Below are positions 1-64,000 of a stretch of 64,000 nt of DNA, piece after piece. The DNA comes from Arthrobacter globiformis (GTDB lineage: Bacteria; Actinomycetota; Actinomycetes; Actinomycetales; Micrococcaceae). The stretch lies in assembly GCF_030815865.1 (NCBI RefSeq), contig NZ_JAUSXI010000001.1, positions 558,001 through 622,000 on the forward strand, given 5' to 3'. Both the position numbers and the translations under genes were made by a program. How positions within the stretch are numbered: position 1 is the first letter of the stretch; every line of letters begins with the position of its first letter. The notes under the pieces were generated by a model that searched no databases, was not told the DNA's origin, and worked only from the letters and a program-made list of their open reading frames with translations.

Positions 1-725
1 TCGTCATCGGCACCCTCATTGCCGCCATCATCGCCCTGGCCATCGCCACGCCGGTGTCCATCGGAGTGGCCCTCTTCATCTCGCACTTCGCCCCTCGCGG
101 CCTCGCGTCCGGCCTCGGCTACGTCATTGACCTTCTCGCCGCGATCCCTTCCGTGGTTTACGGTGCCTGGGGCGCAGCCTTCCTGGCCCCCCAAATTTCG
201 CCCGCGTACGGTTGGCTCGCCGCGAACATGGGCTGGCTGCCCATCTTCCAGGGACCTGCCTCCGCCACCGGCAAAACCATCCTGACCGCCGGCATCGTGC
301 TGTCCGTCATGGTAATTCCGATCATCACCTCGCTGTCCCGCGAGATCTTCCTCCAGACCCCCAAGCTGCACGAGGAAGCAGCCCTCGCGCTGGGTGCCAC
401 GCGCTGGGAAATGATCAAGATGTCGGTGCTGCCCTTCGCCCGCCCTGGCATTATCAGCGCCGTCATGCTGGGACTCGGCCGGGCCCTGGGCGAAACCATG
501 GCCGTGGCCCTAGTGCTGTCCTCCGGCGCGCTCACCGCCAGCCTGATCCAGTCCGGCAACCAGACCATCGCCGCCGAGATCGCCTTGAACTTCCCCGAGG
601 CCAGCGGCCTCAAGGTGAGCACCCTGATCGCCGCGGGCCTGGTCCTGTTCGTGATCACCCTCGCCGTCAACATGATCGCCCGGTGGATCATCAGCCGGCA
701 CAAAGAATTCTCGGGAGCCAACTAA
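1..725 (+). CDS. pstC: Phosphate ABC transporter permease PstC (5' truncated by window edge)
   Basis: Inner-membrane permease half of the high-affinity phosphate importer PstSCAB. The reading frame is open from base 3 at the window edge, so the N-terminus and the upstream pstS lie outside. About 240 C-terminal residues are visible, with several hydrophobic segments and the ABC-permease EAA-type loop (EEAALALGATRWEMIKMSVLP) that docks on the ATPase. The stop codon is immediately followed by the ATG of pstA, indicating one transcript and coupled translation. Family assignment is firm from the order pstC-pstA-pstB. Confidence 0.95.
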   Translation, partial: VIGTLIAAIIALAIATPVSIGVALFISHFAPRGLASGLGYVIDLLAAIPSVVYGAWGAAFLAPQISPAYGWLAANMGWLPIFQGPASATGKTILTAGIVLSVMVIPIITSLSREIFLQTPKLHEEAALALGATRWEMIKMSVLPFARPGIISAVMLGLGRALGETMAVALVLSSGALTASLIQSGNQTIAAEIALNFPEASGLKVSTLIAAGLVLFVITLAVNMIARWIISRHKEFSGAN

Positions 726-1835
726 ATGACCTCCACCCTGACCCCGGTCCGCAAGCGGTCAGCCCTGACCAAGGGCCAGTTGCCCAAGTACGCCCCCTAC
801 GTGGTCCTGGGCGTCGCGCTGGTCCTCGGGGCCGCCATCCTCGCCCTGATCGGATTCAATGCCTTCGGCTGGGGAGTCGTCTCCGCCATCCTGTTCGCTG
901 CAGGACTCGTCGGCTGGAGCGCCGCCGTTGAGGGCTCACGGAAGGCCAAGGACAAGCTGGCCACCTGCCTGGTGGTGGGCGCCTTCCTGGTGGCGCTGCT
1001 CCCGCTGATCTCCGTGATCTGGACCGTCATGGTCAACGGCATCCCGGGCCTGCTCAACCAGGGCTTCCTGGGGACCTCGATGAACGGCGTCACCGGCGTG
1101 TATGACAACCGGGCGGCAGAAGGCACCGGGCCGGTGGTCGGCGGCATCTACCATGCGCTCGTGGGCACCCTGCAGATCACCCTGCTGGCCACCGTCATCT
1201 CCGTGCCGGTGGGGCTGCTGACGGCGATCTACCTGGTCGAGTACGGCAACGACCGCCCGCTGGCCCGCGCCATCACGTTCTTCGTGGATGTCATGACCGG
1301 CATCCCGTCCATCGTCGCGGGCCTCTTCGCTGCGGCGTTCTTCTTCGCCGTAGTGGGTCCCGGCACCAAAACCGGCGCCGTCGCCGCCGTCGCACTGTCC
1401 GTGCTGATGATCCCGGTGGTGGTCCGATCCAGCGAGGAGATGCTGAAGATCGTGCCCAACGAGCTCCGCGAGGCAGCGTACGCCTTGGGCGTCCGCAAGT
1501 GGCGGACCATCCTTAAGGTGGTCATTCCGACGGCGATCTCCGGCATTGCGTCCGGCGTTACCCTGGCAATCGCCCGGGTGATCGGCGAGACCGCACCCAT
1601 CCTGGTGACAGCAGGGTTTGCGACCAGCATCAACAACAACGTGTTCGGTGGGTGGATGGCATCCCTGCCCACGTTCATTTACACGCAGATCCTGAACCCC
1701 ACCTCCCCGTCCAACCCCGATCCGTCGTCGCAGCGGGCGTGGGGTGCAGCACTGGTGCTCATCATCCTGGTGATGCTGCTTAACCTCGGCGCCCGCCTGA
1801 TTGCCCGGGTCTTCGCCCCCAAGGCAGGCCGCTAG
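726..1835 (+). CDS. pstA: Phosphate ABC transporter permease PstA
   Basis: Second permease subunit of the PstSCAB importer, 369 residues, longer than many PstA proteins because of an actinobacterial N-terminal extension with extra membrane segments (roughly residues 25-100). The C-terminal half has the permease core with an EAA loop (ELREAAYALGVRKWRTILKVV). The start is the ATG directly after the pstC stop. The gap to pstB is 86 bp and contains a short tandem duplication of a 14-base GC-rich unit, with no clear terminator. Confidence 0.95.
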   Translation: MTSTLTPVRKRSALTKGQLPKYAPYVVLGVALVLGAAILALIGFNAFGWGVVSAILFAAGLVGWSAAVEGSRKAKDKLATCLVVGAFLVALLPLISVIWTVMVNGIPGLLNQGFLGTSMNGVTGVYDNRAAEGTGPVVGGIYHALVGTLQITLLATVISVPVGLLTAIYLVEYGNDRPLARAITFFVDVMTGIPSIVAGLFAAAFFFAVVGPGTKTGAVAAVALSVLMIPVVVRSSEEMLKIVPNELREAAYALGVRKWRTILKVVIPTAISGIASGVTLAIARVIGETAPILVTAGFATSINNNVFGGWMASLPTFIYTQILNPTSPSNPDPSSQRAWGAALVLIILVMLLNLGARLIARVFAPKAGR

Positions 1836-1921
1836 GCCGGACCGCCCACACCGGACCGCCCACACCGGCCAGTGCGGCCGGGATCTAGACTTCAATACAT
1901 ACCAGCAAGTTAAGGAACATC

Positions 1922-2701
1922 ATGTCCAAGCGCATCGACGTCAAAGACCTGAACGTGTACTACGGCAATTTCCTGGCCGTGGAAGACGTCAGCATCAACA
2001 TCGAGGCCAAGTCCGTCACGGCGTTCATCGGCCCCTCGGGCTGCGGCAAGTCCACCTTCCTGCGCACGCTCAACCGCATGCACGAGGTGCTGCCCGGCGC
2101 CCGGGTGGAGGGTGAGGTGCTGCTCGACGGCGACAACCTGTACGGACCCGGCGTGGACCCGGTGACGGTGCGCTCCCAGATCGGCATGGTGTTCCAGCGG
2201 CCCAACCCGTTCCCCACCATGTCCATCCGGGACAACGTCCTGGCCGGCGTGAAACTGAACAACCAGAAGATCTCCAAGGGCGAGGCCGATGCCCTGGTGG
2301 AGCGCTCGCTCCGCGGCGCCAACCTCTGGAACGAGGTCAAGGACCGGCTGGAGAAGCCCGGTTCGGGACTGTCCGGCGGCCAGCAGCAGCGCCTCTGCAT
2401 CGCCCGCGCCATTGCCGTGGAGCCGCAGGTGATCCTCATGGATGAGCCGTGTTCCGCCCTGGACCCGATCTCCACCCTGGCCGTTGAGGACCTCATCAAT
2501 GAGCTCAAGGACCAGTACACCGTGGTGATCGTGACCCACAACATGCAGCAGGCCGCCCGAGTCTCGGACAAGACGGCGTTCTTCAACATCGCCGGCACCG
2601 GCAAGCCCGGCAAGCTCATCGAGTTCGCCGAAACCAGCACCATCTTCAACAACCCGAGCCAGAAGGCCACCGAGGACTACGTCTCCGGCCGCTTCGGATA
2701 A
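1922..2701 (+). CDS. pstB: Phosphate ABC transporter ATP-binding protein PstB
   Basis: ATPase that powers PstCA. The 259 residues have normal PstB length and all motifs: Walker [10 protein letters not shown] (about residues 37-45), Q-loop, signature LSGGQQQR, Walker [14 protein letters not shown] and the switch histidine in IVTHNMQQ. The start ATG has an AAGGA Shine-Dalgarno sequence a few bases upstream. It ends the pst operon; the next gene (pit) is convergent, 54 bp away. No strong intrinsic terminator is evident there apart from a short T run. Confidence 0.97.
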
Positions 2702-2755
2702 TCCCCGCCGGCTCCCAGCCCTCGCAAGCTCAGGCCGGGCCCCCGCGTTGCTTTT

Positions 2756-3772
2756 TTAAGCCGCAATCAGCGGGGAGAGCGCCAGCTCCAGGACGAAGGC
2801 GCCCGCGGCGGTGGCTGCCGGCGTCAGGACCCACAGGGACAGGATCCGTATGACCAGCTTGCGGTGGCTGGTGGCAAACTGCTGGTTTTCCCCCGCGCCG
2901 AGCACGGCGGACGTGACCGTGTGGGTGGTGGAAACGGGCCAGTGCAGCCCGATGGCACCAATAAACAGCAGGAGCGCGCTGAAGCCCTGGGCCACCACTC
3001 CGCGCAGCGGATCGATCCGGGTGAGCCGGTAGCCAATGGTGTGCGAGATGCGCCAGCCGCCGAACAGCGTCCCCACCGTGATCATGACCGCGGACAGCAG
3101 CGCCACCCACATTGGAAGCGAGCCGCCGTCGGAATAGCCGGCGGCCAGCAGCGCCAGGATGAGCACTGCGCTGACCCGCTGGCCGTCCTGCAGCCCGTGG
3201 CCAAAGGCCACGGCCCCGGCGGCGATGGACTGGGCCGCCCGGAACCGCTTGTTGACAACGCTCGGCTGGGCGTAGCGCGCAGCCCAGGTGACGGGAAACA
3301 CCAGCAGGTACGCGGCGATGAAGGCTATAACAGGCGAGAGGGCCAGGGGGAGGACCACCTGAAAGAGGAGTGACTGGTCCACGCCGCCCACCGAGTTGCC
3401 GCCCACCACCGCGCTGGCGGTACCGGCGCCCGCCAGTCCGCCCACCAGGGCATGCGTGGAGGAGGAGGGAACGCCCCGCCACCATAGGAAAATGCCCCAG
3501 GCGCACGCGCTGGCGAGGCCGGCGGCGATGATGGTCAGGCCGATGTTCCCGGGAGGGAGGGCCACCCAGTTCTGGCTGATGGCCACGGCCAGTCCGGCGC
3601 TGAGAAAGGCGCCGATGAGATTGAAAAGGGCGGCCAGCAGGACGGCAATGGTGGGGGTCAGGGCGCGCGTCCGCACGGCCAGGGCAACGGACGTGGACAC
3701 ATCCCGGAAGCCGTTGATGAAGGCAAATGCCGCGCTGAGGAGCACCACGAAGGCGAAGAGGAACAGCGTCAC
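2756..3772 (-). CDS. pit: Low-affinity inorganic phosphate transporter, PiT family
   Basis: Proton- or metal-phosphate symporter of the PiT family, about 338 residues with some ten hydrophobic segments. The signature repeats are recognisable near the N-terminus (FINGFRDVSTSVALAVRTRAL) and in the C-terminal half (GLHWPVSTTHTVTSAVLGAG). The chosen GTG start lies one base after the stop of the upstream DUF47 gene, so translation is probably coupled; the longer in-frame extension would overlap that gene and reads like its shadow. It converges on the pst operon, putting two phosphate uptake systems side by side. Confidence 0.9.
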   Translation of the reverse strand: MTLFLFAFVVLLSAAFAFINGFRDVSTSVALAVRTRALTPTIAVLLAALFNLIGAFLSAGLAVAISQNWVALPPGNIGLTIIAAGLASACAWGIFLWWRGVPSSSTHALVGGLAGAGTASAVVGGNSVGGVDQSLLFQVVLPLALSPVIAFIAAYLLVFPVTWAARYAQPSVVNKRFRAAQSIAAGAVAFGHGLQDGQRVSAVLILALLAAGYSDGGSLPMWVALLSAVMITVGTLFGGWRISHTIGYRLTRIDPLRGVVAQGFSALLLFIGAIGLHWPVSTTHTVTSAVLGAGENQQFATSHRKLVIRILSLWVLTPAATAAGAFVLELALSPLIAA

Positions 3773-3773
3773 C

Positions 3774-4391
3774 TCAGGATTCCTTGACGATGATGCTGCC
3801 CACCTGGGTGGCGATCCGGCGCATGTCCTTGGTGACGTCGACCAGCTGGTTGGCGATGTCCCGGTTGCGGGCATACTGGGCTGATTTCATTTCCTTGAGC
3901 ATGTCCGCGACCCAGACGCGGTGCGTGCGTTCGGCCCGCTTGGCCAGGCGAAGGACCTCGATCCAGTAGTCCTCGAGGTCGTCCAGGTTGTTTAGCCGGC
4001 GCATGGCGTCAGCCGTCAGCTCAGCCTGGCGGCTGATGATTTCCAGCTGGTCGGCCGCGCGCTTCGGCAGCCGGTCCAGGTTGTAAAGCGCCACCAGCTC
4101 GGCGGCGGCGTCCAGCTTTTCTATGGCTTCATTCAGGCTCTGCGAGAGGGCATACATGTCCTCGCGCGGGAGTGGATTCACAAAGCTGGTGCGCATGTGA
4201 GTCAGGAGAGCGAAGTGCAGCTCGGCCGACTTCGCCTCGTGGTTGTGCATGTCCTCCACCAGCCGGTGGTGTTCGGTGGCCGGCGCGCCGAGGATTTCCG
4301 CCATGGTGGCGCTGGCAAAAACGATCTGCCGGGCCAGCTGCGAAAGAAGGTTCAGGCCTGCGGGCTCCTGGGGAAAAAGGCGCAGCTTCAT
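3774..4391 (-). CDS. DUF47 (PhoU-like) Pit accessory protein
   Basis: A 205-residue helical protein of the DUF47/PhoU-like family, usually encoded beside PiT transporters and thought to modulate them. The sequence is rich in heptad-like acidic/basic helices, e.g. ALSQSLNEAIEKLDAAAEL and DMLKEMKSAQ, consistent with the family's helical bundle. It starts with ATG preceded by a CCGGAG sequence and is followed after one base by the GTG of pit. The leader between the upstream gene and this start contains the 84-nt cloverleaf element described separately. Confidence 0.9.
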   Translation of the reverse strand: MKLRLFPQEPAGLNLLSQLARQIVFASATMAEILGAPATEHHRLVEDMHNHEAKSAELHFALLTHMRTSFVNPLPREDMYALSQSLNEAIEKLDAAAELVALYNLDRLPKRAADQLEIISRQAELTADAMRRLNNLDDLEDYWIEVLRLAKRAERTHRVWVADMLKEMKSAQYARNRDIANQLVDVTKDMRRIATQVGSIIVKES

Positions 4392-4503
4392 GAGTACCGG
4401 TCTCCGGAGGATCGTCAGGGCGGGACGCTGCGGGAGGTTTGACTTGACGTCGGAGCCGCAGCTAGTCAGTACTTTACCGGCAGCCGGATGAGGGCATAAA
4501 AAT

Positions 4504-4587
4504 GGTGCCGAACCGGATACGCCTCTCGGCGGTAGGCCGCTCTAGGCGGCTAAATGTTGAAGCCCGGGGGTTTCGCGGTTCGGCACC
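4504..4587. other. 84-nt cloverleaf-like inverted-repeat element, probably a structured RNA or structured terminator
   Basis: Two perfect 12-base arms (GGTGCCGAACCG at 4504-4515, CGGTTCGGCACC at 4576-4587) enclose three further hairpins: CGCC/GGCG (4520-4523 with 4528-4531), GCCGC/GCGGC (4536-4540 with 4546-4550) and GAAGCC/GGTTTC (4559-4564 with 4569-4574, one G-U pair). Together they make a four-way junction. On the minus strand the closing stem is followed by ATTTTTAT, as in an intrinsic terminator; it lies after the stop of the hypothetical gene and 112 nt before the DUF47-pit operon. No known RNA family was recognised. Confidence 0.7.
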
Positions 4588-4646
4588 TATTTCAGTCTTC
4601 TACTTTGGCTAAGCCAAGTCAACATTGACAGATCGGGCCTGATGGG

Positions 4647-5306
4647 TCAGTCAAGCTCACCGAGGCGCCAGGCGTTGGCAGCGTGCTCCAGGTCCTCTGC
4701 GGTCTTCACGAGCAAGTGGGAGTTGCGTGTCAGCTTGCGCGCGTGGCTCTCGTTGGAATGCTCCGCGCCGTCTGCGAGCGTGGCCTGGCCGAGCGCCACA
4801 ACCCGGCAAAAAGCGGCAGAGCGCTCCAGCGCAACGTCGAACTCGCCGTCGAAGGCCCCTGATAGGATCGCGTCCGCCATGATCTTCATTTCATCGGCGC
4901 CCGGCGGCTCGGCCGCGCCAGCCACCACATTAGAGACCTGGGCGGTGTCCTTGCCCGCCTTGAAATAAACGGAGATGCGCTCGGGATCCTGCACCGTTGC
5001 TGCGCGGAGGGCGTACAGCCGCCACAGCGCACCGGGCAGCGAGCGTGCCGGGCTTTCAGCCCACATCTCTGCTATCGCCTCAAGGCCCTGCTCGTCGGCC
5101 AGCTTGACCAGCCGTTTGGTGATGACGGGATCATCGCTGTCCCGCCCGTGGCGCACCAGGGCCTGGGCGGCCAGATGCGCAGCTTCCGAGACGCGCGCCG
5201 GATCGGCGCCGCCTGCGAAAGGTTCGAAATCGATGGGCGCAAAAGGCTTCGGTTTGTGGTGCCGCTCCGCCCCGCCCGGGCCGCTGGTTCCTGCGTTCTG
5301 GCTCAT
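4647..5306 (-). CDS. Conserved hypothetical protein, mostly helical
   Basis: A 219-residue soluble protein with no signal peptide or membrane segment. The N-terminal 35 residues are Pro/Gly/Lys rich and look disordered; the rest reads as amphipathic helices. I recognise it only as a type of protein common in Arthrobacter relatives and cannot assign a function. The ATG start has AGGAG about 12 bases upstream. The gene stands alone, reading away from the tRNA-Lys gene, and its stop is followed by the cloverleaf element, which may terminate it. Confidence 0.75.
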   Translation of the reverse strand: MSQNAGTSGPGGAERHHKPKPFAPIDFEPFAGGADPARVSEAAHLAAQALVRHGRDSDDPVITKRLVKLADEQGLEAIAEMWAESPARSLPGALWRLYALRAATVQDPERISVYFKAGKDTAQVSNVVAGAAEPPGADEMKIMADAILSGAFDGEFDVALERSAAFCRVVALGQATLADGAEHSNESHARKLTRNSHLLVKTAEDLEHAANAWRLGELD

Positions 5307-5551
5307 GGTCCCACGCTACTCCTGCAGGGAACCGGAATCGAGCGTCCTTGTAGTGCCTGCGTTGCCCGGAAACAGCGCCCGGAGAATCCCGCGAACCCTT
5401 GCTGCCTCCCGGCAAAGACACGTTCGACGGCGGCGGCGGGGCGCCGTGCTGAAGTCGCCGCCGTCTGGGGTACAGTATTAAACGTTCAGAAATGGACTGG
5501 AACTGTTTCGCGTTTGCAGGCTTTTGGGGCCCGCATTCCAGCAGGCAGTTT

Positions 5552-5624
5552 GGGCCTTTAGCTCAGTTGGTAGAGCATCGGACTTTTAATCCGTGGGTCG
5601 TGGGTTCGATCCCCACAGGGCCCA
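5552..5624 (+). tRNA. tRNA-Lys (anticodon UUU)
   Basis: A 73-nt cloverleaf: acceptor stem GGGCCTT/AGGGCCC, D-arm GCTC/GAGC, anticodon loop CTTTTAA with anticodon TTT at 5585-5587, and T-arm GTGGG-TTCGATC-CCCAC. The discriminator base is A and CCA is not encoded, as is common in actinobacteria. The first anticodon-stem pair is T-T, which is tolerated. A strong intrinsic terminator follows 20 bases later. Confidence 0.97.
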
Positions 5625-5643
5625 CTCTTTTAGCGAAGAGTGG

Positions 5644-5683
5644 AAAATCCCCGGCTTCCTGGCAACAGGAATCCGGGGATTTT
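5644..5683 (+). terminator. Rho-independent terminator after tRNA-Lys
   Basis: Perfect 11-base arms (AAAATCCCCGG and CCGGGGATTTT) around an 18-base loop, followed by more T residues. It can act in both directions, ending the tRNA transcript and the convergent hemA-like transcript whose stop is about 50 bases further on. Confidence 0.92.
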
Positions 5684-5729
5684 TTATTTGCGGGATTATC
5701 GGAAAACGGGGTAATAGGACAAACGGCGG

Positions 5730-7256
5730 CTAACTCGCTGCCGGCAGGGTGTCCTCCGCGGTCTGAAGGTCCTGGCGCTCCCGGGCCGGGCAGCCCTGCG
5801 GGCCCGTTGTCTCCTTCGCTGCCGCGTGCGCTTCCACGCCTGCCGTCACGTCCAGCCCGAACAGTGTTTCAAGGGCAGCGGTGTACTCGTCCTGTCGGCC
5901 GGCTGCCGCCAGTTCGCGCCCCCGCGCGGTTGGCACGTGCAGGAGCTGCCGCACCACCCGCCGCAGGGCGAATTCCACCGCTTCCGCCGTGGCCGTGCAG
6001 CCGTGCTGGTTCTTCACCCGCGCCACTTCATCCGCCAGTACCGACTGCATGTGTCCGCGCAGCGCTACGATCGCCGGATCCAGAAGCCGCGCCTGCCGGT
6101 CCTCCACAAACCTCAGGGCGGCCTGCCGGACCAGCTCACCGGCCTGCCGGACGACGTCGGTTTGTTCACGCGGCGAGGCCAGCCGCACATGCTCCAGCGT
6201 GATGAGGTCAAGCCCGGGCAGTTCGCCTACTTCCGGCTCAAAGTCCCGGCTGAGAGCGAGATCGACGACGACGAGCGGGGCGGCAGCGCCCTGCCGGAAG
6301 GTCCGAAAGTCCTCGGAGCCGAGCCTGGGGCCGCGGCCGCTGCAGCCGATCACCACATCCGCTCCGCGGACGGCAGCGGGCAGATCCTCGGAGGTCAGGC
6401 CGGTGGCGCCCCGCCCTGACGCAAATGCTTCGGCCCGTCCGGACCAGGAAAACACGGAGACCGCAGAACACGCCCTTGCCGCCAGAAGCGCGAGGGTAGA
6501 GCCGGCGTAGGCCCCGGTGCCGATGACCACCACGGACAGTCCCGAGAGGTCCTGGCGTCCGAGCTTGGAGAGGGCTCCCAGCTTGGATGAGGCCACGTCC
6601 AAGGCAACGGACACCATGGAGCGGCCTGCCTCACCCAGGGCCGTCAGCGAGCCAACTTCGCGGGCGGCCCGGGATGCTGCCTGAAAAAGCCGGACCAGTG
6701 CTCCGCTGGCCGTCCCGGCCTCTTGGGCGGAGGCCAGCGAGCGGCGCAGTTGGCCGGCGATTTCCCGTTCGCCCACCACTGCCGAGTCAAGGCCGGCGCC
6801 CACCGAGAAGAGATGCTCGGTCATGGCGGTGCCCGTCAGGCAGTCAAGGGCGCGGTCGAGTTCGTAAGGGGAAACACCCGAACATGTGCTGATGACATGC
6901 AGAACGCGCTTTCTGGTGATGTCCGGATCCGCGGCCGGAGCAACGTCGCAATAGACCTCAAACCGGTTGCACGTGGCGAGCACAACTGCTCCTGCCACGC
7001 CGTCCACGTCCGCAATAACGTCCGAAGTAATACGGACGGGTCCCGAACCGAGCCGGGCCAGGAACTCCAGGCCGGATCCCCGGCCTTCCTCGCCACCAGC
7101 CGGTTCGGGACCCCCGTATCCGGACCGCGGAATGGGACCCCGGTCCGGTGTGCGGGCATGATGGGAAACCACAAGAGCAAACTGCCTTTCTGACGGGGGT
7201 AATCCTTTTATGGACCCCCCTGCACCCTGCAACAATTCGGCCCCCTTCCGCCGCAA
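5730..7256 (-). CDS. hemA: Glutamyl-tRNA reductase (divergent HemA)
   Basis: NADPH-dependent reductase converting glutamyl-tRNA to glutamate-1-semialdehyde, the first step of C5 tetrapyrrole synthesis. It shows the catalytic-cysteine motif VLATCNRFEVY, the VGEREIAGQLRRS segment, a Rossmann nucleotide-binding region (VVVIGTGAYAGSTLALLAARA) and the C-terminal dimerisation helix. The start is uncertain: TTG at 7256 gives 508 residues, while GTG at 7172 would remove the first conserved strand (FALVV), so a start upstream of it is needed. No other heme gene is nearby, and the N-terminal domain carries an unusual Pro/Gly/Arg insertion, so this may be a second, divergent copy. Confidence 0.85.
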   Translation of the reverse strand: MRRKGAELLQGAGGSIKGLPPSERQFALVVSHHARTPDRGPIPRSGYGGPEPAGGEEGRGSGLEFLARLGSGPVRITSDVIADVDGVAGAVVLATCNRFEVYCDVAPAADPDITRKRVLHVISTCSGVSPYELDRALDCLTGTAMTEHLFSVGAGLDSAVVGEREIAGQLRRSLASAQEAGTASGALVRLFQAASRAAREVGSLTALGEAGRSMVSVALDVASSKLGALSKLGRQDLSGLSVVVIGTGAYAGSTLALLAARACSAVSVFSWSGRAEAFASGRGATGLTSEDLPAAVRGADVVIGCSGRGPRLGSEDFRTFRQGAAAPLVVVDLALSRDFEPEVGELPGLDLITLEHVRLASPREQTDVVRQAGELVRQAALRFVEDRQARLLDPAIVALRGHMQSVLADEVARVKNQHGCTATAEAVEFALRRVVRQLLHVPTARGRELAAAGRQDEYTAALETLFGLDVTAGVEAHAAAKETTGPQGCPARERQDLQTAEDTLPAAS

Positions 7257-7376
7257 CGTTCCCCATCCTGTCCTGCCGCGCCACTTGGTAGCCGCCCCGG
7301 GTGGTGGACCGCGCGGCCACCGTTTCCGGACCGGTCCCGCAGGTGGCCGCCGCTAAGAGGACACCGCCGGTTGTCG

Positions 7377-7443
7377 CTGGGGCCAGGCGACGTTGCCTGG
7401 CCCCAGAGCCAAGAGACCTTGCAGAAAGGGTGGGGTACCCACC
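7377..7443. promoter_or_regulatory. Paired inverted repeats in the hemA-lacI divergent promoter region
   Basis: A perfect 12-base inverted repeat (CTGGGGCCAGGC at 7377-7388, GCCTGGCCCCAG at 7395-7406, 6-base loop) is followed by a smaller palindrome GGTGGG-GTA-CCCACC at 7429-7443. A TTGACG box at 7455-7460 and a partly symmetric TGCAACGATGTA at 7480-7491 lie just downstream, before the LacI gene. These are candidate operator or attenuator elements; the assignment is inferred from symmetry only. Confidence 0.45.
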
Positions 7444-7541
7444 TTGGGAAATTCTTGACGGGCGGGGCGGCCTGCATTCTGCAACGATGTAGCTGAGGAA
7501 GATGTACCCGATGGCGATGTCTGCGGTGAAAGGGGCTTTGC

Positions 7542-8633
7542 ATGGCCGTGACAATGAACGATGTTGCCCGCGCGGCCGGAGTTTCCCTGAAAACCGTGTC
7601 GAACGTGCTCAACAACTATGAGTTCATCAGGCCAGCCACCCGGCAGAAAGTGCTGGACGCAATCGCCGAGCTCGGGTACGAGGCCAACTTGACGGCGCGG
7701 AGCCTGAGGTCCGGAAAGTCCCGCATGCTGGGCCTGGTGGTGTCCGACCTCTCCGTGCCGTATTACGCAGAGCTCGCTTCCCGGCTTATGACGGTGGCAG
7801 CCGCCCGGGACTATCGCGTCCTGGTGGAGCAGTCTGCGGCGACCAGGGCCAACGAGTTGACTGCCCTGCAGGGATCCCTCAGCCAGCTGACGGACGGCCT
7901 CCTGTTCACTCCGCTGGTGCTCGACGCGGACGCCCTGGCCGCCGCCCGCCGCGGCACCAAGCCCCTCGTGATGCTGGGCGAGCACATCGACGACCCGCGG
8001 TTCGACCAGGTCACCATGAAGAATGTTGGCGCGGCCAAGGCCATGACGGCCCACCTGCTCGCGGGAGGCCGGCGTCGTATTGCGGTGATCGGTGCTTCCC
8101 CTGGGGACCGTGCCGGTTCGCCTGGCCTTCGGCTGGCCGGATACCGGGTGGCGCTGGCCGAGGCGGGAGTCGACTTTGATCCGGCCTTGATTGTGCCGGC
8201 GGAATGGCGCCGTGACGGGGGCGCGTCCGCGGTGGCGAGGCTGCTCGACGGCGGCCAGCCGTTCGACGCCGTCTTTGGACTGAATGACGCCCTGGCCCTG
8301 GGCGCGATGCACGAACTGCTGCTCCGCGGGGTCAGGGTGCCCGAGGAAGCGGCCGTGGCCGGGTTCGACGATATCGATGAGGCGCGGTTCTCGTCCCCGT
8401 CGCTGACCACTGTTGCTCCCGGCATGAACGAGATCGCCGAGCGGTGCGTGCAGCTGCTGATCGACCGGATCGAGGGGAACGAGAAGGCCGCTTCCGGCGT
8501 TCATGTGGAAGCAGAATTTGAACTGAGGATCCGTGCCTCGGCCCCCGCAGCCCGGGTTTCGCAGTTGCCGCAAACGGGTACCTCACCTACACCGACACCG
8601 ACACCGGCAGCGGAAGGAAAGGTGGACCCATGA
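7542..8633 (+). CDS. LacI-family transcriptional regulator
   Basis: A 363-residue repressor-type regulator. The N-terminal helix-turn-helix and hinge (MNDVARAAGVSLKTVSNVLN, about residues 5-24) are typical, followed by a periplasmic-binding-protein-like ligand domain ending in the VAGFDDIDEARFSSPSLTTV segment. The ATG has a good AAAGGGG ribosome-binding site. The Pro/Thr-rich C-terminus overlaps the next gene by four bases (ATGA), so both are co-translated and the effector may be related to the hydrolase's substrate. Ligand not predictable from sequence. Confidence 0.93.
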   Translation: MAVTMNDVARAAGVSLKTVSNVLNNYEFIRPATRQKVLDAIAELGYEANLTARSLRSGKSRMLGLVVSDLSVPYYAELASRLMTVAAARDYRVLVEQSAATRANELTALQGSLSQLTDGLLFTPLVLDADALAAARRGTKPLVMLGEHIDDPRFDQVTMKNVGAAKAMTAHLLAGGRRRIAVIGASPGDRAGSPGLRLAGYRVALAEAGVDFDPALIVPAEWRRDGGASAVARLLDGGQPFDAVFGLNDALALGAMHELLLRGVRVPEEAAVAGFDDIDEARFSSPSLTTVAPGMNEIAERCVQLLIDRIEGNEKAASGVHVEAEFELRIRASAPAARVSQLPQTGTSPTPTPTPAAEGKVDP

Positions 8634-9199
8634 TTGCCCTGCTCATCATCGACATGCAGAACGCGTATTTCGAAGCGCCGGAACTGGCAGCCCAGCGGGA
8701 GCGGCTGGTCGCCTCCTGCAACAGACTGCTGGAGGGCTTCAACTCCAGCGGACACAAAGCGCTGCTGGTTGGCACCGAGCACGAGCGGGACAAGTCAACG
8801 TGGACGCTAAGCATGCTGGATGACGACCAGGGCTTCATTTTCCGCGGCAGCAAGCAGGCGGAGGCTGTGCCCGGCCTCGCCACCGACGGCCTGCCGCAGC
8901 TGAGCAAGACGCGGGACAGCGCCTTTATTGGCACCAACCTGCTGTCCCGGCTGCGGAACTGGGGCGCCGACGAAGTGGTGCTCGCCGGGGTCTCCACGCA
9001 CAACTGCATCGCCCAAACCGGAGCGGACGCTTTCGCCCACAACATCCGGGTTACGTACGCGGAAGACGCCATGGCGTCGGAGGACAACCAGGATGCCACG
9101 GACATGCTGCGCATCCTGTCCACCACGTATCGCCAGCCAGTCCAGTCGAGCGATGAGATCCTCGCCCGGCTCGGCGGCGGGCTTAGCGGAGGCCGTTGA
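8630..9199 (+). CDS. Isochorismatase-family cysteine hydrolase
   Basis: A 189-residue alpha/beta hydrolase of the isochorismatase/nicotinamidase superfamily. The catalytic triad is visible: Asp8 (LLIIDMQNAYF), Lys93 (LSKTRDSAF) and Cys126 (GVSTHNCIAQTG). The family hydrolyses amide or enol-ether bonds, e.g. nicotinamide, N-carbamoylsarcosine, biuret. Its place next to the urease operon makes a urea-yielding or ammonia-yielding amide a reasonable but unproven substrate. Overlaps the LacI gene by four bases. Confidence 0.88.
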   Translation: MIALLIIDMQNAYFEAPELAAQRERLVASCNRLLEGFNSSGHKALLVGTEHERDKSTWTLSMLDDDQGFIFRGSKQAEAVPGLATDGLPQLSKTRDSAFIGTNLLSRLRNWGADEVVLAGVSTHNCIAQTGADAFAHNIRVTYAEDAMASEDNQDATDMLRILSTTYRQPVQSSDEILARLGGGLSGGR

Positions 9200-9238
9200 G
9201 GGCCGGTCCTGCCGCTCCTGAGCCGGATCTGCTCTCCT

Positions 9239-9254
9239 GAAACGTGGTGGAAAC
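9239..9254 (+). promoter_or_regulatory. Possible GlnR-type box upstream of ureA
   Basis: Two GAAAC pentamers separated by exactly six bases (9239-9243 and 9250-9254) lie 56 bases upstream of ureA. This spacing matches half-sites of the actinobacterial nitrogen regulator GlnR (gTnAC-n6-GAAAC), which is known to control urease genes in Streptomyces and mycobacteria. The first half-site deviates from the consensus, so this is a tentative call. Confidence 0.35.
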
Positions 9255-9309
9255 GTGCGGCGCCTAGTCTAGGTCCCACGCCGACCCACAGGCCATTGAA
9301 GGGATCCTC

Positions 9310-9612
9310 ATGCATCTGCTGCCTCGTGAGCAGGAAAAGCTCATGATCGTGGTCGCCGCCGACCTCGCCCGCAGGCGCCAGGGGCGCGGGCTCAAACTCA
9401 ACTACCCGGAAGCTGTGGCCATCATCAGCTATGAGCTGATCGAGGGTGCCCGGGACGGCCGCACCGTGGCCGAGCTCATGAGCTACGGCACCACGCTGCT
9501 CAGCCGCGACGACGTCATGGAGGGCGTGCCGGAGATGATCCACGATGTCCAGATCGAGGCCACCTTTCCTGATGGCACCAAGCTCGTCACCGTCCACAAT
9601 CCCATCCGATAG
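9310..9612 (+). CDS. ureA: Urease subunit gamma
   Basis: Small structural subunit of urease, exactly 100 residues as usual. Typical sequence throughout: [20 protein letters not shown] at the start, [20 protein letters not shown] in the middle, and the C-terminal [14 protein letters not shown]. First gene of the operon ureABCEFGD-nickel permease; ureB follows after seven bases. Confidence 0.98.
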
Positions 9613-9619
9613 GGGTGCC

Positions 9620-9973
9620 ATGATTCCCGGAGAGTATGTCCTGCGTCCTGAACCGCTGGTGATTAACGCGGGCCGCGAGGCTGTCGACGTCGTTGTCCTC
9701 AACACCGGTGACCGTCCCGTGCAGGTGGGCTCGCACTACCACTTCGCGGAGTCGAACCCGGCGCTGGAATTCAACCGCGACGCCGCCTATGGGCGGCGTC
9801 TGGACATTCCCGCCGGCACCGCAGCACGGTTCGAACCGGGCGACGGAAAGACTGTCCGGCTGATCAGGCTGGCCGGCAGCCGGGAGGTCTACGGCCTGAG
9901 TAACGCGGTGAATGGCAGCCTAGACGATGGCGCTGGCCAGGGCGGCACTGACCCGGACGGGGGAGACCGATGA
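9620..9973 (+). CDS. ureB: Urease subunit beta
   Basis: Structural beta subunit, 117 residues. The ATG start giving [13 protein letters not shown] matches the conserved family N-terminus; a longer in-frame extension back into ureA is not plausible. Conserved core [18 protein letters not shown] and the [15 protein letters not shown] segment are present. The C-terminal 15 residues are Gly/Asp rich. Its stop overlaps the start of ureC (ATGA). Confidence 0.97.
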
Positions 9974-11700
9974 GTTTCGAGTTGTCCCGCAGGCAGTACG
10001 CGGACCTTTACGGTCCGACGACGGGCGACGCCATTCGTCTCGCCGACACGGATCTGTTCCTCGAGATTGAAAGGGACCTCACGAACTACGGCGAGGAAGT
10101 GGTCTTCGGCGGCGGCAAGGTCATCCGGGATGGCATGGGCCAGAACGGCCAGGCCACACGTGATGAGGGCGTGCCGGACACCGTCATCACCAACGTGGTG
10201 GTGCTGGACTATACCGGCATCTACAAGGCGGACGTCGCACTGAAGGACGGCCACATCTTTCGGATCGGCAAGGCCGGAAACCCGCAGATTGCCGACGGCG
10301 TGGACATCGTCATCGGCGCCAGCACAGAGATCATCGCGGGGGAACGCAAGATCCTCACTGCCGGGGGAGTGGACACTCACATCCACTTCATCTCCGCAGA
10401 CCAGGTGGCCACGGCCCTCTGCAGCGGGGTGACCACCATGGTCGGCGGCGGCACCGGACCGGCCGAAGGCACCAAGGCCACCACCGTCACCCCGGGCAAA
10501 TGGCACATCCACCGCATGCTGCAGGCCGCCGAGGGTTTTCCCGTCAACATCGGCCTGTTCGGCAAGGGGCACGCTTCCGCCGTCGAGCCGTTGGCCGAGC
10601 AGATCCGTGCTGGAGCGGTGGGCCTGAAGGTCCACGAGGACTGGGGTTCCACCACCTCCTCGATCGACACCTCACTGAAGGTGGCGGACGAGTATGACGT
10701 CCAGGTGGCCATCCACACGGACACGCTGAACGAGTGCGGCTTCGTGGAGGACACCATCCGGGCTATCGACGGGCGTGTCATCCACACGTTCCACACCGAG
10801 GGCGCCGGGGGAGGGCACGCGCCGGACATCATCAAGATCGCCGGCCTGCCGAACGTGCTTCCCGCCTCCACGAACCCCACGCTGCCCTACACACGGAACA
10901 CCATCGAAGAGCACCTGGACATGCTCATGGTGTGCCACCACCTCAATCCGGACATCCCTGAGGACGTGGCTTTCGCCGATTCCCGCATCCGTGCCGAGAC
11001 CATCGCGGCGGAGGACGTCCTTCAGGACATGGGCATCTTCGCCATCACCTCCTCCGACTCGCAGGCCATGGGGCGCGTGGGCGAGGTGATCACCCGCACC
11101 TGGCAGGTGGCGGACAAGATGAAGAAGCAGCGCGGCGTCCTGACGGACCCTGCCGGTGAAACCCACGGTTCTTCTGACAGCGACAACTTTCGGCTGAAGC
11201 GGTACGTGGCGAAGTACACCATCAACCCGGCCGTTGCCCAGGGCATGGCTGATTCCATCGGCTCCGTGGAGGAGGGCAAGTTCGCCGACCTGGTGCTCTG
11301 GGACCCGGCCTTCTTCGGCGTGAAGCCCGAGCTGGTCCTCAAGGGAGGCCAGATTGCCTACGCCCTGATGGGCGACGCCAACGCCTCCATCCCCACGCCC
11401 CAGCCGCGCACCATGCGGCCCATGTTCGGCGCCCAAGGCAAGGCCCTGCAACAGTCGTCCATCACCTTCCTCTCCCAGGCGGCCATTGACGCCGGTGTGC
11501 CGGAGGAGCTGGGCCTGGAGAAGGTCATCCGGCCGGTCTCCGGCATCCGGACGCTGACCAAGGCGGACCTGAAGTACAACGACGCCACGCCGGACATCCA
11601 GGTGGACCCGGAAACTTACGCGGTGACTGTGGACGGCGAAGAAATCACCTGCGAACCGTCGGACGTACTGCCCATGGCGCAGCGGTACTTCCTCTTCTAG
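9970..11700 (+). CDS. ureC: Urease subunit alpha (catalytic)
   Basis: Catalytic nickel subunit, 576 residues, normal length. Metal and active-site residues are all visible: His137 and His139 (GGVDTHIHF), the carbamylated lysine Lys220 and His222 (GLKVHEDWG), His249 ([10 protein letters not shown]), His275 ([16 protein letters not shown]), flap Cys322/His323 (MVCHHLNPD) and Asp363 ([10 protein letters not shown]). Hydrolyses urea to ammonia and carbamate in the cytoplasm. Overlaps ureB by four bases and is followed by ureE after nine. Confidence 0.98.
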
Positions 11701-11709
11701 GAGTTTCAG

Positions 11710-12186
11710 ATGATTATCGAAAAAGTCCTCGGCAACCTTCAGGACCAGCCTGCCGAGTTTTACTCCGGCCTGCACCGCGAGAAGGTGGTGCTGCCCAGCG
11801 CCCAGCTCGTTAAGCGGATCCAGCGCGTCACCACCGACCACGGCAATGAGATTGGCATCAGGCTTCCTGCCGGATCGGCCGATCTCCGCGACGGCGACGT
11901 GCTGCACGTTGCCGACACCAACATGATCGTCGTTTCCGTGCTGCCCACCGATGTCCTGGTGATCGCACCACGGACCATCCACGAGATGGGGATTGTGGCG
12001 CACTCCCTCGGCAACCGGCACCTGCAGGCGCAGTTCTTCGACGCGTCGTCCGAGTACGGCGCCGAGGTCATGGTGTGCCAGTACGACCACACCGTCGAGG
12101 ACTACCTCAAGCACGTTGGAGTGCCCTACCACTGCCAGGAGCGCGTCATGCCAGTGCCTTTCCGCCATGCTGAACACGCGCACTGA
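11710..12186 (+). CDS. ureE: Urease accessory protein UreE
   Basis: Nickel metallochaperone that delivers Ni to the UreFGD-apo-urease complex. It has 158 residues with the two-domain UreE plan: the N-terminal peptide-binding part, then the metal-binding part with MGIVAHSLGNRHLQAQFFD. The C-terminus has only a few histidines (PFRHAEHAH), not a long His tail. It has a GGAG-type site before the ATG. The ureF start probably lies inside its last codons. Confidence 0.96.
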   Translation: MIIEKVLGNLQDQPAEFYSGLHREKVVLPSAQLVKRIQRVTTDHGNEIGIRLPAGSADLRDGDVLHVADTNMIVVSVLPTDVLVIAPRTIHEMGIVAHSLGNRHLQAQFFDASSEYGAEVMVCQYDHTVEDYLKHVGVPYHCQERVMPVPFRHAEHAH

Positions 12187-13135
12187 CGAGCCCGCTGGTC
12201 GAGCTGAACCCGCTGGTCGAGCTGAACCCGCTGGGCGAGCTGAATCCGCTGGTCGAGCTTGTCGAGACCAAGGTGCCGGGGTTTCGACAGGCTCAACCAC
12301 CGGGGAAGGATCCGCTGGTCGAGCTGAACCCGCTGGTCGAGCTGAACCCGCTGGTCGAGCTTGTCGAGACCAGGGTGCGGGGGTTTCGACCGGCTCAACC
12401 ACCGGGGAGGGATCCGCTGGTCGAGCTTGTCGAGACCAAGGTGCCGGGGTTTCGACCGGCTCAACCACCGGGGGATATCAGCTGGCGCTTCGGCAGCTTA
12501 CTGATTCGTCGCTTCCTACTGGGGCTTTTGCGCACTCGTTGGGGTTTGAGACGTATATCGAGCGGGGGGTCGTTCATGATGAGGAGTCCTTTGGGATTTG
12601 GCTGACTGCGTTTTTGGGGCAGCAGCTGACTTATTCAGATGCCTTGGCCATTCGGTTCGTCTACGAAGGGATTTCTGTCCTTGAGCTGGATGGGCTGCTT
12701 TCTGCGCAGCTTTTGCCGCGGCAGGTTCGGGAGGCCAGCGTCAAGATGGGGAACCGGATGCTGGAGATCGGCGCCGAAGTGTTTCCCTCGCCCGAATTGT
12801 CGGCGTACCGGGCGCTGGTGAGCGGGGGCCGGGCCGCCGGCCATCAGCCGCTGGCGTTCGCCGTCGTCGCCCGTTCGCTGGGGGTTCCGCAGGCGGAGGC
12901 GACCGCCGCCTACCTTTTCGCCGCCGTCACGTCCCTCACGCAGAACGCCGTCCGGGCCATCCCGCTCGGGCAGAGTGCCGGCCAGCGGGTGCTGCGGAAC
13001 GCGCACGACGCCGTTGCTGCCGCCGTCGAGCGGGCGGCCCGCCTGACGCCGGACGACTTCGGGGCCGTCAGCCCCGGACTGGAAATTTCGCAGATGAGGC
13101 ACGAGCGCCAACGTGCCCGCATGTTCATGAGCTAG
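12167..13135 (+). CDS. ureF: Urease accessory protein UreF with repeat-encoded N-terminal insert
   Basis: GTPase-activating partner of UreG in nickel insertion. The UreF core starts at YQLALRQLTDSSLPTGAFAHS (about residue 104) and runs about 219 residues, a normal UreF length, ending SQMRHERQRARMFMS. No ATG/GTG/TTG lies between the core and the upstream repeats in this frame; the only sensible start is the ATG inside the end of ureE (MLNTRTDEPAG...). About 94 codons of palindromic repeat DNA therefore sit in frame between that start and the core, encoding Gly/Ala/Arg-rich sequence. Either this insert is translated, or an unrecognised start is used. Confidence 0.85.
   Translation: MLNTRTDEPAGRAEPAGRAEPAGRAESAGRACRDQGAGVSTGSTTGEGSAGRAEPAGRAEPAGRACRDQGAGVSTGSTTGEGSAGRACRDQGAGVSTGSTTGGYQLALRQLTDSSLPTGAFAHSLGFETYIERGVVHDEESFGIWLTAFLGQQLTYSDALAIRFVYEGISVLELDGLLSAQLLPRQVREASVKMGNRMLEIGAEVFPSPELSAYRALVSGGRAAGHQPLAFAVVARSLGVPQAEATAAYLFAAVTSLTQNAVRAIPLGQSAGQRVLRNAHDAVAAAVERAARLTPDDFGAVSPGLEISQMRHERQRARMFMS
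12192..12473. repeat. Palindromic repeat array inside ureF 5' end (8 units of 18 or 66 bp)
   Basis: Eight head-to-tail units all beginning CCGCTGGTCGAGCT: three 18-bp units (12192-12245), one 66-bp unit (12246-12311), two 18-bp units (12312-12347), then a 66-bp and a 60-bp unit (12348-12473). Each long unit is an imperfect hairpin, one arm GGTCGAGCTTGTCGAGACC and the other GGTTTCGACAGGCTCAACC-like. All lengths are multiples of three and several reading frames on both strands lack stops. One more copy lies at the start of ureD. Confidence 0.92.
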
Positions 13136-13147
13136 CAGGAGGACAGC

Positions 13148-13765
13148 ATGACTGAACCAATCAAGATCGGCATCGGCGGCCCCGTCGGCGCCGGAAAGAC
13201 CCAGCTGGTGGAACGGATCACGCGCCACATGAGCGCAGAGATCTCCATGGCCGCCATCACCAACGACATCTACACGATCGAGGACGCCAAGATCCTGGCC
13301 GCCAACGGCATCCTGCCCGAGGACCGCATCATCGGCGTCGAAACCGGCGGCTGCCCGCACACCGCCATCCGCGAGGACACGTCCATGAACACCGCGGCCA
13401 TCGAGGAGCTCAAGCAGCGGCACCCTGACCTGCAGGTGATCTTCGTGGAATCCGGCGGCGACAACCTCTCTGCCACCTTCAGCCCCGAGTTGGTGGACTT
13501 CTCGATCTACATCATCGACGTTGCGCAGGGCGAGAAGATCCCCCGCAAGGCCGGCCAGGGCATGATCAAGTCCGACCTCTTCATCATCAACAAGACAGAC
13601 CTCGCCCCGCACGTCGGCGCAGACCTCGCCGTCATGGAACGCGACTCCAAGGAATTCCGCGGTGCCAAGCCGTTCTGCTTCACGAACCTCAAAACGGACG
13701 AAGGCCTGGAGCACGTCATCGAATGGATCCGGCGCGATGTCCTGATGCTCGACCTGGCGCAGTGA
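13148..13765 (+). CDS. ureG: Urease accessory GTPase UreG
   Basis: SIMIBI-class GTPase driving nickel transfer to urease; 205 residues. P-loop GGPVGAGKT at the N-terminus, the nickel-binding Cys-Pro-His motif ([17 protein letters not shown]), the [15 protein letters not shown] stretch and the guanine-specificity NKTD are all present. AGGAGGACAGC gives a strong ribosome-binding site before ATG. The stop overlaps a GTG that probably starts ureD. Confidence 0.98.
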
Positions 13766-14673
13766 GCACGCCGGACGGTCCGCTGGTCGAGCTTGTCGAG
13801 ACCGAGAGGCCGGGATTTCGACAAGCTCAATCACCGGCGCCGATGGGGGAGCTTGAGCTTCGCATCGCCGCGCGCGCAGGGAAGTCCTTTGCGTCGCACC
13901 AGTATCATCGGGGTGCCTTGCGGGTTTTGCGTCCGCACTATCTGGATGAGTCCGGCCAGGTTTGCTACGTCGTCGTCAATCCTGGCGGAGCGTATTTGGG
14001 AGCAGACCTTTACGTCCTGGACGTGGAGGTGGGGGACGGGGCTGACCTGCTGCTCACCACGCAGTCCGCGACGAAGATCTACCGGACTCCGGGATCGTTT
14101 GCCGAGCAGCGGATGACCGTCCGGCTGGGGGAGGGTTCGCGGCTGGAGCTGGCGCCGGACCAGGTCATCGCCTACCGGGAGGCCAGCTACCGGCAGAACA
14201 CGAACATCACGGTGCGGCCGACGTCGAGCCTGGTAATGGCTGAGGTGATCACGCCGGGGTGGTCGCCGGACGGTGCCTCCTTCCGGTACGAGGAGCTGCG
14301 GCTCCGCAACGAGATCCACGTGGAGACGGACGGCGGCACCCGGCTGCTCGCCCTCGACAATCTGCTGATCCGCCCGCCGCTCGACGACGTCACCGGCACG
14401 GGCTTCATGGAGGGCTACAGCCACCTGGGTTCGCTGGTGGTGGTGGACGCCCGGGTGGACCACGCGCTTGCCGACGAACTGCACCAACTGGCCGAAGAGT
14501 TCGACGCCTACACAGGGGTCTCGCTCAGTGCCACAATGGACGGCATCACGGCACTGGTGCTCCGGTCCCTGTCCAACAGCACCGAAAAACTCAATACGCT
14601 ACTGGGTGGCTGCAGTGGCCTTCTCCGTGAACGCTGGTACGGCCAGGCGCCCCTGAATCTGAGGAAGTACTGA
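13762..14673 (+). CDS. ureD: Urease accessory protein UreD
   Basis: Scaffold protein (UreD/UreH) that binds apo-urease and recruits UreF-UreG; here it comes last of the accessory genes. The conserved body runs from [20 protein letters not shown] onward, with [32 protein letters not shown] and the C-terminal [16 protein letters not shown]. The GTG start overlaps the ureG stop (GTGA) and gives 303 residues including a repeat-encoded stretch ([17 protein letters not shown]); the ATG at 13843 gives 276 residues, the usual length, but lacks a ribosome-binding site. Start therefore uncertain. Confidence 0.9.
13780..13837. repeat. Single copy of the ureF-type palindromic repeat at the ureD 5' end
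   Basis: One unit of the same family as the ureF array: CCGCTGGTCGAGCTTGTCGA... on the left and GATTTCGACAAGCTCAATCA... on the right, forming an imperfect hairpin. It lies six codons into ureD if the GTG overlapping the ureG stop is the start. The element is in frame with no stop codon. Confidence 0.88.
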
Positions 14674-15716
14674 TGACTACCTTGACCCAGTTCGCCGCCA
14701 TGTACCGCGAGCGGGAGCAGTTGCCGCTCGGGACGCGCATACTGGCCACCTTTTCCGCGGTGGGCATCCTGCACCTTGCCGCCGTCGTGCTCCTCGTTGC
14801 CGGCACGGCGGCGTCGGGGCAGCCCCTGGCGCTCGGACTGGTGCTTACGGCGTACCTGGCCGGCATCAAGCACAGCTACGACTGGGACCACATCGCCGCG
14901 ATCGACAACTCTACCCGGAAGTTCGTGGCGCAGAGGCAGGATCCCACCAGTGTGGGATTCGCCTTCAGCCTGGGGCACAGTTCGGTGGTGATCCTGGCCG
15001 GGGCCCTGGTGGTTTCGGGGGTGTCGCTGGTGGGCAGGTTCATGACCGAGGGCAGCACCGGAAACCTCGTCCTTGGGCTGATTGGCAGCGGGGTTTCCGG
15101 CCTGTTCCTGCTGGCCATGGGGCTCTTCAACGGGTCGGCGTTTCTCGGTGCCGCCCGGTCCTACCGCAGGGTCCGCGGCGGCGGAACTGTGCTGCCGGAG
15201 GAGCTGGAAGCCAAGGGCTTTGTGGCCCGCCTTCTGGCCCGGCCGCTGTCAAAGGTGCGGCGGCCCAGGAACGTGTACGTGATCGGCTTCCTGTTCGGGC
15301 TCGGTTTTGATACCGCCACTACCATTGGGCTCCTGGTGATGACGACGGCGGCCTCCTTGGCGGGCGTTTCGCCTGCCGCGCTGCTGGCGCTTCCGCTCGC
15401 GTTCGCCGCCGCCATGACCCTGTGCGACACGACCAACGGCCTTGCCATGATGCGGATGTACAAGTCGGCCATCCACGATCCCCTGCGCAAACTTGGATTC
15501 AACGCCGTCATTACCGGGCTCTCGGCCCTCTCCGCGCTTTTCGTTGCCTTGATAACCCTCGTCGGGTTCTTCAACGCGGCGTTCGGGCTGAAGGACCCGC
15601 TCACCGCCTGGCTGGGCGCCATCGATCTGGACGATGCCGGGCTGCTGCTGGTGGCTGCATTCCTGGCGCTGTGGGGTGCGGCGTCGTTGCGCGGGCGCCG
15701 GAGGGCCCGGGCCTAG
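14673..15716 (+). CDS. High-affinity nickel/cobalt permease, NiCoT family (HoxN/NixA)
   Basis: Membrane transporter of 347 residues with about eight hydrophobic segments. The NiCoT signature HX4DH is visible as HSYDWDHIAAIDNSTRK, plus FSLGHSSVV and GLGFDTATTIGLL. Its ATG shares one base with the ureD stop (TGATG), so it belongs to the urease operon and presumably supplies nickel for the enzyme; this is why Ni rather than Co is the likely substrate. No clear terminator follows; the next gene is convergent. Confidence 0.94.
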   Translation: MTTLTQFAAMYREREQLPLGTRILATFSAVGILHLAAVVLLVAGTAASGQPLALGLVLTAYLAGIKHSYDWDHIAAIDNSTRKFVAQRQDPTSVGFAFSLGHSSVVILAGALVVSGVSLVGRFMTEGSTGNLVLGLIGSGVSGLFLLAMGLFNGSAFLGAARSYRRVRGGGTVLPEELEAKGFVARLLARPLSKVRRPRNVYVIGFLFGLGFDTATTIGLLVMTTAASLAGVSPAALLALPLAFAAAMTLCDTTNGLAMMRMYKSAIHDPLRKLGFNAVITGLSALSALFVALITLVGFFNAAFGLKDPLTAWLGAIDLDDAGLLLVAAFLALWGAASLRGRRRARA

Positions 15717-15731
15717 CCGCCCAGCGTCTTC

Positions 15732-16340
15732 CTAGCCGTCCAGCTTCGCCCGAAGCCCGCCGATGACCACGTCCAGGCCGAAGTCGAAGGCATGCCCAGC
15801 GCGTTCCTCCGATGGCCCGGCATTGCCGAGCGCGCGCTTCAGCGTGGGATAGCCCTCCGCCGGCGGGTCCCACACCACGTCCGGCGCCGCGAGGTCCAGG
15901 GCCGCGCCGAGGGCGAAGCTGTCGATGGTGGAGATGGCGGCCACGACGTCACGCCCGCGGAATCCCGCGCCCTCCAGGGCCAGGGCCAGGTCCTCGTAGA
16001 GGCCGATGGCCGCCGGGTCCATGATGGACTGCAGCACCAGCAGCGGAGCCAGCCGCGGATGGCGGGCAAAGGCGTCCCGGTACGCGCGGATCAGGACACG
16101 AAGGGCGGCCTCCCAGTCACTGTGGTCCACGGGAGCGTACGGCTCCTCGGTGATGATCCGGTGGCGCAGCAGTTCCAGGATCTCGTCCCGGCCGCTGACG
16201 TGGTTGTAGATGGAGGACTGGCTCACGCCGATCTTTTTAGCCAGCTTCGGAAAGCTGAAGTCGCCGCTCTCATCGACCAGTTCCAGCGCGGCCGTGGTCA
16301 GGGCCTCCACGGATATCAGCGGGAGGAGTGGGCGCCCCAT
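15732..16340 (-). CDS. TetR-family transcriptional regulator
   Basis: About 202 residues starting at the ATG of MGRPLLPLISVEALTTAALELV, which has a good AGGAGATTCC ribosome-binding site; the longer upstream frame runs into the promoter region. The helix-turn-helix is FSFPKLAKKIGVSQSSIYNHV, followed by a C-terminal ligand domain of TetR type. It is divergent from the APC permease gene, and a near-perfect 21-bp palindrome between them is its probable operator. The inducer is unknown. Confidence 0.92.
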   Translation of the reverse strand: MGRPLLPLISVEALTTAALELVDESGDFSFPKLAKKIGVSQSSIYNHVSGRDEILELLRHRIITEEPYAPVDHSDWEAALRVLIRAYRDAFARHPRLAPLLVLQSIMDPAAIGLYEDLALALEGAGFRGRDVVAAISTIDSFALGAALDLAAPDVVWDPPAEGYPTLKRALGNAGPSEERAGHAFDFGLDVVIGGLRAKLDG

Positions 16341-16450
16341 GGAATCTCCTGTCTGCAGCATTGGAACATCGGAACCCAGCCTAGTCTCCGGCACCTGAAG
16401 CGGGCGCTTCAAACAATCCTATTGTGCTCCGCGCCACACGCCCTCATACT

Positions 16451-16471
16451 AAAACGAAAGCCTTTCGTTTT
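16451..16471. promoter_or_regulatory. 21-bp palindromic operator between tetR-type gene and APC permease
   Basis: Perfect 10-base arms AAAACGAAAG and CTTTCGTTTT around a single C. It is AT-rich in a GC-rich background and lies 110 bp upstream of the TetR start and 28 bp upstream of the permease GTG. Placement and symmetry fit binding by the TetR dimer, controlling permease and amidohydrolase and perhaps itself. Confidence 0.75.
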
Positions 16472-16498
16472 GTCGGGCTTTTCAGAAAGGACGGACCA

Positions 16499-17956
16499 GT
16501 GCCGGATACCCAAACCAGACCTCCGGCGTCCTCTGCGGACGGCGCCCTCAAGCGCAATGCCCTGGGCACAGGCGGCATTGCCTTCCTCGTCATTTCGGCG
16601 GCAGCGCCGCTGACCGTCATGGCGGGTGTTGCCCCGGTGGCCATCAGCGTCGGCGGCATCGGTGCCCCGGCCGGCTACCTCCTGGCAGGGATCGTGCTTA
16701 CGCTCTTCGCCGTCGGCTTCATGGCCATGACCCGGCACGTGAAGGCGGCCGGCGGCTTCTACACCTACATTTCGCTGGCCATGGGCAAGACCGTGGGACT
16801 TGCCTCGGCCGTCCTGGCGATCGTCTCCTACAACTGCCTCCAGATCGGCGTCTACGGACTCTTCGCCGTCCAGACCCACGACATGCTCATGGTGGTCTTC
16901 GGGCTCGAGGTGCCCTGGCCGGCGATTGCCCTGGCCGCCGTGGCCGCCGTCTGGTTCCTCGGCTACCGGGGCATTGACGTCGGCGCCAAAGTGCTCGGGG
17001 TGCTCCTCGTGGCCGAGACCGGCATCCTCGCCCTGATGGGGGCGGGCATCCTTGGCAGCGGCGGAGCGCACGGAATCAGCGTGGGCTCCTTCAGCCCGGA
17101 GCACGCGTTCGGGCCGGGCGTCCTGGCCATCCTCGGCATCTGCTTCGCCGCATTCATGGGCTTCGAGTCCACCGTGCTGTACCGCTCGGAGGCCCGTGAC
17201 CCGGACAGGTCGGTGCCCCGGGCCACGTACATCGCCGTCGGCTTCATGTCAGTGTTCTACGCCTTCATCGTCTGGGCCGTGGTGCAGGCCTACGGCGAAG
17301 ACCGTGCCGTGGAAGCCGCCGGGCAGCTGGCCGGCGGGATGTTCTTCCAAACCATCAACCACTATGTGGGTCCGTGGGCCGAGGTGGCAATGTACTTCCT
17401 GATTGTCACCAGCGTCTACGCTTCCCAGCTGGCCTTCCACAACGCGATCAACCGATACGTCTACATGCTGGCGCGCGACGGCGTGCTGCCGAACTTCCTG
17501 GGGCAGACCCACCCGAAGTTCAAATCACCGCACCGGGCCGGCCAGCTGCAGACGGTCCTCGCCGCCGTCGTCATCACCGTCTGCGCCCTCCTGAACGCCG
17601 ATCCGTACCAGCAGCTGCTGATTTGGGTGAACACCCCGGGGATCTTCGGCATCGTCGGACTGCAGGGTCTGGTGTCGGTGGCGGCCTTCCTCTACCTGCG
17701 CCGGAACCCCGACGCCGTCACGCACCGGCTGATGGTCCCGCTCAGTTTGGCGTCGGCCATCCTGCTCTTCGGCGTGGTGCTGCTGATCGGGTTCAACATC
17801 GAACTGCTCACCTTCGCCGACGCACTGACCAACACCATCCTCATCCTGGTGACGCCCCTCGTCTTTATCGCCGGACTCCTGGCCGCCCGCGGGGTGCGCC
17901 GCCACAGGCCGGAAACCTTCGCCCAGATTGGAAGCTTTGAAACCCATGAATCCTGA
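16499..17956 (+). CDS. APC-superfamily amino acid/amine permease
   Basis: Membrane permease of about 485 residues with roughly twelve hydrophobic segments. The GTG start (VPDTQTRPPASS...) has AAAGGA at proper spacing; upstream codons cross the operator. Landmarks of the amino acid-polyamine-organocation family are ISAAAPLTVMAGVAPVAI near the N-terminus and GFMAMTRHVKAAGGFYTYIS. It overlaps the following amidohydrolase start by 11 bases, so the pair probably takes up and deacylates or deaminates the same nitrogen compound. Substrate unknown. Confidence 0.92.
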   Translation: MPDTQTRPPASSADGALKRNALGTGGIAFLVISAAAPLTVMAGVAPVAISVGGIGAPAGYLLAGIVLTLFAVGFMAMTRHVKAAGGFYTYISLAMGKTVGLASAVLAIVSYNCLQIGVYGLFAVQTHDMLMVVFGLEVPWPAIALAAVAAVWFLGYRGIDVGAKVLGVLLVAETGILALMGAGILGSGGAHGISVGSFSPEHAFGPGVLAILGICFAAFMGFESTVLYRSEARDPDRSVPRATYIAVGFMSVFYAFIVWAVVQAYGEDRAVEAAGQLAGGMFFQTINHYVGPWAEVAMYFLIVTSVYASQLAFHNAINRYVYMLARDGVLPNFLGQTHPKFKSPHRAGQLQTVLAAVVITVCALLNADPYQQLLIWVNTPGIFGIVGLQGLVSVAAFLYLRRNPDAVTHRLMVPLSLASAILLFGVVLLIGFNIELLTFADALTNTILILVTPLVFIAGLLAARGVRRHRPETFAQIGSFETHES

Positions 17957-19604
17957 TGTGATCATCCTCGCCGGCACCATCCACACGATGGGCGGTCAGC
18001 CCTCCGGGGGCCCGGAGCCGCAGGCCGTTGCCGTCCGGAACGGGGTGATCGCCGCCGTCGGAAGCCGTGCGGATGCGGCCGGGTGGCCTGCCGCGGAGGT
18101 CATCGACTTCGGTGACGCCGTGCTGACCCCCGGCCTGGTGGACTGCCACATCCATCCAGTTTTTGGGCTGGAACTGACGCGCGGCTGCGACCTGTCCGGC
18201 GCCGCGGACCTGGCTGCGGTGCGCGCACTTCTGCGTGCGGAGACGGCGGCGACGGCGCCCGGCGGGTGGGTGCGCGGCTGGGGCCTGGACCCCAACGTGT
18301 TCGGATCCGCTGCCGCACACCGCGGGCTGATTGACGACGCCGTCTCCGGACGGCCGTGCCTTCTGCGCCTGTTTGACGGGCACTCCGCGCTGGCCAGTTC
18401 CCAGGCCCTTGAGATCGCGGGAGTCACCGGTCCACGCTCCTTCGACCAGGCCGCAGAGGTGGTCTGCGACGGTAGCGGCAGGCCCACAGGGCTCCTGCTG
18501 GAGGCGGCCGCCGTCGAACTCGTTGCCCGGGTGATGCCTGCCGAGTCCTTCGCCGAACGGAAGGTGCGGCTGGCGGAACTGCTCAGGCAGTTCTCACGGT
18601 CCGGGCTGACCGGGGCGCACGTGATGGACTGCAACGACGATTCGCTGGAGCTTTACCGGGAGCTCGAAGAAGAGACCGACGGCGGCCTTCCGCTGCGGCT
18701 GCGGATCTCGCCGTGGTGCATGCCCGGCAGCGGTGAGCCTGACTGGCGCGGGCTGGCCGGGCAGATCTGTGTCGGCGGACGGCGCTGGGAGGTGGCCGGC
18801 ATCAAGCTGTTCGTGGACGGCACGATAGACAACGGCACTGCCTGGCTGTTTGAGCCCGATGCCTATGGTGAGTCGGTGGCACCGTTCTGGCCCCGGCCCG
18901 AGGAATATGCCGAGGCCGTGCGCTATTTCGCCGGCCGCGGTATTCCTACAGCCACGCACGCAATCGGCGACGCCGGGGTGGCCGCGGTCCTGGACGCCTT
19001 CGAGTCCCTGCCTCCGGGCACACCGCCCGGCGTGCACCGGATCGAACACCTCGAGACCGTTCCGGACGAACTGGTCGGAAGGTTCTCCCGTTCCGGCCTG
19101 ATCGCGAGCATGCAGCCGACCCACTGCACGCACTACTCCCGCGCCGACCACTCGGACAACTGGTCCACCCGGCTCGGCACGGAAAGGGCCAACAACGCCT
19201 GGCGGTGCGCAGACCTCCGTGCTGCGGGAACCATCCTGGGGCTCGGCTCCGACTGGCCGATCGCCCCGTTCGAACCGCTGCCCATCCTGGGGGACGCGCA
19301 ATTACGACGGCGGTCGAACCGCCCGGGTGAGCAGCCGATTGTTCCCGGCCAGGCCCTCACGGCCCGTCAGGCGCTCGAAGGCTACACCTCGCACGCCGCC
19401 AGGGCCGCGGGGGAGTGGGACGTCTCCGGCTCCATCACCGTGGGCAAGCGCGCAGACTTCACGGTGTTCGATGTGGATCCGCTGGCGGCTGCGCCAGATG
19501 ACCTTGCTGTTGCCCGGGTTCTGGCCACATTCCTCGACGGGCAGGCCCAGCACTCGGCGGTGCAGTACTCGGCGGCGCGGAGCGGGAGGTCACCGCTGTC
19601 CTAG
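17946..19604 (+). CDS. Amidohydrolase, YtcJ-like (amidohydrolase family 3)
   Basis: About 552 residues from the ATG of MNPDVIILAGTIHTMGG. It shows the metal-dependent amidohydrolase signature GLVDCHIHPVFGLEL, an internal LFVDGTIDNGTAW segment, ATHAIGDAGV and HRIEHLE histidines, and LGLGSDWPIAPF, typical of the YtcJ/AEPAP group. These enzymes hydrolyse amides such as N-substituted formamides. Overlaps the permease gene, so co-expressed under the same TetR operator. Confidence 0.9.
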   Translation: MNPDVIILAGTIHTMGGQPSGGPEPQAVAVRNGVIAAVGSRADAAGWPAAEVIDFGDAVLTPGLVDCHIHPVFGLELTRGCDLSGAADLAAVRALLRAETAATAPGGWVRGWGLDPNVFGSAAAHRGLIDDAVSGRPCLLRLFDGHSALASSQALEIAGVTGPRSFDQAAEVVCDGSGRPTGLLLEAAAVELVARVMPAESFAERKVRLAELLRQFSRSGLTGAHVMDCNDDSLELYRELEEETDGGLPLRLRISPWCMPGSGEPDWRGLAGQICVGGRRWEVAGIKLFVDGTIDNGTAWLFEPDAYGESVAPFWPRPEEYAEAVRYFAGRGIPTATHAIGDAGVAAVLDAFESLPPGTPPGVHRIEHLETVPDELVGRFSRSGLIASMQPTHCTHYSRADHSDNWSTRLGTERANNAWRCADLRAAGTILGLGSDWPIAPFEPLPILGDAQLRRRSNRPGEQPIVPGQALTARQALEGYTSHAARAAGEWDVSGSITVGKRADFTVFDVDPLAAAPDDLAVARVLATFLDGQAQHSAVQYSAARSGRSPLS

Positions 19605-19646
19605 GCGACAGTTGTCTTACGCCCCAGCTGTCTTAGGCCCGGTCCC

Positions 19647-20669
19647 TCAGGCGACCGCGGCGGGCGCCAGATCCTCGGGCGTCGCCGCTTCCTCCGGCAG
19701 GTCCGCCAGGAGTTCGGCCGCCGTGGGCGGGTTGGCGCCGGGGCGGCGCACTGTGATCGCGGCGGCCTTCGAGGCAGTGCGTCCCAGTGTTTCCAGCACT
19801 GCCGGTGCCAGGCCGTCCGCTCCGCGCGCCAGCAGCCCGTAGATCAGCGCCGCCATGTACGAATCCCCGGCGCCGATGGTGTCGGCCACTGCGGACCGGA
19901 CGGCCGGCACCACCAGCTGCAGCTCCGGAGTGGCCAGCAGCGACCCCTCGGAGCCGCGGGTGACCACCGCTAGCTCCGCACCCAGCTGGAGGATCCGTGC
20001 CGCGGTGTCCTCGAGCTGGAGGTCCGGGTACAGCCAGCGGGCATCCTCGTCGCTCAGCTTGACCACGTCGGTGAGCGGGACCAGCTCCTCGAAGATGGTC
20101 CGGGCCTCGGCGTGGCTGCCGAGGAGTGCCGGGCGGATATTGGGATCGTAGGTCACCACGCATTCGCGGTGCGACTGCTCCAGGAGGGTCCTGACAGCTG
20201 CTGCGCCCGGAGCCAGGAAGGTTGCGATGGAGCCGGTGTGGAGCACCTTGGGAAGGGATGCCGGTGCCACCGGCGGCAGTTCCCAGCGGATGTCGAAGTC
20301 GTAGGTGGCGGAGCCGTCTGCAGCCAGCGTTGCCGTGGCCGTCGCCGTCCTGCCCGGTGTCCTCGAACCGGGCAGGAGCGCGACGCCGGCACGCTGCAGG
20401 TGCGCCTCGATGGCCCGCCCACGGTCGTCGTCGCCGATCGAGGTGAGGAGCGCGGTCCGGATGCCGAGCCGGCCCAGCCCGTAGGCAACGTTCGACGGCG
20501 ATCCGCCGGGGTGCTCGACGGTTCCGTCTGCGGACGCAACGACGTCCACCAGCGCTTCACCGATGACGATGACTTCCGGCGTTGCCGCGCGGGCTTCTGA
20601 GCTGGCAGAACCTGCGTTCACGGTGCCGGTGTTCGCGGTGCCTGTGCCGGGGGTGGAGGTTGGATTCAC
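19647..20669 (-). CDS. PfkB-family carbohydrate kinase (fructokinase-like)
   Basis: Ribokinase/PfkB-fold sugar kinase of about 340 residues. The first conserved strand is EVIVIGEALVDVV with GGSPSNVAYGLGRLG, and the C-terminal catalytic motif is DTIGAGDSYMAALIYGLL (the Asp base in GAGD). Placed last in a fructose-type ABC operon, so fructose is the likely substrate. Start: GTG with AAAGG seven bases upstream is preferred to the ATG 15 bases earlier, which abuts a 14-bp hairpin and lacks a ribosome-binding site. The first 30 residues are a Thr/Ala/Gly-rich tail. Confidence 0.88.
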   Translation of the reverse strand: MNPTSTPGTGTANTGTVNAGSASSEARAATPEVIVIGEALVDVVASADGTVEHPGGSPSNVAYGLGRLGIRTALLTSIGDDDRGRAIEAHLQRAGVALLPGSRTPGRTATATATLAADGSATYDFDIRWELPPVAPASLPKVLHTGSIATFLAPGAAAVRTLLEQSHRECVVTYDPNIRPALLGSHAEARTIFEELVPLTDVVKLSDEDARWLYPDLQLEDTAARILQLGAELAVVTRGSEGSLLATPELQLVVPAVRSAVADTIGAGDSYMAALIYGLLARGADGLAPAVLETLGRTASKAAAITVRRPGANPPTAAELLADLPEEAATPEDLAPAAVA

Positions 20670-20688
20670 GGTGGGGCCTTTCATGGAG

Positions 20689-20720
20689 CCGTCCGCGGGC
20701 CGGCTTCGGCCCGCGGACGG
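20689..20720 (-). other. Intercistronic hairpin between the ABC ATPase and kinase genes
   Basis: Perfect 14-base arms (CCGTCCGCGGGCCG, CGGCCCGCGGACGG) with a 4-base loop, no T-run. It lies within the operon just before the kinase start, so it may stabilise the upstream mRNA or weaken read-through rather than terminate. Confidence 0.75.
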
Positions 20721-20772
20721 ATGTGGAGAGTGCTGCGCTGCTGGTGGTGCTGGTTCTGGATGGAGCGCCCGG

Positions 20773-21563
20773 TCAGGCCGTGGCGGCGCCCGTCATGATT
20801 GCCACGGCGTCGGTCATGCTGTGCGACTGCGGCGTGATGGTCGCCGCGCACTTTCCGAGCCGCTGGATGTGGATCCGGTCCGCCACGTCAAACACATGGG
20901 GCATGTTGTGACTGATCAGGATCACCGGAAGGCCCCTGTCGCGCAGGTCGCGGACCAACTGCAGGACCTGGTTCGATTCCCGGACGCCGAGTGCCGCCGT
21001 CGGCTCATCGAGGACAACCACCTTGGAGCCGAACGCCGCGGCGCGGGCCACGGCCACAGCCTGGCGCTGGCCGCCGGACAGGTTCTCCACCGGCACTGTC
21101 ACGTCCTGGAGTGTAGAGATGCCCAGCCGGGTCAGTTCCTCCTTGGCCTTGCGGCGCATGCCCTTGGTGTCCAGGACACGGAAGAGCTTGCCCAGCGGCC
21201 CGGCAAGCCGTTCTTCCCGTCCCAGGAACAGGTTGGAGGCGACGTCCAGCGCCGGTGACACCGCCAGGTTCTGGTAGACGGTTTCGATGCCGTGGGCCCG
21301 TGCGTCCTGCGGCCGCTTGAAGTGCACGGTCTGCCCGGAGACTTTCAGCTCGCCGGAGTCCGGCACCTCGGCGCCGGTGAGGCACTTGATCAGGGTGGAT
21401 TTGCCTGCCCCGTTGTCGCCGATGACCGCCAGGACTTCACCCGGGTAAAGGTCCAGGCTGACGCCATCGAGTCCCACAACGCGTCCGAAGGTCTTGACGA
21501 GGTTCCTGGCCTGCAGGATCGGTTGCCGCACCGCCGTGCCGGACGGCTGCAATTCAGTGGCGG

Positions 21564-21567
<4 letters not shown>
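20773..21567 (-). CDS. Sugar ABC transporter ATP-binding protein (fructose-type, FrcA-like)
   Basis: Single-domain ATPase of 264 residues of the CUT2 type. Walker A GDNGAGKST, Q-loop YQNLAVSPALDV, signature NLSGGQRQAVAVARA, Walker B KVVVLDEPTAALG and switch ILISHNMPHV are all intact. CUT2 ATPases are often duplicated fusions; the single-domain form fits the FrcA/fructose group. Its ATG overlaps the permease stop by four bases. Confidence 0.93.
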
Positions 21568-22610
<1,043 letters not shown>

Positions 22611-22631
22611 GTTTGCTCCTGTCATGTCCGG

Positions 22632-23751
22632 TTACTTGCCCCAGCAGATCTGGGAGGCGTCCGACGTCGTGATGCTCTTGACGCCGTCGGCTGCCTTGTC
22701 CGTTACCAGCTCCACGCCGGTGTTGAAGAAGTCCAGGCCCTCGGAGTTGGCCGGCTTCTGGCCGGTCTTGGCGAGGTCGACGATCGCCTTGACGCCGAGC
22801 TCGGCCATCTTGACCGGGTACTGCTGGGCGGTGGCGCCGATGATGCCGGACTTGACGTTGTCGACGCCGGTGCAGCCGCCGTCCACCGAAACCACCAGGA
22901 CGTCCTTTTCCTTGCCGGCGGACTTCAGCGCCTCGAAGGCACCCGCAGCTGCCGGTTCGTTGATGGTGTAAACGACGTTGATGTTCGGGTTCTTGGCGAG
23001 CAAGGGTCTCCATGGCCGTGCGTCCGCCGTCCTCCGCGCCCTGGGAGGCCTGGCTGCCGACGATTTCGTAATCGCCGCCCTTGCCGCCCGTGTACTTGCC
23101 GGTCTTGGCCTCGTCGCCGTTCTTCTTCTTGTCTGCGGTGTCGATGCCGAGCCCGGTGAGGAACCCCTGGTCGCGGTTGTAGTCCACCGAGACCACCTTG
23201 TCGTCGAACAGGTCAACCAGCGCGATGGTGGCCTTCTTGCCGTCCAGCTGGGCGGCCGTCCACTTGCCGATCAGTTCACCGGCGGCGAAGTTGTCCGTTG
23301 CGAAAGTGATGTCCGCGGCGTCTGCCGGGTCCGGCGGAGTGTCGAGCGCAATGACGAACAGGCCTGCGTCCTTGGCCTTCTTCAGGGCGTCAACCACGGA
23401 CGGGCCGTTGGGGGTGATCAGAATGCCTTTATCGCCCTTGGAGATGGCGTTTTCGATGGCCTGGATCTGGGTGTCCTCATCGCCGTCGGCCTTGCCTGCC
23501 GCGAGCTTCAGATCGACGCCGCCGGCCTCGGCAGCCTTCTTGGCTCCGTCCTGCATGGACACGAAGAAGGGGTTGGACGTGGTCTTTACGATCAGCGAGA
23601 CGCCGACCTTTTCGGACGAGGAGCCTCCGGTGGCGGAGGTGGCGGTGGAATTTCCGCCGCAGGCGGTGAGGCTGAGCGTGCCGAGGGTCAGGACTGCACC
23701 GATGGCGAGCAGGCGGTGGGTGACTGTCCGCGGGGCTTTGGAACTCAACAT
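22632..23751 (-). pseudogene. Fructose-type sugar-binding lipoprotein FrcB, broken by a frameshift
   Basis: Substrate-binding component of the CUT2 importer. It has an N-terminal lipoprotein signal (LTLGTLSLTAC, lipobox cysteine at residue 31) and a ribose/fructose-binding domain (IVKTTSNPFFVSMQDGAKKAA). The frame breaks near 23002: the strand reads GAGACCCTTGCTCGCC where homologous continuity ([21 protein letters not shown]) needs one T fewer. The C-terminal third then continues in another frame to [10 protein letters not shown]. If real, the transporter lacks a working receptor; a one-base homopolymer sequencing error is an equally good explanation. Confidence 0.88.
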
Positions 23752-23782
23752 TGAATCTCCTGGGTTTCAGGGCATCTAGTGT

Positions 23783-23802
23783 GCCTGACAACGATGTCAG
23801 GC
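23783..23802. promoter_or_regulatory. LacI-type operator upstream of frcB-like gene
   Basis: Arms GCCTGACA and TGTCAGGC around ACGA, 32 bp upstream of the binding-protein start and 61 bp upstream of the divergent regulator's start. The core TGACAACGATGTCA recurs at the regulator's own start and twice upstream of the levanase, making it the likely site of the LacI-family regulator encoded next to it. Confidence 0.75.
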
Positions 23803-23862
23803 CTCATGTAATCAACGTCACAGGGTAGAGTCAAGGCAAATGCAAAGATGAAGGACGGATTT

Positions 23863-24945
23863 ATGACAACGATGTCTAATCGTTACCAGGCTGAGGGGTC
23901 AAAGAGCCGGCCCACCATGCGCCACGTCGCGGCGCTGGCGGGCGTGGGGATCAAGACGGTGTCGCGCGTCATGAACGACGAGCCCGGCGTCTCGGAGGCG
24001 ACAAGGCAGCGTGTACTTGGCGCCTCGCAGCAGCTGAACTACCAGTTGGACATGGCGGCGGGCAGCCTTAGGCGCGCCGGCCGGCAGACGCTTTCCATTG
24101 GGCTCCTGCTGCCGAGTGTCGCCAACCCGTTCAGCAGCGAGATCCACCGCGCCATGGAGGACGCCCTGGCGGCCCGCGGAATCGCGGTGTTCGCAGCCAG
24201 CCTGGACGACGACGCCGAGCGGGAGAAAGCCCTGGTGACGGCCTTCCTGGGCAGGCGCGTGGACGGAATGGTCCTCACGCCCATCGCCAAGAGCCAGGCA
24301 TACGTCATTCCCGAACATTCCCGGGACCTGCCCATCGTGTTCATTGACCGCGAGCCCGTGGGCATCGAGGCGGACGCGGTGGTGACGGACAACGCCGTCG
24401 GCGCTGCAAAGGCGGCGGCCCACCTGATAGAGCATGGCCACGCCCGGATCGCGTACATGGGTGACCGCACTGACATCCAGACGGCCCGCGAACGGCGCCG
24501 CGGGTTCGTCGAGGAACTTGGCCGGGCGGGCATATCCACATCCACGGTCCCTTTCCGCGAAGGGCTTCACGACGAGGAGTCGGCGCGCCTGGCCACCCTG
24601 GAGCTGCTCCGGGCCGAAGACCCGCCCACGGCCATTTTCTCGAGCCAGAACCTGGTGACCTTCGGCGTCATGCGAGCCCTAAAGGAACTGGGCATGAACA
24701 AGCGCGTCGCCCTCGTGGGCTTCGACGACTTCACCCTGGCGGACATGATGGAACCGGGCGTGACCGTCATTGCGCAGCACCCCGACCGGATCGGAAAACT
24801 GGCCGCCGAACGCCTGCTTGCCCGGATCGATGGGGACCACGGCGCCCCGCAGACCTACGTCGTACCCTCGGAACTCATCACGCGCGGGTCCGGTGAGCTG
24901 CACCCACCGCGACAAGCAGTCCGCCGTGATGAACCGCCTGCCTGA
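23863..24945 (+). CDS. LacI-family regulator of fructose/levan genes
   Basis: About 360 residues. The helix-turn-helix is TMRHVAALAGVGIKTVSRVMN and the ligand-binding domain ends with LVGFDDFTLADMMEPGVTVI. The ATG of MTTMSNRY is preferred, with AAGGA seven bases upstream, over the ATG 15 bases earlier. It is divergent from the fructose transporter operon. Four copies of one palindrome, in its own promoter region and before the levanase, point to a local regulon; fructose or fructose phosphate is the likely effector (inference). Confidence 0.93.
   Translation: MTTMSNRYQAEGSKSRPTMRHVAALAGVGIKTVSRVMNDEPGVSEATRQRVLGASQQLNYQLDMAAGSLRRAGRQTLSIGLLLPSVANPFSSEIHRAMEDALAARGIAVFAASLDDDAEREKALVTAFLGRRVDGMVLTPIAKSQAYVIPEHSRDLPIVFIDREPVGIEADAVVTDNAVGAAKAAAHLIEHGHARIAYMGDRTDIQTARERRRGFVEELGRAGISTSTVPFREGLHDEESARLATLELLRAEDPPTAIFSSQNLVTFGVMRALKELGMNKRVALVGFDDFTLADMMEPGVTVIAQHPDRIGKLAAERLLARIDGDHGAPQTYVVPSELITRGSGELHPPRQAVRRDEPPA
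23864..23877. promoter_or_regulatory. Second LacI-type operator overlapping the regulator start codon
   Basis: TGACAACGATGTCT, 13 of 14 matches to the upstream operator core, beginning at the T of the regulator's ATG. Suggests autoregulation by blocking transcription through its own start. Inferred from sequence match only. Confidence 0.55.
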
Positions 24946-24986
24946 CTAAGACTCATTCACTCAAGACCCACCCCGACAGGAGAACC

Positions 24987-25280
24987 ATGACCAAGACGCT
25001 CTACGCCGAATTCACCGTCAAGCCCGGCAGTGAGACCCGGGTTGCCCAGATGATGCGCGAACTCACCGAGCAGGTGCGCAGCGAGCCCGGCAACCAGCTG
25101 TTCCTGCCGTACACCCGGGAAAACAATCCCCGGGAGTACTTCGTGTTCGAGGTGTACCAGGATGCGGCAGCCTTCCAGGAACACATCACGGCAGACTACG
25201 GCGCCCGGTTCAACGGAGAGCTCGCGGACCACATCGAGGAGGACGGCTCGGTGCTGACCTGGCTGCAGCCGGTCCACTAG
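24987..25280 (+). CDS. Antibiotic biosynthesis monooxygenase (ABM) domain protein
   Basis: A 97-residue dimeric alpha+beta-barrel (ABM/YgiN type) protein: MTKTLYAEFTVKPGSETRVAQ, then FLPYTRENNPREYFVFEVYQD and HITADYGARF. Family members are small monooxygenases of quinols or heme-like substrates, or degrade reactive aldehydes. A strong AGGAG site precedes the ATG. It follows the LacI gene and may be co-transcribed; a strong bidirectional terminator follows. Confidence 0.88.
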   Translation: MTKTLYAEFTVKPGSETRVAQMMRELTEQVRSEPGNQLFLPYTRENNPREYFVFEVYQDAAAFQEHITADYGARFNGELADHIEEDGSVLTWLQPVH

Positions 25281-25312
25281 GGCCAGATCCAGCGCCGTTT
25301 TCCGGCGCGAAG

Positions 25313-25349
25313 AAGGCCGGTGTCCGCAGGTTCTGCGGACACCGGCCTT
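25313..25349. terminator. Bidirectional terminator between ABM gene and levanase
   Basis: Perfect 16-base arms (AAGGCCGGTGTCCGCA and TGCGGACACCGGCCTT) with a 5-base loop, placed between two convergent genes. No long T-run, but stem stability and position are convincing. Confidence 0.88.
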
Positions 25350-25381
25350 CCGTGCGCCTGCCTTCTCCGACGCCCGGCCCT

Positions 25382-28045
25382 TTACTTTCCGTTCTTGGCC
25401 GGCACCTGCGCTGCCTTGAACATGGACTGGCTGAGCGGCGTGACAGACAGCGATTTCAGCCGGGCCGTTCCCCCTTCAGCGAATAGCGCCACCTGGTTGG
25501 CGCCCTGTTCCGGGAAGACCTGGTCCGTGATGGTCCGCAGGCCGTCCTGCGCGAATACCTCCACCGAGGACCTGTCGACGTAGATCCGCAGCGTCACGTA
25601 GCCGCTGGCATCCACGGCTACCGGTGCGGAGTCAACCGAGGCGAAGAGCGGATGGAAGTCCGTGCTGCCGGAATTGCTCCGGTCGACATACAGTTCTCCT
25701 GATGCCTTGTCGTACCCGATGACTGTGGACTTGCTGCCGTTCCCCAGCACCGTGATTCCGGCCTTGGCTGCTGTACCGGGGGCGAAGGTCACGTCGATCC
25801 GCTGGACATCGCCGGAGGCTGCAGGCGGCAGCACGTGCGTGCCGGCAGCGATGGTTCGGGCCCGCTTTTCGGCGTAGCTTTCCTTCCCGGCGAGGCCATC
25901 CACCTGCTGGACAGCCTTTTGCGTCAGCCGCGGACCGCTGGCCGTCTGCGTCAGGGCAACTTCGCGGGGCAGGGACATGGCGCTGCGCCATGGCGAGGTG
26001 GGAATGCTGTTGGCATAGTCCCAGTTGTTCATCCAGCCGAGCATGATGCGCTTGCTCTTCGGCATGTTGTTGAAGGACACGGACGCGTAGTAGTCCCGGC
26101 CGTAGTCCAGCCAGTCGTAGGTCTGCACCCGCGGCGTGGCAGGCCGTGGCGAGGCAACAAACTCGTCCGCCAGGATGTGGCCCCAGCCGAAGCGGTTGTT
26201 GTCCACCACCCGGATGCTGGCCTGCCGCCCCTTGAACTCGGAAACGTTCCACGACGCCCAGTCCAAAACCTCGCTGTTGGCGCCGGTGGCCGTCCTGACC
26301 ACCTTGCCGTCCACCACGAGATTGACGGTGGTCTCATCGGAACGGGGCACGGCGGCCTGGTCCGTCAGCATGACATGGTCCAGGGTTAGGTGACCCCAGC
26401 CGCCGGTGGCCTGGTCCACGACCCGCAGCTGTGCCTGCTGGCCCGAGAATTCGGCCACGTCCCAGCCCTTCCAGTTCAGGGCGCCGGCGTCGTCACCGGC
26501 AAGGCTGCGCACCACGTTCCCGTTCACCAGGAGCTGGACTTCCAGCGTCTGCCCGGAGCCCGCCGTGCGGTGTCCGCCGCCCACCAGCATGCTCATGAAG
26601 TTCCGGTTCACCGTGAACGACGGCGACGTCAGGGTTCCCTGCCTGTCGTCGCCGGGCGCTCCTCCCGTATCGAACGTGTTGATCCGCTTGGCGCCGATAT
26701 AGAAGTCGCCGCCGGAGGTTGCCGGCTGGAACGCCGGTGCCAGATCCCCGGTTCCCGTCCACCCGGCGTCAGCCAGAGTTGAGCCGTCCGCTACCTCAAA
26801 GCCGTTGAACAGCAGGTCCCCGGGCGGCGGGGTGTTGTCCAGCTTGTCCGAGACCCGCGGATGCTGTCCGCCGCCCACCAGGAAGTTGAGGTAATCGCTG
26901 TCCACGGTGAACTGCGGCGAGTTCATCGAGCCCACCGGCCAGTCGCCGTCGTTGAATGAATTGATCAGGCCGGCGCCGGCAAAGCCGGTGACGCCGTTCT
27001 GCCCGGCGAGGGTGCCGGCCGCGGGTGCTCCGGCGAACGGGCCGTCCTTCGAGTTGCCGGGTTCGTTGTTCACCGTCCAGCCGCTGTACGTGCCTTCGTT
27101 GAAGCCTGCCAGGGGAGTGCCCGCGGGCAGTGCGTCACTGGCCTTCGTGGTCTCCGACGTGAAGGTGGTGCCGTCGAAATTGCCCACGAAATACTGCCCG
27201 GCCGAGCCTCCCGCCACGCCTCCGGGATTGATGTTGACCACCATCACCCATTTGACGTTCGCGGGGTCGCCGTCGACCGCAAGCGGGAACAGGTCGGGAC
27301 ATTCCCAGAGCCCGCCCGTGGCATTCGCGGGGCCGAACTCGCTGAGCTGCGTCCAGTCCTTGAGGTTGCCGGACTTGTACAGCACCACCTTGTGCTCGGT
27401 GGCCTCGACGGCGGCCATCACCCAGTAGCCGCCTCCGCCGGGGGAGTCGTACCAAAACACCTTCGGGTCGCGGAAGTTCGCCGAGTTGCGGTTGAGCACC
27501 GGGTTGCCGCTGTACTTGGTCCAGGTCTTGCCCTCATCCAGGCTGTAGGCGAGGGATTGCGCCTGCAGCCCCTTGTAGGGCGAGGCGTCCTTATAGGCGC
27601 TGGTGAAGATCGCCACCATGGGCGGGTTCTCGGCCGTGCCCAGGCCGGAGGTGTTGTTCTTGTCCACCACGACGCTGCCGGAGAAGATGTCCTGCTGGTC
27701 GTCTGTGGGGATGGCCAGCGGCTGCTCGTTCCAGTGCACCAGGTCTGTTGAGGTGGCATGGCCCCAGGACATGTTGCCCCACTGGTTGCCGGACGGATTG
27801 TGCTGGTAGTAGAGGTGGTAGACGCCCTTGTAGAACACCATTCCGTTGGGATCATTCATCCAGTTCTGCTGCGGCGTGTAATGGTAAGCCGGCCGGAACT
27901 GCTCGTCGCCGGAGCTCCCGGCCGCCGTCGCTGTTCCTGCTCCGCCCAGTACCGCGGCCAGGCTGAGACCTCCCACGGTCAGTGCGGTACATAGCTGTAG
28001 TCTTCGGAATTTTCGCTGGTGCATAGTGCTGGTCTCGCCCTTCAT
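25382..28045 (-). CDS. Secreted GH32 levanase/fructosidase with an internal beta-rich insertion
   Basis: Extracellular glycoside hydrolase family 32 enzyme of 887 residues, releasing fructose from levan, inulin or sucrose. Signal peptide about residues 1-42 (cleaved near ATAAGSS). Catalytic motifs: nucleophile Asp65 (WMNDPNG), Asp193 (FRDPKVF), acid/base Glu248 (ECPDLF). Roughly residues 310-635 interrupt the propeller before RDYYASVSFNN. This insert holds repeated modules: INSF...NFLVGGG and INTF...SMLVGGG, then two VVRSLAG/VVRTATG...GWGH units. A C-terminal beta-sandwich (ELYVDRSNSGS, DRSSVEVFAQDG) follows. Two operators of the neighbouring LacI regulator lie upstream. Confidence 0.95.
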   Translation of the reverse strand: MKGETSTMHQRKFRRLQLCTALTVGGLSLAAVLGGAGTATAAGSSGDEQFRPAYHYTPQQNWMNDPNGMVFYKGVYHLYYQHNPSGNQWGNMSWGHATSTDLVHWNEQPLAIPTDDQQDIFSGSVVVDKNNTSGLGTAENPPMVAIFTSAYKDASPYKGLQAQSLAYSLDEGKTWTKYSGNPVLNRNSANFRDPKVFWYDSPGGGGYWVMAAVEATEHKVVLYKSGNLKDWTQLSEFGPANATGGLWECPDLFPLAVDGDPANVKWVMVVNINPGGVAGGSAGQYFVGNFDGTTFTSETTKASDALPAGTPLAGFNEGTYSGWTVNNEPGNSKDGPFAGAPAAGTLAGQNGVTGFAGAGLINSFNDGDWPVGSMNSPQFTVDSDYLNFLVGGGQHPRVSDKLDNTPPPGDLLFNGFEVADGSTLADAGWTGTGDLAPAFQPATSGGDFYIGAKRINTFDTGGAPGDDRQGTLTSPSFTVNRNFMSMLVGGGHRTAGSGQTLEVQLLVNGNVVRSLAGDDAGALNWKGWDVAEFSGQQAQLRVVDQATGGWGHLTLDHVMLTDQAAVPRSDETTVNLVVDGKVVRTATGANSEVLDWASWNVSEFKGRQASIRVVDNNRFGWGHILADEFVASPRPATPRVQTYDWLDYGRDYYASVSFNNMPKSKRIMLGWMNNWDYANSIPTSPWRSAMSLPREVALTQTASGPRLTQKAVQQVDGLAGKESYAEKRARTIAAGTHVLPPAASGDVQRIDVTFAPGTAAKAGITVLGNGSKSTVIGYDKASGELYVDRSNSGSTDFHPLFASVDSAPVAVDASGYVTLRIYVDRSSVEVFAQDGLRTITDQVFPEQGANQVALFAEGGTARLKSLSVTPLSQSMFKAAQVPAKNGK

Positions 28046-28379
28046 CGCGCGTGCCTTCTGCCCTCCCCCTAATTGATGGGCGGGTAGACAACGTTGTCAG
28101 TGATTGGAACGCTAGGGGATGTCCACAAGACAAGTCAACGGATTCGACGCCCGCAGATAGTCCTGGTGTGCTAACCGCTTGAACCCTTGTGGGCCTGTGC
28201 CCGAGACGCCGCTGCCAGGCCCTGGTTGAGGTGCGCTGGCAAGGCGCCGTTGGCGGCAAGCCGCTGTAGCGGGCGCGCGAGACACCGTTGTCAGTCTCTA
28301 GTGAAGGTTGAGCGTCGCAGGCACCGAGCGCAGCCTTCAGTGTCGGAGTTCCCCGGATCACCGTTGCTAGGGTGGAATC
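28046..28379. promoter_or_regulatory. Divergent control region of levanase and lipoprotein, with two LacI-type operators
   Basis: This 334-bp intergenic region holds two matches to the fructose-regulator palindrome: AGACAACGTTGTCA at 28086-28099 (its central 12 bases are a perfect palindrome) and AGACACCGTTGTCA at 28280-28293. The first is 41 bp upstream of the levanase start. The second lies nearer the divergent lipoprotein gene and could support looping. No gene was seen in the region. Confidence 0.7.
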
Positions 28380-28718
28380 ATGAAACGCAGCCACCTCGCC
28401 ATGACCATGATTCCTCTTGTTGTCCTGCTGGCGGGCTGCGCCCAGGCCGGGGAGGCAGCCCAGAACGCGGCGAGCTCGGCGGTGTCCCAGGCTGCCAACG
28501 CGGCGGCCGAACAGGTAAAGGGGCAGATCTGCACCATCGTCGAGGACGGCCTGGTCAGCGCCTCGGACAAGGCGGCACTCGCAGGCCTTGTGGCCGGTGC
28601 CGAGACCGCTGGCGTGCCAGCCGAAATCGCCGGGCCCCTCAAGGCGATCGCCCAGGCCGGCGACCAGGTTCCCAGCGATTCCGTCGATGATCTTCAGAAG
28701 GCCTGTGCTGCCGCTTGA
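28380..28718 (+). CDS. Small putative lipoprotein
   Basis: A 112-residue protein with a lipoprotein signal peptide (IPLVVLLAGC, lipid-modified cysteine at residue 20), followed by an Ala/Gln-rich helix (AGEAAQNAASSAVSQAANAAA) and a C-terminal helical part with two further cysteines (GQICTIVEDG, LQKACAAA) that could form a disulphide. No function is recognisable. Stands alone between levanase and malQ. Confidence 0.75.
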   Translation: MKRSHLAMTMIPLVVLLAGCAQAGEAAQNAASSAVSQAANAAAEQVKGQICTIVEDGLVSASDKAALAGLVAGAETAGVPAEIAGPLKAIAQAGDQVPSDSVDDLQKACAAA

Positions 28719-28945
28719 GGCGTGGCCGCGGGAAGATCGTTAGCAGCAGATCACTATCAGGGCAGATCACCGCTCGGCCGATCGCCAGTAAGCACGACAC
28801 CCGCCCGGGTTTCTGCCCGCGGCGCCCGGGACAGTCAACGCAGCCTGCAATAATCGGAACCAGCAGTTGCGGGGCGCTGAAAACGGCCGGCCGCGACGGG
28901 CAGCAGCGTTAGTTTCGGGCCGATTACAGCAGACGAGGCGGATAT

Positions 28946-31177
28946 ATGAAGGCTCCCAGCCAGCAGCACGCGACTTCCCCTGAAACATCTTCCCCTGATC
29001 CCTCTCCCTCTGAAACACCGGCGGGCACCGGAACGCCGGTAACCAACACGGCGGTCAAGCCCGAGCTGCTGCGCTGGCTGGCGGAGGCCTACGGCGTTGG
29101 CACGTCCTACCAGGGGTGGGACGGGCAGCCGCATGATGTAGCGGCCGAAACCTTGATCCGCGTCCTGGCGGCGCTGGGAGTCAACGCCCGCACTGACCAG
29201 CTCATCGAGCACGAACTGGCCGAGGCGGAACTGGCGCCCTGGCGCCGGATGCTGCCGCCCGCCGTCGTTGTTCAGGAGGGCACGCCGGAGCAGGTGAGCG
29301 TCCATGTCCCGCACGGTTCGCCCGTCCGCATGTGGGCCGTCACCGAGGACGGACGCGAGCTGGAGGCCGTCCAGGAGGACGTCTGGGTGGAACCCCGCGA
29401 GGTGGACGGCATACTGACCGGCCGGGCCACCTTCGCCGTGCCTCAAAACACGGGCCTGGGGTGGCATACCCTGCGTGCCGAGGCGGCCGGAGTGGTTGCC
29501 GAGGCCACGCTGGTGGTGACTCCCGCCCGGCTTTCCACGGCAGCCGACCTTGAACAACGCAGGGGCTGGGGGCTGGCGACGCAGCTGTACTCCGTCCGTT
29601 CCAAGCGGTCCTGGGGTGTGGGCGATTTTGCCGACCTCGCCGAGCTCGCAGCGGTGGCCGGAGCCCGCGGGGCCGACTACGTGCTGGTCAATCCGCTGCA
29701 TGCGGCCGATCCCGTGCCGCCCCTGGAGCCGTCGCCGTATTCACCGTCGACCCGCCGGTTCTTCAACCCGCTGTACCTGCGGATCGAGGCCATTCCGGAA
29801 CTGGCGTACCTGAAGCCGAAGAAGCAGTCGCTGGTCCACAGCCTCATGAAGCAGGCGCGGAAGCTGAACAGGGATGCCATCAGGCTTGACCGGGACAAGG
29901 TCTACTCCGCCAAGCTGGCCGCACTGGAGCTGATCTTTGGGGTGCGCCGTTCGCCGTCGCGGCAGCTCGCGTTTGAGGACTACTGCCGCCGGGCCGGCGC
30001 CGGCCTGGATGACTTCGCCCTTTGGTGCGCGATCCGTGAGGATCTCGACGCCGATGACCCGTTTTGGGCCGACCCAACGGCTGCGCTCGGGTCGCCTTTG
30101 GCGGAGAAGCTCAGGGGTGAGCTGGCCGAACGGATTGAGTTCCACCGCTGGCTGCAGTGGCTCTGCGACGAGCAGCTTGAATCCGCGCAGCAGGCGGCGC
30201 GCAACGCCGGCATGCGCCTGGGCGTGGTGAACGACCTTGCCGTCGGCGTGGACCTCCAGAGTTCCGATGCCTGGACGCTCCACGGCGTCCTCGCTCCCGG
30301 CGTCAGCGTCGGTGCACCGCCGGACATGTACAACCAGCTGGGGCAGGACTGGCACCAGCCGCCATGGCACCCCACCCGACTCGCCGAGGCCGGCTACAAG
30401 CCGTTCCGGGAGATGCTCGCAACGGTGCTGCGGCACTCCGGCGGCATCCGGGTGGACCACATCCTCGGCTTCTTCCGGCTCTGGTGGGTGCCGGAAGGGA
30501 ACTCGCCAGCGGACGGCGCCTACGTCCGTTTCGACCACGACGCCATGATCGGCATCCTCGCTCTGGAGGCGCACCGTGCCGGCGCCGTGGTGATCGGCGA
30601 GGACCTGGGCACCTTCGAGCCGTGGGTCCGGGACTACCTCGCGGCCCGGGGCATCCTGGGCACCTCGATCCTGTGGTTTGAGAACGACGGCGACGCCCCG
30701 CTGCCGCCCGAACGGTACCGGCTGCAGGCGCTGTCCAGCGTGAACACGCACGACCTGCCGCCCACGGCCGGCTACCTCGCCGGCGACCACGTGACGCTCC
30801 GCAACGCGCTGGGGCTGCTGGAGCGTTCCGCGGAGGAGGAGCGCCTGGAGCACAATGCCAAGCTGGAGAAAATGATGGACCTGCTCCGGCAGCGCGGCCT
30901 CCTTTCGGCCAGCGACGCCGGCTCCGAGGAGGAGCGCATCGAGGCGCTGCACCGACTGCTCGCGCAGACCCCGTCCGTCCTTCTCGGGGTGGCCCTCGTG
31001 GACGCGGTGGGCGAACGGAGGGTTCAGAACCAGCCCGGGACCACCTCGGCCCAGTACCCCAACTGGCAGGTGCCGCTGGCTAACTCCGACGGGGACCCCG
31101 TGCTGATTGACAGCCTTGAGGGCGACGACAGGTTCAACTCCCTGCTCGCAGCGGTCGAGGAGGCCATGCGGGCCTGA
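28946..31177 (+). CDS. malQ: 4-alpha-glucanotransferase (amylomaltase)
   Basis: GH77 disproportionating enzyme transferring glucan segments between maltodextrins in the cytoplasm; 743 residues, the usual size for the actinobacterial long form with an N-terminal extra domain (about 1-190). The GH77 core begins at WGLATQLYSVRSKRSWGVGDFADL; catalytic-region motifs are SGGIRVDHILGFFRLWWVP (nucleophile Asp), VVIGEDLGTF (acid/base Glu) and SVNTHDLPPTAGY. AGGCGG precedes the ATG. It converges on a secreted alpha-amylase gene, a natural functional partner. Confidence 0.95.
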   Translation: MKAPSQQHATSPETSSPDPSPSETPAGTGTPVTNTAVKPELLRWLAEAYGVGTSYQGWDGQPHDVAAETLIRVLAALGVNARTDQLIEHELAEAELAPWRRMLPPAVVVQEGTPEQVSVHVPHGSPVRMWAVTEDGRELEAVQEDVWVEPREVDGILTGRATFAVPQNTGLGWHTLRAEAAGVVAEATLVVTPARLSTAADLEQRRGWGLATQLYSVRSKRSWGVGDFADLAELAAVAGARGADYVLVNPLHAADPVPPLEPSPYSPSTRRFFNPLYLRIEAIPELAYLKPKKQSLVHSLMKQARKLNRDAIRLDRDKVYSAKLAALELIFGVRRSPSRQLAFEDYCRRAGAGLDDFALWCAIREDLDADDPFWADPTAALGSPLAEKLRGELAERIEFHRWLQWLCDEQLESAQQAARNAGMRLGVVNDLAVGVDLQSSDAWTLHGVLAPGVSVGAPPDMYNQLGQDWHQPPWHPTRLAEAGYKPFREMLATVLRHSGGIRVDHILGFFRLWWVPEGNSPADGAYVRFDHDAMIGILALEAHRAGAVVIGEDLGTFEPWVRDYLAARGILGTSILWFENDGDAPLPPERYRLQALSSVNTHDLPPTAGYLAGDHVTLRNALGLLERSAEEERLEHNAKLEKMMDLLRQRGLLSASDAGSEEERIEALHRLLAQTPSVLLGVALVDAVGERRVQNQPGTTSAQYPNWQVPLANSDGDPVLIDSLEGDDRFNSLLAAVEEAMRA

Positions 31178-31202
31178 GCCGGAGTCGCCCTGCGGGCCGT
31201 GA

Positions 31203-31239
31203 GCCCGGGGTTACTGCCCGGCTGGCAGTAGCCCCGGGC
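31203..31239. terminator. Convergent hairpin between malQ and alpha-amylase
   Basis: Sixteen-base arms, starting GCCCGGGGTTACTGCC, with a single mismatch and a 5-base loop, between the two convergent stops. Lacks a T-run; strand-neutral terminator by position. Confidence 0.75.
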
Positions 31240-31242
31240 AAC

Positions 31243-34073
31243 CTAGCCGGCCGTGATGACATGCGTGGTGTGGTTGTACCGGAAGGTGACCGGGCCGCCG
31301 TCGTGGTTCAGCACGATGTTGGAACCGTTCGGAGCGCCATCGTGGCCGTAGTTCTCATCCCAGGAACCGTTGATGGCCGCCTTGAATTCGTACTGCCCTG
31401 CCGGAAGGTCCGCCGTGAGTTTCCACAGGCGGTCAGCCGGATCAAAGGCCATGAACGCCGCCTCACACCCCGGCTGCCAATCATCCGGGCAGCCCATCTC
31501 GCTGTTCAGGCTTCCCGCCACGGTCACCGATTCGGGCTGTGGTGCGGCACCAACCACCACTGTCCGGAGGCTGCTCACCACGTCTGAGCCGCTGAGTTTT
31601 GCCCGGTACTGGACCTCGGTTCCGTCGGCGAGGTTCAGGGCGGCCAGGTCGTCGACCACCGAGTACGAGGGCGATGACGCATCTTCGGAGCCGACGGCTG
31701 TCCAGGGCCCGCCCGCCACGCTGCGCTCAAACCGCACCACGTAGCTGGCCTTCTCAGGGTCCGCGGTGGCAACCACTTCCACGTTCCCCTGGACGGTGCT
31801 GCCCTCGTCCGGCTGCTGGATGGTCAGCACCGGATCCGGCACCACAGCGGACCGGGAAGCGCTGACGGACGTACGGCCGGCGTTGTTCAGGACGACCGCC
31901 CGGTACTCCACGGCAGTGCCGGGGTTCAGCCCCGAGACATCGTGGAACACCCGGTACGGTGCGGTGTCATCGGTGCCCACGCGCCCCCACTTGCCGTCTG
32001 GCGTCCTGGCCTCAAAGGTGACCTCGTAGAGCGAGCTGCCGTCGACGTCGGCCGTCACCTGGATGCGGCCGTTATCCCGGGTGGAGGTGGCGGTAGCCGC
32101 GGCGGAAACGGGGGCCTGCAGCGCGACGGCGGGCGCCGTCTTCTCGCGGGGGATCCGGCCGGAGGACTGGTAGACGACGGCGGACAGCGGCGGCACCGTG
32201 ACGGTCAGTTTGCCGTCGGCTGAGGTCTTGGAGTTTTCGGCGGCGTCGCCATAGATGAGGCTGTAATTGCGCTTGGCGATGTACGTGGGCACGGCGGCGG
32301 TCTGCGGTTCCTCGCTGTTGTTCAGCGCCACCACGTACTCGCGCTGGTCCTTGGCGTCCGTGCGGGAAAGGGCGTAGATGCCGGGCCCGTTCGAGGCGTA
32401 CCGGTGCTGGTGGGCGCCGTCGCGCAGGGCAGGGTGCTCCTTGGTCAGCTCCGCGAGTTCACGGATCTTGGTGTAGAGGGGATGCCCGGTGTTGAAGTTG
32501 TCGGTGGCGTGCGTGGCGTCCGTGCCGAGCAGGTCGTCGTCGAGGTAGTCGGGCACCTTGCTGGCGAACAGCGTCTGGCGGGCGTCCTGGTCCCCGCCGG
32601 GCCCTGTGAAGCCCTGCTCGTCCCCGTAGTAGACCACCGGGTTTCCGCGGGAAAAGTACATGAGCTCATGGGCGAGTTCGTCACGGGCCACGCGTTCGGC
32701 GTCGTCCGCGTCCGGGTTGTCGGTGCTGATGAAGCTGCCGATCCGGCCCATGTCGTGGTTCCCCAGGAAAGTGGGCAGCTGGTAGACGTTGGAATCCGCA
32801 TCGGTGTACCAGTCGTCGGCGGCGAAGAAGGTTTCCAGCTCTTTCGCGGTCTCACTTTTCGAGGCAAAATTCCGCGCCGCATCCTGGAACGGGAAGTCTA
32901 GGACCGCCTGCATCCTGTTGCGGGTAGTGAACTGCTCGTGTTGCTCTTGGAAGTATCGAAGACCTCGCCGAACATGAAGAACTCGTCCTTGCCGTAGGCC
33001 TTGGCGTAGGCGAGGACGTCGGGCCCGAACTGTTGCCAGAATTCGTCATTGACGTGCTTCATCGTGTCGATGCGGAACCCGTCCACGCCGAAGTCACGGA
33101 TCCACGTCTCGTAGATGTCCGTCATGCCGGCCACGACCGTCGGGTGTTCGGTGAACAGGTCGTCAAGGCCGAAGAAGTCGCCATAGAAGGAGTTCTCGCC
33201 GGCAAAGGTGGTGTCGCCGCGGTTGTGGTAGAGCGTCGGGTCGTTGAGCCACGCCGGAACCTTGAGGTTCTGTTCCGTTGGATCAAGCACGGGCGTGTAC
33301 GGGAAGGAGGTCCCGGCGTCGAGCTTGGGGAAGTCCGCGCGGCCGGCGAAGTCCCGGTCATCGAAGGCTTCGCCCGAGGCGGTGCGGTACGGCTCCTTGT
33401 CTTTGGAGACGTAGCCGGTGCGGGCGCCCTCCTTGTAGCCAATAACGTCCGCGGTGTGGTTGGTGATGATGTCGAAGTACACCTTCATACCGCGCGAGTG
33501 CGCCTCGCCGATCAGCGCTTTCAGTTCGGCGTTGGTGCCCAGGTGCGGATCGATCTGGGTGAAGTCCGTGACCCAGTAGCCGTGGTAGCCAGCGGAGTTG
33601 TCCTCGGGCTGGACCGCTTTGTTCTTGAAGCTCGGTGTCAACCAGATCGCCGTGGTTCCGAGCCCTTGGATGTAGTCGATCTTGTCCAGCAGGCCGTTCA
33701 GGTCTCCGCCGTTGTAGAAGCCCTTGCGGGTGGGGTCGAAGCCGGAGACCATCGGATCCGGCCCCAGGCCGCCCTGGTCGTTGCCGGCGTCGCCGTTGCT
33801 GAATCTGTCCGCCATGACGAAGTAGAAGTTCTCGCCGGTGACGGGCGTGCGGAGCGAATGGGCCCCTGTTCCCGGTTTAGTATCCGACGGCGGGCCCGGG
33901 GTTTTGGTGGCGGCTGCGGCTTGGGCGGGTGCCTTGGTTGGCAGGGCTGCCTGGGCGGGTACGGCCGACGCAGCCAGCAGGACGAGTGCGCTCGCCGCCG
34001 CCAGAGTTGTTCGGGCGGACTTGGTGGGAACGCCGGCGCGGCGCGGGGAATTCAGGCGGGGGACGGTGAGCAT
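31243..34073 (-). pseudogene. Secreted alpha-amylase (GH13), split by a frameshift
   Basis: A signal peptide (cleaved near AVPAQA) leads into a GH13 barrel: nucleophile Asp in DGFRIDTMKHV and acid Glu in FMFGEVFDT lie in the first frame, and the third catalytic Asp in FLGNHDMGRIG lies in the second. The break is near 32930-32945: the strand reads AACACGAGCAG where AACACGGAGCAG would restore N-T-E-Q-F-T-T-R-N-R-M-Q. So one G appears missing from a GG run. Downstream are two fibronectin-like or starch-binding repeats and a C-terminal CBM-like module (YEFKAAINGSWDENYG). Start ATG has GGAAGG. Decay or sequencing error cannot be separated here. Confidence 0.9.
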
Positions 34074-34230
34074 GTTGGACCTTCCGCAAAGCAACGCTGC
34101 TTGTCCGGGTGGGGATGCCCGGAATCCGTTGGGTGCCGACTCCTCCAAGGCAAGCCCATCCACCCGCCAGCTCCTGTGATGGAGCCGTATTGACGATGAC
34201 TAATCTTGTATTGGTTTTGTCGATTGCCGT

Positions 34231-35274
34231 TTAGCTTGCCACAATCAGGGCCGTGGGGGAACCCGCCACGAGGCGGTGAAGGGGGCCCTGCGGAAGGCCG
34301 GTCTTGGAGTCCAGGCGGAAGGTGGTGATGTCGTGGGAGCGCTCATGGGCTACGTGAAGCCATTCGCCGTGGACGAGGTGGTGACGGGGCCAGTCGCCGC
34401 CACTGGAGAAGTCGCAGACCGGGCTAAGCAGACTGCCCTCCGCCGATGGCGTCAGTTCCAGCACGCTGATGCGGTTGGATCCCCGTACGCCGACGTAGGC
34501 GAAGCGCCCGTCCGCCGACAAGGCAATTTCGGCCGCAGAGTCCCCGTCCTTGGCGCCGTCGGAGGTAGCGGGACCCTGGCTGACCAGTTCGAGCTTTCCT
34601 GATGACGAGGCGGCCCGGGCCGCAAAGACCTCGATGGAATACTCGGAGACCACGAACACCGTTCCATCGGGGTGCTGCACCAGGTGGCGGGGACCGCTGT
34701 CCTTCGGAAGCACCACCTCGTGGTCCAGCGCCAGGCCCGTCGCGGGGACGTGGTTCCACACGCGGAGGAGGTCGTGGCCGAGGTCGGTGGTCATGATGCG
34801 GCCGTCTGCCAGTACCAGGCTGGCGTGGGCCCGGCTGGGGCGATCGTCCTGGTGCGGATCGCTGGATGGTGCCGCCGGAAGGCGGCGGGCGATGCCGCCG
34901 TCGTCCGCCAGTTCGTAGAGCAACACTTGGCCGTCGCCCCAGCAGGCAACGATCAGGAACTTGCCCTGCGGATCGACGGTGACGTGGCAGGCAGCTTCGC
35001 CTGCCGGCCAGGGCTTGCCGACGGCTTCGAGGCCGAACTCTCCTCGCCGCCGGTACGCCTGAACGGTTTTGGCGTTCTCGCCGACGGCATAAACCATGGG
35101 CAGTGACCGGTGCGCGGCAACGAACGACGGCGAGTCCGCCTTTGCGGCGGTACCGCGCCAGGTGAGCGTCCCTTCAGCGTTGGCCGAGACCGCCCCGATG
35201 CCGGCCCCGTGGCCGCTGCTGTCCGCAGTGTAGGAGCCGGTCCAGATGAGCGTGTGGTTTTCGCTGTGGGTCAT
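34231..35274 (-). CDS. Seven-bladed beta-propeller lactonase-family protein (YbhE/Pgl-like)
   Basis: About 347 residues starting at MTHSENHTLIWTGSYTAD, with AGGATGG upstream. Repeated propeller-blade sequences occur, such as GEAACHVTVDPQGKFLIVACWGDG, SGPRHLVQHPDGTVFVVSEY, AEIALSADGRFAYVGVRGSN and GDWPRHHLVHGEWLHVAHE. These match the lactonase/6-phosphogluconolactonase (YbhE) family. No signal peptide, so probably cytoplasmic. Whether it hydrolyses 6-phosphogluconolactone or another lactone is not determined. Confidence 0.85.
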   Translation of the reverse strand: MTHSENHTLIWTGSYTADSSGHGAGIGAVSANAEGTLTWRGTAAKADSPSFVAAHRSLPMVYAVGENAKTVQAYRRRGEFGLEAVGKPWPAGEAACHVTVDPQGKFLIVACWGDGQVLLYELADDGGIARRLPAAPSSDPHQDDRPSRAHASLVLADGRIMTTDLGHDLLRVWNHVPATGLALDHEVVLPKDSGPRHLVQHPDGTVFVVSEYSIEVFAARAASSSGKLELVSQGPATSDGAKDGDSAAEIALSADGRFAYVGVRGSNRISVLELTPSAEGSLLSPVCDFSSGGDWPRHHLVHGEWLHVAHERSHDITTFRLDSKTGLPQGPLHRLVAGSPTALIVAS

Positions 35275-35486
35275 CGTTCCATCCTGCCAATAATTGCCGG
35301 ATTCGGCGTCGGATAACATGGATTTTTGCAGGCCCGGTTTGGGCACTGCACACGTTTGTAAATACGGGAGGTGAGAACAATTCACGCAATGCCAGCTTGG
35401 GTTCTTCCTGCCCGCCGCCGTACGGACCGCCAAGGCTAGTCGGACGTATGCACGGAGCGCCCATCATTCAACCGAAGGACGCATCC

Positions 35487-36299
35487 ATGCCTGTTCAATC
35501 ATCGTTTTCCCGCTCCACCGTCATCGGCAGGCTGCGCGCCGCGGGCTGTGTTTTTGCCGAAGACGAAGCGGACCTCCTCCTTTCCGCAGGCCTCGCCACC
35601 CATGAGCTGATCAATGCCATACAGCGGCGAGTCGAGGGGTTTCCGCTCGAGCATATTCTCGGCTGGGCAGAGTTTTGCGGCCTGCGGATCAGGGTCGGGG
35701 CCGGAGTATTTGTGCCGCGGCGCCGGACGGAGCTGCTGGTCCGCGAGGCAGCTGCACTCCTTGGCGTCGCGGGGGCAGAGCGATTGCCCTCCACCCCGCC
35801 AATTGTTGTTGACCTGTGCTGCGGCTCCGGAGCCGTAGGCACCGCATTGGCGGCAATGGTCCCGGGGATTGAGGTGCACGCTTCCGACCTCGACCCTGCC
35901 GCTGTGCGTTGTGCCCGCCTCAACGTCCTGCCAGTAGGCGGAGTTGTCCATGAGGGTGACCTGTACGCGGCGCTGCCTGCCCTGCTCCGAGGCACCGTTG
36001 ACATGCTGGCGGTCAATGCGCCGTATGTACCCACTGCTTCCATCAGCAGCATGCCTCATGAGGCCCGAGTTCACGAGCCACGAGTGTCGCTCGACGGAGG
36101 GCCCGACGGCCTCGACATCCAGCGTCGGGTGATCGCGGAAGCGGGTGTCTGGCTCAGGCAGGGAGGGCATCTTCTTATCGAAACGAGCGGGCTGCAGGCT
36201 CCGCAAACAGCCGCGGCCATGGTCAGTGGGGGCTTGAACCCTCGAATCGCCAGGTCAGCCGAAATGGACGCGACAGCGGTGATTGGGAAGCTGCTGTAG
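35487..36299 (+). CDS. PrmC/HemK-related glutamine methyltransferase (putative)
   Basis: About 270 residues with PrmC architecture: an N-terminal helical domain, then an AdoMet-binding domain with VVDLCCGSGAVGTALAAMV and EVHASDLDPAAVRCARLN. The catalytic NPPY of PrmC/HemK is NAPY here (MLAVNAPYVPT), as in the related subgroup annotated as putative protein N5-glutamine methyltransferase. The start ATG has AAGGA eight bases upstream. It is not next to prfA, so it is probably a paralogue with a different target. Confidence 0.85.
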   Translation: MPVQSSFSRSTVIGRLRAAGCVFAEDEADLLLSAGLATHELINAIQRRVEGFPLEHILGWAEFCGLRIRVGAGVFVPRRRTELLVREAAALLGVAGAERLPSTPPIVVDLCCGSGAVGTALAAMVPGIEVHASDLDPAAVRCARLNVLPVGGVVHEGDLYAALPALLRGTVDMLAVNAPYVPTASISSMPHEARVHEPRVSLDGGPDGLDIQRRVIAEAGVWLRQGGHLLIETSGLQAPQTAAAMVSGGLNPRIARSAEMDATAVIGKLL

Positions 36300-36325
36300 C
36301 TCTGGAGGCGGCTGACACTCAGGGA

Positions 36326-36347
36326 GCGCCGCTGTTACTTCCGGCGC
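36326..36347 (+). terminator. Weak hairpin after the PrmC-like gene
   Basis: GCGCCG and CGGCGC arms with a 10-base loop, 26 bases after the stop. No T-run, so termination is only suggested. The rest of the 177-bp gap shows nothing else recognisable. Confidence 0.35.
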
Positions 36348-36476
36348 CCCAGCTCTGGCAACGGCAACCGCCACAATGGCAGGGCCCAGTTCGGAGACCC
36401 AATAAATGCAACGGGATAGCGGCCAGTGCCGGCCCCAAATCGAGGCGTCGTTACACGTCCGGGTCTGCCATTCGCC

Positions 36477-38385
36477 TCATGTTTTGTGGTGGTGGTTTTG
36501 TCGGGGTTGTTGGCGGGGATCGATGTGGGGTGGCGGGATGAACCAGGGGGTCCCGTTTTTGACGTGGATTTTCCACTGTTCCTTGTGGATCAGATGGTGG
36601 TGGTGGGTGCAGAGGAGGACGCCGTTGTCGGTGCCGGTGGGTCCGCCGCGGGACCAGTAGGTGATGTGGTGGGCTTCGCACCAGGGTGCGGGGATGGTGC
36701 AGTTGGGGAAGGCGCAGCCTTGGTCGCGGGCGGTGAGGGCTTTGCGGATGTGGGGCGGGAAGATCCGGGTGGTGCGGCCGATGTCGAGGATGCGTCCTTC
36801 GGAGCCGAGGAGGACGGGGATGATGTCGGCGTCGCAGGCGATTTTGCGGATGGTGGAGGCGGTGATGGGGCCGGTGTAGGTGAAGGTTCCGCTGCCGGTG
36901 GCCGTGCCGGAGAGGGGACTGTCGCGCCAGTTGATGCCGGGCCGGTTGATGCCAGGGAGGGCGGTGACGGGCTGCCGGGTGTTCGGGTGGGTGCCCGGCC
37001 CGGGTTGGGGTTCGCTGGTCTGCCGGGGGGTGTTTGTTGGCCGGGTGCTGTCTGTGGGCCGGGTGCCGGGGCGGTTTCCGTTGGTGACCATGGCTTGGGG
37101 GCGGAGTCCTCCGGTGGCGGGCAGGGTGCCGGCGGTGAGGGCTGCCTTGCAGCCGCCGACGAGGCCGTCGAGGCGTTGTTGGGCGAGGGTGCGGCGGTCC
37201 AGATCAGGTGCCGGGGTGGGGGCGTTGAACACGGCGTCCAGGTCGGCAGGGGCGCTGTCACTGTTGGCTGTGCTGTCAGTGTTGTCGCCGCTGTCAGGGC
37301 CTGTTTCCTCGTTGCCGCTGTCCTCGTTGACGGTGCCTTCTCCGCTGCTGTGGCTCGCGCAGGCAGTGGTGTTGGGTGTGGTGGTGCGGGGGTTGGTGGC
37401 GGTGTTCATGACGGTGGTGAGGACTTCGTATTGGTCGGTGGTGGCGCGGATTTCGAGGTGGTGGAGGCCGCCGCGTTTGTGGTGGAGGAAGACGCCTTGG
37501 CGGTGGCGGAGGTTTTCTTCGCTGGGTTCGGTGCCGTCCTGGTCGAGGGCGTCGATCCAGCGGTGGGCGATGCGGGTGAGGAAGTCGTGGTCGTTTTCGA
37601 TCGCTGTCAGGGTGAGGTTGTGTTCCATCTGGGCGATGGTGTCGGGGTCGGGGATGTGGCGGACTTTGTCCAGGGCGGTGGTGATGATGGTTCCGGCGCG
37701 GGAGGCGATGATCCTGGCGGTGAGGGCGGCGGCGGTTTCTTCGTGTGCCGGTGGCATGGGCCGTCCGGTGAGGCCGGTGCGGGGGAGGGTGGCGCCGGCG
37801 AGGGCGAGGCGGCGGCGGGCTTCGGTGGAACTGATCTGGAGCCGGGTGCGGAGGAACTCGGCGGTGTTACGGGCCCCGTCATCGGCCGCGGACCACGTCA
37901 CCGCACGCGCGCGGACCGCTGGCGTGGCGACAGCGGGTCCGGGTCCGGTGCCCCAGCCGGTGGTCCAGCCTGGCCGTGCGGCTGGCGGTCTCGGCGGCGT
38001 TGATGGCCTCGGTCCGCGTCCGGTCCACCGCGTCGGCGGCCTGGAGCTGGAGGTATTCGACCCGGCGGGAGAGTTCCTCGGCGAGCTCTGCGAAATCGGC
38101 CGCGTCGAGGAAGTTGGCTCCGGCCAGCTCGTCCGGTGCCGCAGTGGTCGCAGTGTCCAGCAGCGCCAGGGCCGCCTTCAAGTCAGGAGTGGCCGGCGCT
38201 GGCGACCCCAGCTCAGTAGCTGCCAGGTCAGGTGATACCGGGCCGGGAGTTCCCGAGCCAAGCGTCGCAGAACCGGCGGCCGGAACACTGCGAAGCCCGC
38301 GACCGCGCAGCAGAGCAGCCGCACTCAAGCCGGAGGCGTCAGTCCCGGCTGCGGTATCCGCTCGATGCTCCCCAATGGCTTCCAT
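36477..38385 (-). pseudogene. DUF222/HNH-endonuclease-domain protein, frameshifted
   Basis: A member of the multi-copy actinobacterial DUF222-HNH (13E12-like) family. N-terminal part: LAEELSRRVEYLQLQAADAVDRTRTEAINAAET. C-terminal HNH motif: CAFPNCTIPAPWCEAHHITYW...DNGVLLCTHHHHLIH. The N-part reads HRTRTRCRH where shifting one base gives T-G-P-G-P-A-V-A-T-P-A-V and joins the C-part frame; an extra C in the CCC run near 37950 explains it. Both parts are otherwise intact (about 635 residues). Its long GC-rich antisense frames are shadows. Function of the family is unresolved; nuclease activity is presumed from the HNH motif. Confidence 0.85.
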
Positions 38386-38653
38386 AGGAAAACTATCTCA
38401 ACGGGCTCTGACATTTTTAGGGGTGACCGGGGGCACACCTGCGCCACTAAGCGCGCGGCAGCACCGCCGTCGGACGAAGATGTGTCTGCAACGGCGGTGC
38501 CGGATCCGGCAGAAGCCGGTCGCCCGGAAGCGGGGATGATATGCAGCAGGGCAGCACCCAGGCCGGGCACTGCTGCCCGGCCTGGCATACCGTCCGCGCC
38601 TTCCCTGATGGCTTCCATGGGAAAACATTGTCAAAGGGCTCTGACATTTTTAG
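38386..38653 (-). repeat. Truncated duplicate of the DUF222-HNH gene 5' end and its leader
   Basis: The 35 bases before the DUF222 start (38386-38420) and the 35 bases at 38619-38653 match at 30 positions, both containing CTGACATTTTTAG (plus strand) at the same distance from an ATG. The second ATG (38618) opens a frame of about 66 codons resembling the DUF222 N-terminus (MEAIREGADGMPGRAAVPGL, against MEAIGEHRADTAAGTDASGL) that runs into the first copy's leader. It is the remnant of a second, tandem copy. Confidence 0.7.
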
Positions 38654-38702
38654 TTCTTACCCACACCGCCCAGGATGCAGGCTCAAGCAGCCAACCCTGA
38701 AG

Positions 38703-39185
38703 CTACTGCTTGTTCGGATTTACATTCGTGGCGGCCCCGCCGGGAGCCGCTCCGCCCTCGTCGGACCAGTCCTGACTCGTGCTGTCGTTGAGCGCCGGAC
38801 CGGATTCAACATCGGAGGTTCCGAGGTTTACCGTCTCCGGATGCGTGCTGTGGGCGGGCACGTGCCCGCTGTCTGCCGATGTACCGGCTGCAGACGCAGT
38901 GCCGGCAGAAGCGGTGCCAGCGTCACCCGACTTCGATGCATCGCGGTGGATGGCTGAGCCGAGCACGGTTCCTGCCCGGCGCGCGGCTTCCGCTAGTTGG
39001 TCACTTACCTCAGGGGCCTTGTCCTTGACGGCTTCGGTTGCTGCCGTGACCTTGTCCTGGACCGGCTTGCTGTCCCAGATGCCTGCAGCTCGTGCTTTGA
39101 GCTTGTCGTACGCTGCCCGGCCGGACCTGGATCCGAGCACATAGCCTGCAGCGATTCCGGCGCCGAAGAGAAGTTTGGATTTCAT
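38703..39185 (-). CDS. YtxH-like membrane-anchored protein
   Basis: A 160-residue protein with a short N-terminal hydrophobic segment (LLFGAGIAAGYVLGSRSGRAAYDKL, typical of YtxH-type proteins), a helical Ala/Lys-rich stretch (about 30-75) and a long Ser/Thr/Gly/Ala-rich disordered tail. The family is linked with stress in Gram-positives, without a known mechanism. It lies next to GlsB, another stress-associated small membrane protein, but a terminator-like hairpin separates them. Confidence 0.75.
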   Translation of the reverse strand: MKSKLLFGAGIAAGYVLGSRSGRAAYDKLKARAAGIWDSKPVQDKVTAATEAVKDKAPEVSDQLAEAARRAGTVLGSAIHRDASKSGDAGTASAGTASAAGTSADSGHVPAHSTHPETVNLGTSDVESGPALNDSTSQDWSDEGGAAPGGAATNVNPNKQ

Positions 39186-39250
39186 GATGATCTCCTACTC
39201 TTGAGGGGGATCTGTACGATTTGGTTCGGCCCGTAGGGCCTGGGGTAGGA

Positions 39251-39282
39251 AACCGGCCCCGGGAGCTTTCCCGGAGCCGGTT
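39251..39282 (-). terminator. Hairpin downstream of the GlsB-family gene
   Basis: Fourteen-base arms, AACCGGCCCCGGGA and TCCCGGAGCCGGTT, with one mismatch and a 4-base loop, 16 bases after the stop of the GlsB-type gene. Probably ends that transcript before the YtxH-like gene. Confidence 0.7.
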
Positions 39283-39297
39283 CCGGCACTGCCGTAT

Positions 39298-39561
39298 CTA
39301 GCGGGCCGAGCGCTTGGTAATCATGCCGTAAACCAGCAGCACGATAAGTGCGCCTCCGATCGCCAGCAGCCAGGTGGACAGCGAGAAGAACTCGTTGATA
39401 CCGACATTAAAGAGCGCGCTGCCGATGAAGCCGCCGAGAATTGCACCAACCACACCAAGCAGAAGCGTGATGAAAATGCCGCCGCCCTGCCGGCCGGGGA
39501 GGATGGCCTTAGCAATGGCTCCGGCAATGAGGCCAAGAATCAGAAATGCGAAAAAACCCAT
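39298..39561 (-). CDS. GlsB/YeaQ/YmgE-family stress-response membrane protein
   Basis: An 87-residue protein with three hydrophobic segments and the family pattern GFFAFLILGLIAGAIAKAILPG, followed by GVVGAILGGFIGSALF. Members are small inner-membrane proteins, formerly called transglycosylase-associated, induced by general stress; mechanism unknown. Monocistronic by context. Confidence 0.92.
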   Translation of the reverse strand: MGFFAFLILGLIAGAIAKAILPGRQGGGIFITLLLGVVGAILGGFIGSALFNVGINEFFSLSTWLLAIGGALIVLLVYGMITKRSAR

Positions 39562-39707
39562 CTTTTATCGTTCCTTCTTCATCTAGAGGAGTTACCCGGA
39601 TTGCCGGGTACGCTTCGTCCTTCTGCTCAATACTAAACATGCTTACTATTTATTCGCCAGTCGCTATCCGTGGGAGGCTACCGGCAGCACAGGCCGGGAG
39701 CAGGGCG

Positions 39708-40538
39708 CTAGTGGCCCTGGACGTCGGGATTTACCCCGGCCTCGGGGCCTTCATCGAGGGTGCTAATGGCATTCAGGTCCTCCTCATCCAGAGCGAAGTC
39801 GAAGACGTCGATGTTCTCCTTCATCCGCTGGGGATCGGAGGACTTGGGGATGGCCACCAACCCCTGCTGTACGTGCCAGCGCAACACCACTTGGCTCACC
39901 GTTTTGCCGTGTTTGCCGGCGATTCGTGTCAGGACGGGCGCGGACAGGAGCCCCGACCCCGCACCTAGCGGGCTGTACGATTCTGTTGCGATCCCGTGCC
40001 GCTCGTTGTAGGCGCAGTCCGCGGAGCGGGTTACCGAGGGGTTGAGTTGGATCTGGTTGACGGCCGGCACCACGTCGGTCTCCCACATGAGCTTTTCCAG
40101 ATGAGCGGGCTTGAAGTTCGATACGCCGATCGACCGGACTTTCCCTTCGACCTGCAGCCGCTCAAAGGTCTTCCAGGTGGAGATGAATTCTCCGCGGCGG
40201 GGGAGCGGCCAGTGGATCAGCAGCAAGTCCACATAGTCCAGGTTAAGCCGCTTCAGCGAGCCCTCAAGGCCTGCTGCAGCCAGATCCCCGCCCTGGAATT
40301 CGCCGTCCAGTTTGGTGGTGATGAAAAACTCCGTCCGGTCCAGGCCGCTGGCACGGATCCCGGATCCGACGCCGGCCTCGTTCCCGTAACGCACGGCGGT
40401 ATCGATATGCCGGTACCCGGCTTCCGCAGCCCGTACGACGGCGTCACTCACCTCCCGGTCGTTCAGCGGCCAGGTGCCAAGGCCGATCTGAGGTATCCGG
40501 TTGCCGTCATTCAGCTCGATGACTGGTGCTTGTGCCAT
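39708..40538 (-). CDS. Aldo/keto reductase
   Basis: NADPH-dependent oxidoreductase of 276 residues, AKR5-like (2,5-diketo-gluconate reductase type). Visible: IPQIGLGTWPLNDREVSDAV, catalytic Tyr in HIDTAVRYGNEAGVG, Lys in FITTKLDGEF, His in LLIHWPLP, and the NADPH-binding KSSDPQRMKENIDVFDFAL. Likely start is the ATG giving MAQAPVIELNDGN. Converts small carbonyls to alcohols; physiological substrate not predictable. Confidence 0.93.
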   Translation of the reverse strand: MAQAPVIELNDGNRIPQIGLGTWPLNDREVSDAVVRAAEAGYRHIDTAVRYGNEAGVGSGIRASGLDRTEFFITTKLDGEFQGGDLAAAGLEGSLKRLNLDYVDLLLIHWPLPRRGEFISTWKTFERLQVEGKVRSIGVSNFKPAHLEKLMWETDVVPAVNQIQLNPSVTRSADCAYNERHGIATESYSPLGAGSGLLSAPVLTRIAGKHGKTVSQVVLRWHVQQGLVAIPKSSDPQRMKENIDVFDFALDEEDLNAISTLDEGPEAGVNPDVQGH

Positions 40539-40627
40539 GCGGAAGAGTCTTTCCTATCGGGGGCAGTTTGCCCAGACCCCGTTTGCTGCCTTGCGGGTCC
40601 ATTCTTGCTATCTTCCGAGGTCAGCGC

Positions 40628-41422
40628 ATGGATGCTCCTGGACCTCCTGTTGTTACGATGAGCGCAAGGAGGCATATGCAGGTCTTGCTCGGTAGGCGCG
40701 CTCTGGTGGACGTAGCCGTTGCCATGGCTGGTTTCCTCGTGTCCGGCAGCTGGATCCTGACCGCTGCAGGTGCTGAAGCAACGTACTTCCTTGGCGCTAT
40801 AGGTGCCGGACTGGCGGTGGTGGGAAATGCCGCGGCCTCTGTCCTCCTCCGCAGGCCCCGGCTGACCACGGCCGCGGACCGCGTTACCCTGATTCGCGCT
40901 GTGTTGATTTCGTGCTGCGCGGCGATAACGGTTCCAGCGTTGTTCGGCGGAACCGGGTCCGGCGTGCCGATGGTCCTGCTGGGTGCGGCCGCTTTCCTTC
41001 TTGACGCGGTGGACGGGGCCGTTGCGCGGCGATTTGCCTGCGAGAGCCCGGCGGGAGGTCGGCTGGATGTCCAGACCGATGCGGCGCTGGTCCTCGTGCT
41101 GTCGTGCGCGGCTGTACCCACCGTCGGTCCCTGGGTCCTGGCCATCGGACTCATGTGGTACGTCTTCGTCGCCGCCGGATGGTTCCGGCCTCAACTTAAA
41201 CGAACGCTGCCGGTTAAGAGGCTGCGCAAGGTTATTGGTGCGTACCAGCCCTTCGCCTTGCTGCTGGCGCTCATGCCGGGGGTGCCCGGTGGAATCGGCA
41301 CCGCTGCCGTTGTCCTGGCGTTTGTGGCGCTGGTGACTTCGTTTGGCCGGGACGTCGTCGAACTGGAGCAAGGCCACCGGAAGTGGACCGGCCGGAACTC
41401 CAGCACCGAACTGGTCAACTGA
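40628..41422 (+). CDS. CDP-alcohol phosphatidyltransferase-family protein
   Basis: Integral membrane enzyme of about 264 residues with six or so hydrophobic segments. The CDP-alcohol phosphotransferase signature D-x2-DG-x2-AR-x8-G-x3-D-x3-D is complete (DAVDGAVARRF...GGRLDVQTD), so it should be active in transferring a phospho-alcohol group in lipid or related polymer synthesis. Start is uncertain: ATG 40628 has GAGG upstream; ATG 40676 has a perfect AAGGAGG but only three bases away. It is divergent from the aldo/keto reductase with an overlap of upstream regions. Confidence 0.85.
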   Translation: MDAPGPPVVTMSARRHMQVLLGRRALVDVAVAMAGFLVSGSWILTAAGAEATYFLGAIGAGLAVVGNAAASVLLRRPRLTTAADRVTLIRAVLISCCAAITVPALFGGTGSGVPMVLLGAAAFLLDAVDGAVARRFACESPAGGRLDVQTDAALVLVLSCAAVPTVGPWVLAIGLMWYVFVAAGWFRPQLKRTLPVKRLRKVIGAYQPFALLLALMPGVPGGIGTAAVVLAFVALVTSFGRDVVELEQGHRKWTGRNSSTELVN

Positions 41423-41556
41423 CGGCGGCTGAACTGACTCTTCCGGCACTTCTCGCAGGGCTTGGTGCTCTGGACTAACCACGGCCCCGCTGGTAATCCT
41501 TGGAGTGCCCGGCAGGAGAAATATCCTTGCCCTTCCAAAAGCTAAGGATCCATACC

Positions 41557-41766
41557 ATGAGCGAAACGCCCACCGATCCGGAGCAGGACCCGACCGAGCA
41601 GCACGAGGGTGGTTCGCCAGAAGGCTTCCCCTTCGACCCCAACCAAGACCCGCCCCGGGAGGAACCCGCAGTTCCTCACCAGGACAACCCCGGACCGCCC
41701 ACCGGCCCGGACGGCGAACCTGACGAGCCGGCGCTGGAGGATCCCCAGCGGCCGCCCACTCGGTAG
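41557..41766 (+). CDS. Small acidic, proline-rich hypothetical protein
   Basis: A 69-residue protein from ATG with AAGGA eight bases upstream. It consists almost wholly of Pro, Glu, Asp, Gln and Gly (e.g. DPNQDPPREEPAVPHQDNPGP) and is therefore likely disordered. Similar short acidic Pro-rich proteins are common in Arthrobacter relatives, with no assigned function. Confidence 0.6.
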   Translation: MSETPTDPEQDPTEQHEGGSPEGFPFDPNQDPPREEPAVPHQDNPGPPTGPDGEPDEPALEDPQRPPTR

Positions 41767-41932
41767 CACCTGCTGACGCGCCCGCGCGGCTCGCTCCGCG
41801 GGGCGGGTCTGTGCTGATGCCCAGCCGAAGCTCTGGATTCTATTCATTCGCCCATTGGGCCAGTGTGGTGCGGTTCATAGCCTTGGAGGAGGAACTTCTA
41901 CCAGCCCTCCGACCCAAGGATGACATTCGACG

Positions 41933-42124
41933 ATGAAACGCATCGCACTGCTTCGGGAACGCCAGACACCCTCCGCTTCGACCGGAACCCACTGCCCGGC
42001 GTCGGGAATGTGGGCCCCTGCTGACTCGCCGGACGAGGCGCACGCCTTCTTTGAAGGACAGGTATTTCCCGCGTTCCAGGGGATTCCCACCGTGTGGCGC
42101 CGGAGAGCTGCCGGCCAAGATTAA
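41933..42124 (+). CDS. Small hypothetical protein
   Basis: A 63-residue frame beginning MKRIALLRERQTPSASTGTH and ending FPAFQGIPTVWRRRAAGQD. The T-H-C-P-A-S-G-M-W pattern, with Cys and Trp separated by Pro and Gly, looks like the small proteins carrying a CPxSGxW-type motif, but I cannot name a family. Its stop is followed within eight bases by a strong hairpin terminator, supporting it as a real gene. No clear ribosome-binding site. Confidence 0.5.
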   Translation: MKRIALLRERQTPSASTGTHCPASGMWAPADSPDEAHAFFEGQVFPAFQGIPTVWRRRAAGQD

Positions 42125-42131
42125 GCAAGTG

Positions 42132-42166
42132 ATGCGGCGCCGGCTGAACCTCAGCCGGCGCCGCAT
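42132..42166. terminator. Bidirectional terminator between the small gene and dodecin
   Basis: Perfect 16-base arms (ATGCGGCGCCGGCTGA, TCAGCCGGCGCCGCAT) around ACC, placed between convergent stops at 42124 and 42210. Confidence 0.85.
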
Positions 42167-42209
42167 GACTGGTTCCGCTACCGCCCGGTCAGTCCCTGGT
42201 ATCGCTCAG

Positions 42210-42422
42210 TCAGTCCCGCTCCAGGCGGAACCCGAGCTTGAGGGTGACCTGCCAGTCCGCCACCTGGCCGTTCTCGAGGTGGCCGCGGACCTCCTTGACT
42301 TCGAACCAGTCCAGGTTGCGCAGCGTCTTCGCCGCGTCGGAAATGCCGTTGCGGACGGCCGCGTCGACGCCTTCGGTCGAGGTTCCGACAATTTCAGAAA
42401 TGCTGTAGGTGTTATTAGACAA
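42210..42422 (-). CDS. Dodecin-family flavin-binding protein
   Basis: A 70-residue protein with the dodecin plan: MSNNTYSISEIVGTSTEGVDAAVRNGI, the flavin-stacking Trp in LRNLDWFEVKEVRG, and GQVADWQVTLKLGF. Dodecins assemble as dodecamers that bind and store flavin or similar cofactors and protect against photochemistry. Monocistronic. Confidence 0.93.
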   Translation of the reverse strand: MSNNTYSISEIVGTSTEGVDAAVRNGISDAAKTLRNLDWFEVKEVRGHLENGQVADWQVTLKLGFRLERD

Positions 42423-42497
42423 CTTCGCTCCTCGTGATCGCCATCGATACCCGGCTGCGGGCCGTTCCTGCAGAGTATCGGACGCGGCGCCCGGGGA

Positions 42498-43199
42498 CTA
42501 GGCTTCCAGCACGTAGCTTCTGAGGTCGCTCAGGGTCTGCTGCATGTGGGCGTCCATGGCATTGCGTGCCTGCTGTGGGTCGCGGGCAGCCAGGGCCTCG
42601 TAGATGTTCTGGTGGTGCCCGATCGCATGCTCCTGGATATCCGGCACCTTCGAGGTTTCGGTCCGTCCCTTTTCGAGAACGCGGTGCAGCGGTTCAAAGA
42701 GGACGGCCACAAAGACGTTCTCAGACGCTTGCAGTATCTGGTCATGGAAAGCCAGGTCGGCGGCAACAAAGCCTGCCACATCATTGCTCTGGTGTGCCTT
42801 CCGCATGTCCGCCACGCAGTCCCGAAGGCCTTCGAGCTCGGCATCGGTAATGCGGTGTGCCGCCAGCTCGCAGGCACCCGTTTCCAGCATCCGGCGCAAC
42901 TCGATCAGCTGGACCGCGGCGGCCGGGCCGTTCTGCCCCTCGGAGGCGGCCCGCAGCACTGCCTCCAGTGACGACCAGCGGTTGAGCGGGTTCACGAACG
43001 TGCCGCGGCCCCTTTCCACACTAAGGATGCGCTGCGCCTCGAGGGTCTTCATCGCCTCCCGCACTGTCATGCGGCTGACATCGTGCCGTGCGCTGAGTTC
43101 CAGTTCTCCCGGCACGCTGCTGCCGGGCGGAAACTCGCCGGAGATGATGCGGTCAAGGAGTTCGTCGGCGACGACGCCCACCAATGATTTGCGTGCCAT
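42498..43199 (-). CDS. GntR/FadR-family transcriptional regulator
   Basis: 233 residues. N-terminal winged helix: LLDRIISGEFPPGSSVPGELELSARHDVSRMTVREAMKTLE. The C-terminal all-helical FCD domain has the metal-binding pattern ELRRMLETGACELAA...FHDQILQASENVF...HHQNIYEALAARD. It is divergent from the sugar-acid operon; a 17-bp palindrome lies between them. Likely represses that operon, responding to a sugar acid. Confidence 0.93.
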   Translation of the reverse strand: MARKSLVGVVADELLDRIISGEFPPGSSVPGELELSARHDVSRMTVREAMKTLEAQRILSVERGRGTFVNPLNRWSSLEAVLRAASEGQNGPAAAVQLIELRRMLETGACELAAHRITDAELEGLRDCVADMRKAHQSNDVAGFVAADLAFHDQILQASENVFVAVLFEPLHRVLEKGRTETSKVPDIQEHAIGHHQNIYEALAARDPQQARNAMDAHMQQTLSDLRSYVLEA

Positions 43200-43297
43200 T
43201 TGTTCCGTTCAGCGTGTGCGGCCTTTGCAGCCTGAGATGTCTGCACAAAGTGTACTTGCGCACGTGCTGTGCGTTATGCCACACTAGCATCAAACGA

Positions 43298-43314
43298 CAG
43301 ATGTCTGACATCTG
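43298..43314. promoter_or_regulatory. 17-bp palindromic operator of the GntR-family regulator
   Basis: Perfect arms CAGATGTC and GACATCTG around a single T. A matching half-site, AGATGTCTG, occurs at 43235-43243 nearer the regulator gene. Sits between the two divergent transcripts, 44 bp upstream of the kinase start. GntR/FadR regulators commonly use TG-rich palindromes of this size. Confidence 0.7.
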
Positions 43315-43357
43315 ACAAAGTCATCCACAAGACAGTTTCGACACAACGGAGTGCACA

Positions 43358-44833
43358 GTGCCCCTCGAATCCGACGTTCTGGCCGCCTTTCCCGCCGAAC
43401 TCCAGATCCCTGCCCGGCAGGTGGCCGACGCTGTTGCGGCCACGGTTGCCACGTCCCCGCGCGTCCTCGTGGTGCTCGACGACGATCCCACCGGCACGCA
43501 GTCAGTGGCGGATCTTCCAGTGCTCACCCGCTGGGAAGTCGAGGACTTCCAGTGGGCTCTCCATCAGGGTAAGCCCGCCGTGTACGTGCTGACGAACACC
43601 CGCAGCCTCGACCCGGCAGAAGCGGCTGAACGCAATGAAGAGGTGGTGCGCAACGCCCTTGCCGCTGCCCGCAACAGCGAAGGAGAGGTCAAGCTCGGCT
43701 TTGTGAGCCGCAGCGACTCGACCCTCCGCGGACACTTCCCCCTGGAACCGGACGTCATTGCCGCGACGGTGGCGGCGGAAAGTGGCGAGGCAACGGACGG
43801 CGTCGTAATGGTTCCCGCATTTCCCGACGCCGGCCGCATCACCATTGGCGGCGTGCACTACACGCGCGGCCCGGAGGCCGGCCAGCTGGTCCCCGTTGCC
43901 GAGACGGAATTCGCCAAGGACGCCACCTTCGGGTTCGCCAATTCCGAGATGGCCAAGTACGTGGAAGAGAAGTCGCAGGGCCGGTTTTCCGCAGATTCCG
44001 TGATTGTGCTGGACCTGAACATCATCCGCGCCGGTTCCGCCACCGGGCAGGCAGAGGTGTCGGCCAAGGCAATTGCTGACGCGATCGAGCCGGCCACGCA
44101 GTCCACCCCCATCGTGGTGGACATTGTCACGGAAAACGACATGCGCGCCCTGGCCCTTGGCCTGGAGGAGGCCGAGCGCCGCGGCAAGAAGCTGCTGTAC
44201 CGGGTCGGCCCGCCGTTCATGCGCGCCCGGATCGGCCAGGACATCAGGCCTGAACTCAGCGGCGAGGAAGCGTACGCGGGCAACACCCCGTCCGAAGCAG
44301 GCGGCCTGATCGTCGTCGGCTCCCACGTGGGCGTGACCACCCGGCAGCTCAAGGTGCTCACCGACCGGCACAGCAGTGCACGCATCATGGAGATCGACGT
44401 CGAAAAGCTTCTCGGTGAGGAGGCAGCCGCGTACCTCGACCAGACGGTGGACACCGTCGTGGAGGCGCTGCGCGGCGGCGACGTAATCGTCCACACGAGC
44501 CGCCTGCTCATCAAGAGCGATGACCCGGCCGAAAGCCTGCGTATTGCGCGCACCGTGTCCGCCGCCGTCGTCGCCGTGGTGAACCGGACGCTGAAAACCT
44601 TCCCGCCTCGGTTTGTCATCGCCAAGGGCGGTATCACGTCCTCGGATGTGGCGGCGCACGGGCTGGAGATCCGGCATGCGATCGTCCGCGGGCCCATGCT
44701 GCCGGGCATCGTGAGCCTGTGGGAGCCGGTTGACGGCCCGGCCAAGGGGATCCCGTACATCGTTTTTGCCGGCAATGTCGGTGATGACGAGTCGCTCGCC
44801 CAGGTCACCAGCAAGCTCAGCAACACGTTCTAG
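43358..44833 (+). CDS. Four-carbon acid sugar kinase (DUF1537; OtnK/DtnK type)
   Basis: 491-residue kinase of the DUF1537 family, which phosphorylates C4 acids such as D-threonate, L-threonate or D-erythronate, and some related acids. The N-terminal substrate part contains VLVVLDDDPTGTQSVADL and NTRSLDPAEA with SRSDSTLRGHFP; the C-terminal nucleotide part has FPPRFVIAKGGITSSDVAA. Start is GTG with ACGGAG upstream. First gene of an operon with a dehydrogenase and an aldolase, matching the known dehydrogenase-kinase-aldolase pathway set. Confidence 0.9.
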   Translation: MPLESDVLAAFPAELQIPARQVADAVAATVATSPRVLVVLDDDPTGTQSVADLPVLTRWEVEDFQWALHQGKPAVYVLTNTRSLDPAEAAERNEEVVRNALAAARNSEGEVKLGFVSRSDSTLRGHFPLEPDVIAATVAAESGEATDGVVMVPAFPDAGRITIGGVHYTRGPEAGQLVPVAETEFAKDATFGFANSEMAKYVEEKSQGRFSADSVIVLDLNIIRAGSATGQAEVSAKAIADAIEPATQSTPIVVDIVTENDMRALALGLEEAERRGKKLLYRVGPPFMRARIGQDIRPELSGEEAYAGNTPSEAGGLIVVGSHVGVTTRQLKVLTDRHSSARIMEIDVEKLLGEEAAAYLDQTVDTVVEALRGGDVIVHTSRLLIKSDDPAESLRIARTVSAAVVAVVNRTLKTFPPRFVIAKGGITSSDVAAHGLEIRHAIVRGPMLPGIVSLWEPVDGPAKGIPYIVFAGNVGDDESLAQVTSKLSNTF

Positions 44834-44887
44834 TCCCCACCGGCTTCCCGGCTTCCCGCAACAATGCCACTTTCACTGGAGAACACC

Positions 44888-45796
44888 ATGACCTCGAATT
44901 ACACAGTCACCGTCCTCGGACTGGGCGCCATGGGTCTGCCCATGGCCACCCGCCTCGCCAGCCAGCTGACCGTCCACGGGTTCGACATCGCCGAACCGCG
45001 CCTGCGCCTCGCCGAGGAATCCGGCGTGAAGACCTTCGCCTCCGCACGGGACGCCGCCCAGGATACTGACGCCCTGCTGCTGGCAGTGCGCAACAGCGAA
45101 CAGCTCGATGACGTCCTGTTCGGCGGGAACGGCGTGGCCTCGGTGCTGAAGCCGGGCGCCGTCGTTATCCTGACCAGCACCGTGGGCACGGAGGCCATTC
45201 CGTCCACCGTCGCCCGCCTGGCCGAGTTCGGCGTCGGGCTCGTGGACGCCCCGCTGTCCGGCGGTCCGAAGCGTGCAGGCGAAGGCGACCTGCTGATCGT
45301 CGTCGGAGCCGAACCTAAGGCACTGGAATCGGCGCGTCCGGTCCTGGAACTGCTCGCCTCCACCCTGACCGTCGTCGGCGACAAGCCCGGTGACGGGCAG
45401 GCGCTCAAGACCGTCAACCAGCTGCTGTGCGGCATCCACATCGCAGCAGCCGCCGAGGCAATGGCATTGGCCGATGCCCTGGGCCTGGATCAGGCAAAGA
45501 CCCTGGCCGCCCTCGAGGCCGGCGCCGCGGGCTCCTTCATGCTGTCCAACCGCGGCCCGCGGATCCTGGAGGCCTACACCGAGGAAGGCGCCGAGGTGCT
45601 CAGCCGCCTGGACATCTTCGTCAAGGACATGGGCATCGTGGGCAAGGCCACCCGCAGTGCTGGCCTGGCGACCCCCGTTGCCGCCGCCGCCGAGCAGCTG
45701 TACCTGCTGGGCCAGGCCCACGGGCTGGCCGCCGCTGACGACTCCGCCGTCATCAAGGTAGTTGCCCCCACCAAGCGCACTGCCGGGGAAGGCTGA
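44888..45796 (+). CDS. NAD(P)-dependent beta-hydroxyacid dehydrogenase (threonate dehydrogenase type)
   Basis: About 302 residues of the 3-hydroxyisobutyrate dehydrogenase family. Rossmann start VTVLGLGAMGLPMATRL, substrate-binding VDAPLSGGPKRAGEGDLLIVV, catalytic Lys region KTVNQLLCGIHIAAAAEA. ATG with GGAG six bases upstream is preferred over an in-frame start 24 bases earlier. By operon it most likely oxidises a C4 sugar acid (L-threonate or D-erythronate-like) before phosphorylation by the upstream kinase. Confidence 0.9.
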   Translation: MTSNYTVTVLGLGAMGLPMATRLASQLTVHGFDIAEPRLRLAEESGVKTFASARDAAQDTDALLLAVRNSEQLDDVLFGGNGVASVLKPGAVVILTSTVGTEAIPSTVARLAEFGVGLVDAPLSGGPKRAGEGDLLIVVGAEPKALESARPVLELLASTLTVVGDKPGDGQALKTVNQLLCGIHIAAAAEAMALADALGLDQAKTLAALEAGAAGSFMLSNRGPRILEAYTEEGAEVLSRLDIFVKDMGIVGKATRSAGLATPVAAAAEQLYLLGQAHGLAAADDSAVIKVVAPTKRTAGEG

Positions 45797-46665
45797 TGCG
45801 GGTCCAACTCGATGAGCTGGTGGTTTCCGCCCTCCAACAGGGGGCGGCTGTGCCGGCGTTCACCTGCTACGACTTCACCACGGCCCTGGCGGTGGTGAGC
45901 GCCGCAGAGGACGCAAAGCGCGGCGTCATCCTGCTGGTGGCGCCCAAGACCGCCGCCACAGCCAACGGACTGAGGCTCATCTCCGCGCTCCGGGGACTGG
46001 CGGATGCCGCGTCCGTGCCGGTTGCCGTGCAGCTCGACCACGCCTCCGACCTTGAGGTCATAACCGCCGCCGTCGCGGCCGGTGCGGACTCCGTCCTGGC
46101 CGACGGCTCGGCGTTGCCGTATGAAGAGAACATCGCCTTGGTGAATGCAGTGCGGTCCGCGCTCGAGGCCGAGGGCCATGCCGGCGTGGTCTTGGAGGCT
46201 GAACTCGGCGGCCTGGCCGGCGACGAGGACAAGGCGTTCGGCGCTGAGGGTGACGGAGCGGGCAACGAGGTTGCCGGGCTCACCGACTCCGCCCAGGTGG
46301 AGCACTTCGTGGTACGGACAGGCGCGCAGCTGCTCGCCGTGGCCGTGGGCAACGTCCACGGTAAGTACAAGGGCGAGCCGCGGCTGCGCTGGGATGTTTT
46401 GCAGGACATTGCAGTGCGGACGCACATCCCGCTGGTGCTCCACGGCGCATCCGGCATTCCGGCGGACGACTTGGCCAAGGCTCCCGCCATGAACGTGGGC
46501 AAGGTCAACTTCAACACTGAACTCCGCACCGGCGTCCTCGCCACGCTCGAGGAACAGCTTCCCGCGCACCGGGCCGACGGCGAAAACCTCCAGGGGCTGC
46601 TGGCACGGTGGAACGCCGCCGCAAAGGACTTCAGCGCCGGCACGCTCGCGACTCTCAGCCGCTGA
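45796..46665 (+). CDS. Class II fructose-bisphosphate-aldolase-type enzyme
   Basis: A 289-residue metal-dependent TIM-barrel aldolase. Metal ligands visible in VAVQLDHASDLE, VAVGNVHGKYKGE and LVLHGASGI, plus GKVNFNTELR near the C-terminus. The ATG shares one base with the dehydrogenase stop (TGATG). Classical otn/dtn operons use the unrelated OtnC aldolase or PdxA2; here an FBA-like aldolase takes that place, so its substrate is probably the phosphorylated 3-keto-acid or its decarboxylation product. Assignment to exact chemistry is inference. Confidence 0.85.
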   Translation: MRVQLDELVVSALQQGAAVPAFTCYDFTTALAVVSAAEDAKRGVILLVAPKTAATANGLRLISALRGLADAASVPVAVQLDHASDLEVITAAVAAGADSVLADGSALPYEENIALVNAVRSALEAEGHAGVVLEAELGGLAGDEDKAFGAEGDGAGNEVAGLTDSAQVEHFVVRTGAQLLAVAVGNVHGKYKGEPRLRWDVLQDIAVRTHIPLVLHGASGIPADDLAKAPAMNVGKVNFNTELRTGVLATLEEQLPAHRADGENLQGLLARWNAAAKDFSAGTLATLSR

Positions 46666-46668
46666 CCT

Positions 46669-46735
46669 TGGAGTTTTTGTACACGTATCGCGAGTTCGAG
46701 GGCCTTTTGGGGCCAATAAGTGTACAAAAACTCCA
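46669..46735. repeat. Palindromic element with 16-bp perfect terminal inverted repeats
   Basis: Arms TGGAGTTTTTGTACAC (46669-46684) and GTGTACAAAAACTCCA (46720-46735) enclose 35 bases containing a smaller GGCC-TTTTGG-GGCC hairpin. Located just after the aldolase stop and before the acyltransferase. It may end the operon's transcript, but the AT-rich arms and overall shape also resemble a small dispersed repeat (MITE-like). Confidence 0.75.
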
Positions 46736-46811
46736 GGCCGCCACATGAGGGTCAAGTTGGCGCACAATGGAAACTACAACGACGTAAGCGAGTTCCATTG
46801 GTGGGGGCGCC

Positions 46812-48125
46812 ATGAAGAATTCCACGCAGCCGGGGGCGGGGACGGACATTGCCGTGCCCGGCCGCGACCTGGCCATCGATATGGCCCGCTTCATTTGCCT
46901 CGTCCTTGTGGTGGTGGGTCACTGCATGATGACCAGCCCGGTGCTGCACCCCGACGGCACCGTCACCACGGAAAACACCCTGGCCGAGCAGGACTGGTTC
47001 GAGCCGGTCATCTGGGTCTTCATGGTGATGCCGCTGTTCTTCGTGGCCGGAGGTATCACCGGGGCGCAGTCCTGGCGGCGCATGCAGGCCCGGGGCGGCA
47101 GCGGCTTTGAGTTCGCCCAGTCCCGGCTGCTGCGCCTGGTCCGCCCGGCGGCGGCCCTGCTCGCGGTAATGTTCGTGGGCCTGTGGGGTGCGCTGCTGGC
47201 CGGTGTGGATCCGCAGGTGGTGCAACTGCTGGCCAGCGGGGCCGGCATGCCGCTGTGGTTCCTGGCAGCCTATCTGGCGGCCCAGCTGAACATTCCGCTC
47301 CTGGTGAGGCTGCACCGGCGTGCCCCGTGGCTGACTCTGCTGGGCCTGGTGGCGCTCGTGGTGACGGTTGACTGCTTCCGCGGGGCTTTCCCGACGCTCG
47401 CTTACATCAACATGGTGTTCGTTTGGTGCGCCGCGCAGCAACTCGGGTTCTTTATGGCGGACGGCTGGCTGGACCGGTGGAGCAGGTCGCAGCTGGCGGG
47501 GCTGATCGCCGCGAGCAATCTGCTGATGGTCGTGCTGGTGGTGCTGGGCCTGTACCGGGACAACATGCTGGTGAATCTTAATCCGCCCAACCTCAGCCTG
47601 TTCCTGCTGGGTGTCTCGCAGGCGGCGGTGCTGCAGCTTTCCCGGCCCCTGCTGAACGCCGTAGCGGCCGTGCGCTGGATCCGTGCCGTGATGGCCGTCG
47701 CCGGCCGGCATGCCATGACGGTCTACCTTTGGCACCTGCCGCTGCTGGCTGCCATGACCGGGCTGCTCCTGCTGACCGACTTTCCTAAGCCCGCCTCGGG
47801 CAGCGCGGAATGGTGGTGGTCACGCCCGCTCGTTTTCCTCGGGGTGGTCCTCCTCCTGCTGCCCGCGGTCGGCCTGTTCGGGCGGCTTGAGGAACGGCCG
47901 ACGCCGGCCATGCACTCGAGCGGCCGGGCGCCAGCCGCCGTGGTGACCGCCGTCGTCGTCGTTTTCGTCCCGGTGGCAGACGCCGCCGTCAACGGCCTGA
48001 CGCTGGGACTCCTGGGCGGCGGTGCCGCCTGCTTCGTCCTGGCCGTGCTGTTGCTGGGGCGCGTTCCCGCGCGCGGAATTCGACCATTGCCAGCACAGCC
48101 ATTAAGTGCCAATGTCGAACCATGA
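46812..48125 (+). CDS. Acyltransferase-3 family membrane protein (OafA/YrhL-like)
   Basis: A 437-residue membrane protein with about ten or more hydrophobic segments. The family's start is LAIDMARFICLVLVVVGHC, and MPLFFVAGGITGAQSW and VAGRHAMTVYLWHLPLL follow. Members acylate exported sugars, lipids or peptidoglycan-linked polymers; the donor or acceptor here is unknown. The next gene, an acetyltransferase-like protein, overlaps it by four bases. Confidence 0.88.
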   Translation: MKNSTQPGAGTDIAVPGRDLAIDMARFICLVLVVVGHCMMTSPVLHPDGTVTTENTLAEQDWFEPVIWVFMVMPLFFVAGGITGAQSWRRMQARGGSGFEFAQSRLLRLVRPAAALLAVMFVGLWGALLAGVDPQVVQLLASGAGMPLWFLAAYLAAQLNIPLLVRLHRRAPWLTLLGLVALVVTVDCFRGAFPTLAYINMVFVWCAAQQLGFFMADGWLDRWSRSQLAGLIAASNLLMVVLVVLGLYRDNMLVNLNPPNLSLFLLGVSQAAVLQLSRPLLNAVAAVRWIRAVMAVAGRHAMTVYLWHLPLLAAMTGLLLLTDFPKPASGSAEWWWSRPLVFLGVVLLLLPAVGLFGRLEERPTPAMHSSGRAPAAVVTAVVVVFVPVADAAVNGLTLGLLGGGAACFVLAVLLLGRVPARGIRPLPAQPLSANVEP

Positions 48126-48475
48126 CCGAGAACACGACAGCCACCGAGGACCAATTCACCCCGGACGTCACCACCTTCCGGAACGATGCACTCCACCGCT
48201 ACGAACTACACGTGGGCGGGAAGCTGGCGGTGGAAGTCAGGTTCGAAGACCAGCCAGGGCACGTGGACTTCATCCACACCGAGACGTCGGAGCAGTTCCA
48301 GGGCCACGGTCTGGCCAAGGTGCTGATCCATTTTGCCCTCGACGATGTTGTGGCGTCGGGCAAGCGGATCATCCCGCACTGCCCGTTTACTGCCCGCTAC
48401 CTGCGCAAACACGAGATATACACGCAGTGCATCGACTGGCCTGAGGCGGACGCGCCCAAGCTACTCGGCACCTGA
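48122..48475 (+). CDS. GNAT-family (YjdJ-type) N-acetyltransferase
   Basis: A 117-residue small acetyltransferase-like domain: a single GNAT half with VRFEDQPGHVDFIHTETSEQFQGHGLAKVLIHFALDD (acetyl-CoA loop Q-x-x-G-x-G/A) and CPFTARYLRKHEIY. Typical of the YjdJ/Gcn5-related group with unknown substrates. Coupled to the upstream acyltransferase (ATGA overlap). Confidence 0.88.
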   Translation: MTENTTATEDQFTPDVTTFRNDALHRYELHVGGKLAVEVRFEDQPGHVDFIHTETSEQFQGHGLAKVLIHFALDDVVASGKRIIPHCPFTARYLRKHEIYTQCIDWPEADAPKLLGT

Positions 48476-48596
48476 AGCGCCCTCACGGGAGGTCCCCATA
48501 TGCCGTGAACCGCGGTACTTGTGACCGCGGGGACATTTCCGTACGATCGGGCAGGGCTATGCAGTTGGCCTTCAGACTCTCTTTTTGGGGATCTCT

Positions 48597-48953
48597 TTGA
48601 ACCAACAAACTGCGTGTGCCGCGGCGATGACTGACGCGGCGATGAACGAAGAAGCTATGCCTAGAGACGTAGCGGCCGGTCCCATGACGGATGAAGAACT
48701 GTGCGGTCTTCTGGACGGATACCTGAACGAAGCCGTGGACCCGGCTGGAACCCTCGCGTCGATTCCGGATGCCCAGTTGGCCCGCCTGGCGGACGGGCTG
48801 TACCGGCATTTGGACACGCCCAGCCCTGCTTTCGGCGCGCGCTTCTGGTATGTCCAGGTCACCGAGGAGCTCCGGCTGCGCCCCCTTGGCCCGTCCCGCT
48901 CGGCCGCCATCGGTCCGGCCGGCCCGGTGGCAAGTGAGGTCCCCGCCGGGTAG
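48597..48953 (+). CDS. Hypothetical protein
   Basis: About 118 residues; start unsure (TTG 48597, or ATG 48627). N-terminal Ala/Met-rich stretch, then an acidic helical part (MTDEELCGLLDGYLNEAVD...IPDAQLARLADGLYRHL) and a Pro/Ala/Gly-rich tail. No family recognised. Base composition and codon use match the neighbours, so it is probably real. Confidence 0.45.
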   Translation: MNQQTACAAAMTDAAMNEEAMPRDVAAGPMTDEELCGLLDGYLNEAVDPAGTLASIPDAQLARLADGLYRHLDTPSPAFGARFWYVQVTEELRLRPLGPSRSAAIGPAGPVASEVPAG

Positions 48954-48991
48954 GTGCGGGAGCTCAAGTGTCCGTTCGCGCTGGGTGGGGA

Positions 48992-49501
48992 TTACGACGG
49001 CGGGGGCTGCTTTGCGCGGTTCCGTTGCCATTGCGCCGCGTGCCAAAAAAGCAGGCCGAGGACTCCGACCAGGCCGCCGAAAAGGATCTGCGGTGCGAAC
49101 GTGATCCACATGTAGCTGACGGGCATGACCTGCGGCTGGGTACCTGAATTCAGTGATTCCTGCGCGAGCGTGAAGACTCCGAAAGGCGACACCAGCAGGA
49201 TCGCCACGAGAACCCACAATGCCGCTATGAATGGGTTCACGGCCAGGCGGCTTCGCTGCCCGAAGTCCGCCGCCTCGTAGGGTGCGAAACCTGGTTGATC
49301 CGGTCCGACGGTTGGCTGCCCCGGTCCAGCGCCCCGTTGTCCCGGCCCAAAGCCCGGCTGCCCAAATTCTTGCCGACCCTGGCCTGCCATTGAAGGGCCG
49401 AGCCGGCTGTCACCGGCGGGCGTCATACGCCCGTATCCGGTGGGATTTCCCTGCGGATCGACTTCCCGAAAATTTATCGGATCATGCTCACTGCCGGACA
49501 T
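48992..49501 (-). CDS. Hypothetical membrane protein
   Basis: 169 residues: a Gly/Pro/Gln-rich N-terminal half (GQPGFGPGQRGAGPGQPTVGP), then two hydrophobic segments (NPFIAALWVLVAILLVSPFGVFTL and MWITFAPQILFGGLVGVLGLLFWHA) and a basic C-terminus. Looks like a small two-pass membrane protein with a cytoplasmic low-complexity tail. No function assigned. Confidence 0.65.
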   Translation of the reverse strand: MSGSEHDPINFREVDPQGNPTGYGRMTPAGDSRLGPSMAGQGRQEFGQPGFGPGQRGAGPGQPTVGPDQPGFAPYEAADFGQRSRLAVNPFIAALWVLVAILLVSPFGVFTLAQESLNSGTQPQVMPVSYMWITFAPQILFGGLVGVLGLLFWHAAQWQRNRAKQPPPS

Positions 49502-49715
49502 GTCCCCCTGCTTCCTGCTGCGGTCTACGCCTCGTGCCAGAAACTCTACTCCGCCCGTCCGGCCTTGTGCCCGGTGGCGCCCGCCCTGCCGCGGATTGGC
49601 ATTATGTGCCGTTCGGCTGCGCCGGGAAAGTCAATGACCCCGGATAACGAAGAAAATCCCTGGATACGAGTGGCTGGCAGAAATTACATCACAGTAGTTT
49701 GACTAAAAGGTTCAC

Positions 49716-49734
49716 CTAAGTAAGGCTGTCCTTG
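49716..49734. promoter_or_regulatory. Iron box (DtxR/IdeR type) before the siderophore operon
   Basis: CTAAGTAAGGCTGTCCTTG matches the 19-bp DtxR/IdeR consensus (TTAGGTTAGGCTAACCTAA) at about 12 positions, including the central AGGCT and CCT half-sites. It lies 53 bp upstream of the decarboxylase start, so iron-replete repression of the operon is expected. Confidence 0.6.
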
Positions 49735-49787
49735 CTTGGTATCCGATGCTGGTGCCTGGTGCATATCCCACGAAAGAAGGATGACCT

Positions 49788-51470
49788 ATGACGCTGCTGC
49801 CCGACGTGGACGAGCCACGCGCGGACTTCGTTGCCGGAGCCGGACCGTGCGCCGAAAACACGTCTGACCCGAACACGTCGGACCAGAACGTGGCTGCCGT
49901 GAACCGGCCCGCCGTGGACTTCGGGTCTGGCGTGGAACTCGCCCTCGCCGCCAGCAATCAGCTGTTCAACGCACGGAATGCCCCGCGCTACGTGGCCCAG
50001 GTGCTGCAGGGCGTCAACGCCGTGGCCACCAAACTCGAGCGGACCTCGCAGCCGTTCACCGGCGTCGGCCCGGCCGAGATGAAGCGCCGCGTGGAGGCAG
50101 TGGACCTGGAGCGGCCGCTGCCGGACACTGCGGCTGCCCTCGAGGAGCTGCAGCACACCTACCTGCGCGACGCCGTGTACTTCCATGACGCGAAGTACGC
50201 CGCGCACCTGAACTGCCCGGTGGTCATTCCCGCCCTCGTGGGGGAGGCCGTGCTCTCGGCCGTGAACTCGTCAATGGACACGTGGGACCAGAGCGCAGGC
50301 GCCACCATGATCGAGCGCCGCCTCATCGACTGGACCGCCGAGCGCCTCGGCCTGGGGAACGAGGCCGACGGCGTGTTCACGTCCGGGGGCAGCCAGTCCA
50401 ACCTGCAGGCACTGCTCATTGCCCGCAACCATGCGGTGGCCCGGCTGCGGCAGGATCCGGCGAACGAGGGGCTGCGCCTGCCGCCGCTGCTGGAGAAGCT
50501 GCGGATCTTCACGTCAGTGGACAGCCATTTCAGCATCCAGAAGTCGGCCTCCATGCTGGGACTGGGGTTCGACGCCGTCGTATCCGTCGACTGCGCGGCG
50601 GACCACCGGATGGATCCGGCAGCCCTGGCCAGTGCGCTGGCTACAGCCTACGACGACGGCCTGCTTCCCATGGCGGTTGTGGGTACCGCCGGGACCACAG
50701 ACTTCGGCGCCGTGGATCCGCTGGCCGAGCTGGCTGCCCTGGCCGGAGCCTACGGCGCATGGTTCCACGTTGACGCCGCGTACGGCGGCGGGCTCATGGT
50801 CTCCAACCGCCACCGCCATCTCCTGGAGGGCATCCGGCTGGCCGACTCCGTTACGGTGGACTTCCACAAGACCTTCTTCCAGCCGGTCAGCTCCAGCGCG
50901 CTGTTGGTCCGCGAGGGTGCAATGCTGCGCCACGTCACCTACTATGCCGACTACCTCAACCCGGAAACCGCGGCGCGCGCCGAGATCCCCAACCAGGTGG
51001 ACAAGAGCATCCAGACCACGCGCCGGTTCGACGCCCTCAAGCTGTGGCTCACGCTCCGGATCATGGGCGCCGCTGCCGTTGGCGCGCTGCTCGACGAGGC
51101 GATCGACCTGGCAGCCCGGGTGGGCTCCATGCTCGCGGCAGATAACGACTTCGAGCTGGCGGCCGAACCCCAGCTGAGCACGCTGGTTTTCCGGTACCGG
51201 CCGGTCCTGGCTGATGGAACCAGGCTTTCGGAGGACGCAGCCGATGAGCTGAATCCGGCCATCCGCGCAGCCGTGTTCGCGTCTGGCCAGGCTGTCGTGG
51301 CGGGCACCAAGGTCGCCGGAAGGCACTACCTGAAGTTCACGCTCCTCAACGCCGAGGCAACGCTCGAGGACATCAGTGAGATCATCGGCCTGCTTCGAAG
51401 CGCTGGCAAAAGTCTGCTGGATGCCGATCTCCCGGGTGCCGGCTCCGCACGCTCGGAGGCGCACGCATGA
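49788..51470 (+). CDS. desA: PLP-dependent decarboxylase, siderophore type (DesA-like lysine decarboxylase)
   Basis: 560-residue aspartate-aminotransferase-fold (group II) decarboxylase. PLP-contact motifs: [43 protein letters not shown] and the Schiff-base lysine in [13 protein letters not shown]. In the des pathway it converts L-lysine to cadaverine; diaminobutyrate or ornithine use cannot be excluded. ATG has AAGGATGACCT upstream. First of four overlapping genes behind an iron box. Confidence 0.87.
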
Positions 51471-52846
51471 GCATGCCGTCGTTTAGCACCTCAGGCACAG
51501 ACCGCGTTTACGACTTCGCCGGGATCGGCGTCGGGCCCTTCAACCTGGGGCTCGCCGCGCTGAGCGAACCCATCGAGGGCTTGGACGGCGTGTTCCTGGA
51601 GCGCCGCGAATCCTTCGACTGGCACCCCGGCATGATGCTGGAGCCCGCCCATCTGCAGGTGCCGTTCATGGCGGACCTCGTGACCCTGGCGGATCCGACG
51701 TCACCGTACTCGTTCCTGAATTTCCTCAAGCAGACCGGGCGGCTCTACCGTTTCTACATCCGCGAAAGCTTCTACCCGCTGCGGGCCGAGTACAACCAGT
51801 ACTGCCAGTGGGTTGCCGGCCAGTTGCGTTCGGTCCGGTTTGGCACGGACGTCACCGAAGTGACGTACGACGGCGGCGTGTACACGCTTTCGGTGGACGG
51901 CCCGGCGGGTCCGGAGGTACTTCGTGCGCGCCGGCTGGTGCTTGGCACCGGAACATCGCCCTACATCCCGGAGGCGTGCCGCGGGATTCTGGGGGCCGGG
52001 GGACCGGTGCTGCACAACGCGGACTACCTGGCGCGCAAGAGCGAACTCCAGCAGCAGCGCAGCATCACGATCGTCGGCAGCGGGCAGAGCGCGGCGGAGA
52101 TCTATTTCGAACTGCTTCAGGACATCGACGTGCACGGGTACCAGCTCAACTGGGTCACCCGCTCGGGCAGGTTCTTCCCGCTGGAGTACACCAAGCTCAC
52201 GCTGGAGATGACCTCGCCGGAGTACGTTGACTATTTCCACGGTCTCCCGCAGGACCGGCGCGACTTCCTCATCAGCAGCCAGAAGAACCTCTACAAGGGC
52301 ATCAACTCCGAGCTCATCGACGCGATCTACGACCTCCTGTACACCAAGAGCCTCTCCGGCATGGTGGACACCCGGCTGCTCACGCATTCGACCGTGACCG
52401 GTGCCGGCTGGAACGCCTCCACCGGCTCCCACACCTTGGCGCTGTCCCACAGCGAGCAGGGCACGGACTACTCGCTGGAGACGGAGGCGGTGGTCCTGGC
52501 CACTGGATACGCTTACCGCGAGCCGGCGTTCCTGTCCGGCGTGCAGGGGCGCATTGCCCGGGACGGCGCCGGAAGGTTCGCCGTGCAGCGCAACTACAGC
52601 ACCGGCGTCGAACCCGGCGAAATCTTCGTGCAGAACGCGGAACTCCACACCCACGGTTTCGTCACGCCGGACCTCGGGATGGCCGCCTACCGTAACTCGT
52701 GCATCCTCCGGGACATTTTGGGCCGCGAGGTCTATCCGGTGGAGCGCAGCATTGCCTTTCAGGAGTTCGGCGTGCCCGCGGAGGTTGTGCCAGTAGATGT
52801 ACCTTCGCCCGCTGAAGTGACTGCACAGGCGGAGGTGCCCGCATGA
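51467..52846 (+). CDS. desB: Siderophore N-hydroxylase (lysine/ornithine/cadaverine monooxygenase, DesB-like)
   Basis: FAD/NADPH-dependent N-hydroxylase of 459 residues. FAD site near the N-terminus ([16 protein letters not shown]), the NADPH site [17 protein letters not shown], and the C-terminal [11 protein letters not shown] and [12 protein letters not shown] typical of the IucD/PvdA/DesB family. Expected to hydroxylate the terminal amine of cadaverine. Overlaps the upstream gene by four bases. Confidence 0.92.
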
Positions 52847-53415
52847 GCTTCACGTTCCGCTGCCTCGACGCGGTTGCCGACGCGCCACTCATCCACAGCT
52901 GGGTCACCCGCCCGTACGCCTCCTTCTGGGGGATGCTGAACGCGACGGTCGGGGACGTCGTGGAGGAGTATTCCAAAATCCAGTCCAGCGGACACCACCA
53001 CGCGCTGCTGGGGATCGACGACGACGTTCCTGCCTTCCTGATGGAGGAGTACCTGCCGGATTCGTCGCCGCTCAACGGCGCCTACGCCGTCCGGCCGGGC
53101 GATATCGGCATGCACCTGCTGGTTGCCCCGCCGCAGGGGACGCCGCGCAACGGGTTCACTGCCGACGTCATGGAGTCCGTCCTGGACCGGCTCTTCCAAA
53201 AGCCCGGCGTGGAGCGGGTGGTAGTGGAGCCCGACGCCCGCAACACCAAGATCCACGTCCTCAACGCGCGGCTGGGCTTTGAGCCTGCCGGCGAGGTGAA
53301 CCTTCCGGACAAGCAGGCCCTCCTGAGCTTCTGCACGCGCGAGTCATTCCACTCCGCCCGCGCCGCCCGTTCGTCAACCCCGAAACGCCAATCAACCCAG
53401 GAGGCATCACTGTGA
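52843..53415 (+). CDS. desC: Siderophore N-acyltransferase (DesC/IucB-like, GNAT fold)
   Basis: 190-residue GNAT-type acyltransferase with the IucB pattern: [39 protein letters not shown] and [18 protein letters not shown]. Transfers acetyl or succinyl from CoA to N-hydroxycadaverine. Coupled by ATGA to desB and by GTGA to desD. Confidence 0.91.
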
Positions 53416-55277
53416 CCACTCTTGAAACTCTGACCACCCTTGAACGTGAATCTGCCCTCACCGCCGGAAATGCGTCACCCCATCTCACACCCGAACGATG
53501 GGCTGCTGCCAACAGGCACCTGGTCCGCAAGGCGCTCGCCGAGTTCGCGCACGAGCGGATCCTGGTTCCGGAGCCGGTGGGTGAGAATGACAGGAACGGT
53601 GACGGCGGGTACCGGGTCCGGAGCGATGACGGCAGCGTTGAATACCGCTTCGCCGCCCGGATCCTGCAGCTGGACCACTGGTCCGTCGATGCGGACTCCA
53701 TTACCTGCAGCCGCGACGGGCAGGACGCCCCGCTGGATGCCCTGCGGTTCATCACCGAATTCTCCGGCACGCTGGGCATCCGCCAGGAGATGCTCCCCGT
53801 TTACCTCGAGGAGATCAGCAGCACGCTTGCCAGCCATGCGTTCAAGCAGTGGAAGGGCCAGCCGACGTCGGCCGAACTGGCAGCCGGCGTGACCCGCGGA
53901 GCGGACGTTGCCACGGACTTCCAGACGATTGAACGCAGCATGACCGAGGGGCACCCGTGCTTTGTGGCCAACAACGGCCGGCTGGGCTTCGGAATCGGTG
54001 ACTACCGTGCCTTCGCCCCGGAGGCTGGAGCCGCGGTGCAGCTGGAATGGATCGCGGTGCACCGCAGCAAAGCGGTTTTCACGTCCAGCGAAGGCCTGAA
54101 TTACGCTGCCCATCTTGAATCCGAACTGGGGGCGGGCGCGCTGGCTTACTTCGACGCCGAGCTCGGCGTACTCGGCCTCGACCCGGCCCAGTACTTCCTG
54201 ATGCCGGTGCACCCGTGGCAGTGGGAGAACAAGCTGACGGTCACGTTCGCGGCCGAAATAGCCCAGCGGCACATTGTCCACCTCGGAACGGGGACCGACA
54301 GCTACCAGGCGCAGCAGTCCATCCGCACGTTTTTCAACACGACGGCACCGGAGAAGACGTACGTGAAGACAGCCATGTCGGTTCTTAACATGGGGTTCAT
54401 GCGCGGGCTGTCGCCGCAGTACATGAAGGCAACGCCGGCGATCAATGACTGGCTCCAGGACCTGATCGCCGGTGACGACGCACTGCAGGGCCGGGGGCTC
54501 GCCATGATCCGCGAAGTGGCGGCCGTCGGCTACCACAACGGCTATTACGAGGCAGCCGCTGCGAAGGGCTCGCCGTACCGCAAGATGCTGTCCGCGCTGT
54601 GGCGGGAGAGCCCGCTGCCGCTGCTCAAGGACGGGCAGCAGCTGGCCACCATGGCCTCGCTTCTGCACGTTGACGCCGCGGGCAAACCCATGGTGTCCGC
54701 GCTGATCGAGCAGTCCGGCCTGGAGCCGGGGGCGTGGCTGCGGCAGTACTTCGAGGCCTACCTCATGCCGCTGGTGCACTGCCTGTACCGCTACGAGCTT
54801 GCCTTCATGCCCCACGGAGAGAACGTGATCCTGGTCCTCGAGAACGGCGTGCCGGTCCGCGCCGTCATGAAGGACATCGCGGAGGAGATTGTGGTGATGG
54901 GGGACAGGGTTGACCTGCCCGAAGCGGTGTCCCGGATCAAGGCGGACATTCCCGACGGCGACAAGGTCCTGTCCATCTTCACCGATGTGTTCGACTGCAT
55001 CTTCCGCTTCCTCGCCGCCCTCATGGAGGAAGACGGCCTACTCAGCGGCGATGAGTTCTGGCGCACGGTGGCAGCAGCGGTTCGCGACTACCAGGGTGAG
55101 CACCCGGAACTGGCAGACCAGTTTGCCCGTCACGATCTGTTCGCCCCGGACTTCGAGCTGTCCTGCCTGAACCGGCTGCAGCTGCGCAATAACCAGGAGA
55201 TGCTCGATCTGGGGGACCCGTCCGGGGGCCTGCAGAAGGCGGGAAGGCTCGCGAACCCGCTGGCCACCTTCGCCTAG
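53412..55277 (+). CDS. desD: NRPS-independent siderophore synthetase (IucA/IucC family, DesD-like)
   Basis: 621-residue adenylating synthetase that oligomerises and cyclises the N-hydroxy-acylcadaverine units, as in desferrioxamine. Conserved features: GHPCFVANNGRLGFG, LMPVHPWQWENKL, FFNTTAPEKTYVKTAMSVLNMGFMRG and HGENVILVLENGVPVRAVMKDIAEE. Only one synthetase is present, which argues for a desferrioxamine-type product rather than a citrate-based one such as arthrobactin. Start is GTG overlapping the desC stop. Confidence 0.93.
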   Translation: MTTLETLTTLERESALTAGNASPHLTPERWAAANRHLVRKALAEFAHERILVPEPVGENDRNGDGGYRVRSDDGSVEYRFAARILQLDHWSVDADSITCSRDGQDAPLDALRFITEFSGTLGIRQEMLPVYLEEISSTLASHAFKQWKGQPTSAELAAGVTRGADVATDFQTIERSMTEGHPCFVANNGRLGFGIGDYRAFAPEAGAAVQLEWIAVHRSKAVFTSSEGLNYAAHLESELGAGALAYFDAELGVLGLDPAQYFLMPVHPWQWENKLTVTFAAEIAQRHIVHLGTGTDSYQAQQSIRTFFNTTAPEKTYVKTAMSVLNMGFMRGLSPQYMKATPAINDWLQDLIAGDDALQGRGLAMIREVAAVGYHNGYYEAAAAKGSPYRKMLSALWRESPLPLLKDGQQLATMASLLHVDAAGKPMVSALIEQSGLEPGAWLRQYFEAYLMPLVHCLYRYELAFMPHGENVILVLENGVPVRAVMKDIAEEIVVMGDRVDLPEAVSRIKADIPDGDKVLSIFTDVFDCIFRFLAALMEEDGLLSGDEFWRTVAAAVRDYQGEHPELADQFARHDLFAPDFELSCLNRLQLRNNQEMLDLGDPSGGLQKAGRLANPLATFA

Positions 55278-55297
55278 TCCGGGGCTAGGCTGTTGGC

Positions 55298-56101
55298 ATG
55301 ACGCCCAACACCGCCAGACCCACTGCCCTCGTCACCGGTGCCACCGCCGGACTGGGCGCGGAATTCGCCCGCCAGCTTGCCGAACAGGGGAACAACCTCG
55401 TGCTAGTGGCCCGCGACACGGCACGGCTGCAGGCCACCGCGGACGAGCTGCAGCGGCGGTACGGAACCACGGCTGAGGTGCTGGCCGCGGACCTGACCGA
55501 TGACGGCGGCGTGGCCGCCGTCGTCGGACGTCTTTCCGACCCCTCACGGCCGGTGGACATGCTGGTGAACAACGCCGGAATCGGGCTGCTGCACAACTTC
55601 GACGAGAACCCGATCGAGGATGAGAAGAAGCACCTGAGGCTGCACGTGGAGACTGCCATGGAGCTCAGCCACGCCGCCCTCCAGGGCATGCTGGCCCGCG
55701 GCTCCGGCCGAATAATCAACGTTGCCAGCGTGGCGGCTTTCCTGCCGCGCGGTTCCTACTCGGCGGCGAAGGCCTGGCTGCTCAGCTTCAGCCGCTGGGC
55801 GAACCTCGCCTACTCACCCCGCGGCGTGACGGTGACCGCCGTCTGCCCCGGTTTTGTCCACACCGAGTTCCATGACCGGATGGGGATGGACAAGTCCGTG
55901 GCCCCGGGCTGGACGTGGCTGCGGCCGGGGCGCGTGGTCCGCGAAGCGCTGGCGGACAATGAGCGCGGCAAGGCTGTTTCCATCCCTACCAAGCGCTACA
56001 AAGTGCTGGCCGCCGTCGCCCGCGTGGTGCCGGACAGGTTTACGGCCGGGCCGCCGCGCCGGCCGCAGGAGCCGGGCGTCGGTTCCGCCGCGAGCGGATA
56101 A
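55298..56101 (+). CDS. Short-chain dehydrogenase/reductase
   Basis: 267-residue classical SDR: cofactor motif TGATAGLGAEFARQLAEQG, NNAGIG, and catalytic Ser (INVASVAAF) with YxxxK as GSYSAAKAW. Substrate unknown. Its last 62 bases overlap the 3' end of the convergent FUSC-type gene, so the two transcripts share opposite-strand coding sequence. Confidence 0.92.
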   Translation: MTPNTARPTALVTGATAGLGAEFARQLAEQGNNLVLVARDTARLQATADELQRRYGTTAEVLAADLTDDGGVAAVVGRLSDPSRPVDMLVNNAGIGLLHNFDENPIEDEKKHLRLHVETAMELSHAALQGMLARGSGRIINVASVAAFLPRGSYSAAKAWLLSFSRWANLAYSPRGVTVTAVCPGFVHTEFHDRMGMDKSVAPGWTWLRPGRVVREALADNERGKAVSIPTKRYKVLAAVARVVPDRFTAGPPRRPQEPGVGSAASG

Positions 56102-57125
56102 GCACCACCACGAGGATTCCGACGCCGGCCCCCACCACCGTTTCGACGGCGCGTTCGATGATCAGCACTTGTGGGTCGGCCGGCGCCGCCAGCTGGGTCA
56201 TCAGCAGGATGACCGGAGTGAACCAGACCATGGCCAGCCCGTAGTGCCGGGTCATGAACAGCTCGGTGCCGAACTGGAAGACGATTACCAGCAGCGCCAG
56301 CACCGCGGCCTCCGCTCCGGGGAAAAAGTGCAGCGGAGCCCAGGGGCCCGGCAGAAGTACGACGGCGACCAGCACCAGCCCCAGGAACGTCCCCATGATC
56401 CTGTGGATGCCGCGGTGGACGCTGCTGGGCAGGTCCGCGCCGGCGAGGGGAACCGCGGCGGCCGCCATCGCCCAGTGCGGGTGGCCGCTTCCGGTCAGGA
56501 CGCCGATGGTGCCGGCGGCACCGACAGCGAGCACGTAGCGGGCGGCATGGACCGCCGCGTGGCGCCGGAAGGTTCCGTGGAGGCGGACTGCAGGACGCGC
56601 CGCGCCAGGGTGCCAGGCCCTGCCGCGGACCCAGCCGCCGAATCCCACCAGCAAGGAGAACGCCGCGGCGCTGCCGGCGATAAGCAGCGCAACATACCAG
56701 GGCACGGCGGTGGGAACGGATGCGCTGGCGCCCAGGGCGAGGATCCCGAAGAAGGGGCCGTTGGGCCGCAGCCGCACCTTGTCAGAATAGACAGACCCCA
56801 CGCCCGCCAGCAGGGCTTCGACGCCCACGAGCCACCAGGAGTGCAGGCCGTTGGCGGACAGGACCACGCCCACGGTCACGCCAGAAAGCAGGACCAGTGC
56901 CGCCTGGAATTGGTGCTTGAGCCGGAGCTGGTGCGGCTCGGAGCGCCCGTACATGCCGGTCAGTGCGCCGAACACGGCATAGATGGTGAGCTCCGGCCGG
57001 CCGAGGAGCAACAGGACGAGGGAGGGGACGGCCACGCTGATGGCCACGCGCCATGCCGAGAGGTGGTCGTTATTGGCGGGGCCCAGGCTGTGCAGCTGCC
57101 GCAGGTGGTGCACCACAGACTGCAC
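56040..57125 (-). CDS. FUSC-family membrane protein (aromatic-acid-exporter-like)
   Basis: About 361 residues, two blocks of several hydrophobic segments with a short charged middle (VRGRAWHPGAARPAVRLHGTFRRHAAVHAARY). The C-terminal block fits the FUSC/YccS half seen in aromatic-acid efflux proteins: IHRIMGTFLGLVLVAVVLL and AVETVVGAGVGILVVVLI. Start is taken as the GTG with AAAGGGG eight bases upstream; several other GTG codons lie near. Export substrate unknown. Confidence 0.8.
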   Translation of the reverse strand: MQSVVHHLRQLHSLGPANNDHLSAWRVAISVAVPSLVLLLLGRPELTIYAVFGALTGMYGRSEPHQLRLKHQFQAALVLLSGVTVGVVLSANGLHSWWLVGVEALLAGVGSVYSDKVRLRPNGPFFGILALGASASVPTAVPWYVALLIAGSAAAFSLLVGFGGWVRGRAWHPGAARPAVRLHGTFRRHAAVHAARYVLAVGAAGTIGVLTGSGHPHWAMAAAAVPLAGADLPSSVHRGIHRIMGTFLGLVLVAVVLLPGPWAPLHFFPGAEAAVLALLVIVFQFGTELFMTRHYGLAMVWFTPVILLMTQLAAPADPQVLIIERAVETVVGAGVGILVVVLIRSRRNRRPAPAAGAAARP

Positions 57126-57226
57126 CGGCACGACCCCTTTCACCCTACGAAGGTAGCACCGCCGCAAAGTTCTCACCGCGTGCTGCGTCACAAAGTGAGA
57201 CGAGCAACAGGCCGGGCAGCGCGAAA

Positions 57227-57268
57227 GCCCGCCCGGCATGCCCCAGAGGTGGGGAATGCCGGACGGGC
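57227..57268 (-). terminator. Hairpin downstream of the MFS transporter gene
   Basis: Eighteen-base arms matching at 16 positions (GCCCGCCCGGCATGCCCC and GGGGAATGCCGGACGGGC) with a 6-base loop, between the MFS stop and the FUSC-type gene. No T-run. Confidence 0.7.
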
Positions 57269-57295
57269 CTTCATCAGCGTCAGCCTTTTGCGCCG

Positions 57296-58924
57296 TCAGG
57301 CGCCGGCGGGCACCTTATTCAGTTCGTCGTCGAGTTCCTCGTCCAGATCACTTTCCTTACCCAAATCCCTGTTCAGTTCATCGGCGGTCTCGAACGGCAG
57401 CTCGTCGAGGTCGATCAGCGGGTTCTCGTCCTGGGTGGCCACCAGTTCACGGGCCTCCGCCGGGGTGTCCACGCTGGGCATGGAGCCGGGCAGCGGGCGC
57501 TGGGCAGATTCCTTGAGGAAGTAGATGGCCACGGCCCCAACGGCCGAGGTGGCCATCAGGTAGTAGGCAGGCATCATGTCGTTGCCGGTGGCGCTTATCA
57601 GGGCAGCCACGATGAACGGCGTTGTGCCGCCGAAGATTGCCACGGAGAAGTTGTAGGCAATGCCCATGGCGCCGTAGCGGCTGGCCGTGGGGAACTGCGC
57701 CGGCAGTGCCGAGGCGAGGTTCGCAACGTAGAAGGCCACGGGGAACGCGATCAGCGACAGGCCGGCCAGGGTTGACCAGATGCTGCCGATGCCGATCAGC
57801 ATGAAGGCCGGGGCAGCCAGGATCACGGTGCTGACGGCGCCGATCCAGAGAACCGGGCGGCGGCCGATGCGGTCCGAGAGCTTGCCCGTCAGCGGAATGC
57901 AAAGGCTCATGACCACGAGGACGGGGATGGTGAGCAGCGTGCCGTGGACGGGGTCGTAGCCCTTGGACTCGGTGAGGTAGGTGGGCATGTAGGAGGTCAG
58001 CGCGTAGCCGGCGGTGTTGGCCGCGGCCACGAGGATCATCGCAACGATGATGGAGCGCCAGTAGGCCTTGACGATTCCTACCGGGCCCTTTGCTGCAGCC
58101 TCATCACCGGCGGCAGCGTCCTTGGCGAGTTCCTCCTGGGCGTCCAGGGTGGCCTGGAACTGCGGGGACTCTTCAATCTTGCTTCGGAAGTACACGGCAA
58201 TCAGGCCCAGGGGACCGGCGATCAGGAACGGCAGGCGCCAGCCCCAATCCTCCATTGCGGCCTGGCCCAGCGTCAGCTGCAGCACGGACACCAGCGCGGC
58301 GCCCAGGGCGAAGCCGAGGTAGCTGCCCATGTCCAGGAAGCTGGCGAAGAAGCCGCGGCGTTTGTCCGGCGAGTACTCGCTCACAAAAGTGGTGGCACCG
58401 GCGTATTCGCCGCCGGTGGAGAAGCCCTGCACGAGCTTGAGGACCACCAGGAGGGCCGCTGCCCACATGCCGATCTGTGCGTAGCCGGGCAGCAGGCCGA
58501 CGGCGAAGGTGCTCGCCGCCATCAGCATCAGCGTGGCCGCGAGGACTTTCTGGCGGCCCACCTTGTCGCCAAGCCAGCCGAACACGACGCCGCCGAGCGG
58601 GCGGGCGATGAAGGTGGCAGCGAACGTGCCCAGGAGGAACAGCGTCTGCACGCTCTTGTCGGCCTCCGGCAGGAACACCGGACCCATGGTGGTGATGAGG
58701 TAGCCGAATACGCCGACGTCGTACCACTCCATGGTGTTGCCCACGATGGTGCCGCCGAGGGCCTTCTTGAGCATGGGCTGGTCTACGACGTTAACGTCGG
58801 ATACCTTGAGCCGGCGCCGCGCGAGCAGCTTTGGTTTCTTCGCACTCTGGGGTGCGGCCTGGTCGGTTCCGCTGGCGTTCCTGGCGCCTGCTGAAGAGTC
58901 GGTCGTGCTTCGGTCTGTGGGCAT
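57296..58924 (-). CDS. MFS transporter, metabolite:H+ symporter type (ProP/ShiA-like)
   Basis: About 542 residues with twelve hydrophobic segments. Family motifs: VGNTMEWYDVGVFGYL, RPLGGVVFGWLGDKVGRQKVL and LTGKLSDRIGRRPVLWIG. ProP/ShiA/KgtP-like members take up proline/betaine, shikimate or dicarboxylates with protons. N-terminal 45 and C-terminal 60 residues are acidic and unstructured. The second ATG is preferred because AGGAG stands eight bases before it. Substrate not determinable from sequence. Confidence 0.9.
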   Translation of the reverse strand: MPTDRSTTDSSAGARNASGTDQAAPQSAKKPKLLARRRLKVSDVNVVDQPMLKKALGGTIVGNTMEWYDVGVFGYLITTMGPVFLPEADKSVQTLFLLGTFAATFIARPLGGVVFGWLGDKVGRQKVLAATLMLMAASTFAVGLLPGYAQIGMWAAALLVVLKLVQGFSTGGEYAGATTFVSEYSPDKRRGFFASFLDMGSYLGFALGAALVSVLQLTLGQAAMEDWGWRLPFLIAGPLGLIAVYFRSKIEESPQFQATLDAQEELAKDAAAGDEAAAKGPVGIVKAYWRSIIVAMILVAAANTAGYALTSYMPTYLTESKGYDPVHGTLLTIPVLVVMSLCIPLTGKLSDRIGRRPVLWIGAVSTVILAAPAFMLIGIGSIWSTLAGLSLIAFPVAFYVANLASALPAQFPTASRYGAMGIAYNFSVAIFGGTTPFIVAALISATGNDMMPAYYLMATSAVGAVAIYFLKESAQRPLPGSMPSVDTPAEARELVATQDENPLIDLDELPFETADELNRDLGKESDLDEELDDELNKVPAGA

Positions 58925-59374
58925 TTGGGCAACTCCTGTGGAGGTCATTTGCTTGCGACTTATAGCTGCCCCGCTCCGGGCAGGCCTTCAATTTTACGTG
59001 ATTTCCATGGGTTTCGAGAGTTCGGTGCCGTATGATCGCCCGGTTTAGGGGGCAAAACGGCGTTGAAGTCAGATTTGTTTTGGCCAATCTGGCCCCGCCA
59101 TCCTGCGGATTTTCCGCGGCCCGGGCGATCGTTATCACCTTTTTCTGGAACAGGGCTCTTCGGACCCCATTTCGCCCGGATTCCGGCGCTCCTGGCGCCC
59201 CGATTCCGGCGCTGCTCGGCGACGTGCAACAACCGCCGATTGAACCGTTCAACCGCGGTACTCGTCTGATTGGTTAGGTCCAGGTTTAGGACCCGGGACG
59301 GTGGACCGGGAGGCCGGGACTGAGAGTTCATAACTTCCAGACGGTTTATATGACTTCCAGACAGGGTGTTCGCC
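58925..59374. other. 450-bp intergenic region without a convincing gene
   Basis: Codon-like structure is poor on both strands and I see no convincing gene. Features present are a direct repeat ACTTCCAGAC at 59333-59342 and 59353-59362, i.e. two full helical turns apart and within 45 bp of the DUF2231 start, and a duplicated GATTCCGGCGCT-like segment around 59180-59215. The paired decamers could bind a regulator. Confidence 0.5.
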
Positions 59375-59881
59375 ATGGACTACGAGATCAGCGGTCTGCC
59401 GATGCATGTGTTGCTCGTCCACGCCACGGTGGTCTTCGTTCCGTTGGCGGCCCTTTGCACGCTGCTCAGCCTTCTCTGGCCCGCCGCCCGACGGCGTTTG
59501 GGGATCGTCACGCCGCTGGTCGCCCTGTTGGCGCTTGTCCTGGTGCCGGTCACTGTGGCGGCCGGCGCCTGGCTGCTGGACCGTGTTGATGCCACGCCGC
59601 GGATCAATGCCCATATGCAGCTTGCCGGGATGCTCCTGCCGTGGGTGGTGGGTGTGTTCCTTGTTGCCCTCGCCCAGTGGCTGTGGTTCCGGTACGGCGC
59701 CACACAGGCAGAGGGGATGAGGCGGCGAATGGGCGCCGCCGGGTCCCGCATCGCGGGGATTGTCGCCGTCGTGGTCGCCCTGGTGCTTTGCGGCGGTGCG
59801 GTGGCCACTGTGGCGCTGATCGGGGAGTCGGGGTCCAGAGCGGTATGGGAAGGATCCTTCCGGACCGGGGCCGAGGACTAA
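59375..59881 (+). CDS. DUF2231 membrane protein
   Basis: About 168 residues with four hydrophobic segments. The DUF2231 pattern is clear at the N-terminus (PMHVLLVHATVVFVPLAALCTLLSLLWP) with the conserved HxxLVHxP-like histidine pair, plus INAHMQLAGMLLPWVVGVFLVA. Members are small membrane proteins of unknown role, sometimes linked to heme or copper proteins. The ATG or a GTG three codons earlier could start it. Confidence 0.85.
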   Translation: MDYEISGLPMHVLLVHATVVFVPLAALCTLLSLLWPAARRRLGIVTPLVALLALVLVPVTVAAGAWLLDRVDATPRINAHMQLAGMLLPWVVGVFLVALAQWLWFRYGATQAEGMRRRMGAAGSRIAGIVAVVVALVLCGGAVATVALIGESGSRAVWEGSFRTGAED

Positions 59882-59968
59882 GAAGATCTCTTCCCGGGCG
59901 GCGTGTTTCTGCCTAAGGTGGACCCATGGGAACACTGATCTTCGAGTAATGGACGCGCCATGGCGGCA

Positions 59969-60015
59969 CCAGTCCACTGTCGACCAGTCCACTGTTGGGC
60001 AGTTCACTGTTGGCC
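59969..60015. repeat. Three imperfect tandem 16-bp repeats
   Basis: Consecutive copies of a CCAGTCCACTGTTGGG-like unit (third copy CAGTTCACTGTTGGCC), in the 295-bp gap after the DUF2231 gene. Nearby, GCTTCTTCGCT also occurs twice. No gene is visible in this gap. Could be regulatory for the following small gene or simply slippage. Confidence 0.6.
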
Positions 60016-60176
60016 GCCGTGCCCGGCATTCACCGCCGCAACTAACTCCGCCTGTTCAGGTTTCTGCCTTCGCAATGCTTCTTCGCTGAAGCAGGGCTTC
60101 TTCGCTATCCGGTAACGGCGGAATTACGGATCTAAATATGGGGAACACTTCATTTCATCGCGGAAGGGAAGAACAA

Positions 60177-60437
60177 ATGGCCGACTCCCACAACGGAAGC
60201 AGCATCAAGCCGGATGTCGCTGCGCATCTGGCGGAATCAATGGACACGCCGGCGCTGCCTACTCCCGAGACCCTGGCCGTAACCGCGGCAATGGGCGGGG
60301 CAAAGCAGTGGCCGGATGGCAACGGCAAACGGCGCCACCCCAAGGAACACGGCGCAAGCCCCGGCCGCGTGGGACAGGGCGCTGCTGTGACAGCAATCCA
60401 CCGGACCGGCCGTCCGCAGATGCCGCACTCGTCCTGA
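60177..60437 (+). CDS. Small hypothetical protein
   Basis: An 86-residue protein from the ATG preceded by GGGAAG (an upstream in-frame start is less well placed). Hydrophilic, with DVAAHLAESMDTPALPTPETLAVTAAMGG followed by a basic Gly/Lys/Arg-rich tail (KQWPDGNGKRRHPKEHG). No family recognised. A terminator shared with the convergent ligD follows. Confidence 0.55.
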   Translation: MADSHNGSSIKPDVAAHLAESMDTPALPTPETLAVTAAMGGAKQWPDGNGKRRHPKEHGASPGRVGQGAAVTAIHRTGRPQMPHSS

Positions 60438-60457
60438 CCAGCCGAAAATACGAACCG

Positions 60458-60490
60458 CCTGGCGACGCCCGAAATTCGTGCGTCGCCAGG
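60458..60490. terminator. Bidirectional terminator between the small gene and ligD
   Basis: Perfect 11-base arms (CCTGGCGACGC and GCGTCGCCAGG), flanked by AAAATA on the left and TATTTT on the right, so both directions have a short T-tract. Lies between the convergent stops. Confidence 0.85.
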
Positions 60491-60529
60491 TATTTTCATG
60501 TGGCGACTCAGACAATCAGGGCTGGTTCT

Positions 60530-63130
60530 TCAGGACTGCGGGGATTCCATCACCACCTCCACCGGTTCCTTGTCCAGCCGCCAGCCGCGCCACACCGGGT
60601 GGCGAAGCTTGCCGCTCCCGGTCCACTCACCGAAGGTCACCTCACCCACCAGGGCCGGGTTTACCCAGCGCGCGTCCGCCGCGTCGGCCGAAGGAACGTT
60701 ATCGAACGGCGGCGTCTCCTGCGCCAGCCCCTCCATCTTTTTCCGGAGCTCCTCGAGTTCACGCATGCTAAAACCACTTCCCACGCGGCCCACATACCGC
60801 AGCGTCTTGCCGTCCGGAATGCCCACCAGCAGTGATCCCACGGTGTTGGACCGGTCGCCCTTGCCGGGCCGCCAGCCGCCCACCACCACTTCCTGGGTCT
60901 GTTCGATCTTGAGCTTGATCCACGTATGGGTCCGTTGCCCGCTCACATAGCGGCTGTCCGCGCGCTTGGCCATCACGCCTTCCAAACCCAGCTCGCGGGC
61001 GCTTTCCAGAATGTGCTCCACCTTCTCGTCCAGGGTCTCCGACAGTTCCACCGGGCACTCGCCGGGCTCGAGGAAGTCGGCGAGACGTTCCCGCCGCTTC
61101 CTCAGGGGCAGCCTGCGCAGGTCGTCGCCGTCGTCGGCCAGCAGGTCAAAGAGCATCATCCGTACCGGGATGGTGGCACGGGCCCGCTTCACGTCGCCCG
61201 GCCTGGTCAGCTTCATCCTTCCCTGCAGGAGCCCGAAGTCGGGCCGCCCGGAAGGCCCGACGGCGAAGATCTCGCCGTCCGCGATGAAGTCCTGCGGGGG
61301 CCAGCAGCTCCTGTCCGTGAATTCGGGATAGCTGGCCGACATGTCGTTGCCGTTCCGGCTCAGGAGCCTGATTCGATCACCGTCCGCCACCACGAGCGCA
61401 CGGATCCCGTCCCACTTGAGTTCGAAGAGCCAGTCGCTGCCATGCAGGTCCGCCAGAGTGCCCGCCGAGGCGAGCATGGGGGCCGGCTCCTCCTGGAGGG
61501 AGCTGCCGCGGGATGCTGCCGGCTTGGAAGCCGCTGCGCGGGCCGGACTGGCCGGTACCGTGGGGCTCGCCGCCTCTTTGGTGCCGCCCGGCTTTTTCCG
61601 TGTTCCCGGAACCCTGTCCATCAGATGGATGAGCCACTGCGACTCCTCCCCGTGGCCCTTTCCGGTATGGATCAGGGCGAACCTCCTGGTGCCCCCAAGC
61701 CCGCCGCCCTCACGGCCCGTCAGTGTGGCAATGACTTCCTTGCCGTTGACCCATTTTTCTAGCTCATAGACACCCTTGTCCCAGATGCTGACGCTGCCCG
61801 CCCCGTACTCGCCCTTGGGGATGTCGCCCTCAAAATCGGCATAGTCCATGGGGTGGTCTTCGGTCTGTACCGCCAGGTGATTCTTGTCCCCTGACTCCGG
61901 CACGCCCTTCGGCAGCGCCCAGGAGACAAGCACGCCCTCGTGCTCCAGCCGGAAGTCGAAGTGGAGCCGGCTGGCATGGTGCTCCTGGATGACGAAGATC
62001 TCCTTGCCCGCCCGTGCCGCGACGCCGTTGGCCTTTGCCGCGTGGTGCTCTTCCGCGGTGAACGGTTCCGGTGTTTTGCCCTGATCGCGCAGGGAACGGT
62101 ACTTGTTCAGCCGGGGATCCGCGTGCCCGCCGCCGCGCGGTCCGGCGGTTTTCGTGGGTGCGGGGTCCGGGTGGGCTGTGTTCGCGTTGCCGGCGCCGTC
62201 AGCTCGGCCAGCGCCGGCGTGGCCTGGGCCAGGGTGCCCGGCGGCCGCACTGACCGGGGCGAAGGGATCCTTGCCGGCCGCCACCCGGCGCATGACCTCC
62301 TCGTAGTCCAGGTGCTTGAGCGACGGCGAACTCAACTCCCGCCAGGTCCGCGGAGCCGCCACTGTGGGGTGCAGGCGCCCGCGGAGCGAATAAGGAACGA
62401 TGGTGGTCTTCGCGGCGTTGTTCTGGCTCCAGTCCACCAGGACCTTTCCCGTCCTGAGGGTCTTCTTCATGTCGCTGACCGCCAGGTCCGGGTGGTCGGC
62501 CTCCAGCGCCCGGGCCAGTTCACGGGCGAAGGCGGAAACCTCATCCGAGGTCTGTGTCCCGTTCAGGACGGCATACAGATGGATCCCCTTGCTGCCGCTG
62601 GTGACGGGAATGGGATCAAGTCCCACGTCCTGCAGGATGGTCCGCGCCAGTTTGGCCACCTCCACGCATTCGGGCAGTCCCGCGCCTTCCCCGGGATCGA
62701 GGTCCAGGACCAACCGGTCGGGAGGCAGGGCACTGCCGTGGGAGTCCACCGTCCACTGCGGCACGTGGATCTCCAGCGAGGCGATCTGTGCCAGCCACGT
62801 GAGGGTGGCCGGATCATTGACCAGCGGATAGTAATTGGTGTTGGTCTTGTGCGTTATGGCGGCGCGGGGCACCCAGCCCGGGGCGGACTCGTCCAGGTTC
62901 TTCTGGAAAAACATCTCGCCGGGCTGGTCGGCGGTTCCTACTCCGTGCACCCACCTCTTGCGGGTTGCCGGGCGGTTCCTGGCAGCCGGGATCAGCACCG
63001 GGGCCACAGCGGCGTAATAGGCGATGACGTCCGCCTTGGTGGTGCCGGTGGCGGGATACATCACCTTGTCGAGGTTCGTCAGGGTCAGTTCGCGGCCGCC
63101 GACCCGCACGCGTTCCTTACCGCCGGCCAT
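60530..63130 (-). CDS. ligD: Multifunctional ATP-dependent DNA ligase LigD
   Basis: 866-residue non-homologous end-joining enzyme with the mycobacterial domain order: polymerase/primase (about 1-300: LDLDPGEGAGLPECVEVAKLA, VTSGSKGIHLYAVL), 3'-phosphoesterase (about 370-500: IFVIQEHHASRLHFDFRLEHEGVL, HPMDYADFEGDIPKGEYGAG) and C-terminal ligase (about 550-866: nucleotidyl-Lys motif FELKWDGIRALVV, FIADGEIFAV, GLEGVMAKRADSRY). A Pro/Ala/Gly-rich linker joins the first two domains. Starts ATG and is divergent from ku, 40 bp away, so a shared control region is forced to be very short. Confidence 0.96.
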   Translation of the reverse strand: MAGGKERVRVGGRELTLTNLDKVMYPATGTTKADVIAYYAAVAPVLIPAARNRPATRKRWVHGVGTADQPGEMFFQKNLDESAPGWVPRAAITHKTNTNYYPLVNDPATLTWLAQIASLEIHVPQWTVDSHGSALPPDRLVLDLDPGEGAGLPECVEVAKLARTILQDVGLDPIPVTSGSKGIHLYAVLNGTQTSDEVSAFARELARALEADHPDLAVSDMKKTLRTGKVLVDWSQNNAAKTTIVPYSLRGRLHPTVAAPRTWRELSSPSLKHLDYEEVMRRVAAGKDPFAPVSAAAGHPGPGHAGAGRADGAGNANTAHPDPAPTKTAGPRGGGHADPRLNKYRSLRDQGKTPEPFTAEEHHAAKANGVAARAGKEIFVIQEHHASRLHFDFRLEHEGVLVSWALPKGVPESGDKNHLAVQTEDHPMDYADFEGDIPKGEYGAGSVSIWDKGVYELEKWVNGKEVIATLTGREGGGLGGTRRFALIHTGKGHGEESQWLIHLMDRVPGTRKKPGGTKEAASPTVPASPARAAASKPAASRGSSLQEEPAPMLASAGTLADLHGSDWLFELKWDGIRALVVADGDRIRLLSRNGNDMSASYPEFTDRSCWPPQDFIADGEIFAVGPSGRPDFGLLQGRMKLTRPGDVKRARATIPVRMMLFDLLADDGDDLRRLPLRKRRERLADFLEPGECPVELSETLDEKVEHILESARELGLEGVMAKRADSRYVSGQRTHTWIKLKIEQTQEVVVGGWRPGKGDRSNTVGSLLVGIPDGKTLRYVGRVGSGFSMRELEELRKKMEGLAQETPPFDNVPSADAADARWVNPALVGEVTFGEWTGSGKLRHPVWRGWRLDKEPVEVVMESPQS

Positions 63131-63170
63131 GGGGCTTCACCTCCGGCCCTGTGTGCTGTTGACTTGTCCC

Positions 63171-64000
63171 ATGAGAGCCATTTGGAAAGGCGCCATCGCG
63201 TTCGGGCTGGTCAACGTCCCGGTGAAGGTCTACAGCGCCACCGAGGACCATGACATCAGCCTCCATCAGGTGCACAACGCCGACGGCGGCCGGATCCGCT
63301 ACCAGCGCCGCTGTGAGGTCTGCAGCGAGGTCGTTGACTACTCCGACATCGAGAAGGCGTACGAGGCCGACGGCCGGACGGTGATCCTCACCAAGGAGGA
63401 GCTCAAGGCAATTCCCGCGGAGAACAGCCACGAGATCGAAGTGGTGCAGTTTGTGCCCTCGGACCAGCTTGACCCGATCATGTTCGAAAAGAGCTATTAC
63501 CTGGAGCCGGACTCCAAGTCGCCCAAGGCCTACATGCTGCTGCGCCGGGCCTTGGAGGATACCGAGCGCGTGGCCGTGGTGCAGTTCGCGCTGCGGGACA
63601 AGACCCGGCTGGGTGCCTTGCGGATCCGCGACGACGTTCTGATGCTCCAGGCGCTGCTGTGGGCGGACGAAGTCCGGGAAGCAGCGTTTCCGTCCCTGGA
63701 CACGTCCATGCGCATCTCCGCGCAGGAACGCGAGATGTCCGCCGCGCTGGTGGAGTCCATGGCGTCCGACTTCGAGCCCGAGCAGTTCACCGATGACTAC
63801 CAGGCACAGCTTCGGCAGCTTATCGAGGCGAAGCTGGAAAAGGGCGACGCGCTGGACACGGAGGAGACGTTCGGTGCCGAGGCCGAGGGTGGCAACGGCG
63901 AAGTGATCGACCTGATGGAGGCCCTGAAGCGCAGCCTCGACAAGAAGCGCGGGGGAGGGGCGGCCGCACCGGAGTCGCCTGAAGAGGAGTCGGCTGACGA
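63171..64000 (+). CDS. ku: Ku protein (3' end beyond the window)
   Basis: Homodimeric DNA-end-binding protein that recruits LigD. The 276 visible residues include the start MRAIWKGAIAFGLVNVPVKVYSA, the ring-forming beta-barrel region and ISAQEREMSAALVESMASDFEPEQFTDDY. The C-terminal tail is turning acidic/basic (LKRSLDKKRGGGAAAPESPEEESAD) when the window ends without a stop. Normal Ku length is about 270-330, so only the tail is missing. No frameshift seen. Confidence 0.96.
   Translation, partial: MRAIWKGAIAFGLVNVPVKVYSATEDHDISLHQVHNADGGRIRYQRRCEVCSEVVDYSDIEKAYEADGRTVILTKEELKAIPAENSHEIEVVQFVPSDQLDPIMFEKSYYLEPDSKSPKAYMLLRRALEDTERVAVVQFALRDKTRLGALRIRDDVLMLQALLWADEVREAAFPSLDTSMRISAQEREMSAALVESMASDFEPEQFTDDYQAQLRQLIEAKLEKGDALDTEETFGAEAEGGNGEVIDLMEALKRSLDKKRGGGAAAPESPEEESAD

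Follow-up and report, generated by a model that had tools for sequence, protein, structure and literature searches.

A palindromic repeat array lies in frame at the start of ureF in an Arthrobacter urease operon and is probably translated

Rickettsia is the best-known source of proteins invaded by repeats, and N-terminal examples can be challenged as wrongly called start codons. Passages of two papers (PMC3733652, PMC10969869) describe the RPEs of Rickettsia as short palindromic repeats that lie in frame in unrelated genes, which are probably still functional, and a passage of the former states that proteins with an N-terminal RPE-1 are expressed (PMC3733652). REP and BIME sequences are described in the same text as high-copy, hairpin-forming elements found between co-directional or convergent genes; some are intragenic, recB of two Xanthomonas species carries a REP at about the same site, and it is cautioned that N-terminal REPs may reflect misannotation (passages of PMC3733652). 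REP counts for one Arthrobacter are given in a passage of the RepRanger paper (PMC12306157). No report of the ureF array described here, or of palindromes in Arthrobacter genes, was found in open-licence papers, and a literature search with the literal repeat sequence gave a single match, an esterase paper.

The urease operon and its repeat array

The array lies in a 64,000-nt stretch of DNA (the window) from Arthrobacter globiformis. The genome is a single 5.11 Mb contig close to the A. globiformis group, and on a quick tree built from the urease genes the nearest named urease loci are those of Arthrobacter sp. ISL-65, A. ipis, A. sp. AFG20 and A. globiformis. Pfam identified consecutive ureC, ureE, ureF, ureG and ureD genes together with a NicO nickel transporter, and ureA and ureB were read by eye from the ORF list upstream of ureC (Table 1). 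The ureF start codon lies inside the last 20 nt of ureE, in another frame, and the ureF product matches Pfam UreF over residues 136-279 (E 3.8e-42). A second in-frame candidate start for ureD is the ATG at 13843. Antisense inside ureC (10125-10414, minus strand) there is an Rfam match to 5_ureB_sRNA (RF02514; 99.8 bits), common to all five other Arthrobacter-group urease loci scanned; its source may be mere conservation of the coding sequence.

Table 1. Positions of the urease genes, repeat units and candidate starts in the window.
Feature	Position	Strand	Description
ureC, urease alpha subunit	9970..11700	+	Pfam Urease_alpha, Amidohydro_1
ureE	11710..12186	+	Pfam UreE_N, UreE_C; ORF list
ureF from the ancestral ATG	12167..13135	+	322 codons plus stop
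Family A repeat array in ureF	12192..12473	+	Eight units, 282 bp, in frame
18-bp units of the ureF array	12192-12209, 12210-12227, 12228-12245, 12312-12329, 12330-12347		
Full palindromic units of the ureF array	12246-12311 (66 bp), 12348-12413 (66 bp), 12414-12473 (60 bp)		
Rival internal ureF start	12470..12484	+	SD-like GGGGGA, then CTG 12482; read from sequence
UreF core, conserved	12482..13132	+	Aligns over 217 residues in relatives
ureG	13148..13765	+	Pfam cobW/HypB/UreG
ureD	13762..14673	+	GTG overlaps ureG stop (GTGA); Pfam UreD
Single family A unit in ureD	13776..13840	+	In frame, near the UreD N-terminus

The initial annotation had described eight repeat units of 18, 60 or 66 bp, 282 bp in all, with neither a stop codon nor a nearer start before the UreF core and with several frames open on both strands. 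Measurement gave the same units, five of 18 bp, two of 66 bp and one of 60 bp, arranged head to tail with start-to-start spacings that are all multiples of three. The frame check and the ORF list agreed with the remainder of the description: between ATG 12167 and the core the UreF frame contains no stop codon and no ATG, GTG or TTG, and further frames across the array are likewise open on both strands. The first half of the unit had five matches (three mismatches or fewer) in the whole window where 0.02 were expected, and the second half had eight where 0.00 were expected, one of them in ureD. The full unit is an imperfect palindrome that folds into a hairpin, at roughly -34 to -36 kcal/mol (z between -2.6 and -4.4).

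In this repeat family, termed family A, stop codons are scarce whichever frame is read, and the openness of the single ureF array is therefore weak evidence when taken alone. Other arrays of the genome have spacings of 63, 45 and 39 bp, which can be divided by three, and of 65, 46, 91 and 28 bp, which cannot; the occurrence of multiples of three outside ureF counts against reading the ureF array as a translated tail.

In A. sp. AFG20, ureF begins at the same ATG and is free of the array (MLNTRT-SYQLALRQL), as it is in A. globiformis NBRC 12137 (MLNTRTDEPSASGNSYQLALRQL); the UreF of the window reads MLNTRTDEP, then 94 residues, then YQLALRQL. As these empty sites in relatives have the same ATG, the array is an insertion. 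An alignment with close relatives had been suggested at the outset as a check on this point, and the contrary outcome named with it, the same array accompanied by a conserved downstream start, was absent among the loci examined. The codon at the position of the ATG is ATG in 79 of 81 loci and ACG in two. From these alignments, the ATG in ureE is the ancestral start of ureF and is followed by a linker of variable length. On the tree, the locus closest to the window (L070) belongs to the split class described below, an observation that counts against a translated tail.

Palindromes at the two urease junctions

The ureE|ureF junction was compared across 81 loci, namely the window and the best 80 of 187 relatives found, from the Arthrobacter group. 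UreF is open from the old start position into the core in 43 of these, with a short linker in 36 and an in-frame palindrome in seven. Two loci of the short-linker class, L121 and L124, have ACG at the old start position and begin at a different ATG, located 24 nt upstream of the core. The in-frame palindromes belong to two families, A in the window, L067, L105 and L119, and B in L071, L075 and L116. The genomes of the four family A loci, which were paired with the loci by identical junctions, are rich in family A, with 260, 158, 104 and 96 half-sites. An in-frame ATG, GTG or TTG is present inside the insert at five of the seven loci (all except the window and L071), so not every insert proves read-through from the old ATG.

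In the other 38 loci, referred to as the split class, an ORF from the old ATG spans the gap. In 32 loci this leader ORF closes with a TGA overlapping a new start (ATG, GTG or TTG) that lies 12-18 nt upstream of the core; the leader ends at a TAG that shares a base with GTG in L098 and L131, and at a TAG adjoining ATG in L108. In all, the leader stop and the new UreF start overlap or adjoin in 35 of the 38 loci, the exceptions being L094, L097 and L140. The leader ORFs are small (12-95 codons). Across the gap, the frame of the old start contains a stop in none of the 38 loci, and the other two frames contain one in 28 and 20. At least 18 changes of UreF state are required on the tree, where each of the seven in-frame inserts stands apart from the others. 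In Pseudarthrobacter sp. Fe7 (L094), a family B hairpin precedes a UreF core that the frame of the old start does not reach, and none of the usual start codons lies near the core; its ureF is possibly broken.

The ureG|ureD junction could be compared at 80 loci, the L128 contig being without ureD. UreD was in frame and open in 75 (the exceptions are L074, L090, L095, L109 and L123), with ATG or GTG at the 4-nt overlap with the ureG stop in 74 of the 75. Where the gap was at least 60 nt long, stops were found in the used frame at 3 of 72 loci and in the other frames at 36 and 53. An ATG 9 nt before the UreD core is present at 46 of the 75 loci and in the window, and this counts against a translated tail. 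At 13 of the 75, no ATG, GTG or TTG occurs within 30 nt of the core, and an N-terminal stretch is therefore needed there. For the stretch that precedes the later ATG, the frame and stop counts speak for translation. The UreD N-termini of the group often include palindrome-coded residues, in several frames and in both orientations.

Frame is also preserved in the lengths of the gaps: in the UreF split class, 22 of 26 distinct lengths can be divided by three (p 1e-7), and for UreD the frame is kept by 39 of 44 distinct lengths (p 4e-14 against an expectation of 1/3), p values that treat lengths as independent and that are weakened by relatedness. The idea that the split-class gap is a plain untranslated spacer was dropped, as most of its lengths are multiples of three and the frame of the old ATG is free of stops. 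The overlapping pair in the split class has arisen inside one former gene. For ureF and ureD, these frame and stop counts bear on the warning about misannotated N-termini.

Similar in-frame tails were found in database UreF proteins. Eighteen were fetched from 120 listed of 1314 found, most of them picked for length, and nine of the 18 have tails of family A (the GGRACRD..ISTGSITG kind; P0014, P0018, P0019, P0022, P0024, P0048 and P0112) or family B (P0057 and P0063). The database UreF of A. sp. SW1 (P0086) begins at a start codon inside the insert, which counts against the tail reading.

Family B is a low-copy family, with one to three close matches in 60 of 101 genomes and none in the rest; the window genome has no close match. 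Among 97 listed places, 54 form 27 pairs that are 1.4-1.5 kb apart, which is the distance between the two urease junctions. Fifteen further places comprise five urease loci, five sites between grpE and dnaJ, three near a dodecin-like gene, one elsewhere and one without a pattern match. The hairpins between grpE and dnaJ are in L181-L184 and L189 (at about 2230-2300) and those near the dodecin-like gene in L186-L188, the genes being named by eye in both cases. The outer arms of family B differ between loci yet covary: in 78 elements, an average of 11.3 of 16 positions can pair, compared with 8.3 for shuffled partners. Selection on the RNA would produce such covariation, and so would template correction within palindromes. 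At the Rfam gathering score, family B was unmatched in the seven loci scanned, five of which are urease loci.

Family A in the genome and inside other proteins

Family A is a dispersed, REP-like palindromic family. A 17-bp half-site pattern (one mismatch or none) was found 260 times in the window genome, and a reversed-pattern control twice. Across 101 genomes of the genus, 19 have at least 20 half-sites and 11 have none, the window genome having the most. When 149 genomes of the order were sampled, 16 had exact half-site matches, among them the window genome and its nearest relative. The genome of another family in the order (G215) has 156 exact half-sites, and family A is thus abundant in a separate lineage too. 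Clusters were examined for part of the sites (the pattern listing gave 100 of the 260 half-sites), with surrounding genes called roughly by codon score; on this basis 44 of 55 clusters are intergenic. None of 44 gaps with a family A element is divergent, compared with 16 of 71 gaps without one (p 0.0004). The Y1 transposase domain of RAYTs (PF01797) had no match in the window genome and matched 5 of 14 controls; as the search of the genome was empty, no mobilising enzyme for family A is proposed. In the one unit checked (12348-12413), neither GTAG/CTAC nor CGTC/GACG is present.

Eleven family A clusters in called genes resolve to ten ORFs, and Pfam domains were found in all nine ORFs scanned, the tenth (L156) having been left out. 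The inserts are internal in MazG, in a peptidase S58 and in the linkers of two E2 acyltransferases, all four with conserved domain on both sides. They are N-terminal in PaaB, an enoyl-CoA hydratase and a DUF4194 protein, and C-terminal in GcvP and a flavoprotein. MazG (L160:1707-2525) carries ten six-residue PLVERT repeats encoded by the 18-bp half unit, which are absent in most relatives compared. Relatives were compared at selected loci, five for MazG, four for S58 and four for one E2, the second E2 (L175) being left out. Four of the five MazG relatives have a shorter insert or none, and in the fifth another A-type insert takes its place. All four S58 relatives have a shorter insert, as does the nearest relative in the E2 linker, which varies in the other three. 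Because these inserts are internal to proteins, a misannotated start is no explanation for them. The comparison with RPEs made in the initial annotation was borne out for the mode of action, with family A in frame inside other known proteins.

Readings of the ureF array and relation to known systems

The array is quite probably a translated protein-invading element that makes a disordered UreF tail. Family A would have entered UreF at its N-terminal linker, which is short and variable, immediately after the ancestral ATG in the tail of ureE, and the array would then have grown by tandem steps in multiples of three. Translation would start at ATG 12167, presumably coupled to that of ureE because no clear ribosome site precedes this ATG, and read-through of the array would yield a disordered Gly/Ala/Arg-rich tail of ~100 residues ahead of an intact UreF core. 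A tail of this kind, an odd start and weak expression had been offered as alternatives when the array was first noticed, and the data favour the tail. Residues 1-100 of the modelled protein are predicted to be disordered (pLDDT 35-42, for a whole-protein mean of 70.7), and the core is mostly well folded. The UreF core is under purifying selection, with dN/dS of 0.14-0.21 to four neighbours. The sequence of the solved H. pylori UreF matches only from residue 33 of its chain onwards and so likewise has a leading stretch; among passages of the H. pylori UreF-complex paper (PMC3792862), none on the N-terminus was found. We infer that the tail is translated in this strain and tolerated by the urease activation complex.

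The principal alternative is that a non-standard codon within or beyond the array, such as CTG 12482, serves as the UreF start, and that the array is a spacer, either untranslated or translated on its own. An SD-like GGGGGA (12470-12475), supplied partly by the last unit, sits 6 nt before this CTG, and counts against the tail. So does the GC3 at the start of the window's UreF core (0.62 over 50 codons), a dip like that of relatives that start next to the core: over the first 50 UreF codons (L061-L140) the restarting species have a mean of 0.62 and the short class 0.80. However, the array-free neighbour A. sp. AFG20 also has a low core-start GC3, 0.64, and GC3 is an ambiguous guide to the start site. 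The 38 of 81 loci without read-through, nearly all with a new start next to the core, also suit a restart. However, these relatives restart at ATG, GTG or TTG, and the window has none of these in frame after 12167; the length and spacings of the array preserve the frame; and the old frame of the restarting loci ends at the new start, whereas that of the window enters the core. A non-standard start is consequently considered unlikely.

It is very improbable that ureF is decaying in this strain and that its frame is open by luck. The element is indeed poor in stops in most frames and would be in the right frame by chance one time in three, but the core is intact and constrained to the degree given above, ureC, ureE, ureF, ureG, ureD and NicO are all present, and the second insert, in ureD, is also in frame. 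Least credible of all is an assembly or sequencing artefact; repeats are error-prone in assembly, but the genome is a single contig, and other genomes and database proteins have in-frame tails of family A in the same place.

The junction hairpins of families A and B may be kept for altering the mRNA between structural and accessory genes. A stronger version, advanced tentatively and regarded as somewhat more doubtful than probable, is that selection favours strong mRNA hairpins at both urease junctions as a means of fixing the ratio of structural to accessory genes, whatever palindrome is available (dispersed family A or low-copy family B) being recruited and either fused to UreF or UreD or, with the old UreF start, made into a small gene whose stop overlaps the new UreF start. 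Since the genes overlap at these junctions, any hairpin there would have to be translated. If this were true, it would represent the repeated birth of a translated small ORF through the splitting of one gene by a palindrome. Dozens of related species form a natural experiment in which the frame survives many different inserts, and where the frame is lost a new start is found overlapping the stop of the old ORF. The junction pattern allows direct tests of whether palindromes are translated and how they affect the operon, and it hints at a simple way for one gene to become two.

Translationally coupled genes commonly overlap at ATGA or GTGA, where stop and start codons share bases. The split class resembles such pairs in that the stop of the leader ORF overlaps or abuts the new UreF start, and differs in that the upstream ORF consists of the old start codon plus, mostly, a palindrome. 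A translational fusion of UreE to UreF in Klebsiella reportedly leaves the N-terminally extended UreF functional; that fusion is a laboratory construct, whereas the ureF array is a natural repeat insertion.

Family A resembles REPs in being high-copy, mostly intergenic and not found before divergent genes, and differs from the GTAG and CGTC REPs in the tag-free unit at 12348-12413 and in the unmatched PF01797 search of the genome. It resembles RPEs in forming hairpins, as indicated by fold energies and z-scores, and in lying in frame in UreF, UreD, MazG, S58, two E2s, PaaB, enoyl-CoA hydratase and others. Unlike RPEs, it occurs in a different phylum, is high-GC, lies chiefly between genes, expands in tandem through 18-bp half units, and shares with an unrelated family the same urease junctions, struck in many species. 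The data support the view that family A works like the Rickettsia elements and intragenic REPs, the likeness being one of behaviour. What is new is the junction pattern, in which two palindrome families are kept readable as a tail or as a small ORF.
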